This document shows positions 1 to 47,693 of a stretch of 47,693 nt of DNA, one piece after another. The notes under the pieces were generated by a model that searched no databases, was not told the origin of the DNA, and was given only the letters and a program-made list of their open reading frames with translations. This DNA is from Candidatus Fimenecus excrementavium (GTDB taxonomy: Bacteria; Bacillota; Clostridia; Oscillospirales; Acutalibacteraceae), in NCBI GenBank assembly GCA_018712805.1, contig DVGI01000011.1:1-47693 (forward strand), in the 5' to 3' direction. The translations under genes were made by a program, and so were the position numbers. Position 1 is the first letter of the stretch, and each line of letters starts with the position of its first letter.

Positions 1-22
1 TGCGGTAATGTTCGATAACAGC

Positions 23-1261
23 CTATAACGCCTTCGCATGGATAAATTGGCGTATTTTCAAGGGTTTCCGGGGCTTTAATAACACCCAACAACACCTCTC
101 GGAAGGTGGTGAAATCTCAAAGGGGTAATTTATTTTACAAAAATAGGTATTTAAATTAGCATCCCGACCTTTTACAATACCCAGCAGTATATTTTTCCCT
201 TGATTCGTCACTATACAAGGTCCTCCGCTGTCTCCATGGTCACTGTACATTGATGTTTTTGTCAATGCGTAAAAAATTGAACCATTCACCTCAAACGATG
301 CACTGTTTGAAATGATTTTTCCAGACGAAAGTCCGGTAGTTGACCCGTATTTTTTTACCACCGTTCCCTCTGGCGTAATAGAAGGATCACTCCAGCTATG
401 AATTTTATCTCCGTTCGGTAGCGCGGATTTGAATGTCCACCACAGCGGCCATAAAGATTGCTTTTTTAAAATAAAGGCCGCGTCTACATTGTTGCCCCAA
501 CGCGTTGCATTAACCGTACCAAAGTTTTTGCCATTGACCTGAACTGTATTTCCCAATGTACCCAGCGACGAACTCACCACATGTGCAGCCGTAACAATAC
601 CCTTTTTTCCTGTGGAATTCTGCGTACACGGGAATCCTACTGTCCCACGCTGCGCGGTTTCAATACAAACAGCAGTATCCCCAGCACACACCGTAGCACA
701 ATCTTCAAATGTATTATTTTCCTGAATAACAGTTACAGCTGAAACATCTGCAATATTTGCAATATATTCCATACAAAGATCGGGGTTCTGATCAGTATAA
801 ACTTCTACCGTATTATTGGTTTCCGACAGAACAACTTCAAAATACGGTGCTTCCCCTAAGTAAGACGACAATACCATATAGATCTCATTCAGCATCTGCA
901 AGTTGTGCTGAACAAGACGATATTGGATCTGCGGATCTTCTGTTGCTGTCTGCAACTCTTCTCGAACAGGTGCAGATGTATCCGTAATATTAACAACCAA
1001 ATTTCCCAGTTCGTCAATATATGCTCCGGCATACATTTCTGCCAAAGTTCTGCTCGCATCATCCATTCGAACATCAGTCTGTCTTATGTGTTCCGATAAA
1101 TACTCCGTCAAATGCTGATAAGTCTGTATGCTGATCTCTTGGTTCTGCTGTCGCAAATCTTCCTCAGCAGGCAATTCACTTTGTGCAGCTGACGGTATCA
1201 CTACTGATAATGTTAGAAGGATAAGCGACAGAATAAATGCAACCCCTCGTTTTTTAATCAT
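23..1261 (-). CDS. Secreted trypsin-like (S1 family) serine protease
   Basis: The 412-aa product starts with an N-terminal signal peptide (residues 1-26, charged MIKKR, hydrophobic core, ending near SAA). Next comes a roughly 180-residue propeptide-like region and then a chymotrypsin-fold protease domain. The triad is visible as His227 in TAAHV, Asp260 in NNVDAAF and Ser345 in DHGDSGGP. The long pro-region plus domain resembles streptogrisin/alpha-lytic proteases, so an exported peptidase made as a zymogen is likely; the substrate cannot be read. The ATG at 1261 follows AGAGGTG and overlaps the upstream lipoprotein gene by 8 bp, so the two are translationally coupled. The fold should end near residue 385, but about 27 further residues, rich in Lys, Arg and Pro, run to the window edge. 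The locus is visibly AT-richer than the rest of the window, which hints at acquisition. Family confidence is high, role low. Confidence 0.85.
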   Translation of the reverse strand: MIKKRGVAFILSLILLTLSVVIPSAAQSELPAEEDLRQQNQEISIQTYQHLTEYLSEHIRQTDVRMDDASRTLAEMYAGAYIDELGNLVVNITDTSAPVREELQTATEDPQIQYRLVQHNLQMLNEIYMVLSSYLGEAPYFEVVLSETNNTVEVYTDQNPDLCMEYIANIADVSAVTVIQENNTFEDCATVCAGDTAVCIETAQRGTVGFPCTQNSTGKKGIVTAAHVVSSSLGTLGNTVQVNGKNFGTVNATRWGNNVDAAFILKKQSLWPLWWTFKSALPNGDKIHSWSDPSITPEGTVVKKYGSTTGLSSGKIISNSASFEVNGSIFYALTKTSMYSDHGDSGGPCIVTNQGKNILLGIVKGRDANLNTYFCKINYPFEISPPSERCCWVLLKPRKPLKIRQFIHAKAL

Positions 1262-1715
1262 TACTTTTCACCTCTGATAATAAAATATAATCGCTCTTAA
1301 CGATGTAATTCTGCTTTTTGCCTTTGCCGTATTCAATATAAAATTTCGTTTCGGTATGCAGATTTCCATTTTTCATTTCCTCGGGAGAAAGCGTAACTGT
1401 TTTTTCCTCAACCAGTTCTTCACCGCATTTCAACACATAAGAGCCAAGCGGTAAGTCTTTCGTCTCCCCGCGCTCATTAATGTAGACCTCATTCCAGCAT
1501 GTCGGATTTCCGTAAATCAGGCAGTCTTGTTCCGAATTGTTTTTCACTGCCGTTTTTACCCGCAAAGCGTATGTGCCGTCCGTATTTAGTTCTGCAGATA
1601 CGATCTCAACATCAGCAGAAAAGTCTGTTTCTGGCGGCAGCTGCAAACTTTGTGTGCAGGCTGAACAGCATACACACAACACCATAAGCAAAAAAGCCGA
1701 AAATCTTTTCCACAT
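1254..1715 (-). CDS. Small lipoprotein-like exported protein
   Basis: The 153-aa product begins MWKRF, followed by a hydrophobic stretch and a cysteine-rich segment (CVCCSAC, about residues 15-21). This resembles a type II signal peptide with a non-canonical lipobox, so membrane anchoring through a lipidated cysteine is likely but not certain. The rest is a soluble, beta-rich-looking domain without a family I recognise. The ATG at 1715 is preferred over the GTG nine bases upstream because AGGAGG sits 8 bp before it, whereas the GTG lies inside that site. The gene is first in a two-gene unit with the serine protease and overlaps it by 8 bp, so a partner, inhibitor or chaperone role for the protease is plausible. 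That role is inferred from coupling only. Confidence 0.7.
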   Translation of the reverse strand: MWKRFSAFLLMVLCVCCSACTQSLQLPPETDFSADVEIVSAELNTDGTYALRVKTAVKNNSEQDCLIYGNPTCWNEVYINERGETKDLPLGSYVLKCGEELVEEKTVTLSPEEMKNGNLHTETKFYIEYGKGKKQNYIVKSDYILLSEVKSND

Positions 1716-1735
1716 TGGAACCACCTCCTAAAACT

Positions 1736-1764
1736 AGTATATCATCCTGTTTGGCTGATAGCAA
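1736..1764 (-). promoter_or_regulatory. Promoter of the lipoprotein-protease unit
   Basis: On the minus strand, TTGCTA (1764-1759) and TATACT (1741-1736) are separated by 17 bp. They lie about 20 bp upstream of the ATG at 1715 and its AGGAGG site, giving a very short leader. Confidence 0.65.
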
Positions 1765-1857
1765 TAAAAAAGTTGTATTTTTCGCATTTTTGCTCTATAG
1801 GTGCGGCGTGTAAGTTTTCATATACCCATAGTTGATTCAATTACGATAAGTAATTCA

Positions 1858-1879
1858 AAACGCCATGCGCGTGGCGTTT
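1858..1879 (-). terminator. Possible terminator after the alcohol dehydrogenase
   Basis: An 8-bp inverted repeat (AAACGCCA / TGGCGTTT, 6-nt loop) lies 30 bp past the dehydrogenase stop on the minus strand. It is followed only by TGAATTAC, so the U-tract is poor. It may also act weakly on the plus strand, where no gene is present. Confidence 0.4.
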
Positions 1880-1908
1880 CGGAAACACTTTTATGTAGTT
1901 TTTCTCTG

Positions 1909-3117
1909 TTATTCTTCGATTTTCAACTTGCGGACGATTGCACAAAGGCGTTCCTTATCGAAGATGACCGGCGTCGGATACAGCGGGTGTGCTTCTTTCA
2001 TAGCGCGTTCAACAATCGTGTCGATGTCGGCTTCCTGAATCTGCGCAAAGCCTTTCGGAATATTCATGCGCTCGTTCATGCCTTTAATAGCGCTGATGAA
2101 TTTGACCGCTTTGTCTGCCTCGCTGACACCGGCAATACCGACAATGTCGGCAAGCTGCGCAAGGCGTTTATAAACGGCGCTGCCGTATTCTTCCAAAACG
2201 ACCGGCAAAATCACAGCGTTTGCAAGACCGTGCGGAATGCCGTACATGCCGCCAAGGTTGTGCGCAATGGCGTGAACATAGCCGACATAGGCTCTTGTGA
2301 ACGCCATGCCCGCATAGAACGAAGCGAGCAGCATATTGTTTCTTGCCTCGATGTTTTTCCCGTCGTTATAAGCGGTTTCGAGGTTTTCGAAAATCAGCTT
2401 GGTCGCTTTTTCCGCATATTCAAAAGTGGACTTCACATTGCTCTTGCCGATATACGCTTCGACCGCGTGGGTCAGCGCGTCGAGACCTGTGGTAGAGGTG
2501 ATTTTCGGCGGAAGACCGACGGTAAGTTCGGGGTCAAGCACCGCAAATTTCGGGCGCAGGCAGGGGTCGTTAATCGCATATTTTTCGTGTGTCTGCGTGT
2601 TGGAAACGACCGCGGCAAGCGTGGTTTCCGAGCCGGTGCCCGCCGTTGTGGGAACGGCGAAGAACGGCGGAAGTTTGTGCATAACTTTCATAACGCCGCG
2701 CATCTGCGGAATGGTTTTGTTCGGACGAACGACTCTTGCGGCCGCCGCTTTAGCGCAGTCCATCGGGCTGCCGCCGCCGAACGCAATCATCGCTTCGCAG
2801 CCGTTGGCAACGAACATTTCGCGCGCCTCTTCGATATTTTCAATCGAGGGGTTGGGCTGAACGCCGTCGTAGACGACATACTGAATATTTTTTGCTTTCA
2901 GTTCTTCAAAAAGGCCGTCCAAAAGATGCAGGCTCATCAAGCCTTTATCGGTGACGATCATCACGTTGTTAATCCCTTTGTCGGCAATCACGCCGGGCAG
3001 TTTTTTGATGCTGCCGGGACCGGTCAGAAGCTGCGGCTCAGACCAATCGAGGAAAATCATAAAGATTTTCATGATTTTTTGAAATGCACGGTAATAAGCT
3101 GTTTTCAAAGCCCACAT
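1909..3117 (-). CDS. Iron-containing alcohol dehydrogenase
   Basis: The 402-aa product has the length and layout of group III (Fe-dependent) alcohol dehydrogenases, which interconvert alcohols and aldehydes or ketones with NAD(P)H. The N-terminal half carries the nucleotide-binding GGGSPMD motif. The C-terminal half carries the metal-binding pattern TGLDALTHAVEAY and a second His cluster (HAIAHNLGG, then IPHGLANA). The ATG at 3117 is chosen because AAGGA lies 11 bp upstream; an in-frame longer reading to 3231 would run into ribF and lacks such a site. The gene lies 43 bp downstream of ribF on the same strand, so it probably ends the long rimP-ribF operon. In many Firmicutes rpsO/pnp occupy that place. 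The substrate (butanol, 1,3-propanediol, lactaldehyde or other) cannot be decided here. Confidence 0.88.
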   Translation of the reverse strand: MWALKTAYYRAFQKIMKIFMIFLDWSEPQLLTGPGSIKKLPGVIADKGINNVMIVTDKGLMSLHLLDGLFEELKAKNIQYVVYDGVQPNPSIENIEEAREMFVANGCEAMIAFGGGSPMDCAKAAAARVVRPNKTIPQMRGVMKVMHKLPPFFAVPTTAGTGSETTLAAVVSNTQTHEKYAINDPCLRPKFAVLDPELTVGLPPKITSTTGLDALTHAVEAYIGKSNVKSTFEYAEKATKLIFENLETAYNDGKNIEARNNMLLASFYAGMAFTRAYVGYVHAIAHNLGGMYGIPHGLANAVILPVVLEEYGSAVYKRLAQLADIVGIAGVSEADKAVKFISAIKGMNERMNIPKGFAQIQEADIDTIVERAMKEAHPLYPTPVIFDKERLCAIVRKLKIEE

Positions 3118-3160
3118 AATTTGCACCATCCTTACGGTAATTTTTGGTAGTAATTGTATT

Positions 3161-4063
3161 CTACATGGTTTCGGGTGGATTTGCAAGAGTGTTTTCAAAA
3201 ATCTCGGCGGCGCGGCGGCTGTCGCGCGCAATCGCTTCCTGCAAATCGGTAAGCGACGCGAATTTTTGTTCCGGCCGCAAATAAGAAAGCAGTTCCACCT
3301 CCGGCGCGGTGCCGTAAAGGTCGCCGGAGAAGCCTAAAATACAGGTTTCACTGCGCGCGGTTTCGGTGCCGATGGTCGGACGAATGCCGAAGTCGGTCAC
3401 CGCAGCGTGGTAACACCCGTCGATAAACACGCGAGAAGCATATACGCCGTATTTCGGGTGAATAAAGCCGTCGGGGAAAAACTGGTTAATCGTTGGGAAA
3501 TGGAGCAGCCGCCCGCGGCGGTCACCGCTGACGACCAAAAACGCATAGGAAAACGGACGGCCGAGCATCGCGTTGGCTTTTTCGATTTCGCCCGCCTGCA
3601 AAGCGTTCCGAATCCGCGTGGAGGACACCGGCGCGCCCTCAAACTCGACGGTCGGGGCGACATACAGCGGAATCTTGTTTTGTTCGCAAAGCGCGGCAAG
3701 CACTTCCGTGTCGCCGGAACGGTTTTTCCCGAACGTATAGTTTTCGCCGCAGCAAAGCGCCCCGGCGTTTAATTTTTTAAGGAGAATATCATAAAAGAAG
3801 GTTTCCGCGGAGAGCGACGCAATTTCGGAAAAGGAAACTTTAAAGGTTCGGATGCCGTGTTCTTTTAACAAGGCGTCGCGTTTTTCTTCCGTCAGAAGCC
3901 ACGGCGGCGCTTCGCCGCGCAGCACAGCCGCCGGGTGGTCGTCGAACAACAGCGCGCAAGGGGTAAGCCCGCTTTTTTTCGCAAGCGAGAGCACTTCGAC
4001 ATGCCCACGGTGCAGGCCGTCAAACGTCCCTAACGCAATCGCATTTTTCTCAGTCACCGACAT
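3161..4063 (-). CDS. ribF: Bifunctional riboflavin kinase / FAD synthetase
   Basis: This 300-aa cytoplasmic enzyme phosphorylates riboflavin to FMN and adenylylates FMN to FAD. The N-terminal nucleotidyltransferase domain shows GTFDGLHRGH near residues 13-22 and a later STRIR signature. The C-terminal flavokinase domain shows FPTIN, PKYGVYA and GIRPTIG, and length matches the family. The start is taken at the ATG at 4063, preceded by AGGAGG with a tight 4-bp gap; a GTG two codons later has better spacing and is the alternative. The gene overlaps the end of truB by 14 bp, the usual truB-ribF pairing, so translation is probably coupled within the rimP operon. Confidence 0.93.
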   Translation of the reverse strand: MSVTEKNAIALGTFDGLHRGHVEVLSLAKKSGLTPCALLFDDHPAAVLRGEAPPWLLTEEKRDALLKEHGIRTFKVSFSEIASLSAETFFYDILLKKLNAGALCCGENYTFGKNRSGDTEVLAALCEQNKIPLYVAPTVEFEGAPVSSTRIRNALQAGEIEKANAMLGRPFSYAFLVVSGDRRGRLLHFPTINQFFPDGFIHPKYGVYASRVFIDGCYHAAVTDFGIRPTIGTETARSETCILGFSGDLYGTAPEVELLSYLRPEQKFASLTDLQEAIARDSRRAAEIFENTLANPPETM

Positions 4064-4940
4064 ACACCCTCCTAACCTGTAAGCTGTCGCCGTCCGGCTC
4101 GATTTCACCGAGCCCCAAAAACCGCTCGTCCGGGGAAAACACGCGGTAAACACCGGGTGTCACGCCGTCCGAAAGGCGATCACGCGCAAGTTCGCCGCCG
4201 TTTTGAAAGCGGACGCTTTGCGCTTCGGTCACAATAAGCTTTTCATAAGAAGATAAAAACGCCTCTACGGGAATCAATTTTTCAAAAACGCGGTTTTGGT
4301 CGCGCAAGGCTTCCAATTCTTCGAGCGTGACGCAATCCGAAAGCGTAAAACCGTTTGCCGCCGTGCGCCGCAACGCGGTCAGCACCGCGCCGCAGCCGAG
4401 CTTTTTGCCGATGTCGTCGGCAAGCGAACGAATATAAGTCCCCGCCGAGCAGACGACCGAAAGGGAAAATTCGGTTTCAGTCACGTCAAAAAGGCGCAAA
4501 TCAAAAATTTCAATTTGCTGTGGGGGACGTTCCACGGTTTCACCGCGGCGCGCCAAAGTATAAAGCCGGACGCCGTTTTGGCTTTTCGCCGAATACATCG
4601 GCGGGGTTTGCAGACCCTTCCCGAGAAACGAAAATACCGTTTTTCCCAAACTTTCGCGGGAAACAGAAACCGCCGATTCGCTGGTCACGGTTCCGGTGAT
4701 GTCCAGCGTGTCGGTGGTCAGCCCCAAACGGATTTTGGCGTCATACGCCTTTTTGTGTTCCGGCAGCCATTCAATAAAACGGGTCGCGCCGGAAACGGCA
4801 ACCGGCAAAACGCCGGTCGCCATCGGATCGAGTGTTCCGGTGTGGCCGGCTTTTTTCACGCCCAAAATACCCCGCACGCGGTTCGCCGCGGTGAACGAGG
4901 TCATGGACGCCGGTTTATCAATACAAATAATTCCAGTCAT
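4050..4940 (-). CDS. truB: tRNA pseudouridine(55) synthase
   Basis: The 296-aa enzyme makes pseudouridine 55 in the T-loop of most tRNAs. The product begins MTGIICIDKPASMTS and carries the catalytic motif GHTGTLDPMATGVLPV, with Asp the nucleophile. Further on are TPPMYSAK and the Arg-rich segment around AGTYIRSLADDIG. A C-terminal PUA-like stretch follows (EKLIVTEAQ to the end). The ATG at 4940 overlaps the nrnA stop by 4 bp (ATGA), which fixes the start and indicates coupled translation. The longer upstream reading is nrnA read in another frame. Confidence 0.95.
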   Translation of the reverse strand: MTGIICIDKPASMTSFTAANRVRGILGVKKAGHTGTLDPMATGVLPVAVSGATRFIEWLPEHKKAYDAKIRLGLTTDTLDITGTVTSESAVSVSRESLGKTVFSFLGKGLQTPPMYSAKSQNGVRLYTLARRGETVERPPQQIEIFDLRLFDVTETEFSLSVVCSAGTYIRSLADDIGKKLGCGAVLTALRRTAANGFTLSDCVTLEELEALRDQNRVFEKLIPVEAFLSSYEKLIVTEAQSVRFQNGGELARDRLSDGVTPGVYRVFSPDERFLGLGEIEPDGDSLQVRRVYVGD

Positions 4941-5896
4941 ATTTTTTCGAGTTCCGTGCGGATAATTTCCAAAAGTTTTTGCTTGCCGTCGGCAAGGTCT
5001 TTGCCTTCCAAATCGCAGCCGGCCGCGCGTGCATGACCGCCGCCGCCCATTTTGCTGCAAAGATAAGACGCGTCCATCGGCGCATATGTGCGCAAAGAGA
5101 CTTTATAAGAACCGTCTTTTCGTTCGCGCAGGGTCACGCCGACCAAAACGCCTTCGATTTTTCGAGGTAAAGAGGCAATCCCGTCGCACTCGCTTTCATT
5201 GGAACCGCTTTGCTGAAACATTTTCTGGGTAATTGTAATCAGCGCACAGCGACCGTCAAAATAGGTTTCAAGCGAGTTGAGCACCAATTCTTCCAACTTC
5301 AAATAAGTCCATGTTTTGGTCTCAAACATAATGCGGTTGATGTTGTCAAAATCCGCGCCGCACCGGAGCATTTGGGCCGCGATTTCATGGGTTTCGGGCG
5401 TCACGTTGGAATAGCAGAAACAGCCCGTGTCGGTGCTTAAGCCCGTATACAGGCAACTTGCCATTTGTTTTGTGATTTCAACCCCGAGCGCGCACAACAC
5501 CTCATAAACCAGCTCACAAGTTGCCGCACATTCGCGCAAGTAAAGCGCGTCGGCGTAAAGCGTGTTGGACATATGGTGGTCGATGCAAAGGTCAATCTCA
5601 CCGCTGTATTCGGCAAACAGTGTGGGCCCGAGCAGTTTCTCGTCCGCGATATCCACCGCCACGACATACTTCGGCTCGAACGCCGGCAATTCAGTCTTGG
5701 GGCGCATATAATTATATTTTTTGTGGATTTCGTCTTCACATTGAAGCCTTACGGTTTTTCCAAGCGCCAAAAGCCCGTGCAGCAGGGCAAACCCGCTGCC
5801 GAGCGTGTCGCCGTCGGGATTTCGGTGGGTCAAAATTAAAATGGAATCCTGCGCTTTTAACAATTCTGCCGCTTCTGCCGCATTCACCTTACGCAT
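4937..5896 (-). CDS. nrnA: DHH-family phosphoesterase, NrnA type (nanoRNase / pAp phosphatase)
   Basis: The 319-aa cytoplasmic enzyme of the DHH/DHHA1 superfamily is expected to degrade 2-5-mer RNAs and 3'-phosphoadenosine 5'-phosphate. Metal-binding motifs are visible: HRNPDGDTLGS near residue 25, VAVDIAD, CIDHHM (the DHH motif) and a later D in TGLSTDTGCF. The C-terminal DHHA1 domain carries GGGGHARAAG. Its location between rbfA and truB is the classic Firmicute arrangement. The start at 5896 overlaps rbfA by 8 bp. Substrate assignment comes from family knowledge, not from the sequence itself. Confidence 0.9.
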   Translation of the reverse strand: MRKVNAAEAAELLKAQDSILILTHRNPDGDTLGSGFALLHGLLALGKTVRLQCEDEIHKKYNYMRPKTELPAFEPKYVVAVDIADEKLLGPTLFAEYSGEIDLCIDHHMSNTLYADALYLRECAATCELVYEVLCALGVEITKQMASCLYTGLSTDTGCFCYSNVTPETHEIAAQMLRCGADFDNINRIMFETKTWTYLKLEELVLNSLETYFDGRCALITITQKMFQQSGSNESECDGIASLPRKIEGVLVGVTLRERKDGSYKVSLRTYAPMDASYLCSKMGGGGHARAAGCDLEGKDLADGKQKLLEIIRTELEKI

Positions 5897-6245
5897 CGCT
5901 GCCTCCGGAAATCTGTTCGATTTTTTTGAATATTTCCATACCGTGTTCTACGGAATTGTCCGCAATGAATTTCATCTCGGGCGTTTTGCGCAAGTGCAGA
6001 CGCCCGCCGACCTCGCGGCGAATCCGCCCGGTCGCGCTGACCAAGCCTTTCACGGCTTCTTTGGCTGTATCCAGCCCCTCCAAGGCGCTGACATACACCT
6101 TCGCATAAGAAAGATCGCTGCTGACTTCCACGCGGACAACGGTCAGCATTTTATCTTTCACCCTCGGATCCTTCAGTTCCCGAATGACCGCCACGATTTC
6201 ACGCTTGATGTCTTCGGCAACCCGGTCCGTTTTGTATCCGGCCAT
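5889..6245 (-). CDS. rbfA: 30S ribosome-binding factor A
   Basis: The 118-aa protein has a single KH-like domain. It is needed for late 30S maturation and 16S rRNA 5'-end processing, especially in the cold. Recognisable family segments are DRVAEDIKREI near the start, VKDKMLTVVRVEVSSDLSYAKVYVS in two pieces across the middle strands, and GRIRREVGGRLHLRKTPEMKF in the C-terminal half. It lies 29 bp downstream of infB and overlaps nrnA by 8 bp, consistent with one ribosome-maturation transcript. Confidence 0.94.
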   Translation of the reverse strand: MAGYKTDRVAEDIKREIVAVIRELKDPRVKDKMLTVVRVEVSSDLSYAKVYVSALEGLDTAKEAVKGLVSATGRIRREVGGRLHLRKTPEMKFIADNSVEHGMEIFKKIEQISGGSDA

Positions 6246-6274
6246 GTTTTACCTCGTTTCTTCTATACAAAGGG

Positions 6275-8644
6275 TTAGTCTTTGTATTCTTCCATAATGA
6301 AGGCTTCGAAAATGTCGCCCTCTTTAATATCGTTGAATTTTTCCAAGCCAATACCGCATTCATAGCCCTGCGCGACTTCCTTAACGTCGTCTTTGAAGCG
6401 TTTGAGGGAGGAAATGCTGTCTTCGGTAATCACAATACCGTCGCGCACAACGCGGATTTGTGCGTTGCGGGTCACTTTGCCCTCCAACACATAAGAACCG
6501 GCAATCATGCCCGCAGAGGAAAGTTTGAACACGTTGCGGACTTCGACGCGGCCCAAAATGACCTCGCGGTATTTCGGCGCGAGCATACCCTTAATGGCCG
6601 CTTCGATTTCTTCGATGCAGTCATAAATAATGCGGTACATACGCATATCGATGCCGTCACGTTCGGCGACCTCCGCCGCGACCGGGTCGGGACGGACGTT
6701 AAAGCCGACGATAATGGCGTTGGACGCGTTGGCAAGCATAACATCGGATTCGCTGATGGCACCGACGCCGCCGTGAATGACCTTGACTTTCACTTCGTCG
6801 TTGGAAAGTTTTTCAAGGCTCTGGCGCACCGCTTCCACGGAGCCCTGGACATCGGCTTTTACAATGATATCCAGTTCTTTCATTTCGCCCTGGTTAATCG
6901 ACGCGAACAAATTGTCGAGCGTGACTTTGTGGAACCGGTTGAATTCCTCTTCTTTGGCTTCGCGCTTTCTCTGTTCGACCAATTCACGCGCCAAGCGCTC
7001 GTCGGAAACCGCGTCAAAGGTGTCGCCTGCCTGCGGCACATCGACAAGGCCGGTAATTTCCACCGGCACGGACGGGCCGGCAGTTTCCACGCGCTGTCCG
7101 CGGTCGTTGGTCATCACACGCACACGGCCGACCGACATACCCGCGACAATCGTGTCGCCGGTTTTTAAAGTACCGTTCTGCACAAGCAGCGTTGCCACCG
7201 GGCCGCGGCCTTTGTCAAGCCGTGCTTCAATAACAATACCTTTGCCCGCGCGGTTGGGGTTCGCTTTCAGTTCTTTCAGTTCGGCAACCAAAAGAATGGA
7301 TTCAAGCAGTTTGTCGATATTCATATGCGTTTTGGCGGAAACCGGCACGCAAATGACGTCGCCGCCCCACTCTTCGGGAATTAACTCATATTCGGTGAGC
7401 TGCTGCATAATTTTATCCGGAGATGCGCCGGGTTTATCCATTTTGTTAATCGCAACAATGATGCTGATGTTCGCGGCTTTCGCGTGGTTAATCGCTTCCA
7501 CGGTTTGCGGCATGATACCGTCATCCGCCGCAACAACCAAAACCGCAATATCCGTCGCCTGCGCACCGCGCGCACGCATCGAAGTGAACGCCGCGTGGCC
7601 GGGCGTGTCTAAGAATGTAATCTTCTGCCCGTCAACATCGACACGATATGCGCCGATGTGCTGGGTGATGCCGCCCGCTTCGGTTTCGGTAACGGCGGTA
7701 TGGCGAATCGCATCCAAAAGGGAGGTTTTGCCGTGGTCAACGTGACCCATAACGCAAACGACCGGGTCGCGCTTGACCAAATCTTCTTCCGCGTCTTCGG
7801 TGTCGTCGATGATGCGTTCCTCAATGGTCACGACAACCTCTTTTTCGACCTTTGCGCCGAGTTCGGTGGCGACAATTGCCGCCGTATCGTAGTCAATCAC
7901 TTCGTTGACGGTTGCCATTTGCCCCAACGAGAACAGCTTTTTAATTACTTCCGCCGCGGTCATTTTCAGCCGCGCGGCAAGTTCGCCGACGGTGATTTCA
8001 TCGGGAATGGTAATTTTAATTTGCTTTTTCGCACGTTCGGCGGCAATACGCGCCATACGCTCTTTTTCGGTTTCATGCTTGCGGCTGCGCATACCCTGTT
8101 TTCTGTATTGCTGAGATTTTTGTTTTAACTTCTGTTTGCGCACCACGTTGTCGCCGTTACGGTCGTTGGCGGGCGCGATATTTTCATAACGCTCGTTGTA
8201 TTTGTCGAGTTCGACGTTCTCCGCACGCGTATCGATATGGCGGATTTCGCCCTTGGTTCTCGACTGCATCGGGCGGTTGGGGTCTTTTTCCTTTTTGCGC
8301 TTTTCGGGCGCGCCGGCTGCAGCCGCCGGTTTCTGTGCCTTTTCGCCTGCCGGCGCTTTGGCAGCTTCTTTTGCTGCTTCTTTCGCGGGCGCTTTTTGTG
8401 ATTCCGCCTTTTGCGCTTTGGGCGCGCGTTCACCGGCGGGTTTCTGCATTGCAAAATAGCTGTCAAGGCTATCGACGGCATTCTCCGCCGTCAAGACGTC
8501 AAAAATGACATCCAGTTCTTTTTCCTCCAGCGCCGTCTGGGATTTCTTTTCGCCTTCAAAATATTTGCCGAGCAGTTCAATCAGCTTTTTGCTCGGGACA
8601 TTGAAATCCTTTGCGGCTTCGTGGAGTTTATATTTTTTCGTCAT
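6275..8644 (-). CDS. infB: Translation initiation factor IF-2
   Basis: This 789-aa GTPase delivers fMet-tRNA to the 30S subunit. The N-terminal IF2_N domain begins [15 protein letters not shown] long Ala/Glu/Lys-rich linker (about residues 60-170) and a second IF2_N-like helix bundle ([21 protein letters not shown]) follow. The G domain has [12 protein letters not shown] (G1), DTPGHAAF (G3), NKMD (G4) and SAK (G5). Beta-barrel and C-terminal fMet-tRNA-binding domains complete it. The ATG at 8644 is chosen because GGAGGG lies 9 bp upstream; the in-frame upstream extension overlaps ylxQ. Gaps are 4 bp to ylxQ and 29 bp to rbfA. Confidence 0.97.
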
Positions 8645-8648
8645 AGAA

Positions 8649-8963
8649 TCATTCCCTCCAGATAAGTTCGGTAATCTTTTCGGCAAAGCCTCGGTCTAAA
8701 ACGGCGAGCACCGCCGTTTTCTTGGAGCCCGTGCTGTGCCCGAGTTCGTCCATTGTAAAATCGGTTTTTAAGAATTTCGTTCTGTTTCCGTATTGCTCCG
8801 TGGTGCGCTTTATTTCCGCGCACAGCCGTTCGGACGCGTCGCACGAGAGCAGGCACAAACACGCCGTGCCGTTTTGCACGGCCGCCTTGACGGCGTCGTG
8901 CCCTAAACAGAGCTTTCCCGCGCGGCGGGCAAGCCCCAGAAGGCCGAGTGATTTATTCTCCAT
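8649..8963 (-). CDS. ylxQ: L7Ae/L30e/S12e-family RNA-binding protein (YlxQ-like)
   Basis: The 104-aa protein has the compact alpha-beta-alpha L7Ae-like fold signature: [20 protein letters not shown] at the N-terminus, a [10 protein letters not shown] strand-loop, and a C-terminal segment with [10 protein letters not shown]. These proteins bind kink-turn RNA; the exact target in this operon is not known to me. The ATG at 8963 overlaps the end of ylxR by 11 bp and the stop lies 4 bp before infB. This is the standard nusA-ylxR-ylxQ-infB order of Firmicutes. Confidence 0.88.
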
Positions 8964-9222
8964 TTTGCAGCGACGCCTCCAGTTCGGCATAGACGTTTTC
9001 GGGGATTGCACACGCAAATACACGCTCTAAACGCTTTGCCTTTTTGGCTTTGGCAAGGCAGGCGGCGTTCGGGCAAATATAAGCCCCTCTTCCGGGCTTT
9101 TTACCTGTGGTATCCAGGCTGATTTCCCCTTCGGGAGAACGCACGACGCGCACAAGTTCTTTTTTGGGTTTCTGCTCGCCGCAGCCCGTACAGGTGCGCA
9201 TCGGGATTTTCTTCTGCTTCAT
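8953..9222 (-). CDS. ylxR: YlxR-family protein (RNase P modulator RnpM)
   Basis: The 89-aa small basic protein carries the family signature: RTCTGCGEQKPKKELVRVV near the N-terminus and GRGAYICPNAACLAKAKK later. The four cysteines are possible metal or structural ligands. The family has been reported to bind RNase P RNA and was renamed RnpM; that role is taken from the literature, not visible here. It sits 41 bp after nusA and overlaps ylxQ by 11 bp, in the conserved Firmicute order. Confidence 0.92.
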   Translation of the reverse strand: MKQKKIPMRTCTGCGEQKPKKELVRVVRSPEGEISLDTTGKKPGRGAYICPNAACLAKAKKAKRLERVFACAIPENVYAELEASLQNGE

Positions 9223-9263
9223 GCCGTCATCTCCTTGCTTATTCGCTATGTTCGAGCTGTTCC

Positions 9264-10313
9264 TCAGCCCTCATAGAACCCGCTTTCGGGTTTGATGTCA
9301 ATTTTCCAGCCGGTCAGCCGCGCGGCAAGGCGGGCGTTCTGACCCTTGTTGCCGATGGCGAGCGACAGCTGGTTGTCGGGAACGGTAACCTGGCAGGATT
9401 TCGCCTGTTCGTCCACGATTTCCACTTTCAGCACACGGGCGGGTGCGAGCGCCGCCGCGATGAATTCTTCGGGTTTGTCGCTGTAAACGACGATGTCAAT
9501 TTTTTCACCGCCGAGCACTTCGACAATTTTATTGACACGCGCGCCGCGCGGACCGATGCAGGCGCCGACCGCGTCAACGTCCGGGTCTTTGCTGTGCACA
9601 GCGATTTTGGTTCTTGCGCCGGCTTCACGGGAAACCGCCTCAATGGTGACGGTGCCGTCGTAAATTTCAGGCACTTCGGTTTCAAACAGGCGTTTGACAA
9701 GACCGGGATGCGTGCGGGAAATCATCGCTTTCGGCCCTTTTTCCGTATCGCGCACGTCCACAATAAAGACTTTAATCAGTTCGCCTTCGGTGTATTCTTC
9801 GCCGGGCACCTGTTCGCCCTTCGGCAAAATCGCTTCAGCCTTGCCGATTTCCAGCGTCGCGTTGCCGGTCACCGGGTCAATCCGCTCAACTTTCGCGGTC
9901 ACCAGTTCCTGCTGTTTGGACTGGAATTCCATCATAATCTGACCGCGCTCTGCGTCGCGAATGCCCTGGCGGATAACATGCTTTGCGGTTTGGGCGGCAA
10001 TTCTGCCGAAATCTTTGGTCTCGAGAGAAATCAGGATTTCATCGCCCACCGCGGCGTCTTTTTTATACTGCGCGGCGTCTTCCGCGGAAATCTCGCAATC
10101 GGGGTCTTCCACGGTTTCGACCACGGTTTTATGCAGATAGACTTTCATTTCTTCTGTTTCCGGATGGATTTCACAGGAGATAACGTCTTTCCCGTTATAA
10201 TCTTTTTTTACGGCAACCACAATCGCCGCCCGGATTTTTTCATAAAGGTATTCCGCCGGAATACCTTTTTCTTTTTCCAGTTCTCTGACAGCTTCGAAAA
10301 AATCTTTGTTCAT
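9264..10313 (-). CDS. nusA: Transcription termination/antitermination factor NusA
   Basis: The 349-aa product has the N-terminal RNAP-binding domain (MNKDFFEAVRELEKEKGI), an S1 domain with AAQTAKHVIRQGIRDAER at its entry, and two KH domains (CIGPRGARVNKI and LAIGNKGQNARLAARLTGW). It lacks the C-terminal acidic repeats of proteobacterial NusA, as is normal for Firmicutes. The ATG at 10313 is taken because GGAGG lies about 11 bp before it; the longer frame to 10337 has no such site. It starts 4 bp after rimP ends, so the two are coupled. Confidence 0.96.
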   Translation of the reverse strand: MNKDFFEAVRELEKEKGIPAEYLYEKIRAAIVVAVKKDYNGKDVISCEIHPETEEMKVYLHKTVVETVEDPDCEISAEDAAQYKKDAAVGDEILISLETKDFGRIAAQTAKHVIRQGIRDAERGQIMMEFQSKQQELVTAKVERIDPVTGNATLEIGKAEAILPKGEQVPGEEYTEGELIKVFIVDVRDTEKGPKAMISRTHPGLVKRLFETEVPEIYDGTVTIEAVSREAGARTKIAVHSKDPDVDAVGACIGPRGARVNKIVEVLGGEKIDIVVYSDKPEEFIAAALAPARVLKVEIVDEQAKSCQVTVPDNQLSLAIGNKGQNARLAARLTGWKIDIKPESGFYEG

Positions 10314-10317
10314 TTTT

Positions 10318-10797
10318 TTAAAAACCTCCAAAATCATCGAGCTTTACCCACGATGTTTCTTTTTTGTCAAACGAAAGCGTTGTCCCGTCCGGGCAGGACA
10401 CGGTCACAAGCCCGTTGTCATACGCTTCCAAAGTGCCCTTATATTCGCGGCGGCCGTCTTTCGCGCGGATAAACCGCACCATCACGGGCGCGCCGATATT
10501 GGTTGTGAAATGGAAATCGCGCGTCAGTTCGCGTTCAATCCCGGGGGACTGGACCTGCAAACTGTAACTTTGGTCAATCGGGTCCGCTTCGTCGAGCGGT
10601 TCGTCGAGCGCCTGACTCATAGCCACGCAATCTTCAATCCCGACGGCTTCCTCTTCCTTATCAATTATAATACGCAAATACCATTCGGTGCCTTCCTTTA
10701 AAAAACGCACGTCCCAAAGGATAAGCCCCAAGCGTTTTGCAATCGGTTCGGCAATGTCCCAGACGACCGAAACCGTATTTTTCTTTTTTTCCGCCAT
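10318..10797 (-). CDS. rimP: Ribosome maturation factor RimP
   Basis: The 159-aa protein needed for 30S maturation is recognisable from WDVRFLKEGTEWYLRIIID in the N-terminal domain, the central VQSPGIERELTRDFHF signature, and a C-terminal SH3-like barrel (YKGTLEAYDNGLVTV). The ATG at 10797 follows TAGGAG; the upstream in-frame extension would include the leader hairpin. It is the first large gene of the rimP-nusA-infB operon, behind a strong promoter at 10868-10896. Confidence 0.95.
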   Translation of the reverse strand: MAEKKKNTVSVVWDIAEPIAKRLGLILWDVRFLKEGTEWYLRIIIDKEEEAVGIEDCVAMSQALDEPLDEADPIDQSYSLQVQSPGIERELTRDFHFTTNIGAPVMVRFIRAKDGRREYKGTLEAYDNGLVTVSCPDGTTLSFDKKETSWVKLDDFGGF

Positions 10798-10817
10798 AAA
10801 CGCTCCTACAAAACGAA

Positions 10818-10839
10818 GAGAGCGGGTTGCCCCACTCTC
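10818..10839 (-). promoter_or_regulatory. Leader hairpin upstream of rimP
   Basis: A 9-bp stem (GAGAGTGGG / CCCGCTCTC, one G-U pair) with a GCAA tetraloop lies in the rimP leader on the minus strand, about 20 nt before the ATG. GNRA-capped GAGAGTGGG hairpins resemble ones I recall before clostridial rimP genes, possibly autoregulatory. No U-tract follows, so it is not a simple terminator. Confidence 0.55.
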
Positions 10840-10867
10840 CAACTAAAACCTATATTCGTACGATAGC

Positions 10868-10896
10868 ATGATAGCACAGCTCGCCGTGTTTTGCAA
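10868..10896 (-). promoter_or_regulatory. Promoter of the rimP operon
   Basis: TTGCAA (10896-10891) and TATCAT (10873-10868) are separated by exactly 17 bp on the minus strand. They lie between the 62-aa ORF and the rimP leader hairpin. This is probably the main sigma-A promoter for the rimP-ribF genes. Confidence 0.75.
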
Positions 10897-10925
10897 GCCT
10901 TTTTTTGGAAACGGCGCCGTGTGCT

Positions 10926-11114
10926 TTATAAATCATCCGCATCCTGCACCGGATTTTCGGTGTTGTCGGTCGGATTGCCGCGATAACTGCCGAGCACGTC
11001 GGCATTGGTTGTGTCGTTGTCAAACCCGTTCCAGATGTCGGCGATTTCGTCGGTCACTTCGCTGATTTTTTCAATCGCTTTTTGAGACGGTTTTTTCTTG
11101 TTTTTCCGTTCCAC
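10926..11114 (-). CDS. Small uncharacterised hydrophilic protein upstream of rimP
   Basis: The 62-aa product starts at a GTG at 11114, 8 bp behind AAGGAGG. The start is basic (ERKNKKKPSQKA), followed by a short helix (IEKISEVTDEIADIW) and an acidic, Asn/Asp/Pro-rich tail ending PVQDADDL. There is no signal peptide or membrane segment. The tail resembles one I recall from small unannotated clostridial proteins, but I cannot name a family. It is codirectional with rimP, 128 bp upstream, and no clear terminator separates them, so read-through into the ribosome-maturation operon is possible. Function unknown. Confidence 0.6.
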   Translation of the reverse strand: MERKNKKKPSQKAIEKISEVTDEIADIWNGFDNDTTNADVLGSYRGNPTDNTENPVQDADDL

Positions 11115-11211
11115 GGCACACACCTCCTTTCTGTCAGGTTCGCTTTTAGTGTGCCACGCCGTATGCGGGAAATTCATTCCGAAAAATTCTTTCAAAAAAA
11201 CAGATTTTTGG

Positions 11212-11240
11212 TTGACTTTTACAATCCGTATTGCTATAAT
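11212..11240 (+). promoter_or_regulatory. Promoter of the 228-aa surface protein gene
   Basis: TTGACT (11212-11217) and a perfect TATAAT (11235-11240) are separated by 17 bp, about 60 bp before the ATG at 11299. This is a near-consensus promoter, so the gene is probably well expressed. Confidence 0.8.
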
Positions 11241-11298
11241 ACGATTGTATATTTGACGACATACGCCTATATTGTCAAAGGAAAGGAACATAATAGCC

Positions 11299-11985
11299 AT
11301 GAAAAAGTTTTTTGCCGCTGCAGTGGCACTGATTATGCTGTTTGCGCTTTGCGTTCCCGCTTTTGCCGGAACCGCGATTGACGCGCTGACAGATGCAAAT
11401 GCAAAAGAAATCGCAACTGCTGTTGCTCAGCAGTTAGACCAAAGCGCTACGGCGAACTTCTCGCAGCAGAATTATCGTGATCAGTTTGTGGACGCTGCCG
11501 CAGCAGCCATCACCGCCGCAAACTATGATACCGCTGAAAAACGCAACGCCGCCATTGACAACGCGGTTGCCGCTTTGCAGGCGGATTACCCGGACAGACA
11601 GCTGACCGAGGAAAACGCACAGCTGTTCAAAGACGCACTTCTTCCGAAGATTGAAAAAGCATATGAAGAGTCCCAACTCGGCATTAAGCCTTTCGACCCG
11701 AGCGAAGTGGTGGAAAATGTGGCCGACGGTTTCTCGGACGGCGACTTGGACGCATTGTTTGACACCATGCGCAACACCATCAATGATTTGAGTGACAGAC
11801 TGACCGGCGCGTTTAACACCGTTACCGGCGGCAGCTCTTCTTCCGGCGACAGCGGCAGTTCTTCTACCGACCAGCCTGAATTCGGCGGCAGCGACGCAAC
11901 CGGCGATACCGCAATCTTTGCAGTTATCGGCGTGGCGGCAGTTGCAGGCGCAGCGCTTGTTCTGACCAGAAAGAAAGCGAAATAA
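11299..11985 (+). CDS. Secreted cell-surface protein with C-terminal membrane anchor
   Basis: The 228-aa product has a clear signal peptide (MKKFF, hydrophobic core, AFA cleavage site near residue 23). An Ala/Asp/Gln-rich, mostly helical extracellular region runs to about 175. A Ser/Gly-rich spacer follows (GGSSSSGDSGSSS), then a hydrophobic helix (about 200-222) and a terminal RKKAK. The last 35 residues have the layout of a sortase sorting signal: a short TGD-containing motif (SDATGDT), hydrophobic helix, positive tail. The usual Leu/Asn-Pro is absent, so sortase anchoring is uncertain and simple membrane anchoring is possible. The ATG at 11299 is chosen because the signal peptide begins there; a purine-rich AAAGGAA lies upstream. 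It is monocistronic, between a strong promoter and a terminator. No family is recognised. Confidence 0.75.
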   Translation: MKKFFAAAVALIMLFALCVPAFAGTAIDALTDANAKEIATAVAQQLDQSATANFSQQNYRDQFVDAAAAAITAANYDTAEKRNAAIDNAVAALQADYPDRQLTEENAQLFKDALLPKIEKAYEESQLGIKPFDPSEVVENVADGFSDGDLDALFDTMRNTINDLSDRLTGAFNTVTGGSSSSGDSGSSSTDQPEFGGSDATGDTAIFAVIGVAAVAGAALVLTRKKAK

Positions 11986-12002
11986 ATATAGGCGATTTTA
12001 AA

Positions 12003-12037
12003 GCCTTGTGCTGTAATTAGCACAAGGCTTATTTTTT
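12003..12037 (+). terminator. Rho-independent terminator of the surface protein gene
   Basis: A 10-11-bp inverted repeat (GCCTTGTGCT / AGCACAAGGC) with a short loop is followed by TTATTTTTTG, 18 bp past the stop codon. Confidence 0.9.
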
Positions 12038-12107
12038 GTCTGTTTTTTCAAGCAGGCTTTTTTAAACAGAGAAACACAGTGGCGGGTTGTCAGGTACCCC
12101 CCAGTCT

Positions 12108-12308
12108 TCAAAAGAAAATCGGCTCGACCGACCGCAAAGCTATCTTGCGATTTACACAGTAAGTTTTGAAGCAGGACTGTATTTGTTCGTTCTCAACCGC
12201 TATAATCGCTTGTCGGCGCACGTCCAAGGCATTCGCCAAATCCTCCCTGCGCCTGTTTGCCGCTTTGCGCAGTTGCTTTACAAGTCGTCTTTTTTCCTTG
12301 AATGCCAT
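12108..12308 (-). pseudogene. Probable remnant of an XRE-type HTH regulator
   Basis: The 66-residue open frame contains a region like a Cro/C1 helix-turn-helix: LRKAANRRREDLANALDV, then RRQAIIAVENEQ. This parallels the common LRKERGLSQEELADALGVSRQTISAIENGK pattern, quoted from family memory in shortened form. The C-terminal part no longer fits, although PIFF at the end recalls the usual terminal DIFF. The ATG at 12308 lies directly in the U-tract of the mgtC terminator and has no ribosome-binding site. I therefore read it as a decayed gene rather than an expressed one; a divergent functional small regulator cannot be excluded. Apart from this remnant and the two flanking terminators I see nothing else in the roughly 340 bp between neighbouring genes. 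Confidence 0.5.
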
Positions 12309-12309
12309 A

Positions 12310-12345
12310 ACAAAAAGCCCCGGGTAACATTTCTGTTGCCCGGGG
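12310..12345 (-). terminator. Rho-independent terminator after the mgtC-like gene
   Basis: A 12-bp stem (CCCCGGGCAACA / TGTTACCCGGGG on the minus strand, one G-U) with a 4-nt loop is followed by CTTTTTGT. It starts 23 bp past the mgtC-like stop codon. Confidence 0.9.
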
Positions 12346-12368
12346 TACTTGTATTTTAGTTGGAAGAT

Positions 12369-13091
12369 TTAGTCCACATAAACGTCCACGACGTTTTCGT
12401 CGTTTTGCAAAGTGGAAACAATCAGGTTGGTTGCCTCATCGGTTTTCGGGAAAATGATGGCTTTAATTGTCGAGGTATCTTTTTTCTTGCGAAGCTTAGA
12501 GTCGCCCTCATAGAGGATTTCCATAGAATGGACGACCGTGCCGGTGCGCTTGATAATCTTGGAAATTTTCGGCACCTGTTCGGCGAGGTCTTTTACTTCC
12601 ACATAAAGCGCTTTCCCCGCTTTGCCGCGGACAATCACTTTTTTCAGCGAATTCAGCGTGAGATAAATGACCAACGTCGCGACAACCGCGCCCACGATAA
12701 AGCCCGCGCCGACCGCGATACCGATACAGGAGACTGCCCAAAGGCTCGCCGCCGTCGTAAGCCCTTTGACCGAAAAGCCTTCGCGCAAAATCGTGCCCGC
12801 GCCGAGAAAGCCGATACCGGAAACGACCTGGCCGCTCATACGGGTGATATCCACGTTCATTATGCCCTCATATTTATCGGCTACATAAACGCTTGTGAGC
12901 ATCACGAGCGCAGAACCGATTGCCACCAAAATATGGGTACGGAAGCCTGCGGGCCGGTGGGAATGTTCACGCTCATAGCCGATGATACCGCTTAAAAGCG
13001 CCGCGAGGCCCAACTTCCAAATTGAATCCAAAATAAACCTGACTTCTGTTATGTTCCACAACCACAAGGCGGTTTCTTTCAGCCATTCCAT
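12369..13091 (-). CDS. MgtC/SapB-family membrane protein
   Basis: The 240-aa product has an N-terminal hydrophobic domain with four or five membrane helices and the family signature GIIGYEREHSHRPAGFRTH, followed by GSALVMLTSVY and GAGTILREGFSVKGLTTAASLW. A cytoplasmic C-terminal domain of about 85 residues follows (KVIVRGKAGKALYVEVKDL onward), perhaps ACT-like. MgtC proteins are linked to Mg2+ limitation and ATP synthase modulation in pathogens; most relatives are uncharacterised. The ATG at 13091 is preferred over TTG 13100 because AAGGA then has usable spacing. It starts 15 bp after the pseudo-P-type ATPase gene, so the two are almost certainly cotranscribed. Confidence 0.9.
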   Translation of the reverse strand: MEWLKETALWLWNITEVRFILDSIWKLGLAALLSGIIGYEREHSHRPAGFRTHILVAIGSALVMLTSVYVADKYEGIMNVDITRMSGQVVSGIGFLGAGTILREGFSVKGLTTAASLWAVSCIGIAVGAGFIVGAVVATLVIYLTLNSLKKVIVRGKAGKALYVEVKDLAEQVPKISKIIKRTGTVVHSMEILYEGDSKLRKKKDTSTIKAIIFPKTDEATNLIVSTLQNDENVVDVYVD

Positions 13092-13106
13092 AGTCAACAA
13101 CCATCC

Positions 13107-16100
13107 TTAAATCTTCTTGATTTTGGGCAGAAGCATCATAATCGCCATCCAGACGAGTTCAAACACCACAACTTCCAATGTACCGGCTTGCGCAAGTCCC
13201 GAGAAAAAGCTCAACACCGCAAGCAGCAGCACGTTAAGACCGACGCCGATATAAGAAAGGATTTCCGTCAGGCGGAATTTTTCATCTAAGATAAACGCAC
13301 CAAGCATTGCGCGCAAACCGCTTTCGGTTCGACCGTCATGGATAATCCCGCAAGGCTCGTCTTTCGGCGGCTGCTTTACAAGGTCGCGGAACAGGTCGCC
13401 CGCCACGGGATTGATAATTTTCACCAAATTGTGCGGCAGATGGAAAATCTGCTCGACAAGCCCTTCGGTAATATTGGGGTCGGAGGTGCGCACCAAAATG
13501 CTGATGCCGTATTTTTCCAACCGGCAAAGGTAGTCAGCCGTTTGCGCAGCCGCCGCGTAGGAGACCACAAACAGCGCTGCCGTCTTGCCTTCGACGGCGA
13601 GATAAAGCACCTCGCAGCCGTCTTTTTTAAATATCCGCTCTTCTTCGCGGGAAGGTGCGTCGACGTTGTGCTTCACAAGCAATTCGCGGCTGCCCACCAA
13701 CACGCGCTGGTTATAAATCCAGCCCGAACAGCCGAGCCGTTCTTCATAAGCCAAAGACTCGACCTGCGGCAAAATATCCCGCCGGGACTGAATCACGCCG
13801 TCAAACAGCGACGAAAGCGTGCCGCCGGACTGAATGACCATAGCCGCCGTATATAAAAGCGCTTCGTCCACACGCATTTTGTGGTAAAGCTTCATGCCGC
13901 AAAGCCGGCAGTCGGAAACCTGAAACAAATCCGCCGCGTCAATCACAATCGCATTAGCGGAAAGCGTGTCAAACGCCGCGTCATAACCGGAAATCATGGC
14001 GCCTTGTGCACGCAGCCCTTTGTTGACGCCGGAAAAGCCCGACGCAGAGCTCAAAAGTGCCGCCGACGGCATTCCCGCGAGGACAACCGCCGTCATGGCG
14101 GAAATACCGATGTAAACCGATTGAGTAACAAAGCCTGTCACCGCGCCGATGCCCCCGGCGGCGATGAGCACAGCCGGAATTGCGCGGGCGTAAATTTCAT
14201 TAGCGGGGTCGCTCTTCTTGGTAATTTCGACAAAGTGAGAAGGCAGTTTTACAGGCTTGCTGTAACGAATATCCGGGTCGCCGAGCAACAACCCGCGCCC
14301 GATTTCAAACGCCACTTCCTCGTCTTCGATTTTCCCGATGCTGTGGAAACGGTTATAGTGTTGCGCCAGCAAATGGAAATCGGCGATATCCGCCTTTTGC
14401 TTATTGGCGCGGCCGGAATAATACATGGCAAAACTCAAAAGTCCCACCGCGCTGTAAAGCGGCACTTCCAACGCCTGCTGCGAAAAGGCAAAGGAAACGC
14501 CGGTTTGTAAAAGAGCAAAAATCAAAACACACAAAAGTCCGGTTTCCGCAGACACATATCGATTGAGAAGGCCGACAACCGCTGTTTTTAATGCTTTCAA
14601 ACTCATCAAGCCCGCCGCCAACAAAAAGAGCAAGTTGACGGCAGCGTAAACACCGGCATTCCCGCCGACAAAATCAAAGCTTTCGGTCAAACGCACAAGG
14701 AAAGCGGAAAGCACTGACGCCACGGTTAAAATGGAAAGCACAACCGTGCGCACGCGGTAACCGCGCAGTTCCGCGCGGAAAATATCATAAACGCCTCTGG
14801 TATCTTTGGGGCCGAAAAACTCACGCAAAACGCGCACGGGCGGCATTTGGCGCACACGAGTCCGTTTGCGTCTGCCGCGTCGGCCGGCTTCTTCCTCTTC
14901 CGTTTCGTCGTCTTCAAACGCTTCTTCGAGCTCGTCTTCTTCGGCTTCATCGGGGAGGTCAAGACGCACCCGCGTTTTTTCGTCGGCAATCGGTGTTTCT
15001 TCTGCCTCTTTCTCATCTTCCGAAGAAACATCTTCATCTGTTTCTTCTTCCGCCGCATTGAGGCCTGGGAACAGACGAAACCGCTTCGCTTTTTCCCGGC
15101 GGCGTTCAAACAAATCCATTTCGGCTTCCTGCTCGTCGATTTGTTCGACCGGCTCTTCTTCGCCGAAGCCCTCGAACATAACCTGGTCGTCGGGGGTGGC
15201 TTCAGCCGCTTCGTCCACCGGGTGTTCAAACGCATGGCTTTTTAAAGAGCCCTCCTGCACCTGGACTTTGGTCTGTTCCTGTTCTTCCTTGAGCACATCT
15301 TCCGGTGTAATCAGCTTCGGAATTGCCTGTAAGCCGTCTTCGCCGGTCGCCTCTTGCGCGTCTTTGCGCACAATCACGCCGGGCTTTTCAATGGTTTTCG
15401 GCGGGAGCTGTTCCAGAAGCTTTTTGTGCTCCATGGTTTTTTCCAGTTTTTGTTCAGGACGGTTTAAGAACCGTTCCCGATAGCGGTCGCGTTCCATTGC
15501 CGGTTTTTTCGGCGCTTCGGCGCCGGTCCGAATCACTTTTTGCCCGATATGATGTTCAATATCCGGATTATGTACCGCGCGGGACTGCACTTCGTTAAAT
15601 ACACGGGTTTTTTCCAGGGAAATCTGCCCCGGCAAGGGATTGGCTTCTTCCGGCGCTTCTTCTGCCGGCGGTTCTTCCTCCTCGTCCTGCACGGTGACAC
15701 CGGACAGCAGCGGTTCGGGAGATAGCTCCGCTTCTTCAATTTCTTTTTTCTCTTCTGCCGGTGCCGCACTTTCCGTTTTCACTTCCGGCTGTTCTTTCTG
15801 TTCCGCTTCCATCGCGCGCAAATGCTCTAACACCCGCGCCGCATGTTTTACCGAGTCGGAAAGGACCGGGGCGGCTTCTTCGGTAGTGGATTCCTGTTTT
15901 GTCTCCGCGGCAGCCGATTGCGTTTCGGCGGGCGCGTTAAATTCCGCCTTCTTTTCGGGAACAACGAATTCCTCTTTTTTCGGTTCTTCTTTTTCCTTCT
16001 GCGCCGGGGTCGCCACGTTTTCAGGCTCGTCGTCAGCCAACAGTGCGTCCACGTCCGCCAAAGACCAAAGTTTTAAAGGCTGTTTGCCCTCCATCTCCTT

Positions 16101-16157
16101 GACATCCGCCAAGATTTTTTCCACCGAAAGGCCGGAAAAAATATCTTTTTGCTCCAT
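13107..16157 (-). CDS. Large membrane protein: P-type ATPase-like pseudoenzyme with acidic N-terminal extension
   Basis: The 1016-aa product has three parts. Residues 1 to about 430 are Glu/Ala/Pro/Lys-rich and probably disordered, ending in a basic patch (RRGRRKRTRVR). Four hydrophobic segments lie between about 470 and 580 and two more between 655 and 705. The remainder is cytoplasmic with two terminal membrane helices. The middle and C-terminus follow a P-type ATPase: PAVLIAAGG, AGMPSAALLSSAS (where CPCALGLATP would be), NKGLRAQGAMISG, then VIDAADLF where DKTGTLT is expected, VLVGSRELL, ILVRTSDPNIT (for TGDN), and IHDGRTESG (for GDGINDAP). The actuator loop is only about 70 residues without TGE. 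Phosphorylation-site residues are lost, so active transport is unlikely; a regulatory or scaffolding role is inferred. The ATG at 16157 follows GAGGTG. It sits between rlmB (9 bp) and the mgtC-like gene (15 bp). Confidence 0.75.
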   Translation of the reverse strand: MEQKDIFSGLSVEKILADVKEMEGKQPLKLWSLADVDALLADDEPENVATPAQKEKEEPKKEEFVVPEKKAEFNAPAETQSAAAETKQESTTEEAAPVLSDSVKHAARVLEHLRAMEAEQKEQPEVKTESAAPAEEKKEIEEAELSPEPLLSGVTVQDEEEEPPAEEAPEEANPLPGQISLEKTRVFNEVQSRAVHNPDIEHHIGQKVIRTGAEAPKKPAMERDRYRERFLNRPEQKLEKTMEHKKLLEQLPPKTIEKPGVIVRKDAQEATGEDGLQAIPKLITPEDVLKEEQEQTKVQVQEGSLKSHAFEHPVDEAAEATPDDQVMFEGFGEEEPVEQIDEQEAEMDLFERRREKAKRFRLFPGLNAAEEETDEDVSSEDEKEAEETPIADEKTRVRLDLPDEAEEDELEEAFEDDETEEEEAGRRGRRKRTRVRQMPPVRVLREFFGPKDTRGVYDIFRAELRGYRVRTVVLSILTVASVLSAFLVRLTESFDFVGGNAGVYAAVNLLFLLAAGLMSLKALKTAVVGLLNRYVSAETGLLCVLIFALLQTGVSFAFSQQALEVPLYSAVGLLSFAMYYSGRANKQKADIADFHLLAQHYNRFHSIGKIEDEEVAFEIGRGLLLGDPDIRYSKPVKLPSHFVEITKKSDPANEIYARAIPAVLIAAGGIGAVTGFVTQSVYIGISAMTAVVLAGMPSAALLSSASGFSGVNKGLRAQGAMISGYDAAFDTLSANAIVIDAADLFQVSDCRLCGMKLYHKMRVDEALLYTAAMVIQSGGTLSSLFDGVIQSRRDILPQVESLAYEERLGCSGWIYNQRVLVGSRELLVKHNVDAPSREEERIFKKDGCEVLYLAVEGKTAALFVVSYAAAAQTADYLCRLEKYGISILVRTSDPNITEGLVEQIFHLPHNLVKIINPVAGDLFRDLVKQPPKDEPCGIIHDGRTESGLRAMLGAFILDEKFRLTEILSYIGVGLNVLLLAVLSFFSGLAQAGTLEVVVFELVWMAIMMLLPKIKKI

Positions 16158-16166
16158 GGTCACACC

Positions 16167-16925
16167 TCAATCCTGTAAATTCCGTTTGGACGCTGCTTCA
16201 TACATCAAAATGCCTGCCGCAACCGATGCGTTTAAGGAGTTGATTTTTCCTTTCATCGGTAAAGATACAATAAAATCGCATTTTTCGCGAACCAGTCTGC
16301 CGAGTCCCTTGCCCTCTGAGCCGATAACCAGCGCAACGCCGCCGGAAAAATCGGTTTGCTTATAATCGGTTCCGTCCATATCCGCGCCGTAAACCCAACA
16401 GCCGTTTGCTTTGAGTTCTTCGAGCGCCGCGGGCAAATTGGCGACCCGCGCCACGCGCATATATTCTAACGCGCCGGCGGAAGTTTTTGCTACGGTGTAA
16501 TTTAATGACGCGCTTCGGCGTTTCGGAATAATCACGCCGTGAACGCCCGCCGCCTCCGCAGTTCGAATCACCGCGCCGAGGTTATGCGGGTCTTCCAGTT
16601 CATCACAGACAACCACAAACGGCGGTTCCCCTTTTTCGCGTGCAAAATTCAGAATATCCTCCACGGTGGAATAGGTATGCGCCGCGACAAACGCCGCAAC
16701 GCCCTGATGATTCCCGCCCGCGCACATGGCGTCGAGCTTTTTGCGGTCCACCTCTTTGACGACGCCGCCTTTGTCCCGGCAAATCGCCGCAAGCCGCGTC
16801 AGCGCCGGATTCTTTTCCCCGCGCAGCAGAAAAACCGTGTCGATTTCTCTGCCGGACTGCAGCGCTTCCGCAACTGCATTTCGGCCAATAATCAAATCCT
16901 GTTTTTCCGGCTCGACATTTTTCAT
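16167..16925 (-). CDS. rlmB: SpoU/TrmH-family RNA 2'-O-methyltransferase (RlmB type)
   Basis: The 252-aa SPOUT methyltransferase has an N-terminal substrate-binding domain beginning with DLIIGRNAVAEAL and a C-terminal knotted SAM-binding domain. Visible are VVVCDELEDPHNLGAVIRTA (motif 1, including the key Asn and Arg), LVIGSEGKGLGRLVREKCD (motif 2), and SLNASVAAGILMYEA (motif 3). The family methylates G2251 of 23S rRNA or related positions; the exact nucleotide cannot be decided by eye. It has its own promoter at 16974-17002 and leads the transcript containing the pseudo-ATPase and mgtC-like genes. Confidence 0.9.
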   Translation of the reverse strand: MKNVEPEKQDLIIGRNAVAEALQSGREIDTVFLLRGEKNPALTRLAAICRDKGGVVKEVDRKKLDAMCAGGNHQGVAAFVAAHTYSTVEDILNFAREKGEPPFVVVCDELEDPHNLGAVIRTAEAAGVHGVIIPKRRSASLNYTVAKTSAGALEYMRVARVANLPAALEELKANGCWVYGADMDGTDYKQTDFSGGVALVIGSEGKGLGRLVREKCDFIVSLPMKGKINSLNASVAAGILMYEAASKRNLQD

Positions 16926-16973
16926 AAGCTCTCCCTGCTATGTAAAAAACGGTATAGGTATAGTTATTATAGA

Positions 16974-17002
16974 ATTATACCATATATTGTGTGCTTGTAC
17001 AA
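16974..17002 (-). promoter_or_regulatory. Promoter of the rlmB transcript
   Basis: TTGTAC (17002-16997) and TATAAT (16979-16974) are 17 bp apart on the minus strand, with a TGG just before the -10. They lie about 50 bp before the rlmB ATG. A second candidate -35, TTGACA, lies about 20 bp further upstream with TACAAG at 17 bp. Confidence 0.75.
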
Positions 17003-17044
17003 CATATTTTTTCTTTTGTCAATATTTGGCGTTTATGCGCCCGC

Positions 17045-17073
17045 TTGACAGAAAAAGCAGATTGGAGTATACT
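17045..17073 (+). promoter_or_regulatory. Promoter of the Fur-family regulator operon
   Basis: A perfect TTGACA (17045-17050) and TATACT (17068-17073) are separated by 17 bp. The expected transcription start falls within or just before the Fur-type operator at 17082-17096. Confidence 0.82.
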
Positions 17074-17081
17074 TGTAAAAC

Positions 17082-17096
17082 TGAAAATGATTTTCA
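17082..17096. promoter_or_regulatory. Fur-type operator (7-1-7 inverted repeat)
   Basis: TGAAAATGATTTTCA is a perfect 7-1-7 palindrome matching the Fur/PerR/Zur box pattern TGANAATNATTNTCA. It lies 8 bp downstream of the -10 and 17 bp before the ATG of a Fur-family gene. This indicates autorepression and control of the coupled permease. Confidence 0.82.
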
Positions 17097-17112
17097 ATTT
17101 CAAAAGGAACGA

Positions 17113-17529
17113 ATGGATATGACTTATAAAACCCGGCAAAGCGCCTTGATTTTGCAGGTGCTGGAAGAAAACCGAGACCGCCACTTAACCGCGGAGGAAA
17201 TTTACCTGCTGCTCAAAGAACGCGGCGAGCCCGTCGGGCAGACAACCGTTTACCGGCACTTGGAAAAGCTTTGTGCGGACGCGACCGTGCGCAAATATGC
17301 CGGCGGCGACGGCGACAGCGCCTGTTTTCAGCTTGCGGACGCGAAAAACTGCAAAATGCACTATCATTTGAAATGCACCGCCTGCGGACGGCTGTTTCAC
17401 ACGGAATGCGCCTATTTAAACACGCTTTCGGAGCACATCAAAAACGAGCACGGCTTTTTGGTGGACGGCTCTAAAACCGTTTTATACGGCCTATGCAAGA
17501 CCTGCGCAAAGGAGAAACAACATTCATGA
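17113..17529 (+). CDS. Fur-family metal-dependent transcriptional regulator
   Basis: The 138-aa product has an N-terminal winged helix (KTRQSALILQVL, HLTAEEIYLLL, VGQTTVYRHLEKL) and a C-terminal dimerisation domain. The structural zinc pairs are visible as CTAC (88-91) and CKTC (128-131), and possible sensory ligands as KMHYHLKC and HTECAYL. Whether it senses Fe, Zn, Mn or peroxide cannot be decided by eye. The ATG at 17113 follows AAAGGAA closely; an ATG two codons later has better spacing. Its promoter carries a perfect 7-1-7 Fur-type box. The stop overlaps the ATG of the next gene by 4 bp (ATGA), so regulator and permease are made together. Confidence 0.9.
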   Translation: MDMTYKTRQSALILQVLEENRDRHLTAEEIYLLLKERGEPVGQTTVYRHLEKLCADATVRKYAGGDGDSACFQLADAKNCKMHYHLKCTACGRLFHTECAYLNTLSEHIKNEHGFLVDGSKTVLYGLCKTCAKEKQHS

Positions 17530-18419
17530 TTTTACTGCATACCCACACGTTCAGCTTTTCGTGGGCTTCGGCGCTCGACTTATTGGTTGACGCGTGTTTG
17601 GACGCGCTGAAAGCGCTTCCGTTTTTATTTTTTGCTTTTTTAATCATTGAGCTTTTGGAACACCACGCCGGGGAAAAGCTCAGCCGATTTTTTGCCCGTT
17701 CAGGCAAAGCGGGGCCGGCGGTCGGGGCATTGCTCGGCTGCGTACCGCAATGCGGCTTTTCGGTGATGAGCGCGAACCTCTATGCCGGCGGGGTCATTAC
17801 GCTCGGCACGCTGATTGCGGTTTTTCTTTCCACTTCGGACGAGGCGGTCATTTTATTGGTCGCCGAACCGGGGCGGCGGTTGGAGATTTTTCAGCTGCTG
17901 TTCACCAAAGTAGTTATCGCGGTGATTGCCGGTTACATTGTTGATTTCTTGGGCCGTCGGCGTGCTTGGAAAAACCCGGGCAAAATTTCAGACCTTTGCG
18001 ACCACGAGCACTGCGGCTGTCACGACCACAAAGGCGTTTTTGTGCCCGCCTTGATTCACACCGCTAAGGTATTCGGCTTTTTGCTGCTTTTCACGGTGCT
18101 TTTGAATTTTGCGGTCGCGCTTTTAGGCGACGAACGGCTTTCACACATTTTGCTTTCGGACTCCGTTTTTCAACCGTTCCTTGCGGCATTGGTCGGGTTT
18201 ATTCCGAACTGCGCGGCTTCGGTTTTGCTGACCCAGCTTTATTTGGAAGGCGCTATCAGCTTCGGCTCGGTCATTGCCGGCCTTTGCACCGGCGCGGGCG
18301 CGGGACTTCTGATTTTGTTCCGTGAGAACCGGCACGTGCGCGACAACTTAAAAATTATGGGCATTTTATATGTCTGCGCGGTAATCCCGGGCGTTCTTTT
18401 ACAGCTTTTGGGCATTTGA
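17526..18419 (+). CDS. Multi-pass metal permease (ArsP_2 / putative manganese transporter family)
   Basis: The 297-aa integral membrane protein has two homologous halves with about 8-10 hydrophobic helices. The repeated signature is visible as GALLGCVPQCGFSVMSANLYAGGVI (in two overlapping pieces) in the first half and ALVGFIPNCAASVLLTQLY in the second. The central cytoplasmic loop is His/Cys-rich (CDHEHCGCHDH, near residue 160), a probable metal-binding segment. The family is annotated as heavy-metal or manganese transporter; direction of transport is not established by the sequence. The ATG at 17526 overlaps the regulator stop and follows AAGGAG by 11 bp. The coupling with a Fur-family gene supports a metal-homeostasis role. 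Confidence 0.8.
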   Translation: MILLHTHTFSFSWASALDLLVDACLDALKALPFLFFAFLIIELLEHHAGEKLSRFFARSGKAGPAVGALLGCVPQCGFSVMSANLYAGGVITLGTLIAVFLSTSDEAVILLVAEPGRRLEIFQLLFTKVVIAVIAGYIVDFLGRRRAWKNPGKISDLCDHEHCGCHDHKGVFVPALIHTAKVFGFLLLFTVLLNFAVALLGDERLSHILLSDSVFQPFLAALVGFIPNCAASVLLTQLYLEGAISFGSVIAGLCTGAGAGLLILFRENRHVRDNLKIMGILYVCAVIPGVLLQLLGI

Positions 18420-18440
18420 AAACAAAACAAAATCAAAAAA

Positions 18441-18469
18441 GGAGCAGGAAATCCTGCTCCTTTTATTTT
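18441..18469. terminator. Bidirectional terminator between the permease gene and murA
   Basis: A GGAGCAGGA / TCCTGCTCC stem is followed by TTTTATTTT on the plus strand and preceded by AAAAAA, giving TTTTTTG on the minus strand. It can end both convergent transcripts. Confidence 0.88.
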
Positions 18470-18476
18470 CTCATTT

Positions 18477-19772
18477 TTAACCGGCGGACATTTGGACTTT
18501 TCCCTCATCGTCGGGGAACGAACGCCGTTCAATTTTGGCGCCCAGCGAGCGGAACTTGTCCACGACATTTTCGTAGCCGCGTTCAATGTGCTGGATTTCT
18601 TCCAGCTCGGAAACGCCGTTTGCCGCCATTGCCGCAATCAGCATGGCAGCGCCCGCACGCAGGTCATCTGCGCGAATCGGCGCACCTTTGAGCGATTCAA
18701 CGCCCTCAATCACAGCGGTTTTGCCGTTAACGTGAATCGTCGCGCCCATACGGGTCAGTTGTTCGGTATAGCGGAATCGATTATCCCAAACGCTTTCCGA
18801 AACGAAGCTTGTGCCTTCCGCCAAACACAAAAGCGTGGAAAACTGGGGCTGCATATCGGTCGGGAAACCGGGATGCGGCATGGTTTTAATATTGCAGTGG
18901 CCGGGGCGTTTGTTCATAATCACGCGGACGGCCTCATCGTCTTCAATGACAGTTGCGCCGACTTCAATAAGCTTAGCGGTAATGGCTTCCAAGTGCTTCG
19001 GAATGACATTTTTCACAAGTACGTCCCCGCGCGTTGCGGCGGCGGCAACCATATAAGTACCCGCTTCAATCTGGTCGGGAATAATAGAATATTCACAGCC
19101 GTGGAGTTTTTCTACGCCGCGAATCTTAATGACGTCGGTGCCCGCGCCGCGAACATCCGCGCCCATGGTATTCAAAAAGTTTGCAAGGTCAACAATGTGC
19201 GGCTCTTTGGCGGCATTTTCAATGACCGTCAGCCCCCGCGCTTTTACGGCGGCGAGCATGACGTTGATGGTCGCGCCGACCGAAACCACGTCGAGATAAA
19301 CCGAATTGCCGAGCAGATGCTCCGCTTTGACGTTGACCATGGCGTTTTCTTCCATCGTCACTTCCGCGCCGAGTGCTTCAAACCCTTTGATGTGCTGATC
19401 AATCGGACGAAGCCCGAGATAGCAGCCGCCGGGCATAGCGACCTGCGCTTTGTGGAAACGACCGATCAGCGCGCCGATTAAATAATAAGAAGCGCGCAGC
19501 TGTTTGGTCAAATCGTGCTCCACAACGTGGGAACGCACAAATCTTGTATCGATTTCAAGGGTGCTACGGTTGATATATTTAATCCCGGCACCCATATTTT
19601 TCAATATATTCACCATCGCCGTAACATCGCTGATGTTCGGTATGTTTTCTATTCTGCAAACACCCTCCGCCAAAATGGTAGCGGGGAGAATGGCAACTAC
19701 CGCATTTTTCGCACCGCTGACCGAAACTTCTCCGGTCAGGCGTTGACCGCCGGTAATAATAAACTTATCCAA
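18477..19772 (-). CDS. murA: UDP-N-acetylglucosamine 1-carboxyvinyltransferase
   Basis: This 431-aa enzyme transfers enolpyruvate from PEP to UDP-GlcNAc, the first committed step of peptidoglycan synthesis. The product starts LDKFIITGGQRLTGEVSVSG with AKNA at the UDP-sugar site. The catalytic Cys is at about residue 117 in MPGGCYLGLRPID, so the enzyme is of the fosfomycin-sensitive Cys type. The substrate-binding FPTDMQPQ segment is present in the C-terminal half. The start is the TTG at 19772, because homology begins exactly there and GGGAGTG lies upstream; an ATG start would add a non-homologous 21-residue tail. The gene is monocistronic, convergent with the permease. Confidence 0.95.
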   Translation of the reverse strand: MDKFIITGGQRLTGEVSVSGAKNAVVAILPATILAEGVCRIENIPNISDVTAMVNILKNMGAGIKYINRSTLEIDTRFVRSHVVEHDLTKQLRASYYLIGALIGRFHKAQVAMPGGCYLGLRPIDQHIKGFEALGAEVTMEENAMVNVKAEHLLGNSVYLDVVSVGATINVMLAAVKARGLTVIENAAKEPHIVDLANFLNTMGADVRGAGTDVIKIRGVEKLHGCEYSIIPDQIEAGTYMVAAAATRGDVLVKNVIPKHLEAITAKLIEVGATVIEDDEAVRVIMNKRPGHCNIKTMPHPGFPTDMQPQFSTLLCLAEGTSFVSESVWDNRFRYTEQLTRMGATIHVNGKTAVIEGVESLKGAPIRADDLRAGAAMLIAAMAANGVSELEEIQHIERGYENVVDKFRSLGAKIERRSFPDDEGKVQMSAG

Positions 19773-19880
19773 AGACGGTTCACTCCCTGTTTCCTGTTTT
19801 CCGGTTCCACACAACATAAAAGTCCGAAAGGACACAAAAACGAACGCAAAAATCTTTACGCTCGCTACACTCGCTTTAGT

Positions 19881-19909
19881 ATTATACCACCAACAAAGGT
19901 AAATTAAAA
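19881..19909 (-). promoter_or_regulatory. Promoter of murA
   Basis: TATAAT (19886-19881) with an extended TGG before it and a weak -35 TTTTAA (19909-19904) at 17 bp. The leader of about 105 nt before the TTG start holds nothing else that I recognise. The stretch 19773-20078 otherwise contains only this promoter and the aldolase terminator. Confidence 0.65.
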
Positions 19910-20009
19910 GTCTTTTTTGATAGAATTTTCGACGTGGTTTTTGTCCATTTTTTATGCAGGTTATGGCAAGAAAAGCGGAAACGGCTATACGGATTGCACA
20001 AATTCAAGT

Positions 20010-20058
20010 TCAAAAAACAAAAAATCAGCGCGTTTTCAAGCGAAAACACGCTGATTTT
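20010..20058 (-). terminator. Terminator of the aldolase gene
   Basis: A 17-bp stem (AAAATCAGCGTGTTTTC / GAAAACGCGCTGATTTT, one G-U) with a 4-nt loop runs into TTGTTTTTTG on the minus strand, starting 21 bp past the stop. Confidence 0.88.
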
Positions 20059-20078
20059 TACATGTGTTTTGGTTACGC

Positions 20079-21014
20079 TTACGCTTTGCCTTCGCAGCCG
20101 AGTACCGTTTCAATTTTGTGAGAAACAACACCTTCAATGGCGTCTCTCGCGGGCGTGAGGTACTGTCTGGGGTCGAAGTGGGTCGGATTCTCGGCGAAGT
20201 GCTTGCGGATGGCCGCGGTCATGGCGATACGGATATCGGAGTCCACGTTGATTTTGCAGACTGCCATGGAAGCCGCCTTGCGCAGCATGTCTTCCGGAAT
20301 GCCGATAGCGTCGGGCATTTCGCCGCCGTACTGGTTGATGGTTTTGACATCTTCCTGGTTGACGGAGCTTGCGCCGTGGAGAACAATCGGGAAGCCGGGC
20401 AGTTTTTCTTCGACTTCTTGCAAAATGTCAAAACGAAGCTGCGGTTTCTGACCGGGTTTAAATTTGTAAGCACCGTGGCTTGTGCCGATGGCGATTGCCA
20501 AAGAGTCCACGCCGGTTCTGGTTACGAAATCATAAACCTGTTCGGGTTTGGTGAAGTTGGCATCTTCCGCGCTGACGTTGACGTCATCTTCAATGCCGGC
20601 AAGCTGACCGAGTTCGCCTTCCACGACAACGCCGCGGGGATGTGCATAGTCCACGACCTTTTTGGTCAGGGCAATGTTTTCTTCATAAGGCAGGTGGCTA
20701 CCGTCGATCATGACGGAAGTAAAGCCGCCGTCGATGCAGGCTTTGCAGGTCTCAAAATCCGGGCCGTGGTCCAAATGCAATGCAATCGGAAGGCCGGTTT
20801 CTTCAGCCGCCGCTTTGACCATAGCGACAAGATAGCCGTGAGAAGCATATTTTCTTGCGCCTGCGGAAACCTGTAAAATCACCGGGGCGTTGTGCTTTTT
20901 CGCAGCACGGGTGATACCCTGAATGATTTCCATGTTGTTGACGTTGAAAGCGCCGATGGCATAGCCGCCTTCATAAGCTTTTTTGAACATTTCGGTTGTG
21001 GTTACTAAAGGCAT
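20079..21014 (-). CDS. fba: Class II fructose-bisphosphate aldolase
   Basis: The 311-aa zinc-dependent aldolase of glycolysis/gluconeogenesis cleaves fructose 1,6-bisphosphate to DHAP and glyceraldehyde 3-phosphate. Metal-ligand and catalytic motifs are visible: ALHLDHGPDFE near residue 85, GVVVEGELGQLAG with its Glu, AIGTSHGAYKF, and VLHGASSVN near the C-terminus. The start is the ATG at 21014, 8 bp behind AAGGAGTG. A strong promoter (21084-21112) and a terminator frame it as a single-gene unit. Related family members act on tagatose bisphosphate, but length and motifs fit fructose bisphosphate aldolase best. Confidence 0.93.
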   Translation of the reverse strand: MPLVTTTEMFKKAYEGGYAIGAFNVNNMEIIQGITRAAKKHNAPVILQVSAGARKYASHGYLVAMVKAAAEETGLPIALHLDHGPDFETCKACIDGGFTSVMIDGSHLPYEENIALTKKVVDYAHPRGVVVEGELGQLAGIEDDVNVSAEDANFTKPEQVYDFVTRTGVDSLAIAIGTSHGAYKFKPGQKPQLRFDILQEVEEKLPGFPIVLHGASSVNQEDVKTINQYGGEMPDAIGIPEDMLRKAASMAVCKINVDSDIRIAMTAAIRKHFAENPTHFDPRQYLTPARDAIEGVVSHKIETVLGCEGKA

Positions 21015-21083
21015 ATTTTTCACTCCTTGCATGAATTGCAAAATCCAAAAAATTGATCGCTACTTTTGCGCGATTTCACCTTT

Positions 21084-21112
21084 ATTATACCGTATCGTTA
21101 ACTTGTTGTCAA
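21084..21112 (-). promoter_or_regulatory. Promoter of the aldolase gene
   Basis: Consensus TTGACA (21112-21107) and TATAAT (21089-21084) at 17 bp on the minus strand. This is the strongest promoter by eye in the window. Confidence 0.88.
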
Positions 21113-21163
21113 ACCGGAACGCTTTTGAAAATACCGAAATATACTGGCTTTGGGGTGAAAGAT

Positions 21164-22249
21164 TTGGATACTTTTTTCTGCGGTGCGTCTTTTCACGCGT
21201 TTTCCCGTTGTTTTCCGCAAGCGAAAGACTATCAGCTTTTAGCGCTGCGGGGCAAAAGCGATTTGCAAAAAGCGGCGATTTTTCAGAAAGTCAGCCGGCG
21301 ACTACGAGAAGAAAACCGCGCGTTTATTCGCCTATTAAAAAGCAGTTGTCCGGCGCAGACGGTCGGGATTCTACTGCCCGAAAAGCACGTTTTCGCGCTC
21401 GACTGGGATTATTTTGCCGGAATTTCGGAAGAATACCCGCACAAGGCAAAAATTTCTTTTTCGACGGACACCCCGTCTTTTGCACGCCTCTCCGAAGAAG
21501 AGAAAGAAAGGCTAACCGCGCAGGACGCGCTAATCGCGGAAAGCAAGCAGCGCGCACAAAGTTTTCAGGAAGCCGCCGCGTCTTTGCACGCAGAAAATCG
21601 CCAACAGCTTGTCCCCTGCATCGACAAAGCCGCCGTTTTGCGCTTTCTTTTCCGATTTTTACAAAAGAAAAATGGGCGCATTCTCTGTCGAGAAAAGACC
21701 GGCGCCGCCGTCGAGCATCGGGAAATCAGCGGCATTACCGGCTGGGGGATCCAAACGCTTTACACGCCGTTTTCGGCGCGAGGACTTGAAGCCATTGTCT
21801 TAAAAGACAACATCGGCGCAGTTTCGGAAACGCTTTTAAACGGGCTCTCGGCGCTTTGCACGCAAAACGGGCTTTCTGTGCGGATGTTTCACTGTGGCTT
21901 AACAGGCGCTGCGGAGCATTGTGTAATCCCGGCGCTTTCGGCGGCGTTTTTTACCGAAAATTGCAGTCATCCGTTTCCCCTGCGGGCAAAAGGAACCATT
22001 CCCGCCAGCCGTTTTGTGCACCTGCCCGCGTTCGCCGAAGTCCTGCCGGAGGTGCGGTTCAACGCCGCGGCGGCGGACGAAATGTTGGAAGAAGCTGTTT
22101 TCTCACAATTAGAAGCGGACGAAATCACGGCGGCACGAGAGCAAATTTTACAGCCCTACACAGACGAAGCGTATTTAGACAGTATAAGCGAACAAATTTA
22201 TAAAAGCCTTTTAAAAACTAATGGTCAATTTGACGAAAATTATTTTTAA
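21164..22249 (+). CDS. Divergent tandem ATPase-like protein with lost P-loops (PRK06851-like)
   Basis: The 361-aa product starts at a TTG (21164) 6 bp behind GGGGTG; there is no ATG upstream in a sensible context. It looks like two copies of the domain in PRK06851-type ATPases. Repeat 1 shows DTFFCGASFHAFSRCF, then ALRGKSDLQKAAIFQ where a GxxGxGKS P-loop is expected, then TVGILLPEKHVFALDWD. Repeat 2 shows ITGWGIQTLY, IVLKDNIGAVSETLL at the P-loop place, then MFHCGLTGAAEHCVIPALSAAFFTENCSHPF. Both P-loops lack the Gly-Lys-Ser/Thr core, so ATP hydrolysis is unlikely. The family match is by pattern memory and moderately sure. It is probably a single gene, divergent from the aldolase; no clear terminator follows. 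Biological role unknown. Confidence 0.6.
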   Translation: MDTFFCGASFHAFSRCFPQAKDYQLLALRGKSDLQKAAIFQKVSRRLREENRAFIRLLKSSCPAQTVGILLPEKHVFALDWDYFAGISEEYPHKAKISFSTDTPSFARLSEEEKERLTAQDALIAESKQRAQSFQEAAASLHAENRQQLVPCIDKAAVLRFLFRFLQKKNGRILCREKTGAAVEHREISGITGWGIQTLYTPFSARGLEAIVLKDNIGAVSETLLNGLSALCTQNGLSVRMFHCGLTGAAEHCVIPALSAAFFTENCSHPFPLRAKGTIPASRFVHLPAFAEVLPEVRFNAAAADEMLEEAVFSQLEADEITAAREQILQPYTDEAYLDSISEQIYKSLLKTNGQFDENYF

Positions 22250-22384
22250 ATTTGGTGAATTTATATTCGCTAAATATGGCGCAATTTCTTAATTTTAAAG
22301 GTTTTCTTTTATTTTTATGCTTTTGTTCAAAAATTATGTCGTCATTGTTCACAAAAAAATAACAAATAAATTGTTAAAAAATAC

Positions 22385-22413
22385 TTGACAAATATTACAA
22401 GCGGTGTTACAAT
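22385..22413 (+). promoter_or_regulatory. Promoter of the 42-aa ORF
   Basis: Perfect TTGACA (22385-22390) and TACAAT (22408-22413) at 17 bp. They are preceded by roughly 130 bp of very AT-rich DNA that may act as an UP element. Confidence 0.85.
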
Positions 22414-22445
22414 ACAGACAATCCAAAGGGAAAGGAGTGAACGAA

Positions 22446-22574
22446 ATGAGAACAGGATATGATTTCGATTATGAAAGAAAGCTTATTGATGAGCTTGAGC
22501 ATTCCAAATTTTCTTGGAACACGGTTCTGAAAGCGATTCAGCTTTATGCGCTGACCACTTCCACGGTTGCGTAA
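22446..22574 (+). CDS. 42-aa ORF in its own transcription unit
   Basis: The ATG at 22446 lies 8 bp behind AAAGGAGTG, and the frame closes with TAA after 42 codons. The product begins MRTGYDFDYERKLIDELEHS, continues with a Trp-containing amphipathic segment and ends LTTSTVA. It has no cysteine, signal peptide or membrane helix. A consensus promoter lies 32 bp upstream, and a weak hairpin (22608-22621) and then a strong terminator (22683-22727) follow, so the unit is complete by itself. It fits no family I recognise. A small structural or regulatory protein, a peptide precursor, or a leader whose transcript is the functional product are all possible. Confidence 0.65.
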   Translation: MRTGYDFDYERKLIDELEHSKFSWNTVLKAIQLYALTTSTVA

Positions 22575-22682
22575 GCAAAGCGCTTTCAAACCCTTTGTGA
22601 CAGTTCTCCCGTGAAAACGGGTTTACATATTTTATGTTTTCCCCTCTCTTTTTTATACAACCCTCGCATATGTCAATAAGCG

Positions 22683-22727
22683 GCGAAACACCCGGCACAC
22701 GAATGTGCCGGGTGTTTCGCTTTTCTG
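22683..22727 (+). terminator. Strong terminator after the 42-aa ORF
   Basis: A perfect 17-bp inverted repeat (GCGAAACACCCGGCACA and its complement) with a CGAA tetraloop is followed by TTTTCTG. The U-tract is on the plus strand only. Confidence 0.88.
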
Positions 22728-22748
22728 ATTTGTTTTTAAATACAAAGG

Positions 22749-23612
22749 TTATGCGTCTTTTTGGATTTCACGATGATAGACGACTGCCAGCAACACGGTG
22801 ATTGCCGCCGGCAAAAGCGCTGACAGCGCAAGCACCAGCAATACACCGTTGATCATGCCGGAAGCAAGGTCGTAAAGCGCCGCCGAGCTAATATTGACGC
22901 GGTTACCCACACCGATGATCAGTGCGACAAGCGGACCCAAAAGCTGCATCAGCGTTGCGCCGGAAAACGCATAAATGAAAAACCGAAGATAGTTTTTCTT
23001 TTTGTGAAAGAACAAGCGTAAAAGCACCGCCGCAATCACAAAAACGACTGCGCCCGCCGCCGCGGCATAAAGCCCGAGCGGACGGTAACGATTCAGAAGC
23101 TGCGATGCGGTTTGGAACGCCGACATAGAAAACACCGAAACATAGGCGTTATACATCTCACAAAGTTCTTGTGAAATGGTCGTCAAATTCTGGACGGTGG
23201 TTTCGTCTAATGTGAAACCTTTTTCTGTGGCATAGCTTTTGAGCTGTTCTAAAACGGCGGCCTGCATTTCGGCCGTGTCAACAGTATCCTGCACCGAGCC
23301 GTTGTAAAAATCGCGAAGCACGGTTTGCATATCTTCGTCAATTTTTTCCGGTGTGACGACTTTTTCAAAAATGCCGTCAAAGAATACCGCATCAATGTTG
23401 CAGGCATTGCCGTAGGAAACAAATTCCTCTTTCAGTTCCGCCGCGAGGTCCGCACCGAACGACGAACGCTTTTCTACAAGCACCGCAAACGACGGGTTCA
23501 AAGCAGAAGCCGAAAGTGCGGCGCCGAATACCGTAAGCACCACGGACAGCGCCATAACAAACGCTACCAACGTACAAATAAAAGAGCGAAAACGCTTTGC
23601 CGAATTATTCAT
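22749..23612 (-). CDS. Uncharacterised multi-pass membrane protein of the sortase cassette
   Basis: The 287-aa product has an N-terminal membrane helix (about residues 10-37, ending ALSASA, signal-anchor-like). An extracytoplasmic helical region of roughly 140 residues follows (starting NPSFAVLVEKRSSFG, with FFDGIFEKVVTPEKIDEDM), and then three C-terminal hydrophobic blocks (LGLYAAAAGAVVFVIAAVL, a central FIYAFSGATLMQLLGPLVAL, and INGVLLVLALSALLPAAI). I recall similar proteins of unknown function beside clostridial sortase genes, but this is memory only. The ATG at 23612 follows AAGGAGG by 8 bp, so it is preferred over the one at 23633, which lies inside the sortase gene's end. It lies 13 bp after the sortase gene and probably works with it. 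Confidence 0.72.
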   Translation of the reverse strand: MNNSAKRFRSFICTLVAFVMALSVVLTVFGAALSASALNPSFAVLVEKRSSFGADLAAELKEEFVSYGNACNIDAVFFDGIFEKVVTPEKIDEDMQTVLRDFYNGSVQDTVDTAEMQAAVLEQLKSYATEKGFTLDETTVQNLTTISQELCEMYNAYVSVFSMSAFQTASQLLNRYRPLGLYAAAAGAVVFVIAAVLLRLFFHKKKNYLRFFIYAFSGATLMQLLGPLVALIIGVGNRVNISSAALYDLASGMINGVLLVLALSALLPAAITVLLAVVYHREIQKDA

Positions 23613-23625
23613 AAAGCGCACCTCC

Positions 23626-24318
23626 TTATTCATACATATTCACGCGCGGGCCGGAAACCAGCTCACAGAACGCGAAAAAGCGGTACGGCGTGGAAGCGAT
23701 TGTGTCATTGGGGTAACAGGTGTAAAGCAGCAAAATATCTTTGTCGCCGTTTAATTCGCTTCGATAGCCTGCGGCGTCATCGTTTTCGAGAATCGCCGTT
23801 TTATAAACTTTGTAAACATAAGAACCGTAAGTTGTGTCCAGATGCACCAGCGCGCCCTCTTTGACATATTGTAAAGTATGGAAATAGGTGTTGTTGTGCG
23901 CGCCGATGAGCGTCCCGGTCCCGCAACCGGGAATATGACTGTAAAGCGACATGCAGGCGCCGCGTTTCAAAAGCGCCGTGCTGTCCCCGTAAATCACATC
24001 CGTATCAATTTCGGTTCCTTCCACGGTAATTCTGCCGAAAGCTTCGCCGTAAGCCGGGAATTCAAAATCATCCCAGTTGAGCACGCCTTGCGTCAATCCC
24101 GTGGTACCATTGAACACGCTGCCCGCCCCTGGTTCGTCAATGGTTTGGACATTGGCGTTCGCAAACGCCAGTCGGTAAACCGAAAGCAGGGGGTCGAGAA
24201 TCGGAGCAAGAGAAGCGAAGAGCAGCAAGTATCCGCACAATAAGAAAACTACCGGAAGAAGGATAAACCACTTCCGGTAGCTTGTCTTACTCCGATTTTT
24301 TTCGGAATTAGTCTTCAT
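23626..24318 (-). CDS. Sortase (class D-like transpeptidase)
   Basis: The 230-aa product has a short basic cytoplasmic N-terminus, one membrane helix (about residues 17-40) and an extracellular sortase barrel. The catalytic triad is visible as His141 in GAHNNTYFHTL, Cys201 in LLLYTCYPND and Arg213 in TPYRFFAF. A GDS-containing pre-site segment (VIYGDSTALL) fits class D/E sortases. It should cleave the sorting motif of a surface protein and attach it to the wall; the adjacent upstream gene encodes the obvious substrate and overlaps it by 11 bp. The absence of a C-terminal membrane helix argues against a pilin-type class C sortase. Subclass assignment is tentative. Confidence 0.88.
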   Translation of the reverse strand: MKTNSEKNRSKTSYRKWFILLPVVFLLCGYLLLFASLAPILDPLLSVYRLAFANANVQTIDEPGAGSVFNGTTGLTQGVLNWDDFEFPAYGEAFGRITVEGTEIDTDVIYGDSTALLKRGACMSLYSHIPGCGTGTLIGAHNNTYFHTLQYVKEGALVHLDTTYGSYVYKVYKTAILENDDAAGYRSELNGDKDILLLYTCYPNDTIASTPYRFFAFCELVSGPRVNMYE

Positions 24319-24883
24319 CAGCCTTGCGGAAACGCTTTACGCTGATGCCTGCCACGGAAAGAACCGCAACAGCAGCAAGACCGAGAACAGCGGCAGAAGA
24401 GAAATCTGCGCCGGTCTTTGTGACAACCGCGGGGTGCAGTTCAGCAATCACTTTGCCGTTTGCATCCGTGATAATCAAAAGACCATGGTCAGCGTCCGAA
24501 AGGGAACCTTTGGTGGAAAGCTTATAGCCGACAACCGCAAGCGCATCCTCAGCATAGCCGAGAAGGGTCTTAGTAGAACCGGTCTTGGTGATGTCCTCAA
24601 GCTTCACAAGGTTCTTGGATTTAACAAAAGCCAGCGCTTCGTCAAGAATTGCCTTGATTTCGTTGTACTGTTCCTCTGTCAAATCGACACTGGTAAACAC
24701 ATTCTCAAGAGCGGTAATATACTCCTGAGGAACCGTGATGGTTTTGCCGTCAACGACATAGGCAGTCTGCACATAGTCGATGAGCTTCTTTTCATAGTCG
24801 TTGATGCCGGAAGCCGCGAAAGCGGGAACCATGGAAACGACAAGAAGCACGGCAACAACCAAAAGGCTTGCCAATTTCTTCAT
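24308..24883 (-). CDS. Putative sortase substrate surface protein
   Basis: The 191-aa product starts at the ATG at 24883 behind AAGGAG. It has a signal peptide (KKLASLLVV core, cleavage near AFA at 21-23). A compact domain of about 125 residues follows, rich in Lys, Glu and Thr. The C-terminal sorting signal is VVTKTGAD at 153-160, then a hydrophobic helix and KRFRKADED. The motif departs from LPXTG, having TKTG where Pro-X-Thr-Gly is usual, which may match the specificity of the sortase encoded immediately downstream. The first gene of a three-gene unit, it overlaps the sortase gene by 11 bp. No enzymatic domain is recognised. Confidence 0.8.
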   Translation of the reverse strand: MKKLASLLVVAVLLVVSMVPAFAASGINDYEKKLIDYVQTAYVVDGKTITVPQEYITALENVFTSVDLTEEQYNEIKAILDEALAFVKSKNLVKLEDITKTGSTKTLLGYAEDALAVVGYKLSTKGSLSDADHGLLIITDANGKVIAELHPAVVTKTGADFSSAAVLGLAAVAVLSVAGISVKRFRKADED

Positions 24884-24956
24884 TTAGGAACTCTCCTTGT
24901 GCATTATTTCCTGTATTTGGCAGTGATAGCGGGATACCGAATACAGAAGCAACTTA

Positions 24957-24985
24957 ATCATACCACGAGTTTTGTGATTTGTAAA
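24957..24985 (-). promoter_or_regulatory. Promoter of the sortase cassette
   Basis: TTTACA (24985-24980) and TATGAT (24962-24957) at 17 bp on the minus strand, about 75 bp before the substrate ATG. Confidence 0.72.
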
Positions 24986-24999
24986 CCCGTTTTTTGAAA

Positions 25000-25015
25000 T
25001 TGTAAATATTTACAA
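25000..25015. promoter_or_regulatory. 16-bp palindrome upstream of the sortase promoter
   Basis: TTGTAAATATTTACAA is perfectly self-complementary and ends 14 bp upstream of the -35. Position and symmetry suit a dimeric activator or repressor. It lacks the spacing of a Rex box, and the regulator is unknown. An AT-rich UP element is the alternative. Confidence 0.45.
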
Positions 25016-25036
25016 CTTCTTAAAAAGCGCGAAAAG

Positions 25037-25068
25037 CGGAAAAAGCGGAGAGGATAAATCCTCTCCGC
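25037..25068 (-). terminator. Terminator of gap
   Basis: A perfect 10-bp stem (GCGGAGAGGA / TCCTCTCCGC) with a TTTA loop is followed by TTTTTCC on the minus strand, 22 bp past the gap stop. Confidence 0.9.
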
Positions 25069-25090
25069 TCGAAATGCAGAAAATTTGCAA

Positions 25091-26122
25091 TTACGCAAGC
25101 TCAGCGAAGTACTTAATCGTACGAACCATCTGGCTGGTGTAAGAGTTCTCGTTATCATACCAAGAAACAACCTGGACTTCATAAAGGTCGTCAGCAATCT
25201 TAGCGACCATGGTCTGGGTTGCATCGAACAGCGAACCGAAGCGCATGCCGATAACGTCGGAGGAGACGATCGGGTCTTCGTTGTAGCCGAAGCTCTCGGA
25301 AGCAGCAGCCTTCATAGCGGCGTTAATGCCTTCCTTGGTGATGTCGGTGCCCTTAACAACAGCGGTAAGGATGGTGGTAGAACCGGTCGGAACCGGAACA
25401 CGCTGTGCGGAACCGATGAGTTTGCCGTTAAGTTCCGGGATAACCAGGCCGATTGCTTTCGCAGCGCCGGTGGAGTTCGGAACGATGTTGGCAGCGCCGG
25501 CACGAGCTCTTCTCAGGTCGCCTTTTCTGTGCGGACCGTCGAGGATCATCTGGTCGCCGGTGTAAGCGTGAATGGTGGACATGATGCCGCTCTGAATCGG
25601 AGCATAATCATTCAGCGCCTTAGCCATCGGTGCAAGGCAGTTGGTGGTGCAGGAAGCTGCGGAAATGATTTTGTCGTCCGCAGTCAGGGTCTTTTCATTT
25701 ACGCTGTAAACGATGGTTTTCAGGTCGTTGCCGGCAGGAGCGGAAATAACAACTTTCTTTGCGCCTGCGTCAAGGTGCGCCTGAGATTTTTCTTTCGAGG
25801 TGTAGAAGCCGGTGCATTCGAGAACAACGTCAACACCGATTTCGCCCCAGGGAAGGTCTTTTGCGTCTTTCATTGCATAGATGGTGATTTTTTTGCCGTC
25901 TACAACAATGTAATCGTCGCCGGCTTCAACGGTGTGTTTTGCTTCACCGATTTTGCCGCAGTAGCCGCCCTGAGCGGTATCATACTTCAGAAGATGAGCA
26001 AGCATTTTGGGATCGGTCAGATCGTTGATGGCAACAACCTCATAGCCTTCTGCGCCGAACATCTGTCTGAACGCAAGACGACCGATACGGCCGAAACCGT
26101 TAATAGCAACTTTTACTGACAT
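25091..26122 (-). CDS. gap: Type I glyceraldehyde-3-phosphate dehydrogenase
   Basis: The 343-aa NAD-dependent glycolytic enzyme forms 1,3-bisphosphoglycerate. Its Rossmann motif [15 protein letters not shown] is at the N-terminus. The catalytic Cys158 sits in [15 protein letters not shown], the His partner in [10 protein letters not shown], and the substrate loop is [12 protein letters not shown]. The ATG at 26122 follows GGAGG by 8 bp; the five-residue upstream extension has no site of its own. Codons are visibly biased (many GTT, GCA, ATC), as expected for a highly expressed gene. It is a single-gene unit with its own promoter and terminator. Confidence 0.97.
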
Positions 26123-26166
26123 TGGTATTACCTCCAAAAAATGAATTTACAATTTGTGCAGTTTTC

Positions 26167-26195
26167 ATTGTATAACGAAAATTGAAAATTTGCAA
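26167..26195 (-). promoter_or_regulatory. Promoter of gap
   Basis: TTGCAA (26195-26190) and TACAAT (26172-26167) at 17 bp on the minus strand. The 266 bp between gap and the next gene otherwise hold only AT-rich DNA and a weak -10-like TATGAT at 26275-26280 facing the next gene. Confidence 0.75.
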
Positions 26196-26388
26196 CAATT
26201 TTTCACAAAAATCTGCGGACTTGTGAAAGATTTGTCAAACTGCCTAAAATATTTTTATTTCCGCGCAAAAAGGGTATGATATTTCTATACGATGAAAACA
26301 AAATTCGGGAAATAATTTACCTTAATCGGCGGATTTCTTTTTCAGTATATCCCGTAAAACCGGAAAAATACCGAGACTCGGAGGCCCT

Positions 26389-27129
26389 ATGACAAACAGA
26401 ATACAATGCACTTTTTCCGATTTGCAGCACCTTTTGGAACAGCCGAACACGCCCGAACCGATTGTGCGCAATCGGTTTCAGACCTATTTTGACGAAATTG
26501 CCGGCGCAGAGAAAAACGAAAAATCGGAAACGGACGCGACGGATTCCGAAGCCTTTCAAAAAGGGCTTTCTCTTTTGCGCCGGTATTACAATCGGGCGCT
26601 GCCGAAAGAAGACGCGCCGGCGGCTTTGGACATTGCCGACCTTTGCGAAACGCTTTCGTTTTGCTGTGACCTTTTGTGCGGGGCGCGGGAAAAGCGGATT
26701 TTTTGCAGTACCGACGCGCCGGTTCCGGCGGTCTGTTCGCCGCGCGCGCTTTCCTGGGCGCTGCTCAACCTGCTTTCCAACGCAGTTTTGTATTCGACCG
26801 GAAAATATATTTTTGTATTTGTTCAGGAAACCGAAAATCACATTATGCTGCGCGTTTCAAATGAGGGGGCGTTTTCCCGTGCGCAGTTTGAAAAAGCGAT
26901 GGGAACAAAAGGCGGCGGACTTTGGTTTGCCGAACGCGCCGCCCGCGCACACGGCGGGGCGCTGCTCTGCCTTTTGGAGCCAAACTACACGACGCTTGCG
27001 CTCACCGTTTCCAAAAAATGCCCGGACGGCTATCCCCTTTTCCCGCCGGAAAGCTTTGCCGATTTACTTTCCGACCGGCTTTCGCCCGTTTACACGGCGT
27101 TTTGCGACGTGTGCGCCTTGTATTTATGA
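26389..27129 (+). CDS. Orphan soluble HATPase_c protein (histidine-kinase-like)
   Basis: The 246-aa product has no membrane segment. An N-terminal helical part (1-75) and a small region without an obvious phospho-accepting H-box precede a GHKL ATPase domain. That domain shows the N-box SWALLNLLSNAVLYS, a G1-like VSNEGAF and a G2-like GTKGGGLWFAERAARAHGG. A tail of about 50 residues follows. No response regulator is adjacent. The ATG at 26389 follows GGAGG with a short gap. It could be an anti-sigma-like kinase, a truncated sensor kinase or a stress-signalling module; none can be picked from sequence. It is followed by its own terminator. Confidence 0.68.
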   Translation: MTNRIQCTFSDLQHLLEQPNTPEPIVRNRFQTYFDEIAGAEKNEKSETDATDSEAFQKGLSLLRRYYNRALPKEDAPAALDIADLCETLSFCCDLLCGAREKRIFCSTDAPVPAVCSPRALSWALLNLLSNAVLYSTGKYIFVFVQETENHIMLRVSNEGAFSRAQFEKAMGTKGGGLWFAERAARAHGGALLCLLEPNYTTLALTVSKKCPDGYPLFPPESFADLLSDRLSPVYTAFCDVCALYL

Positions 27130-27196
27130 GGAAAGCGCTTAAAAACACGCAAAAAACGAAGATTGGATAAGAAAAAGCATTTCGCGGTATTAAAAG

Positions 27197-27239
27197 CCGA
27201 AAAAGCCGACCCTTGCGCGCTTTTTCGGTTCTCTTTTTG
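27197..27239 (+). terminator. Terminator of the HATPase gene
   Basis: A 10-bp stem (CCGAAAAAGC / GCTTTTTCGG) with a 12-nt loop is followed by TTCTCTTTTTG, about 70 bp past the stop and directly before the next promoter. Confidence 0.78.
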
Positions 27240-27243
27240 CTGT

Positions 27244-27272
27244 TTGACGGTCAAAAGAACCTATGATATAAT
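27244..27272 (+). promoter_or_regulatory. Promoter of the DUF1836-YbjQ unit
   Basis: TTGACG (27244-27249) and TATAAT (27267-27272) at 17 bp, 30 bp before the ATG at 27303. Confidence 0.82.
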
Positions 27273-27302
27273 CAAGCCAAGCTCAATGAAGGAGGCTTTA
27301 CC

Positions 27303-27884
27303 ATGATGAAAAATGTGCCCGGCACGGTTTTGCCGTGGACGGACGGGCTTCAGAAAAACGCATTTGCCGTTCTCTCCCCTGTTTTGGCGGTCACCAAAGG
27401 TTTGACGTTAAGCCAATTAAAAGAATTGACGGGGTTAGAGGGGTCGACCATTCAAAATTGGGTCAAACGCGGCTGGGTGGAAAGCCCGACCGGCAAGCGC
27501 TATACGGAACAGCAGATTGTGCGGATTGTCATAATCAATATGCTGCGCAATTCCATGCAGTTGGACCGTATTATCGCCTTGATGACCTACATAAACGGTC
27601 ATGTGGACGACCGCAGCGACGACATTATTCCCGACCGGGAGCTGTTCAGCCTGCTTTGCTCGGTGGTTTATGAAGCCGACCGTATGCACAGCACCGACCG
27701 TCAGGTCATTGCCTCCATCATCGAAAGCCATTTGCGCGGCTATCGAGGTCCTAATGAACAATCGAAAGAAAAACTCGAGCGCGCCGTGCTTTGTATGGTT
27801 TTGGGCTATCTCGCTTCGGAAATGAAAAAACAGGCCGACGCGGAATATGAACAACTGTTTTTACAGAAAGGAGAAACAAAATGA
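27303..27884 (+). CDS. DUF1836 protein with MerR-like helix-turn-helix
   Basis: The 193-aa soluble protein is recognisable as DUF1836 from its N-terminal half: [35 protein letters not shown] and [19 protein letters not shown]. This is a MerR-type winged helix followed by a helical domain. It is probably DNA-binding; target and ligand are unknown for the family. The ATG at 27303 sits 7 bp behind AAGGAGG. Its end overlaps the YbjQ-type gene by 4 bp (ATGA), so the two are coupled. Confidence 0.82.
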
Positions 27885-28195
27885 TTTTAACGACCACCCC
27901 CACTGTGGAAGGTTACCCGGTGAAAGGCTATTGCGGGCTTGTCTGCGGAGAGGTCATCGCGGGCGTCAACTTCGTCAAGGATTTTGCCGCGGGGCTTACC
28001 AACTTTTTCGGCGGCCGTTCCGGCTCCTATGAAGAAGAGCTGATAAACGCGCGCGAACAGGCGCTTCAGGAAATGACACAGCGCGCGGAACAGATGGGCG
28101 CGAACGCCGTCGTCGGCATCGACATCGATTACGAAGTCCTCGGCAACGGCGGTATGCTGATGGTAAGCGCTTCGGGCACAGCCGTCTGTATCTGA
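27881..28195 (+). CDS. YbjQ-family heavy-metal-binding-domain protein
   Basis: The 104-aa protein matches the YbjQ family: [19 protein letters not shown] at the N-terminus, [13 protein letters not shown], the helix [20 protein letters not shown] and a final beta segment [11 protein letters not shown]. The family forms pentameric beta barrels; metal binding is only a naming convention and not demonstrated here. It overlaps the DUF1836 gene by 4 bp and ends the unit, before a terminator at 28218. Confidence 0.88.
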
Positions 28196-28217
28196 CCCCA
28201 AAAAGAAGCATAAAACG

Positions 28218-28250
28218 AACAGCCGCTTTTTTGTAAGCGGCTGTTTTCTT
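28218..28250. terminator. Terminator between the YbjQ and histidine kinase genes
   Basis: An 11-bp stem (AACAGCCGCTT / AAGCGGCTGTT) with a 6-nt loop is followed by TTCTTTTTG on the plus strand. On the minus strand only a weak CGTTTTATG follows, so it acts mainly for the plus-strand unit. Confidence 0.82.
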
Positions 28251-28255
28251 TTTGT

Positions 28256-29737
28256 TTATTGGTTTTGTTTTTCGTCGGCTTTTTGAATCGTGACCCAAAA
28301 TTCCACGCCGTCGGGCAGGTTCTCTACGCCGTATTTCTTGCCGTGCAATTTCTGAATTTCGCTGACAATCGAAAGCCCGAGCCCGAAGCGTCCTTCTTCG
28401 CGGGAATGGGCTTTGTCCGCGCGGTAAAAACTGCCCCAAATCTTATCAATATCTTCTTCGGCAATCGGCGCGCCGGTGTTGAACACCCGCAGAACAAAGT
28501 GCGTGCTGTCAGCGTCCGTAACGCTTACGCGGATTTGCTTTTCACCGGACGCATGCGCACAGGCGTTGGAAATAAAGTTGTTGAGCACCATGCGGATTTT
28601 GGTTTTATCGGCATAGCACGGACTTTTTTCGGGCAAGTCGCAAGAGCAGGTAATCCCCGCTTCCGTAAAGCGCAGGGACACGGCGGTCAGATATTGGGTA
28701 ATCAGTTCGCCGAGGTCAAACACTTCTTTTTGCGCCTGCATAACGCCCGACTCATAGCGCGAAAGCTCCAAAAGCTGTAAAACCAGCGTGTTCATCCGTT
28801 CGGCTTCCGTGCGGATGATTTCGCAATATTCGCCCGCTTTTTCGGCTTCGCCGCCCTGAGAAAGCAATTTCGCGCCCTCGGCGTAGCCCTGAATAATTGA
28901 AATCGGGGTTTTCAGCTCGTGGGAAACGTTCGATATAAAATCCTTGCGCATTTTATCGACGCGCTGTTCGCGAGCAATGTCGTCTTCGAGTTTTTTGTTT
29001 TTCTCACTCAAATCATCGAGCGTTTCGCGTAAGGAATCCGAAAGCCGGTTGATACTCGCCGAAAGCTCGCCGATTTCATCATTGGTGTTCGCCGTGCATT
29101 TCTGCGAAAAATCCATTTCGGAAATGTGCTTGGTGACGTCGCGCATTTCAATCAGCGGTTTCGTAAATCGCTTGGAATAAAAATAAACGACTAAAAGCGC
29201 CGTGGCAAGCGCCGCCACGCTGGTAATCACCATAACGGAAATGGCGCTGTGGGCATTTTCGTCTATTGAGGTTGTGCGGCAATACATTTCCATTGTCCCG
29301 CCGGACGGCAGCGGACACACATAGACAAAAAACCGCGCTTTTTCCTGTTCAAAATACCGCGTTTCCATATAGGCGCCGTTGTCCTCTTCCTGCCGGTCCT
29401 GCACGGTGACTTTGCCCGCGGCGGCGGAAAACGCCGTTTTGCCGTAATAGAGCTGTTCCCCGTCGGCGGCATAAAGGTCAATGCTGACGCCGTTTTCTTT
29501 TTCCAAAGCCGAAACGCGGTCAAAATCGGTTTCACCGGCAGCGTCTGCCTGCACAATCGTGTCGGCAATTTTCAGCATATTCCGTTTGGTGTTGTAGGCG
29601 TAAATTTCCGGCAAAAACCAGCGGTTCAAAGAAAGAATGACCAAGACCGCCGCCAAGAAAATCGCGCCGATTTGCAAAAAGAGCTTTAAACGGACGCTCA
29701 TAAACCGCCGCGTTTTTGCTTTTTCTTTGTTACACAT
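28256..29737 (-). CDS. Membrane sensor histidine kinase
   Basis: The 493-aa product has a membrane helix near 18-38, an extracellular sensor of about 125 residues and a second helix near 165-187. A HAMP domain follows (about 188-245, KRFTKPLIEMRDVTKHISEMDF), then a HisKA domain with phospho-acceptor His273 in SNVSHELKTPIS. The HATPase domain has an N-box (MVLNNFISNACAHA), G1 VFNTGAPI and G2 GRFGLGLSIV. The input signal is unknown. The ATG at 29737 follows AGGAG and overlaps the response regulator gene by 8 bp, which makes it the cognate kinase. Confidence 0.93.
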   Translation of the reverse strand: MCNKEKAKTRRFMSVRLKLFLQIGAIFLAAVLVILSLNRWFLPEIYAYNTKRNMLKIADTIVQADAAGETDFDRVSALEKENGVSIDLYAADGEQLYYGKTAFSAAAGKVTVQDRQEEDNGAYMETRYFEQEKARFFVYVCPLPSGGTMEMYCRTTSIDENAHSAISVMVITSVAALATALLVVYFYSKRFTKPLIEMRDVTKHISEMDFSQKCTANTNDEIGELSASINRLSDSLRETLDDLSEKNKKLEDDIAREQRVDKMRKDFISNVSHELKTPISIIQGYAEGAKLLSQGGEAEKAGEYCEIIRTEAERMNTLVLQLLELSRYESGVMQAQKEVFDLGELITQYLTAVSLRFTEAGITCSCDLPEKSPCYADKTKIRMVLNNFISNACAHASGEKQIRVSVTDADSTHFVLRVFNTGAPIAEEDIDKIWGSFYRADKAHSREEGRFGLGLSIVSEIQKLHGKKYGVENLPDGVEFWVTIQKADEKQNQ

Positions 29738-30413
29738 GGTCGTTCTCCTGAATCTTATAGCCGACGCCGTAAACCGTTTTTAAATGTTCGGCGCCCCAGT
29801 CCCCGAGCTTTGTGCGCAGACGCGCGACGTGGGAATCCACTGTGCGCGTGTCGCCGTAATAATCATAGCCCCAAATATCGTCAAGCAGCTGTTCGCGGTG
29901 ATAGACTCTTCCGACGTGGGAAAGCAGTTTGACCAGAATGTTGTATTCCTTTAAGGTGAGCGTGACCGGCTCGCCGTGAATCGTGACCTCGTGTGCGTTT
30001 TCGTTGACGGCAAGACCCCAGTAGTCCGCCTGTTTCTGCGTATCATCCGCCGCGCCGCGGCGCAAAAGCGCTTCTGCACGTTTCACGAGCACCACGGGGC
30101 TGAACGGCTTTGTGACATATTCGTCCGCGCCGGCGTCAAAGCCCGTCAGTTGGTCAAATTCTTCGCCGCGCGCCGACAAAAGGATAATCGGCACGTTTGA
30201 GGCTTTGCGCACCTCGCGCGTAACTTCCCAGCCGTCCACTTCCGGCATCATAATATCCAAAATCAAAAGCTCGGTATCCGGATTTTCCCGAAACAGCTCC
30301 AGCGCCTGCGCGCCGTTATTCGCTTCGAGCGTTTCGTGCCCGGCTTGGTGGAGGAAATCGCAGACCAGCTGCCGAATCAGCCGTTCGTCGTCTGCAACCA
30401 GGATTTTCGCCAT
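29730..30413 (-). CDS. OmpR/PhoB-family response regulator
   Basis: The 227-aa product has a receiver domain with acidic pocket DDE (8-10), phospho-acceptor Asp53 in LILDIMMPEVDGWEV, Thr/Ser in IILLSARG and Lys in YVTKPFSP. A C-terminal winged helix has LTLKEYNILVKLLSHVGRV and a DSHVARLRTKLG recognition region. The ATG at 30413 starts the receiver fold and has GGCGGTG upstream. The queT terminator hairpin ends a few bases before it, so its promoter and the terminator are interleaved. Confidence 0.94.
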   Translation of the reverse strand: MAKILVADDERLIRQLVCDFLHQAGHETLEANNGAQALELFRENPDTELLILDIMMPEVDGWEVTREVRKASNVPIILLSARGEEFDQLTGFDAGADEYVTKPFSPVVLVKRAEALLRRGAADDTQKQADYWGLAVNENAHEVTIHGEPVTLTLKEYNILVKLLSHVGRVYHREQLLDDIWGYDYYGDTRTVDSHVARLRTKLGDWGAEHLKTVYGVGYKIQENDHV

Positions 30414-30421
30414 AAAAAACA

Positions 30422-30455
30422 CCGCCCTTTTGCACATTTTAGCACAAAAGGACGG
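30422..30455 (-). terminator. Terminator of queT, overlapping the response regulator promoter
   Basis: An 11-bp stem (CCGTCCTTTTG / CAAAAGGGCGG, one G-U) with a 12-nt loop is followed by TGTTTTTTATG on the minus strand; that ATG is the start of the regulator gene. The stem begins 18 bp past the queT stop. Confidence 0.78.
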
Positions 30456-30465
30456 TCGGATTCAA
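30436..30465 (-). promoter_or_regulatory. Candidate promoter of the two-component system
   Basis: TTGAAT (30465-30460) and TAAAAT (30441-30436) at 18 bp on the minus strand. The -10 lies in the loop of the queT terminator hairpin, so the leader would be very short. Confidence 0.5.
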
Positions 30466-30472
30466 TATGGAA

Positions 30473-30985
30473 TTAGCGGAACAGCTTGCGCACGCCGGTT
30501 TTCTCAATCGCAAGCGAGAGCGGCACGCCGCCGACATAGCAGACGACCAGTTCCCCGAGCCCGACCCAAAGGGCATTGATGAGATAGCCGTAAAGGGTGA
30601 AGCCCTCGGGCAAGAACACCGCGAGCTCCGCGCCGACAATCAGGGCGTTGAAAAGCACCGGGAAGAAAAGCGAGACCAGCGGGACGCCTTTTAAGCGGAT
30701 TTTGCGGGTGAGATAAGAAAACACCGCCGCAAAAAGGGTGGCCGCCGTGCCGCAAATGATGTCGACCATGCCGTAAGGGCTGCCGAGATTGCCCAAAAAG
30801 CAACCGATTGTAAGGCCCGGAATGGCCGCCGGGGTAAACGCCGCGAGCACCGTGAGCGCTTCCGAAAAACGGAACTGCACATTGCCGTAGGCAAGGCCGA
30901 CGGCGCCGGCAACATAGGTCAGCGCGGCATACAGCGCCGCTATGACCGCCCCCTGGACGAGGTAGTTTAGCTTGTTTCTGTTCAT
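30473..30985 (-). CDS. queT: Queuosine-precursor transporter QueT
   Basis: The 170-aa membrane protein of the QueT family is the probable substrate-binding (S) component of an ECF-type importer of preQ1/queuine-like precursors. It has five or six hydrophobic helices. Family segments include GAVIAALYAALTYV, VQFRFSEALTVLAAFTPAAI in two pieces, GCFLGNLGSPYG and FNALIVGAELAV. The ATG at 30985 sits 7 bp behind AAGGAG, which itself forms the end of the preQ1-type riboswitch. No ECF A or T component is encoded nearby, so it would share a general energy-coupling module elsewhere. Confidence 0.92.
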   Translation of the reverse strand: MNRNKLNYLVQGAVIAALYAALTYVAGAVGLAYGNVQFRFSEALTVLAAFTPAAIPGLTIGCFLGNLGSPYGMVDIICGTAATLFAAVFSYLTRKIRLKGVPLVSLFFPVLFNALIVGAELAVFLPEGFTLYGYLINALWVGLGELVVCYVGGVPLSLAIEKTGVRKLFR

Positions 30986-30993
30986 TTTTTTGA

Positions 30994-31049
30994 CTCCTTA
31001 GTTTTGGTTCGGCATTTCTGCCGGTCGGGATGGTTACGAACCGACCGCT
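30994..31049 (-). promoter_or_regulatory. preQ1-type riboswitch controlling queT
   Basis: In the queT leader on the minus strand, a P1 stem GGTCGG (31046-31041) / CCGACC (31028-31023) encloses TTCGTAACCATC, closely like the preQ1-I aptamer loop. The expected A-rich tail AAAACTAAGGAG contains the Shine-Dalgarno sequence, so control is probably at translation initiation. Between P1 and the tail an extra 5-bp hairpin with GAAA loop (CGGCA / TGCCG, 31023-31010) is inserted, which ordinary preQ1-I aptamers lack. A preQ1-III-like architecture is the alternative. Confidence 0.72.
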
Positions 31050-31076
31050 CAAAGGAAAAGATTTTTGAGCACAGCT

Positions 31077-31105
31077 ATGGTATAGCAAACGCGCTGTTTT
31101 GTCAA
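31077..31105 (-). promoter_or_regulatory. Promoter of queT
   Basis: Consensus TTGACA (31105-31100) and TACCAT (31082-31077) at 17 bp on the minus strand, about 28 bp upstream of the riboswitch P1. Confidence 0.8.
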
Positions 31106-31113
31106 GACGCGCC

Positions 31114-31142
31114 TTGAGAATCGGCGGGATTTCTGTTATACT
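31114..31142 (+). promoter_or_regulatory. Promoter of the PAP2 phosphatase gene
   Basis: TTGAGA (31114-31119) and TATACT (31137-31142) at 17 bp, divergent from the queT promoter and about 30 bp before the GTG start. Confidence 0.75.
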
Positions 31143-31173
31143 GTTATTAAGAACCGTGAAAGGAGGACGCACC

Positions 31174-31668
31174 GTGACAAAGCGGGATTACCAAAAACTT
31201 GCCGCGCCGTTTTTGAAAAGTCCGAAAAAAAGAAAAGCGCTGATTGTTTCGGACCTTGTTTTGACGGGGCTTGTCTATCTTGCTTACCCTATTTTGCTTT
31301 TGGTGTTGTTCTTTCTTCGCGACGAACGGTTTTGGCGGTGCTTTTTTGTGCCGGCGGTTTCGTTTTTGTTCGTAAGCGGACTTCGTAAGCTCATTGACGC
31401 GCCGCGGCCGTATGAAAAACTGCACTTCCGCCCGATTTTGCACAAAGAAAAACACGGCGAATCGTTCCCGAGCCGCCATGTTTTTTCGGTTTTTGTCATT
31501 GCCTTTGCGTTTTATTACACTTGCCTGCCCGTCGGCGTTGTGCTGACCGTATTCGGCATACTGCTCGCCGCCGTGCGCGTGGTCGGCGGGGTGCATTTCC
31601 CGAAAGATGTGCTTGCGGGCGCCGGGATCGGCATTTTAGCCGGCGTGCTCGGATTTTTTGTTTTTTAA
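31174..31668 (+). CDS. PAP2-family membrane phosphatase
   Basis: The 164-aa product has about four or five membrane helices and all three PAP2 motifs: a K(X)6RP-like RKLIDAPRPYE, SFPSRHVFS with the catalytic PSRH, and RVVGGVHFPKDVLAG with the catalytic His and Asp. Such enzymes dephosphorylate lipid phosphates such as undecaprenyl pyrophosphate or phosphatidylglycerophosphate at the outer membrane face; the substrate is not decided. The start is the GTG at 31174, 9 bp behind AAGGAGG; the open frame extends upstream but into the promoter. No terminator follows directly; the next plus-strand terminator is at 32197. Confidence 0.88.
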   Translation: MTKRDYQKLAAPFLKSPKKRKALIVSDLVLTGLVYLAYPILLLVLFFLRDERFWRCFFVPAVSFLFVSGLRKLIDAPRPYEKLHFRPILHKEKHGESFPSRHVFSVFVIAFAFYYTCLPVGVVLTVFGILLAAVRVVGGVHFPKDVLAGAGIGILAGVLGFFVF

Positions 31669-31690
31669 TCCGAAACGAGCTCAATAAAAA

Positions 31691-32170
31691 TTACAGAATC
31701 CACTCCATATATTGGCGTTCTTTCTGCATGCCGATGGCTTCGTAAAACGCGATTGCGTTCTTGTTGCACGCCCAGACGTTCAAATCCAGATGATAGCAGC
31801 CAAGCGCTTTTGCCGCTTCGGCTGCTTTTTACATGAGCGCTTTGCCAAGTCCCTGCCCGCGCGCTTCTTTGGCGACGCAAAGGTCGTCGATATATAAGGT
31901 GCGGAAAGGTCTTTGTGCATAAAACGGGTCATCTTTTTCCTGCAAAATCCCCATGGCGTAGCCTTGCACCGTGCCGGTTTCATCCACAGCGACCAAAATA
32001 TATTCCGACGGATTTTGGAATTTTTCACACAGGTCGTCGGTTGTGTATTTCGGCCTTTCGCCCGAAAAAATATCCGGCCGCCCTTCGTGGTGCAGCCGGG
32101 CAATATCGCCCAAAAGTTCTAAAACGCGCGGCGCGTCCTGCGGCTCGGCTTTCCGAATTTCAATTTGCAT
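31691..32170 (-). pseudogene. GNAT acetyltransferase interrupted by one in-frame stop
   Basis: Reading from the ATG at 32170 (behind AAGGA), the frame gives QIEIRKAEPQDAPRVLELL, then a typical GNAT core ending LYIDDLCVAKEARGQGLGKALM with the acetyl-CoA loop RGQGLG. A TAA follows at 31831-31829. The same frame then continues KAAEAAKALGCYHLDLNVW and NKNAIAFYEAIGMQKERQYM to a second stop at 31693-31691. That is exactly the missing GNAT C-terminus, about 159 codons in all. No frameshift is needed; a GAA-to-TAA change would explain it. It follows glgA on the same strand. It is probably a recent pseudogene, or a sequencing error. Confidence 0.82.
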
Positions 32171-32196
32171 ATAATATCCTTCCTCTTCTAAAATCT

Positions 32197-32235
32197 GCGG
32201 GGCGGTTTTCACCGCCCCGCTTTTGTTTTTATTTT
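32197..32235 (+). terminator. Hairpin terminator between glgA and the GNAT pseudogene
   Basis: A perfect 10-bp GC-rich stem (GCGGGGCGGT / ACCGCCCCGC) with a TTTC loop has its long U-tract (TTTTGTTTTTATTTT) on the plus strand. On the minus strand, past the glgA stop, only AGATTTTAG follows. It therefore terminates plus-strand read-through best, though it may partly stop glgA transcription. Confidence 0.75.
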
Positions 32236-32238
32236 CTG

Positions 32239-33663
32239 TTATTCTTTGAGCACCGCGTTATACAGCCGGATATATTCGTTTGCGGATTTGCCCCAGCTGT
32301 TGTCGCACTCCATCGCGCGTTTCATTAAGATTTGCCAGCCGTCTTTTTGGCTGTATCCTTCCATCGCGCGGCGGACGGCGTTCATCATATCGTGTGCATT
32401 GTAGCTTGCGAATGTGAAGCCGTTGCCTTTTCCGTCGCCGCTGTCCTGAATGCTGTCGCGAAGTCCGCCGGTCTCGCGCACAATCGGTATTGTGCCGTAA
32501 CGCAGGGCAATCATCTGAGAAAGCCCGCAGGGCTCACTCTTCGACGGCATTAGGAACAAATCGGCGCCCGCATAAATTTTGCGGGAAAGCGACGGCACAA
32601 AGCCGAGCTTCAACGCGAATTTGTCGGGGTGTTTCGCCGCCATTTCTTTAAAGAATTCCTCATACTGCCACTCGCCGGAGCCGAGGACAATCATCTGCAT
32701 ATCCGAAGTGGACAGCATTTCGTCGAGCACGGCGCGGACCAAATCAAGCCCCTTGTGGCCGGCAAGGCGCGTTACCATGCCCAAAAGCGGAACGTCGGCG
32801 CGCTGCGGCAGGCCCATGAGTTCCTGCAAAGCGCGTTTGTTGTCGGCTTTTGCGGAGAAATCTTCGGCGGAATAATGGGCGAAAATATCCGGGTCGGTCG
32901 CAGGGTTATAGCTTTCGGTGTCAATTCCGTTGAGAATCCCGGTCAGTTTCCACGAGCGCTCGCGGAGAATGGTGTCAAGGCCGTGGGAATACCACGGGTC
33001 TAAAATCTCGTTGGCATAAGAGGGGCTGACGGTTGTAATCCGGTTCGCCGTTTCAATCGCGCCTTTCATAAAGTTGACGTCGCCGTCATATTCGATAATG
33101 TTCGTGCACTCTTCGGGCAGCCCGAGCACCTCGGGAATCAGCTCTTTGCCGTAAACGCCCTGGTACTGAATGTTGTGAATGGTGAAAACGGTTTTGATGT
33201 TTTCATAACCGGACCAGTGGGAATACATCGTGGTGTAATAAACCGGCGTCAGCGCGGACTGCCAGTCGTTGCAGTGAATGATGTCCGGCTTAAAGTCGAT
33301 GTGCGGGAGCATTTCAAGCACCGCGCGCGAGAAAAACGCAAAGCGCTCCGCGTCGTCATAATAGCCGTAAATGCCGTCACGCTTGAAATAATACTGATTG
33401 TCCAAAAGATAATAGATGACGCCGTCGACCTTCGCTTCAAAAATGCCGCAATATTGGCGGCGCCACGCAACCGGCACGGAAATGCTGGTCAAAAACTTCA
33501 TTTGCTCTTTGAGCTCGGGTTTAATGCCGTCATAAAGCGGCATCACCACGCGGCAGCCGATTAAGCGTTTGCGCAGCGCTTTCGGCAAAGAGCCCGCCAC
33601 ATCGGCAAGCCCGCCCGACGCCATGAAAGGCAGCGCTTCGCTGGAAACATATAATACTTTCAT
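32239..33663 (-). CDS. glgA: Glycogen synthase (ADP-glucose type)
   Basis: This 474-aa GT5 glycosyltransferase extends alpha-1,4-glucan from ADP-glucose. The N-terminal VLYVSSEALPFMASGGLADVAGSLP (in two overlapping pieces) marks the sugar-nucleotide site. The C-terminal half shows LMPSKSEPCGLSQMIALRYG with the conserved Glu, and GTIPIVRETGGLRD. The usual Lys of K-X-G-G-L is replaced (ASGGLADV); I recall such variants in gut Clostridia, so activity is still likely. The ATG at 33663 follows GAGGAG by 8 bp. It is the last intact gene of the glgB-C-D-orf-A operon. Confidence 0.95.
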   Translation of the reverse strand: MKVLYVSSEALPFMASGGLADVAGSLPKALRKRLIGCRVVMPLYDGIKPELKEQMKFLTSISVPVAWRRQYCGIFEAKVDGVIYYLLDNQYYFKRDGIYGYYDDAERFAFFSRAVLEMLPHIDFKPDIIHCNDWQSALTPVYYTTMYSHWSGYENIKTVFTIHNIQYQGVYGKELIPEVLGLPEECTNIIEYDGDVNFMKGAIETANRITTVSPSYANEILDPWYSHGLDTILRERSWKLTGILNGIDTESYNPATDPDIFAHYSAEDFSAKADNKRALQELMGLPQRADVPLLGMVTRLAGHKGLDLVRAVLDEMLSTSDMQMIVLGSGEWQYEEFFKEMAAKHPDKFALKLGFVPSLSRKIYAGADLFLMPSKSEPCGLSQMIALRYGTIPIVRETGGLRDSIQDSGDGKGNGFTFASYNAHDMMNAVRRAMEGYSQKDGWQILMKRAMECDNSWGKSANEYIRLYNAVLKE

Positions 33664-33676
33664 ATCTTTACTCCTC

Positions 33677-34186
33677 TTACATTTGGTTTGCAAGGTCTTC
33701 AAGCGACGAATAATAATCGAAAATGCTTTGCAGCGCGCCCGAACGCAGCAAAATGACAAGCAGCACGAGCACCAAAACAAGCGGCACAACAATTTCAAGG
33801 ATTTTGGAAATCAACAGCCGCCGTTTTAAGCTTTTCAGCTGCTTTTCCAATTTATCCACGCGTTCTTCCAACGGTTCGGCGTTTTTCGTCGCCGTCACCG
33901 CCGGTTTTGCAGGCGGCGTTTCAGCGTTTGCCGGCGCCGGCCGCGCAATATCGTTTTGATAAGCGAGGCGCGTGAGTGCGGCGGTTGCCTCCGGCGTGCG
34001 GGTATGTTTTTCGTCTACACGCAAAACGCCCGAAAGCCACTCGGCATTGCGCGCGGGGTCTTGCAAAAACTGAGAAAGCTGTTTGCGGCAGTAAGGGCAA
34101 GCCTTGACGCTGACGCCTTCAAATTCGACCGTAGCAAGGTCCATGTCTTCCGTTCGGTTCCCGCAAATCGCACAGCGGCTTTCCAT
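33677..34186 (-). CDS. Zinc-ribbon, coiled-coil membrane protein inside the glycogen operon
   Basis: The 169-aa product has an N-terminal four-cysteine zinc ribbon (CAICGN near residue 5 and CPYCRK near 31). A helical region follows, then a Pro/Ala-rich linker (about 85-105), a short coiled coil (LEERVDKLEKQLKSLKRRL) and one membrane helix (about 130-150, VVPLVLVLVLLVILL). The zinc ribbon would be cytoplasmic if the C-terminal helix is a tail anchor. Its ATG overlaps the glgD stop by one base (TAATG), so translation is coupled, and glgA follows 13 bp downstream. I recognise no family; membrane tethering or sensing for the glycogen enzymes is an inference from position only. Confidence 0.7.
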   Translation of the reverse strand: MESRCAICGNRTEDMDLATVEFEGVSVKACPYCRKQLSQFLQDPARNAEWLSGVLRVDEKHTRTPEATAALTRLAYQNDIARPAPANAETPPAKPAVTATKNAEPLEERVDKLEKQLKSLKRRLLISKILEIVVPLVLVLVLLVILLRSGALQSIFDYYSSLEDLANQM

Positions 34187-35304
34187 TAAATCACGATGCC
34201 TTTTCCGACAAACACCGGGTAATTTTCAGCGCCGGAAAGCGTTTTGTTCGGCGTAATGGCAACGCTCTTATCGGTAATGGTGTAGTTAAGCGACGCACCC
34301 GAGGCCACAAAGCTGCCCTGCATCAAAATGGAATTGCGCACAACCGCGCCTTTTTCCACCCGCACGCCGCGGAACAAAATCGAGTTTTCCACTTCGCCGT
34401 CAATGATGCAGCCGTTGGCAATCAAAGAATTTTTGACCGTGGAGCCAAGCCCGTAAATCGCCGGCATATCGTCGCGCACCTTGGTGTATACCGGGCGGTC
34501 CGCGTTAAAGAGCTCGGCACAGTTGTCGGGGTTCAAAAGCTCCATGCTGATCCGGAAATAGCTGACCATGGAATCAATCGTGCGGGCAAAGCCTTTCGCT
34601 TCAAACCCGAAAATACGCAATTTTTCGGTGTTGCGCTGTAAAATGTCGCGCTCAAACGATTCCTGATTCATACTCAGCGCTTCGCGCACCAGACGCTGTA
34701 AAAGCGAACGCTTCATCAAAATCATATTGAGCGAATAATCCACTTCGCCGAGGGCATTGGGCGAAACCGCAATCTGTTCCACGCGCCCGTCATCCCCTAA
34801 ACGGAGCGTCATGGTGTTATCAAGCTGCGGCTGCACGCCGTGTTTGTAAACAATCGAAATATCCGCGTTGTTGTCGGTGTGGAAGTCCATCAGTTCGTCC
34901 ACGTCGATATTGAGCACGGAGTTGCAGTCGGAGAACAAAATATAGTCTTCGTTGGAACGGCCGATAAAGCCCGTAATCCCGCGGAGCATTTCCACACGGT
35001 TAATGTAATTGCCGCGATTGCCCGCAGAAGAGAACGGCGGCAAAATGAACATGCCTTCCGTTTTTCTGGAAAGGTCCCAGGGCTTGCCGGTGCCGAGGTG
35101 GTCCATTAAGGACTGATAGTTGCTTTTCGTGATGACGCCGACCTTTTCAATGCCGCTGTTCACCATGTTGGAAAGCGCAAAGTCAATCAGACGGTAGCGC
35201 CCGGCGAACGGCACAGAACCCATGGTCCGCAGCGCCGTGATTTCGCTCAAGCACTCGTCATACATATTTGAATAAATGATACCTAAAATGTTGTTGCCGG
35301 TCAT
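34186..35304 (-). CDS. glgD: GlgD, regulatory-type ADP-glucose pyrophosphorylase subunit
   Basis: The 372-aa paralogue of GlgC has a nucleotidyltransferase domain followed by a left-handed beta-helix. Instead of the catalytic GGxGxRL signature it begins GNNILGIIYSNMYDECLSE. It keeps VPFAGRYRLIDFALSNMVNSGI, and the C-terminus contains repeated hexapeptide-like strands (GCIIDGEVENSILFRGVRV). Known GlgD proteins are poorly active alone and form a heterotetramer with GlgC, modulating it. It directly follows glgC (stop and start adjacent) and overlaps the zinc-ribbon gene by one base. Confidence 0.94.
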   Translation of the reverse strand: MTGNNILGIIYSNMYDECLSEITALRTMGSVPFAGRYRLIDFALSNMVNSGIEKVGVITKSNYQSLMDHLGTGKPWDLSRKTEGMFILPPFSSAGNRGNYINRVEMLRGITGFIGRSNEDYILFSDCNSVLNIDVDELMDFHTDNNADISIVYKHGVQPQLDNTMTLRLGDDGRVEQIAVSPNALGEVDYSLNMILMKRSLLQRLVREALSMNQESFERDILQRNTEKLRIFGFEAKGFARTIDSMVSYFRISMELLNPDNCAELFNADRPVYTKVRDDMPAIYGLGSTVKNSLIANGCIIDGEVENSILFRGVRVEKGAVVRNSILMQGSFVASGASLNYTITDKSVAITPNKTLSGAENYPVFVGKGIVI

Positions 35305-36519
35305 TTACTCCGCCCCCTTTACATCTTCGTCGACCATCGCTTTCGGCGCGACGCGGGCCCCTTTTTGGACCGTGACGCCGGAGCCGACAACCGCGACGCC
35401 CCAGTCTTCGAGGTTTTCCATTTGTTCGGGGCGTTCGCCGACGACGGCGTTTTCTTCAATCACGGCGTTTTCCGCAACAATTGCATATTGCACGACCGCG
35501 CCGGATTTGACCACCGTGCCGGGCATGACAATCGAGTCACGCACAACCGCGCCCTCTTCCACAACGACGTTGGAGAACAAAATCGAGAAATCCAACTCGC
35601 CGAATACGCGGGAGCCTTCGCCGATCATAGAGTTTTGCACCGTAGCGCTCGCGGCGACATAGTGCGGCGGGGCGGACGGCGTTTTGGAATAAATTTTCCA
35701 GGTCTGGTCGGAAAGGTCTAAATCCACCTTCGGGTTCAAAAGGTCAAGGTTCGCTTCCCAAAGACTGTCGATGGTGCCGACATCTTTCCAGTAGCCGTCA
35801 AACAGATAAGCGAACATCCGCTCGCCGGCATTGTGCATGGCGGGAATGACGTCATGGCCGAAGTCGTTGGACGACTCGGGGTTCGCTTCATCATCAATCA
35901 AATATTGCCGCAATTTGCTCCAGGTGAATATGTAAACGCCCATAGACGCTTTGTTGCTTCGGGGGTTTTTCGGCTTTTCTTCAAACTCGGTGATGCGGTT
36001 ATCGTCATCAACGAGCATTAAGCCGAAGCGCGAAGCCTCTTCCCACGGGACTTCCAGCATGGCGATTGTGCACGCCGCGTCCTTTTCTTTGTGGTATTCG
36101 AGCATTTTGGAATAATCCATTTTATAAATATGGTCGCCCGAAAGCACCGCCACATATTCGGGGTTATAGCGGTCGATAAAGTTGATATTTTGGTAAATGG
36201 CGTTTGCCGTGCCTTTATACCATTCCGAACCTTTAATCTGTTGATAGGGCGAAAGGATATGTACCCCGCCGTTGGCGCGGTCCAAGTCCCAGGGCTGCCC
36301 GTTCCCGATATAATCATTGAGTTCCAGCGGTTGATATTGTGTGAGAACACCGACCGTGGAAATGCCGGAGTTCACACAGTTGGAAAGCGGGAAGTCAATG
36401 ATCCTGTATTTCCCGCCGTAAGGTACGGCAGGTTTTGCGATGTTTTTCGTCAGGATGCCGAGCCGTGAGCCCTGCCCGCCTGCAAGCAGCATCGCAATAC
36501 ATTCCATTTTGCGTGCCAT
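35305..36519 (-). CDS. glgC: Glucose-1-phosphate adenylyltransferase
   Basis: This 404-aa enzyme makes ADP-glucose from ATP and glucose 1-phosphate, the committed step of glycogen synthesis. Visible are [20 protein letters not shown] (catalytic nucleotidyltransferase motif), [39 protein letters not shown] and a C-terminal beta-helix. The ATG at 36519 follows AAGGAGGAG. It lies 54 bp after glgB and is adjacent to glgD. Confidence 0.97.
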
Positions 36520-36573
36520 CTATACTCCTCCTTAATTGTTTTTATTATGAAAGCAACGCTTTAAATCCTGATT

Positions 36574-38475
36574 TTAACGGGTTTTCTTTAAATAGATTGT
36601 CGAAAGCGGCGGCAAGTCCAAAGAAATACTTTGTTCAAAGCCGTGCATGTTAATGGTTTCGGCTTTAATCTTATCTTTATTGCCGCGCCCCTCGCCGCCG
36701 TAGGCGACGTCGTCGGAATTAAAGAACACCTTGTAATTGCCTTTTTTCGGAACGCCGATGCGGTAATCGAGCCGTTCGACGTTGGTGAAATTGCAAACGG
36801 CGATGATTTCTTTCCCGCTTTCGTCTATTCGCCGGAACGCGATAACGGAATTGTCTTTGTCGTCGGAGGAAATCCAGGAGAACCCCTCCCATGAATAATC
36901 CACTTCCCAAAGCGGACGCGTTTTTTTGTAAAGCAGGTTGATGTCGCGGAAATACGCTTGCAGCGCGCGGTGTTTCGGGTAATCGAGCAGCAGCCAGTCG
37001 AGCTCCTGTTCATAATTCCACTCGATAAACTGCCCGAATTCCTGCCCCATGAACATCAGCTTTTTGCCGGGGTGCGCCATCATATAGCCGATAAATGCGC
37101 GAACACCTGCAAATTTTTCGTCGTAAGGTCCGGGCATTTTGTCAATCAGCGATTTTTTGCCGTGGACCACCTCGTCGTGGGAAATCGGCAAAACAAAATT
37201 TTCGGAAAACGCGTAAAACAGCGAGAAGGTAATACAGTCGTGGTTATATTTGCGGAAGAAGCCGTCTAAAGAGAAATAGCGGAGAATGTCATTCATCCAG
37301 CCCATGTTCCACTTGAAGTTAAAGCCGAGCCCGCCCATATAGACCGGTTTCGAGACCATCGGCCAGGCGGTGCTTTCCTCGGCAATCATCATTGCATAGC
37401 TGTAATCGCGGAAAATGCTTTCGTTGAGTTTTTGCAAAAACGCAACCGCTTCCAAATTTTCGTTGCCGCCGTTTTTGTTCGGAATCCACTGGCCGTCGTC
37501 GCGGTCATAATCGAGATAAAGCATCGACGCGACCGCGTCAATCCGCAGACCGTCGACGTGGTATTCGCGAAGCCAAAATACGGCGCTTGAAAGCAGGAAC
37601 GAGCAAACCTCGTTTCTGCCGTAGTCAAACACGCGCGTCCCCCAGGCGTAGTGTTCGCCTTTTCTGGGGTCGGCGTATTCATAAAGCGGTTCGCCGTCAA
37701 ATTCATAAAGCCCGTTGGCGTCTTTCGGGAAGTGGGCGGGGACCCAGTCCAAAATGACGCCGATACCGGCGTTGTGGCAGGTGTCTATAAGATACATCAA
37801 ATCTTCCGGCGTGCCGTAGCGGGAGGTCGCGGCAAAATAGCCGGTCACCTGATAACCCCACGAGCCGTCAAACGGGTATTCCGTCAGCGGCATAAATTCC
37901 ACATGGGTATAGCCCATTTTTTTAAGGTAAGGCACGAGTTCGTCGGCAAGTGCACGATAAGAATAGAAATTGCCGTCCGGGTAACGCTTCCAAGAGCCGG
38001 CGTGCATTTCATAAATATTGACCGGCGACTTATATATGTTTTGCTGTTGGCGCGCGGTAACCCAGGCGTCGTCCGTCCACTGGTAGCCGTTGTCGATTTC
38101 GTAATATTTCGTCGCCGTTCCCGGGCGGGTTTCCATATGCACCCCGTAGGGGTCGGCTTTCATCGTCTCGACGCCGTTTTGCGAAAAGATGTGATATTTA
38201 TACGCATCATACAGCTTGACGCCTTTGACCTGCGCTTCCCAAACGCCGTCGCTTTGCGGCACAAGCTGCATCTTGTCGGCGTCGTCGGACCAGTCGTTAA
38301 AATCGCCGACGACCGAAACGCGCACGGCGTGCGGCGCCCACACGCGGAACACCACCGTATCGGCGTTTTTCCGATGCGCACCGAAATAGGAATAGGCCTG
38401 CGCATTGCTGCCCTCGTGAAACAAATACAGCGGTACCTCGTGTTCGGCGGGTACTGTTTTCGTCTTCTTCGGCAT
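36574..38475 (-). CDS. glgB: 1,4-alpha-glucan branching enzyme
   Basis: This 633-aa GH13 enzyme introduces alpha-1,6 branches. An N-terminal CBM48-like beta domain ([20 protein letters not shown]) precedes the catalytic barrel. The barrel has [32 protein letters not shown] (nucleophile Asp), [11 protein letters not shown] (acid/base Glu) and [17 protein letters not shown]-terminal beta domain follows. The ATG at 38475 is chosen over the GTG two codons upstream because GAGG is 8 bp before it. It is first in the glycogen operon, behind the promoter at 38509-38537. Confidence 0.96.
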
Positions 38476-38508
38476 ATACACTACCTCACAATAACTTACT
38501 ATGGATGT

Positions 38509-38537
38509 ATTGTAGCAAACCTGATTTTATTTTTCAA
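38509..38537 (-). promoter_or_regulatory. Promoter of the glycogen operon
   Basis: TTGAAA (38537-38532) and TACAAT (38514-38509) at 17 bp on the minus strand, about 30 bp upstream of glgB. The AT-rich region up to the argS terminator holds nothing else that I recognise. Confidence 0.75.
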
Positions 38538-38650
38538 GTGTTTTTTGACATTTTTATCAAAAACTTAACAATCACTCTTACAGCCGTTTGTGCAGTTTGT
38601 TACAAAACTTTTGATTCTGTCCGCTTTGCGTTTCTTTTGTCGTTTTTGTT

Positions 38651-38695
38651 CAAAAAAAGAAAAAAACCGACACACGGTTTTTTGCCGTATGTCGG
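38651..38695 (-). terminator. Terminator of the ddl-DUF1934-argS unit
   Basis: An 11-bp stem (CCGACATACGG / CCGTGTGTCGG, one G-U) with a 7-nt loop is followed by TTTTTTTCTTTTTTTG on the minus strand, 25 bp past the argS stop. Confidence 0.9.
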
Positions 38696-38719
38696 GTGTA
38701 TATTTATGCAAAAATTCGG

Positions 38720-40462
38720 TTACATGCTTTCCGGAACGGTAATTTTAAACGCGGTCAAAACATTCTGCATGACGCTTTGCACCGCCAAGCAAAGGTGCAA
38801 TCTCGCCTGCATCAGCGTTTCGTCATCCACGCCGATTTTGCAGGCGTTGTAGAACTTGTGGAACAGCGTTGCGAGCGTAATCGCGTAACGGGTGATTTTT
38901 GCCGGGTCATAATTTTTCGCCGCCAAAATAATTTCATCCGTAAGCGCCGCCAGGTGACGAATCAGCTCGCGTTCTTCCGGTTCGCGCAAAAGCTCCAGTT
39001 CTTGTTCGGTGCAGTCGCGCGGGGTAATGCCTTCAGACGCCAGTTTTTTGAGCACGCTGCAAATTCTCGCATTCGCATATTGACAATAATACACGGGATT
39101 TTGCGAATTTTGACTGACGGCAAGGCCTAAGTCAAAATCAATTGTCGAACCGGGTTCGCGCAGGTTGAAGAAAAATCTTGCCGCGTCAATCGGCACTTCG
39201 TCGAGCAAATCGACAAGCGTTACCGCGTTGCCGGTTCGTTTGGACATTCTGACGGGTTCGCCGTCTTTCATCAAATTGACAAGCTGCATCAAAACGACGT
39301 CCAGACGGTTCCCGTCAAGGCCGATTGCGTCGAGCGCACCTTTGAGCCTTGCCACGTGACCGTGGTGGTCGGCGCCCCAAACATCAATCGCTTTATCAAA
39401 GCCGCGTGTGACGAGCTTGTTGCGGTGATAGGCAATATCCGCGGCAAAATAGGTCGGGTTGCCGTTTTGGCGAATGAGCACGTCGTCTTTGAGTTCCAGT
39501 TTTTCAATCTGTTCGGGCGTTTTGCCTTCGGCGAGCAATTTATTTGTCTGGACTTCCTTGTTTTTATACCACAGCGCGCCGTCTTTTTCATAGGTCATGC
39601 CCTTTTCGGTTAACAGGTCGATCACTTCGCGAATCGCGCCTTTGTGCAGTTCACTTTCGTGGAACCAGGTGTCATAGGTGATGCGGTATTTTAAAAGGTT
39701 GTCCTGCATCGCGGCAATGTTTTTCGGCAGCGCAAAGTCCACAAGCGCTTTACGGCGTTCCGCTTCGTCCACGCTTAAATATTTGTCACCGTATTCTGCC
39801 GCAAACTCTTTCGCGCGTTCGATAATATCCGCGCCGTGGTAGCTGTCTTCGGGAAGCTCCGGCGCTTCTTCGCCTTTGAAAAGCTGTTGGTAACGAATAT
39901 CCAGCGAAAGACCGAATTTTTCAATTTGGTTGCCGGCGTCGTTGATATAAAATTCGCGTTCCACCGTGTAGCCCGCCATTTCGAGCACCGCCGCCAAGCA
40001 GTCACCCAATGCGCCGCCGCGCGCGTTGCCCATGTGCATCGGTCCTGTGGGGTTCGCGGAAACAAATTCGACGTTGACGCGTTTGCCTTTGCCGTAATCG
40101 CTTCTGCCGTAGGCTTCGCCTTTTTCGAGCACGTCGAGCAAAATATCGGCATAATAGCGGTCAGACAGGCGGAAGTTGATAAAGCCCGCCCCCGCAACGG
40201 TGCATTCCGAAAAATAGCTGTCGCTAAGGTCGATGTATTTTGCAATCGCCTGTGCAATTTTTACGGGCGCCATGCGGAACACCTTCGCTCCGACAAACGC
40301 GGCGTTGGTGGAATAGTCGCCGTTTGCCCGGTCTTGGGGGATTTCCACAATAAACGACGGCATTGCCGCTGCGGGCAGTTCCCCCGCGGCAATCGCCTTG
40401 CCGAGCGCTTCGACCACAAGGGTGTGCAGTGCGTCTTCGGTTTGTTTTACAAGCTTTGACAT
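38720..40462 (-). CDS. argS: Arginyl-tRNA synthetase
   Basis: This 580-aa class I synthetase charges tRNA-Arg. An N-terminal Add1-like domain precedes the catalytic core, with the HIGH-type motif in NPTGPMHMGNARGGALGD and a KMSKS-type MSKRTGNAVTL. The C-terminal anticodon-binding domain contains YCQYANARICSVLKK and ends with ARLHLCLAVQSVMQNVL. It lies 14 bp after the DUF1934 gene in the ywiB-argS order familiar from Bacillus. Confidence 0.96.
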   Translation of the reverse strand: MSKLVKQTEDALHTLVVEALGKAIAAGELPAAAMPSFIVEIPQDRANGDYSTNAAFVGAKVFRMAPVKIAQAIAKYIDLSDSYFSECTVAGAGFINFRLSDRYYADILLDVLEKGEAYGRSDYGKGKRVNVEFVSANPTGPMHMGNARGGALGDCLAAVLEMAGYTVEREFYINDAGNQIEKFGLSLDIRYQQLFKGEEAPELPEDSYHGADIIERAKEFAAEYGDKYLSVDEAERRKALVDFALPKNIAAMQDNLLKYRITYDTWFHESELHKGAIREVIDLLTEKGMTYEKDGALWYKNKEVQTNKLLAEGKTPEQIEKLELKDDVLIRQNGNPTYFAADIAYHRNKLVTRGFDKAIDVWGADHHGHVARLKGALDAIGLDGNRLDVVLMQLVNLMKDGEPVRMSKRTGNAVTLVDLLDEVPIDAARFFFNLREPGSTIDFDLGLAVSQNSQNPVYYCQYANARICSVLKKLASEGITPRDCTEQELELLREPEERELIRHLAALTDEIILAAKNYDPAKITRYAITLATLFHKFYNACKIGVDDETLMQARLHLCLAVQSVMQNVLTAFKITVPESM

Positions 40463-40476
40463 CTTTCTTTTTCTCC

Positions 40477-40935
40477 TTATTCTTTCCCGGCGTCGGAACT
40501 TTCCGCGTCGTCTTCCGCAACTTCGACGGTCAGCGTCATGCGGTTGTGCATCACGCCCTGCTGCGCAAAATCGGTGGTGTAGGCGAACGCAAGCCGCCCG
40601 CCTTGTTCCCCGAGGGTATTTTCAATTCGTTTTGTGTAAACGCCCATGACCAGTTCGCCGTAGGGCGTGGAATACACGGTGCTGCTGCGTTTGCCGACTT
40701 CAAACTGCATTTCACTGCCGAACGCGCCGGTTCTTGTCACCTGCACGCTTCGGTTGCCCAAAGGTGTCACGGTTGTGAACGTCTTTAAGCCGTCGTCGTC
40801 ATATTCCGTATATTCCAAAACATGACCGTTTTCGCCGGCGTGAATGGTGCCGACCACGCTCATTTCGATTTTATCGTGTTCGCCGTCCATTGTCTGTTCA
40901 TTGCAGATATGAATGACGGCTCGTTGTTTTTCCAT
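40477..40935 (-). CDS. DUF1934 (YwiB-like) protein
   Basis: The 152-aa product is predicted to be a beta-barrel of the calycin-like DUF1934 family. Characteristic features are an N-terminal strand followed by a central alternating pattern ending FEVGKRSSTVYSTPYGELVMGVYT, and the late GGRLAFAYTTDF and NRMTLTVEV strands. There is no signal peptide. Function is unknown, but the gene is conserved upstream of argS in Firmicutes, which is the arrangement here (14 bp). It also follows ddl by 8 bp. Confidence 0.85.
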   Translation of the reverse strand: MEKQRAVIHICNEQTMDGEHDKIEMSVVGTIHAGENGHVLEYTEYDDDGLKTFTTVTPLGNRSVQVTRTGAFGSEMQFEVGKRSSTVYSTPYGELVMGVYTKRIENTLGEQGGRLAFAYTTDFAQQGVMHNRMTLTVEVAEDDAESSDAGKE

Positions 40936-40943
40936 GAATGTAA

Positions 40944-42002
40944 TTAAGCCTCCTGCGCGAGCTTAAACAGACGGTCGAGCAGTTTCGGGTAAGGCACGCC
41001 GCTTTGCTCGAGCAGTTTGGGGTACATGCTTATAGACGTAAAGCCCGGAATGGTGTTGATTTCGTTGAACAGCACGCGGTTCGTGCCGTGTTCGACAAAG
41101 AAGTCCACGCGCGCAAGCCCCCGGCAGCCGAGCGCTTCAAAAATGCGGACGGCGGCGCTTCGGATTTCCTCTTGCGTTTCTAAAGAAACCTTCGCGGGGA
41201 TTTGCAGTTCGCTGCCCTCGTCTATGTATTTCGCTTCGTAATCGTAAAATTCCTTGCAGGGCACAATGCCGCCCGCCACGGACGCCATCGGCGACGTGTT
41301 GCCGAGCACGGCACATTCCGCTTCGAGCCCGTCAATCGCTTCTTCCGCGACGAGTTTATTATCATTCGCAAAGGCGAGTTCTGCCGCCGCTTTCAAATCG
41401 GCGCGGCTTTTCACCTTGGAAATCCCGACGGAGGAGCCCGCGTTCGCCGGCTTGATAAACGCTGGGAAGCCGAGTTCGTTTTCCACACGGTCATAAAACG
41501 CTTCGCTGTCCGCCGCAAATTCGGCGCGCGTTGCCGAAAGCCATTTTGCCTGCGGCACGCCGACGGTGTCCGCCGTTAAGTTGGTCACCGCTTTATCCAT
41601 ACACATAGCGGACGACAACGTATCGCACCCGACGTAAGGGATCCCTGAAACGTCCAAGAGCCCCTGCATGGTGCCGTCCTCCCCGTTTTTGCCGTGGAGA
41701 ACCGGGAACACCACATCAATTTTTATCGTTTCCACACCGCCGTCGCGGAACACGAGCACACCGTGGTCGGCACGGTCGGGTGAAAGCACGGCGCGCGTGC
41801 AAAAGGCGCTGTCCGCCCATTTGTCGCCGGGGAGCAAATCGGTTTTGCCCTCAAACAGCTTCCATTCCCCCGTTTTGGTGATGCCGAGCATATACACCGC
41901 GTATTTGTCGCGCGGGATATTATCAATGACCGACGCCGCCGAAACGCACGAAACATCGTGTTCGCTGGAAACGCCGCCGAAAATCACAAGTACATTTGTC
42001 AT
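40944..42002 (-). CDS. ddl: D-alanine--D-alanine ligase
   Basis: This 352-aa ATP-grasp enzyme forms the D-Ala-D-Ala terminus of the peptidoglycan stem peptide. Seen are the N-terminal VIFGGVSSEHDVSCVSA, central PAFIKPANAGSSVGISKVK, the omega-loop YDYEAKYID with the Tyr typical of D-Ala-D-Ala (rather than D-lactate) ligases, and FFVEHGTNRVLFNEINTIPG near the end. The ATG at 42002 is preferred over the GTG at 42011, which overlaps the GGGGTG ribosome site. It heads the ddl-DUF1934-argS unit. Confidence 0.95.
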   Translation of the reverse strand: MTNVLVIFGGVSSEHDVSCVSAASVIDNIPRDKYAVYMLGITKTGEWKLFEGKTDLLPGDKWADSAFCTRAVLSPDRADHGVLVFRDGGVETIKIDVVFPVLHGKNGEDGTMQGLLDVSGIPYVGCDTLSSAMCMDKAVTNLTADTVGVPQAKWLSATRAEFAADSEAFYDRVENELGFPAFIKPANAGSSVGISKVKSRADLKAAAELAFANDNKLVAEEAIDGLEAECAVLGNTSPMASVAGGIVPCKEFYDYEAKYIDEGSELQIPAKVSLETQEEIRSAAVRIFEALGCRGLARVDFFVEHGTNRVLFNEINTIPGFTSISMYPKLLEQSGVPYPKLLDRLFKLAQEA

Positions 42003-42035
42003 ATCCGTCACCCCAGAATATACATATACGGCTAA

Positions 42036-42064
42036 ATGATACCATATACCGGTTTATTTCGCAA
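42036..42064 (-). promoter_or_regulatory. Promoter of ddl
   Basis: TTGCGA (42064-42059) and TATCAT (42041-42036) at 17 bp on the minus strand, about 34 bp before the ddl ATG. Confidence 0.7.
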
Positions 42065-42084
42065 TCGAATTGTAAAAAATTTTA

Positions 42085-42113
42085 ATGACAAACCGGGAAA
42101 ACTATGCTACAAT
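42085..42113 (+). promoter_or_regulatory. Promoter of the 304-aa unknown gene
   Basis: ATGACA (42085-42090) and TACAAT (42108-42113) at 17 bp, divergent from the ddl promoter, 44 bp before the ATG. Confidence 0.65.
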
Positions 42114-42157
42114 AAGTTTTAATTCCAATATTCTTGTTAGATAAGGCAGGTCATACG

Positions 42158-43072
42158 ATGCTTACACGCGACGATGCACTTTCCCTGATTCTTCAAAAGA
42201 CAGAGGACACCATGAAAAAATTCGGTTTTTCGGTGGTGACCCCCGCGGGCGCGCAAAAAGGCGATTTGCCCGTGTTTGAAGACGGGGAACACACCTATAT
42301 GGACTTTACCGGAGAAAAAGGCAAACTGCGCATTGAGATTTTCGGCGCGCAGGCGCTTTTGTTTGCGGGCGACGCCAAAGAGGGCGACGCAGCAGACGAA
42401 GACCTTACCAAAATCTCCACAAGCTATTTTGATTTGGAAAACTTTGACGAGCGCGACATTCGCTCGCTTTGCAACGAGTTTAACGAATCGATTGAAACGC
42501 GGTTCTCCTCCAAAAAAGCGGCGAAAAATAAGAACACGAAAATGCCGACCCCGGTTTCCCGCGCCGCGGCAAAAAGCGGCTCGCAAAGCTATGACGCAAA
42601 CACGCTTGCCAACCGGCTTGCCGGTATGTATCCGCAATTAAAAGAACCGTATCACGCAAACTTTGAGAAATACGGCGAATTTTTGGGCGAAGAATTTTTC
42701 ACCGAATACGGCACCGCCTGTGTGATTGACACCATTCGCCGCGCCCAGAAGCAGGAATGCACGAAGCTGTTCCGCATTCTCAACGACATTTACGAAAACG
42801 GTTCGAACGACACGCAAAGCTTAATTGCCGTGACGATTCTCGGCGAAATGAAAAACGACCCGGCGCTTTGCGAAACCGCCAAACAATATATGTGCGACGA
42901 TATGCGCGAGCCGGTGTTGCTTGTTAACAAATATTTGGCTTCTTCCGCGGGCAGAAAAGCGATTTTGAAACTGAAAAACCCGCCGCCCTTCAAGCCGAAA
43001 AAGCAGAAAAAGCCCGGTATGTTCGCCCAAATGATGGCGGGCTCCGGCGGGCAGGGCATGCCGCCGATGTAA
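42158..43072 (+). CDS. Uncharacterised cytoplasmic protein
   Basis: The 304-aa soluble protein starts at the ATG at 42158 (AGGCAGG upstream); a TTG at 42134 is the alternative. Residues 1-115 form a compact alpha/beta domain (MDFTGEKGKLRIEIFGAQAL, then ISTSYFDLENFDERDIRSL). A basic Lys/Pro-rich linker follows (about 120-145). A helical domain of roughly 130 residues (GMYPQLKEPYHANFEKYGEF onward) looks like a repeat or scaffold bundle. The tail is strongly basic and Met/Gly/Pro-rich (PFKPKKQKKPGMFAQMMAG), perhaps binding nucleic acid. I do not recognise a family. It is a monocistronic unit with its own promoter and terminator. Confidence 0.68.
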   Translation: MLTRDDALSLILQKTEDTMKKFGFSVVTPAGAQKGDLPVFEDGEHTYMDFTGEKGKLRIEIFGAQALLFAGDAKEGDAADEDLTKISTSYFDLENFDERDIRSLCNEFNESIETRFSSKKAAKNKNTKMPTPVSRAAAKSGSQSYDANTLANRLAGMYPQLKEPYHANFEKYGEFLGEEFFTEYGTACVIDTIRRAQKQECTKLFRILNDIYENGSNDTQSLIAVTILGEMKNDPALCETAKQYMCDDMREPVLLVNKYLASSAGRKAILKLKNPPPFKPKKQKKPGMFAQMMAGSGGQGMPPM

Positions 43073-43103
43073 GCGCGGAAAAATATAATGTCATAAGCAA
43101 CAA

Positions 43104-43134
43104 AACAGCCGTCTAACACGACGGCTGTTTTTCT
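43104..43134. terminator. Bidirectional terminator between the 304-aa gene and fabG
   Basis: A 10-bp stem (AACAGCCGTC / GACGGCTGTT) with a 6-nt loop is followed by TTTCTTTG on the plus strand. On the minus strand it gives TTTTGTTG, 20 bp past the fabG stop. Confidence 0.85.
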
Positions 43135-43150
43135 TTGTGGTTTTATTGTT

Positions 43151-43885
43151 TTAAATCACCATGCCGCCGTTGACGGAAAGCACCTGCCCGGTGATATAGG
43201 CGGATTCATCTTTCGCCAAAAACGCCACGGCGTTGGCGACGTCGGCAGGCGTGCCGAGACGGCCTACGGGGATTTCTTCTTCGACCAAGCGGCAGGTTTC
43301 CTCGCCAAGCGCGCGCATCATATCGGTCGCAATCGCGCCCGGGGACACGGCGTTGACGGTAATCCCCGACGGGGCAAGTTCTTTCGCGAGCGCACGGGTC
43401 ATTCCGATTAACCCCGCTTTCGCCGCGGAGTAATGCACCTCACACGAACCGCCGGTTTCGCCCCACATGGAGGCAATGTTGATAATCCGCCCGTTTTTTT
43501 CGTGGAGCATCCAGGGCAGCACCGCGCGCGTCATATAAAACGCGCCGGACAGGTGCACCGCAAGCATATTGTTCCAGTCTTCGTCCGTAATATCGGTAAA
43601 GAGTTTTTGCTCGGAAATTCCCGCATTATTGACAAGCAAATAAGGCGTTCCGAAGTCGGCAATGACTGCCGCGACGGTATTTTTCACCTGTTCGCTTTTT
43701 CGCACGTCACAGGCGTAAGCGCGCGCTTTTGCGCCCGATTTTTCTAAGAGCTCCACGGTCTTTTGCGCTTTGTCTTCGCTTTTTCCGTAAAGCACGGCGA
43801 CGCTGTACCCTTCGCACCCGAGTTTTACGGCGATTTCCCGACCGATACCGCCGGAAGCGCCGGTCACAATTGCGGTTTTTGGCAT
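43151..43885 (-). CDS. fabG: SDR oxidoreductase, 3-oxoacyl-ACP reductase type
   Basis: This 244-aa short-chain dehydrogenase is probably the NADPH-dependent beta-ketoacyl-ACP reductase of fatty-acid synthesis. Visible are the Rossmann motif TAIVTGASGGIGREIA, NNAGIS, the catalytic Ser in INIASMWG, Tyr-Lys in VHYSAAKAG, and a C-terminal GRLGTPADVANAVAFLAKDE with ITGQVLSVNGGM. The ATG at 43885 lies behind AAGGAG; the in-frame upstream extension is not homologous. No other fab genes are adjacent, so a different SDR substrate is possible. Confidence 0.87.
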   Translation of the reverse strand: MPKTAIVTGASGGIGREIAVKLGCEGYSVAVLYGKSEDKAQKTVELLEKSGAKARAYACDVRKSEQVKNTVAAVIADFGTPYLLVNNAGISEQKLFTDITDEDWNNMLAVHLSGAFYMTRAVLPWMLHEKNGRIINIASMWGETGGSCEVHYSAAKAGLIGMTRALAKELAPSGITVNAVSPGAIATDMMRALGEETCRLVEEEIPVGRLGTPADVANAVAFLAKDESAYITGQVLSVNGGMVI

Positions 43886-43913
43886 AAGGCAACTCCTTTT
43901 TTCGTTTGCATCT

Positions 43914-43942
43914 ATTGTAGCATACTTTCTTTCAATTTGCAC
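43914..43942 (-). promoter_or_regulatory. Candidate promoter of fabG
   Basis: GTGCAA (43942-43937) and TACAAT (43919-43914) at 17 bp on the minus strand; the -35 is weak. No FapR-like palindrome was noticed nearby. Confidence 0.5.
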
Positions 43943-44101
43943 CGCAAATCTATCAAAATAATTACAATTCGGTTAAATGCGTTGCATTGTTTTTGCGGTT
44001 GTGATAGTCTATCGTTGTCAAAAGGAACGCTTATCATTTGCAAAACGGTCATGCTTCCATATGCCTGTTTTGTCGTCGACCCAAGAATTGGAGGGATTCC
44101 T

Positions 44102-44356
44102 TTGAAACGCACGATTTTAAAAATTTTATTGTTCCTTACAACCGGGCTTGTCAGTTGGTTTTTATTAAGTTTTTACTTTTTCCCGCTGGGGCCTGTCCCG
44201 GATTTTCCTGCAACCGCACCGTTTATTTTAGAGGCGTTAAGCGCCCGTGCGCCGCTGAAACTGGTAATCAGTTTGCTGTTTTCTCTGTTCGCTTTATTTG
44301 TCTATGAACAGCGGACGGGAGAATTTTCCGACGACGGCGTGCAAAAAAAAGATTGA
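44102..44356 (+). CDS. Small two-helix membrane protein
   Basis: The 84-aa product starts at a TTG (44102) 6 bp behind GGAGGG. It has two hydrophobic helices (LKILLFLTTGLVSWFLLSFY and LKLVISLLFSLFALFVY) joined by a short Pro-rich loop. An acidic, charged tail follows (EQRTGEFSDDGVQKKD). Both helices fit a hairpin membrane protein, function unknown. A promoter is not convincing in the 200 bp upstream; the end of the gene contains the -35 of the T-box transcript. Confidence 0.6.
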   Translation: MKRTILKILLFLTTGLVSWFLLSFYFFPLGPVPDFPATAPFILEALSARAPLKLVISLLFSLFALFVYEQRTGEFSDDGVQKKD

Positions 44357-44381
44357 CAAAACCAAGAAACCATGTTTTAAT
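44353..44381 (+). promoter_or_regulatory. Promoter of the T-box malQ-trpB transcript
   Basis: TTGACA (44353-44358) and TTTAAT (44376-44381) at 17 bp. The -35 overlaps the stop of the small membrane protein gene, and the T-box leader starts about 7 bp after the -10. Confidence 0.75.
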
Positions 44382-44387
44382 TGGATA

Positions 44388-44640
44388 AACCGTTGAGGCG
44401 GAAGTAAAACTGCACAACCGAGTTCAAAGAGAGTGGGCGATGGTGAGAATCCCACAGCTGCGGCGCAGACAAATGGTCCGTTGAGGGTGCATTGAAAAGA
44501 TGCAACGGCGCTTTCCCGTTACAGAAAGAGGGATATGTTTGTATTCCGTGAAAGGTGGGCAGACTCGTTTCTGTCAATCAAGGTGGTACCGCAGGTATAT
44601 TTTCGCCTGTCCTTGTTTTATGCAAGGGCAGGCTTTTTTG
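44388..44640 (+). promoter_or_regulatory. T-box leader (tRNA-sensing) upstream of malQ
   Basis: A complete T-box is visible. Stem I carries AGTA on its 5' side, an AGAGAGTGGG arm and a GATGGTGAGAATCCCAC loop region. The specifier side reads ACAAATGGTCC. The T-box element AAGGTGGTACCGCAGG lies at 44579-44594, and an 11-bp terminator (GCCTGTCCTTG / CAAGGGCAGGC) with TTTTTT tail lies at 44605-44639. Uncharged tRNA would favour antitermination. The specifier reads ATG or TGG in overlapping frames. The bulge TGGT pairs with a tRNA having A73, which favours Met, while the downstream TrpB gene favours Trp. Confidence 0.9.
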
Positions 44641-44665
44641 TTTGTCTTATAAAGGAGTTCGGGTT

Positions 44666-46165
44666 ATGTTAAATACAAGAGCAAGCGGCGTTTTGATGCA
44701 TCTTTCCTCCCTGCCGTCGCCTTACGGCATCGGCGTTATGGGGGAAGAAACCAAGCGCTTTATCCGCAAAATCAAAGATATGGGGTTTTCTTACTGGCAG
44801 GTATTGCCTTTAAACCCGCCGGATTTTTACGGCTCGCCCTATGCCTCCAACGCGGCGTTTGCCATTTCGTATTTGTTTATTGACCCGCGCGGACTTGTGC
44901 GCGACAGGCTTGTAAAAGAAGACGAGCTTTCGAGAAGCCTTTATCACGGCTCGCCTTACACGGCGGATTTTGAATTTGCCGCAAACAGCCGCTTGGAGCT
45001 TTTAAAACTTGCTTACTCGCGTATTTCCCCGGAAATGCACAAAAAGATAGAAGAATTTTGCAATGCGCACCATTGGTGTGAAGCGTACACGCTTTATGGA
45101 GCCGCAAAAGAGCGCTTCGGCGGCAAACCGTGGTACGAGTGGGACGAACCGTTCGCCCGCTATGAAACCGCGGTACAGCACGCGGACGAATTAAAAGCGG
45201 CGCAGGACTTTTTCAAGTTCGTACAGTACACGGCGTTCACCCAGTGGCGCGAAATCAAACAGTACGCCAACGAAAACGGCGTGAAAATCCTCGGCGATAT
45301 GCCGATTTATGTTTCGTTTGACAGCGCAGATGTTTGGGAAAATCGGCATCTGTTTGAAATTGACGACCGCACTTTTATCCGCAAGCGCGTTTCCGGCGTG
45401 CCGCCCGATTATTTCTCGGAGGACGGCCAGCTTTGGGGAAACCCGCTTTACGACTGGGTAGCAATGGAAAAGGACAATTATCGATGGTGGTGCGAACGCA
45501 TCCGCGCCGCGTTGCAGCTTTACGACACGGTGCGCATCGACCACTTCCGCGCGTTTGCCTCTTACTGGGCGGTTCCCGCCGACAGCGACACCGCCAAAAA
45601 CGGCGTTTGGGAAAAAGGCCCCGGCAAAGCGTTGTTTGACGCGGTGGAAAACGAGCTCGGCGAAGTGCCGATTGTCGCGGAAGACCTCGGCGTATTCGGC
45701 GAAGACGTTGTGAAACTCCTGGAGGACACGAAGTTCCCCGGCATGCGCGTCATTCAGTTCGGCTTTGAGCCGGACGCGGACAGCACCCACCTTCCGCACA
45801 ACTACCCGCGCAACTGTTTAGCCTATGTCGGCACGCACGACAACAACACCTTGCTCGCGTGGCTTTGGGAGACGGACGACTATCATCGCCGCTATGCGCT
45901 TGACTATTGCGGATTCACCGGCGACAACTGGGGCGAGGGCGGCTTTCACAGCCCTTCATGCCGCAAAATCATTGAAACCGTCTGGCGCAGTCACGCCGCC
46001 ATCGCTATCATTTCCTATCAGGATTTGTGCGGCTTCGGCTCAGACGCACGCATGAATGTGCCCGGCCGTGCTTTCGGCAACTGGCAGTTCCGCACGACCG
46101 AAGATATGATTGCACAGATTGACACCGAATATTACAAAAAAATCAACCGAATTTTTAAACGATAA
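44666..46165 (+). CDS. malQ: 4-alpha-glucanotransferase (amylomaltase)
   Basis: This 499-aa GH77 enzyme transfers alpha-1,4-glucan segments during maltodextrin and glycogen turnover. The product starts LNTRASGVLMHLSSLPSPYG and has WQVLPLNPP, GDMPIYVSFDSADVW, RIDHFRAF (nucleophile Asp), PIVAEDLGVF (acid/base Glu) and the conserved GTHDNNTLL. The ATG at 44666 follows AAAGGAG by 8 bp. It is the first gene after the T-box and lies 14 bp before the TrpB gene, so both depend on the same leader. Glycogen-synthesis genes lie 6 kb away on the other strand. Confidence 0.95.
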   Translation: MLNTRASGVLMHLSSLPSPYGIGVMGEETKRFIRKIKDMGFSYWQVLPLNPPDFYGSPYASNAAFAISYLFIDPRGLVRDRLVKEDELSRSLYHGSPYTADFEFAANSRLELLKLAYSRISPEMHKKIEEFCNAHHWCEAYTLYGAAKERFGGKPWYEWDEPFARYETAVQHADELKAAQDFFKFVQYTAFTQWREIKQYANENGVKILGDMPIYVSFDSADVWENRHLFEIDDRTFIRKRVSGVPPDYFSEDGQLWGNPLYDWVAMEKDNYRWWCERIRAALQLYDTVRIDHFRAFASYWAVPADSDTAKNGVWEKGPGKALFDAVENELGEVPIVAEDLGVFGEDVVKLLEDTKFPGMRVIQFGFEPDADSTHLPHNYPRNCLAYVGTHDNNTLLAWLWETDDYHRRYALDYCGFTGDNWGEGGFHSPSCRKIIETVWRSHAAIAIISYQDLCGFGSDARMNVPGRAFGNWQFRTTEDMIAQIDTEYYKKINRIFKR

Positions 46166-46179
46166 AAGGAGTGTTCCAA

Positions 46180-47559
46180 ATGGCGAAAATCCCTTACAGA
46201 TTATATTTACCCGAAGATAAAATTCCGACGCAATGGTATAACCTGCGCGCCGATATGAAAGATTTGCCCGACCCGATGCTCAACCCCCAGACGTTTAAAC
46301 CGGCAACCGAAGAAGACCTTTACCCGGTGTTCTGCAAGGCGCTTGCACATCAGGAAATGGACGACACGACGCGCTACATTGACATTCCCGAAGGCATTCG
46401 CGAAATGTATAAGCTTTTCCGCCCGTCGCCGCTTGTGCGCGCTTATAACCTCGAAAAAGAGCTCGGCACGCCGGCAAAAATCTATTACAAATTTGAGGGC
46501 AACAACACCTCCGGCAGTCACAAGCTCAATTCCGCCATTGCGCAGGCTTACTACGCGAAAGAGCAGGGCCTTACGAACCTGACGACCGAGACCGGCGCAG
46601 GACAGTGGGGCACGGCGCTCGCAGAAGCTTGCTCGTATTTCCACATTCCGCTGACCGTTTACATGGTGAAAGCTTCCTACCTGCAAAAACCGTTCCGGCA
46701 GGCGATTATCCGCACGTTCGGCGGCAAGGTGATTGCGAGCCCCTCGGACACGACCGAAGCCGGGCGCAAAATCCTTGCAGCAGACCCGGAAAACAGCGGT
46801 TCTTTGGGCACCGCCATTTCGGAAGCGGTCGAAACCGCCGTGACAACGGAAGGCTGCCGCTATGTTTTGGGTTCTGTTCTTAACCAGGTGCTGTTGCACC
46901 AGTCCGTCATCGGGTTAGAGAGCAAGGCGGCCATGGAAATGCTCGACGAATACCCGGACGTTGTTGTCGGCTGTGCCGGCGGCGGCTCGAACCTCGGCGG
47001 TCTTATCGCGCCGTTCATGCAAGATAAGCTGTTGGGCAAAGCAAATCCCCGTTTTGTCGCCGTGGAGCCCGCCTCCTGCCCGTCGCTTACCCGCGGGAAA
47101 TACGCTTATGACTTCTGCGACACCGGCAAAATCACGCCGCTTGCCAAAATGTATACGCTCGGCTGCTCGTTTAAGCCCTCGCCGAACCACGCCGGCGGGC
47201 TGCGTTATCACGGCATGTCGCCGATTCTGTCGAAGCTCTATCACGACGGCTACATGGAAGCGATGTCCGTCGAGCAGACCAAGGTGTTTGAAGCTGCCAC
47301 GATGTTTGCGCGCGTCGAGACCATTCTTCCCGCACCCGAAAGTGCACACGCCATTTACGGCGCGATTGAGGAAGCGAAGAAATGCAAGGAAACCGGCGAA
47401 GCCAAAACGATTTTGTTTGGCCTTACCGGCACCGGCTATTTCGACATGACCGCTTACACCTCGTTTATGGACGGCACAATGAGCGACTATATTCCGACCG
47501 ACGAAGATTTGCAGGTCGGTTTCGACAAACTGCCGAAAATCCCCGGCATTCAGGAATAA
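46180..47559 (+). CDS. trpB: Tryptophan synthase beta chain-like PLP enzyme (TrpB2 type)
   Basis: The 459-aa PLP-dependent fold-type II enzyme condenses serine (or a serine derivative) with indole. The PLP lysine is visible in NTSGSHKLNSAIAQAYY, the phosphate loop in CAGGGSNLGG, and ETGAGQWGTALA is the substrate loop. Its length, N-terminal extension (KIPYRLYLPEDKIPTQWYN) and the FRPSPLVRAYNLEKEL segment resemble TrpB2 rather than TrpA-partnered TrpB1. No trpA or other trp gene lies here. The ATG at 46180 follows AAGGAGTG; it follows malQ by 14 bp and lies under the same T-box. A TrpB2-like role in indole salvage is inferred. Confidence 0.9.
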   Translation: MAKIPYRLYLPEDKIPTQWYNLRADMKDLPDPMLNPQTFKPATEEDLYPVFCKALAHQEMDDTTRYIDIPEGIREMYKLFRPSPLVRAYNLEKELGTPAKIYYKFEGNNTSGSHKLNSAIAQAYYAKEQGLTNLTTETGAGQWGTALAEACSYFHIPLTVYMVKASYLQKPFRQAIIRTFGGKVIASPSDTTEAGRKILAADPENSGSLGTAISEAVETAVTTEGCRYVLGSVLNQVLLHQSVIGLESKAAMEMLDEYPDVVVGCAGGGSNLGGLIAPFMQDKLLGKANPRFVAVEPASCPSLTRGKYAYDFCDTGKITPLAKMYTLGCSFKPSPNHAGGLRYHGMSPILSKLYHDGYMEAMSVEQTKVFEAATMFARVETILPAPESAHAIYGAIEEAKKCKETGEAKTILFGLTGTGYFDMTAYTSFMDGTMSDYIPTDEDLQVGFDKLPKIPGIQE

Positions 47560-47569
47560 AGCAAATCAT

Positions 47570-47693
47570 AACCACCAGTAAACTGGTGGTTTGCACAGCC
47601 CCTATAAGGGGCGCCTACTGGCTCGCCGCCTGAAAGGCGGCACTGACAGTTTGGCATCGCATTACTTTTTCAAGCAGCCGCTCTCGTGCGGCT
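47570..47693. mobile_element. Cluster of hairpins resembling an IS200/IS605-type element end (cut by the window edge)
   Basis: Four closely packed inverted repeats begin 11 bp after the trpB stop: ACCACCAGT / ACTGGTGGT (47571-47590), GCCCC / GGGGC (47598-47612), GCCGCCT / AGGCGGC (47625-47641) and AGCCGC / GCGGCT (47676-47693). The first resembles hairpins I recall at ends of TnpB-bearing IS200/IS605 elements in gut Clostridia, where the last part can encode a guide RNA. No transposase or TnpB gene is inside the window, so the call is tentative. The first hairpin could also serve as a weak trpB terminator. Confidence 0.42.

Follow-up and report, generated by a model that had tools for sequence, protein, structure and literature searches.

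A complete transcriptional T-box precedes malQ, a 4-alpha-glucanotransferase gene, and trpB2, a gene for a TrpB-like enzyme, in the window (the whole stretch of 47,693 nucleotides analysed here, which is contig C45 of genome G000, a genome of 1.85 Mb and 97% completeness). The arrangement is probably best explained by a T-box that reads tRNA-Trp and serves trpB2, with malQ captured between the two and the leader copies kept alike by conversion. On this explanation, malQ and trpB2 would form one transcription unit behind a tRNA-Trp-sensing transcriptional switch: uncharged tRNA-Trp, bound through its CCA anticodon at UGG and its GCCA end at UGGU, would lead to the antiterminator and to transcription of both genes, while without bound uncharged tRNA-Trp RNA polymerase would stop at 44605-44633. 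No tryptophan synthase beta-like gene other than trpB2 was found in the genome; the switch would be present for this gene, whose product would turn scavenged indole and serine into tryptophan. malQ would have come to lie between leader and trpB2, and thus under tryptophan control, when the ancestral genome of a small clade was rearranged. The leader is of the trpX type rather than the usual trpB2 type, and its copies within a genome are alike, most likely via gene conversion.

The T-box leader and the genes behind it

The elements concerned all lie on the forward strand (window positions):

44353-44381, +, promoter read from the sequence: TTGACA (44353-44358), 17 nt, TTTAAT (44376-44381), with TG one base upstream
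about 44388-44633, +, probable Trp T-box leader from stem I to terminator, from the RF00230 match and same-type copies at trpX and trpS
44474-44476, +, probable specifier UGG (Trp), from its invariance in 16/16 leaders, the spacing to GAG and the trpX, trpS and trpB2 context
44584-44587, +, T-box sequence UGGU in the antiterminator bulge, which would pair with the tRNA NCCA end, from the RF00230 match and the leader alignment
44605-44633, +, intrinsic terminator, a 12-pair stem followed by a T-run, whose 5' arm is shared with the antiterminator
44666-46165, +, malQ, 4-alpha-glucanotransferase (GH77), 499 aa, from NF011080, TIGR00217 and PF02446
46180-47559, +, trpB2, TrpB-like PLP enzyme, 459 aa, from NF009057 and TIGR01415

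The covariance model RF00230 matched at 44384-44617 (+) along its entire length (model positions 1-219 of 219; 81.3 bits, E 4.6e-18). As the Rfam gathering score is 93, the leader is absent from a default scan; within G000, the curated score is likewise not reached by the leaders of pheS, thrS and trpX. Across 16 related leaders, pairing was retained in 160/160 cells of the antiterminator helices, 173/176 of the terminator and 128/128 of the specifier-flanking helices, although nearly all pairs are invariant, which amounts to conservation and not covariation. The mutually exclusive antiterminator and terminator helices are both predicted and conserved in these leaders. The single-strand fold of the leader was not significant (z -1.34, with 22/200 shuffles as good), and the evidence is therefore the covariance model together with conservation. 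Further matches, to HepC_CRE and RNaseP_arch, were far under cut-off and are attributed to chance. The promoter carries TTGACAA in 16/16 aligned leaders (by eye). Just 5' of it, on the same strand, is a short ORF that may encode a membrane protein (44100-44356), with counterparts in G003, G012, G019 and G020.

The first gene was assigned to malQ by NF011080 (554 bits, cut-off 477), TIGR00217 (above cut-off) and PF02446, and is the only malQ found in its genome. A start at 44555, given in the ORF listing, was rejected, as that GTG sits within the T-box and 44666 matches both the starts of relatives and the ribosome site. TrpB2 scored above cut-off with NF009057 (678.5 bits) and TIGR01415 (577.9 bits), and trpB2 is the sole TIGR01415 match found in G000; the contig ends downstream of it. 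The RF00230 match, these gene profiles and the 14-nt gap between malQ and trpB2 agree with the preliminary description, which placed a full T-box with terminator directly before malQ and trpB 14 bp further on. A gene for a GlgB-type branching enzyme is located about 6 kb from malQ on the opposite strand (36574-38481).

The tRNA read by the leader

The specifier is most likely UGG, for tRNA-Trp, and not the overlapping AUG, because leaders of the same type precede trpX in G000 and trpS in two relatives. Of the 8 T-boxes in G000, five precede tyrS, valS, leuA, pheS and thrS, and one is upstream of cysS, though with some 700 nt between this T-box and the start of the cysS frame, so that another gene may intervene. 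A further one, L006, shares 95.6% identity with the malQ leader and stands before the gene for a TrpX-like binding protein (PF04392; NF041285 at 265 bits, under the cut-off of 390). The same leader type precedes trpS in G016 (C39:175696-175949, L123) and G031 (C12:260789-261039, L137). No T-box was seen before trpS in the six other linked genomes examined (G000, G003, G012, G019, G020 and G025), and trpS was accordingly dismissed as a T-box gene in G000.

All 16 leaders have one and the same specifier region, AAATGGTCC, and its distance to the following GAG fits (by eye) that of Trp, Tyr and Cys leaders and of other trpB2 T-boxes if the codon is UGG, but not if it is AUG. The discriminator base does not on its own separate the two tRNAs: the leader U suits A73, the base of tRNA-Met in relatives, and forms a G:U wobble with G73, which was present in all 25 tRNA-Trp genes printed from 30 loci scanned in relatives. 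This wobble is found in 46% of the Trp T-boxes in TBDB, according to the available part of PMC7778990. In G000 itself tRNA-Trp was not found by an exact pattern that matches in 60/79 genomes searched, for which a gap in the assembly or a variant sequence could account.

The preliminary description had named tRNA-Met as a possible ligand. A leader reading tRNA-Met (AUG, 44473-44475), or both tRNAs, would be in keeping with the overlap of AUG and UGG and with the Watson-Crick pair between A73 and UGGU, but it would have to accommodate leaders of the same type at trpX and trpS, a codon-GAG spacing that among the patterns of Trp, Tyr and Cys leaders fits only UGG (by eye), and the frequency of U opposite G73 among Trp T-boxes (in the available part of PMC7778990). 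Met specificity was ruled out on gene context and codon spacing, and any part for tRNA-Met is, in our judgement, very improbable.

Distribution of the arrangement

This TrpB2 type occurs in 9/39 genomes of the genus (85-100% identity, E <= 1e-255), and in all nine malQ is found 14-17 nt upstream of trpB2 (hereafter, linked genomes). The T-box ahead of malQ is whole in six of them and partial in two, G025 and G037, where the contig ends within the leader and the T-box motif and terminator are retained; G016 retains just the terminator before malQ, 62 nt from the contig start (found by eye and missed by the T-box regex). A glucan enzyme as first gene behind a T-box, as originally reported for the window, is thus kept in relatives, though the synteny that was proposed for survey is confined to these 9/39 and absent from the rest of the genus. 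Absences in G016 and G020 carry less weight, as these genomes are 81% and 86% complete. Downstream of trpB2, G019, G020, G025 and G037 (L103, L104, L107 and L114) share three conserved genes on the same strand, whose translations look like those of a regulator, an ABC ATPase and a membrane protein.

Upstream of malQ, within 400 nt (234 in G024), no T-box was seen in 11 genus genomes with a close unlinked malQ (60-77% identity) or in G041 of the same family. None was seen at the more distant malQ (42-47% identity) of the three genomes G009, G010 and G011; in G036 the malQ piece is cut by the contig start. The regex used is crude, and T-box counts are lower bounds of which some may be false. Among named-genome trpB2 loci (the best 80 of 593 confirmed), a T-box-like motif lies within 400 bp in 42/80, with one more at 481 bp, and malQ in 0/80. 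A T-box before trpB2 therefore appears to be common, with malQ in between confined, as far as searched, to one clade. These counts favour insertion of malQ into a trpB2 operon, which is the likelier of the two origins suggested at the outset.

Clade history and tryptophan gene content

Linked genomes form one side of a branch in the TrpB2 tree (100/98), where their nearest sequences are those of G059 and G040, from other groups, rather than those of the congeneric G007 and G022. In the trpS tree, from which G037 was left out, eight linked genomes are united in a clade (98/99) together with G007 and G014, the latter 76% complete and without a malQ or trpB2 match. Similarly, the malQ tree places G007 in a clade with the nine linked genomes (97/95), and a linked-only clade without G007 was not firmly rejected (p-AU 0.052), so G007 may have lost the arrangement or never had one. 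In G007, malQ is at the same locus, with shared neighbours on both sides, without T-box or linked trpB2; the locus retains a promoter-like TTGACA with TGTGTTTCAAT.

G007 also has trpA and IGPS. In contrast, trpA was not found in 9/9 linked genomes, and IGPS was above cut-off in 0/9, although five gave weak matches like those at a second place in G007. As neither trpA nor an above-cut-off IGPS was found in the nine, these bacteria appear incapable of de novo tryptophan synthesis, and TrpB2 probably salvages indole, combining it with serine to give tryptophan. However, trpA was present in only 3/29 genus genomes searched (G001, G002 and G007), and the unlinked G006 is without both trpA and IGPS. 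Loss of trpA was thereby ruled out as a hallmark of the linked genomes, and indole salvage, while likely, is not peculiar to the clade. In Bifidobacterium, exogenous indole is described as being salvaged to make tryptophan (available part of PMC11085991). With trpA and IGPS, without the arrangement, and among the linked genomes in both the trpS and malQ trees, G007 provides a natural contrast.

Control of malQ

We infer that malQ and trpB2 are co-transcribed from the leader promoter and that malQ is a passenger there. Expression of malQ mainly by upstream read-through or leaky termination, such that the T-box hardly matters, would draw on the small same-strand ORF just upstream, but it would have to pass a 12-pair terminator that is separated from malQ by only 32 nt, and we consider it quite unlikely. 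A separate malQ promoter, which had been named in advance as an observation that would count against control by the leader, has hardly any room in those 32 nt. The promoter scan lists none between terminator and malQ, a weak control because the leader's own promoter (44353-44381) is also unlisted, the rule of the scan demanding an A as the second base of the downstream hexamer; the 32-nt distance is hence the better argument.

The passenger reading is favoured by the occurrence of T-box and linked trpB2 together in 9/9 genomes and by the lack of a T-box at the 11 unlinked malQ of the genus, suggesting that the T-box is not kept for malQ alone. Against a pure passenger, of 130 columns that are otherwise invariant MalQ retains 128-130 in 9/9 linked genomes, and the unit persists with different flanks in G031 and, downstream, in G016. 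It is possible that starvation is linked to carbon mobilisation, in that a shortage of tryptophan or of amino acids would raise MalQ and the remodelling of maltodextrin or glycogen would provide carbon for salvage and survival. Such adaptive coupling would fit a linkage kept in nine genomes whose MalQ is as little as 65% identical to that of the window, the altered neighbours in G031 and (downstream) G016, the GlgB-type gene in the vicinity, and intact motifs in what is the only copy found in G000; RIDHFR, AEDLG and THDN, which we take to be the GH77 active-site or catalytic motifs, are present in 9/9 linked MalQ. Conversely, the 11 genomes without T-box at an unlinked malQ include G007, at the same locus, and MalQ changes faster relative to TrpS in the linked clade (median ratio 1.9 versus 1.3, from non-independent pairs in which saturation may matter). 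We therefore retain capture of malQ as the preferred reading and regard adaptive coupling as doubtful.

Likeness of leader copies within genomes

Similarity among the leaders follows the genome more closely than the gene. Within a genome, identity between the malQ leader and the trpX leader amounts to 92.3-99.2% in G000, G003, G012, G019 and G020 and to 82.8% in G031, whereas the G000 and G003 leaders are 79.6-83.1% identical to those of G012, G019 and G020 regardless of gene. Between these two sets, 24 leader columns are subclade-specific and none gene-specific, while in the columns upstream of the leader one is subclade-specific and nine are gene-specific, the malQ and trpX flanks not being expected to be homologous. 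The malQ leaders do not form a clade: a single malQ-leader clade was rejected, with the identity table known beforehand, at p-AU 2.7e-63, and at 1.4e-67 without G031. In addition, the malQ and trpX leaders are identical across 112 nt in G037 and 99.1% identical over 110 nt in G025. Contigs break within T-box copies in G025 (C57, C72, C35 and C75), G037 (C40, C46, C34 and C35) and G016 (C34 and C2), as expected where assemblers meet near-identical repeats. Two genomes fit less cleanly, as the malQ leader of G003 is 93.5% identical to that of G000 and 92.3% to its own trpX leader, and that of G031 is closest to its own trpS leader (89.6%).

This grouping by genome suggests gene conversion between riboswitch copies, which is the simplest account of their likeness. 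Alternatively, another Trp leader could have been duplicated anew in each lineage to give the malQ leaders, with no conversion following a single duplication. Repeated duplication predicts the same leader tree, and a leader half at a contig end in G016, with a malQ-like promoter, looks trpX-like (its assignment to malQ being by eye and unsure). However, it would require a leader to be inserted repeatedly at one and the same place, between promoter and malQ, and the malQ promoters of G012, G019 and G020 are alike, yet the leaders of G019 and G020 pair by genome (forks 89/86 and 90/92, not starred), and on balance we find it unlikely. More speculatively, and at best tentatively, the Trp leader could be a self-copying, self-homogenising cassette that spread outwards from trpX, reaching malQ-trpB2 and, in a single lineage, also trpS, with its copies in each genome kept alike by conversion; its capture of the sole malQ would have tied alpha-glucan processing to tryptophan starvation, a link that selection then retained.

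Comparison with known systems

T-box control is used for the prediction of gene function, and malQ would be mis-assigned on this basis, which calls for caution in annotation from leader specificity. Leader copies that change in concert would also provide a natural system for the tuning of a riboswitch regulon to one tRNA and for the capture of regulation by neighbouring genes. T-boxes, Trp T-boxes of trpX and of trpB-like genes, and T-box duplication are already known. Within the open-licence literature, neither a T-box with malQ as first gene nor gene conversion or concerted change of T-box copies was found in print.

To our knowledge, there is no malQ in the trpXYZ system of Streptococcus suis. 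In the available part of PMC9382623, the Trp T-box of that system, which was tested there with reporters, shares with the window's leader the UGG specifier, the layout from stem I to terminator and the control of trpX, but has UGGC where the present leader has UGGU, and trpB has no occurrences in the main text. The mention of malQ in the available part of PMC8546594 is unrelated. The Dehalococcoides T-box before trpB-like genes has its target in common with the window's leader, as a Trp T-box controls trpB2 there (available part of PMC2494555) as it probably does here; at the trpB-like T-box loci among the best 80 of 593, however, trpB2 follows the leader directly, the specifier region is mostly GAAUGG and malQ occurs in 0/80. 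The same part of PMC2494555 describes the spread of T-boxes by duplication to genes of the same amino acid, and the present case resembles it in that a leader is passed on as a unit among genes for a single amino acid, but differs in that the first gene is not amino-acid related and the copies look homogenised within genomes.
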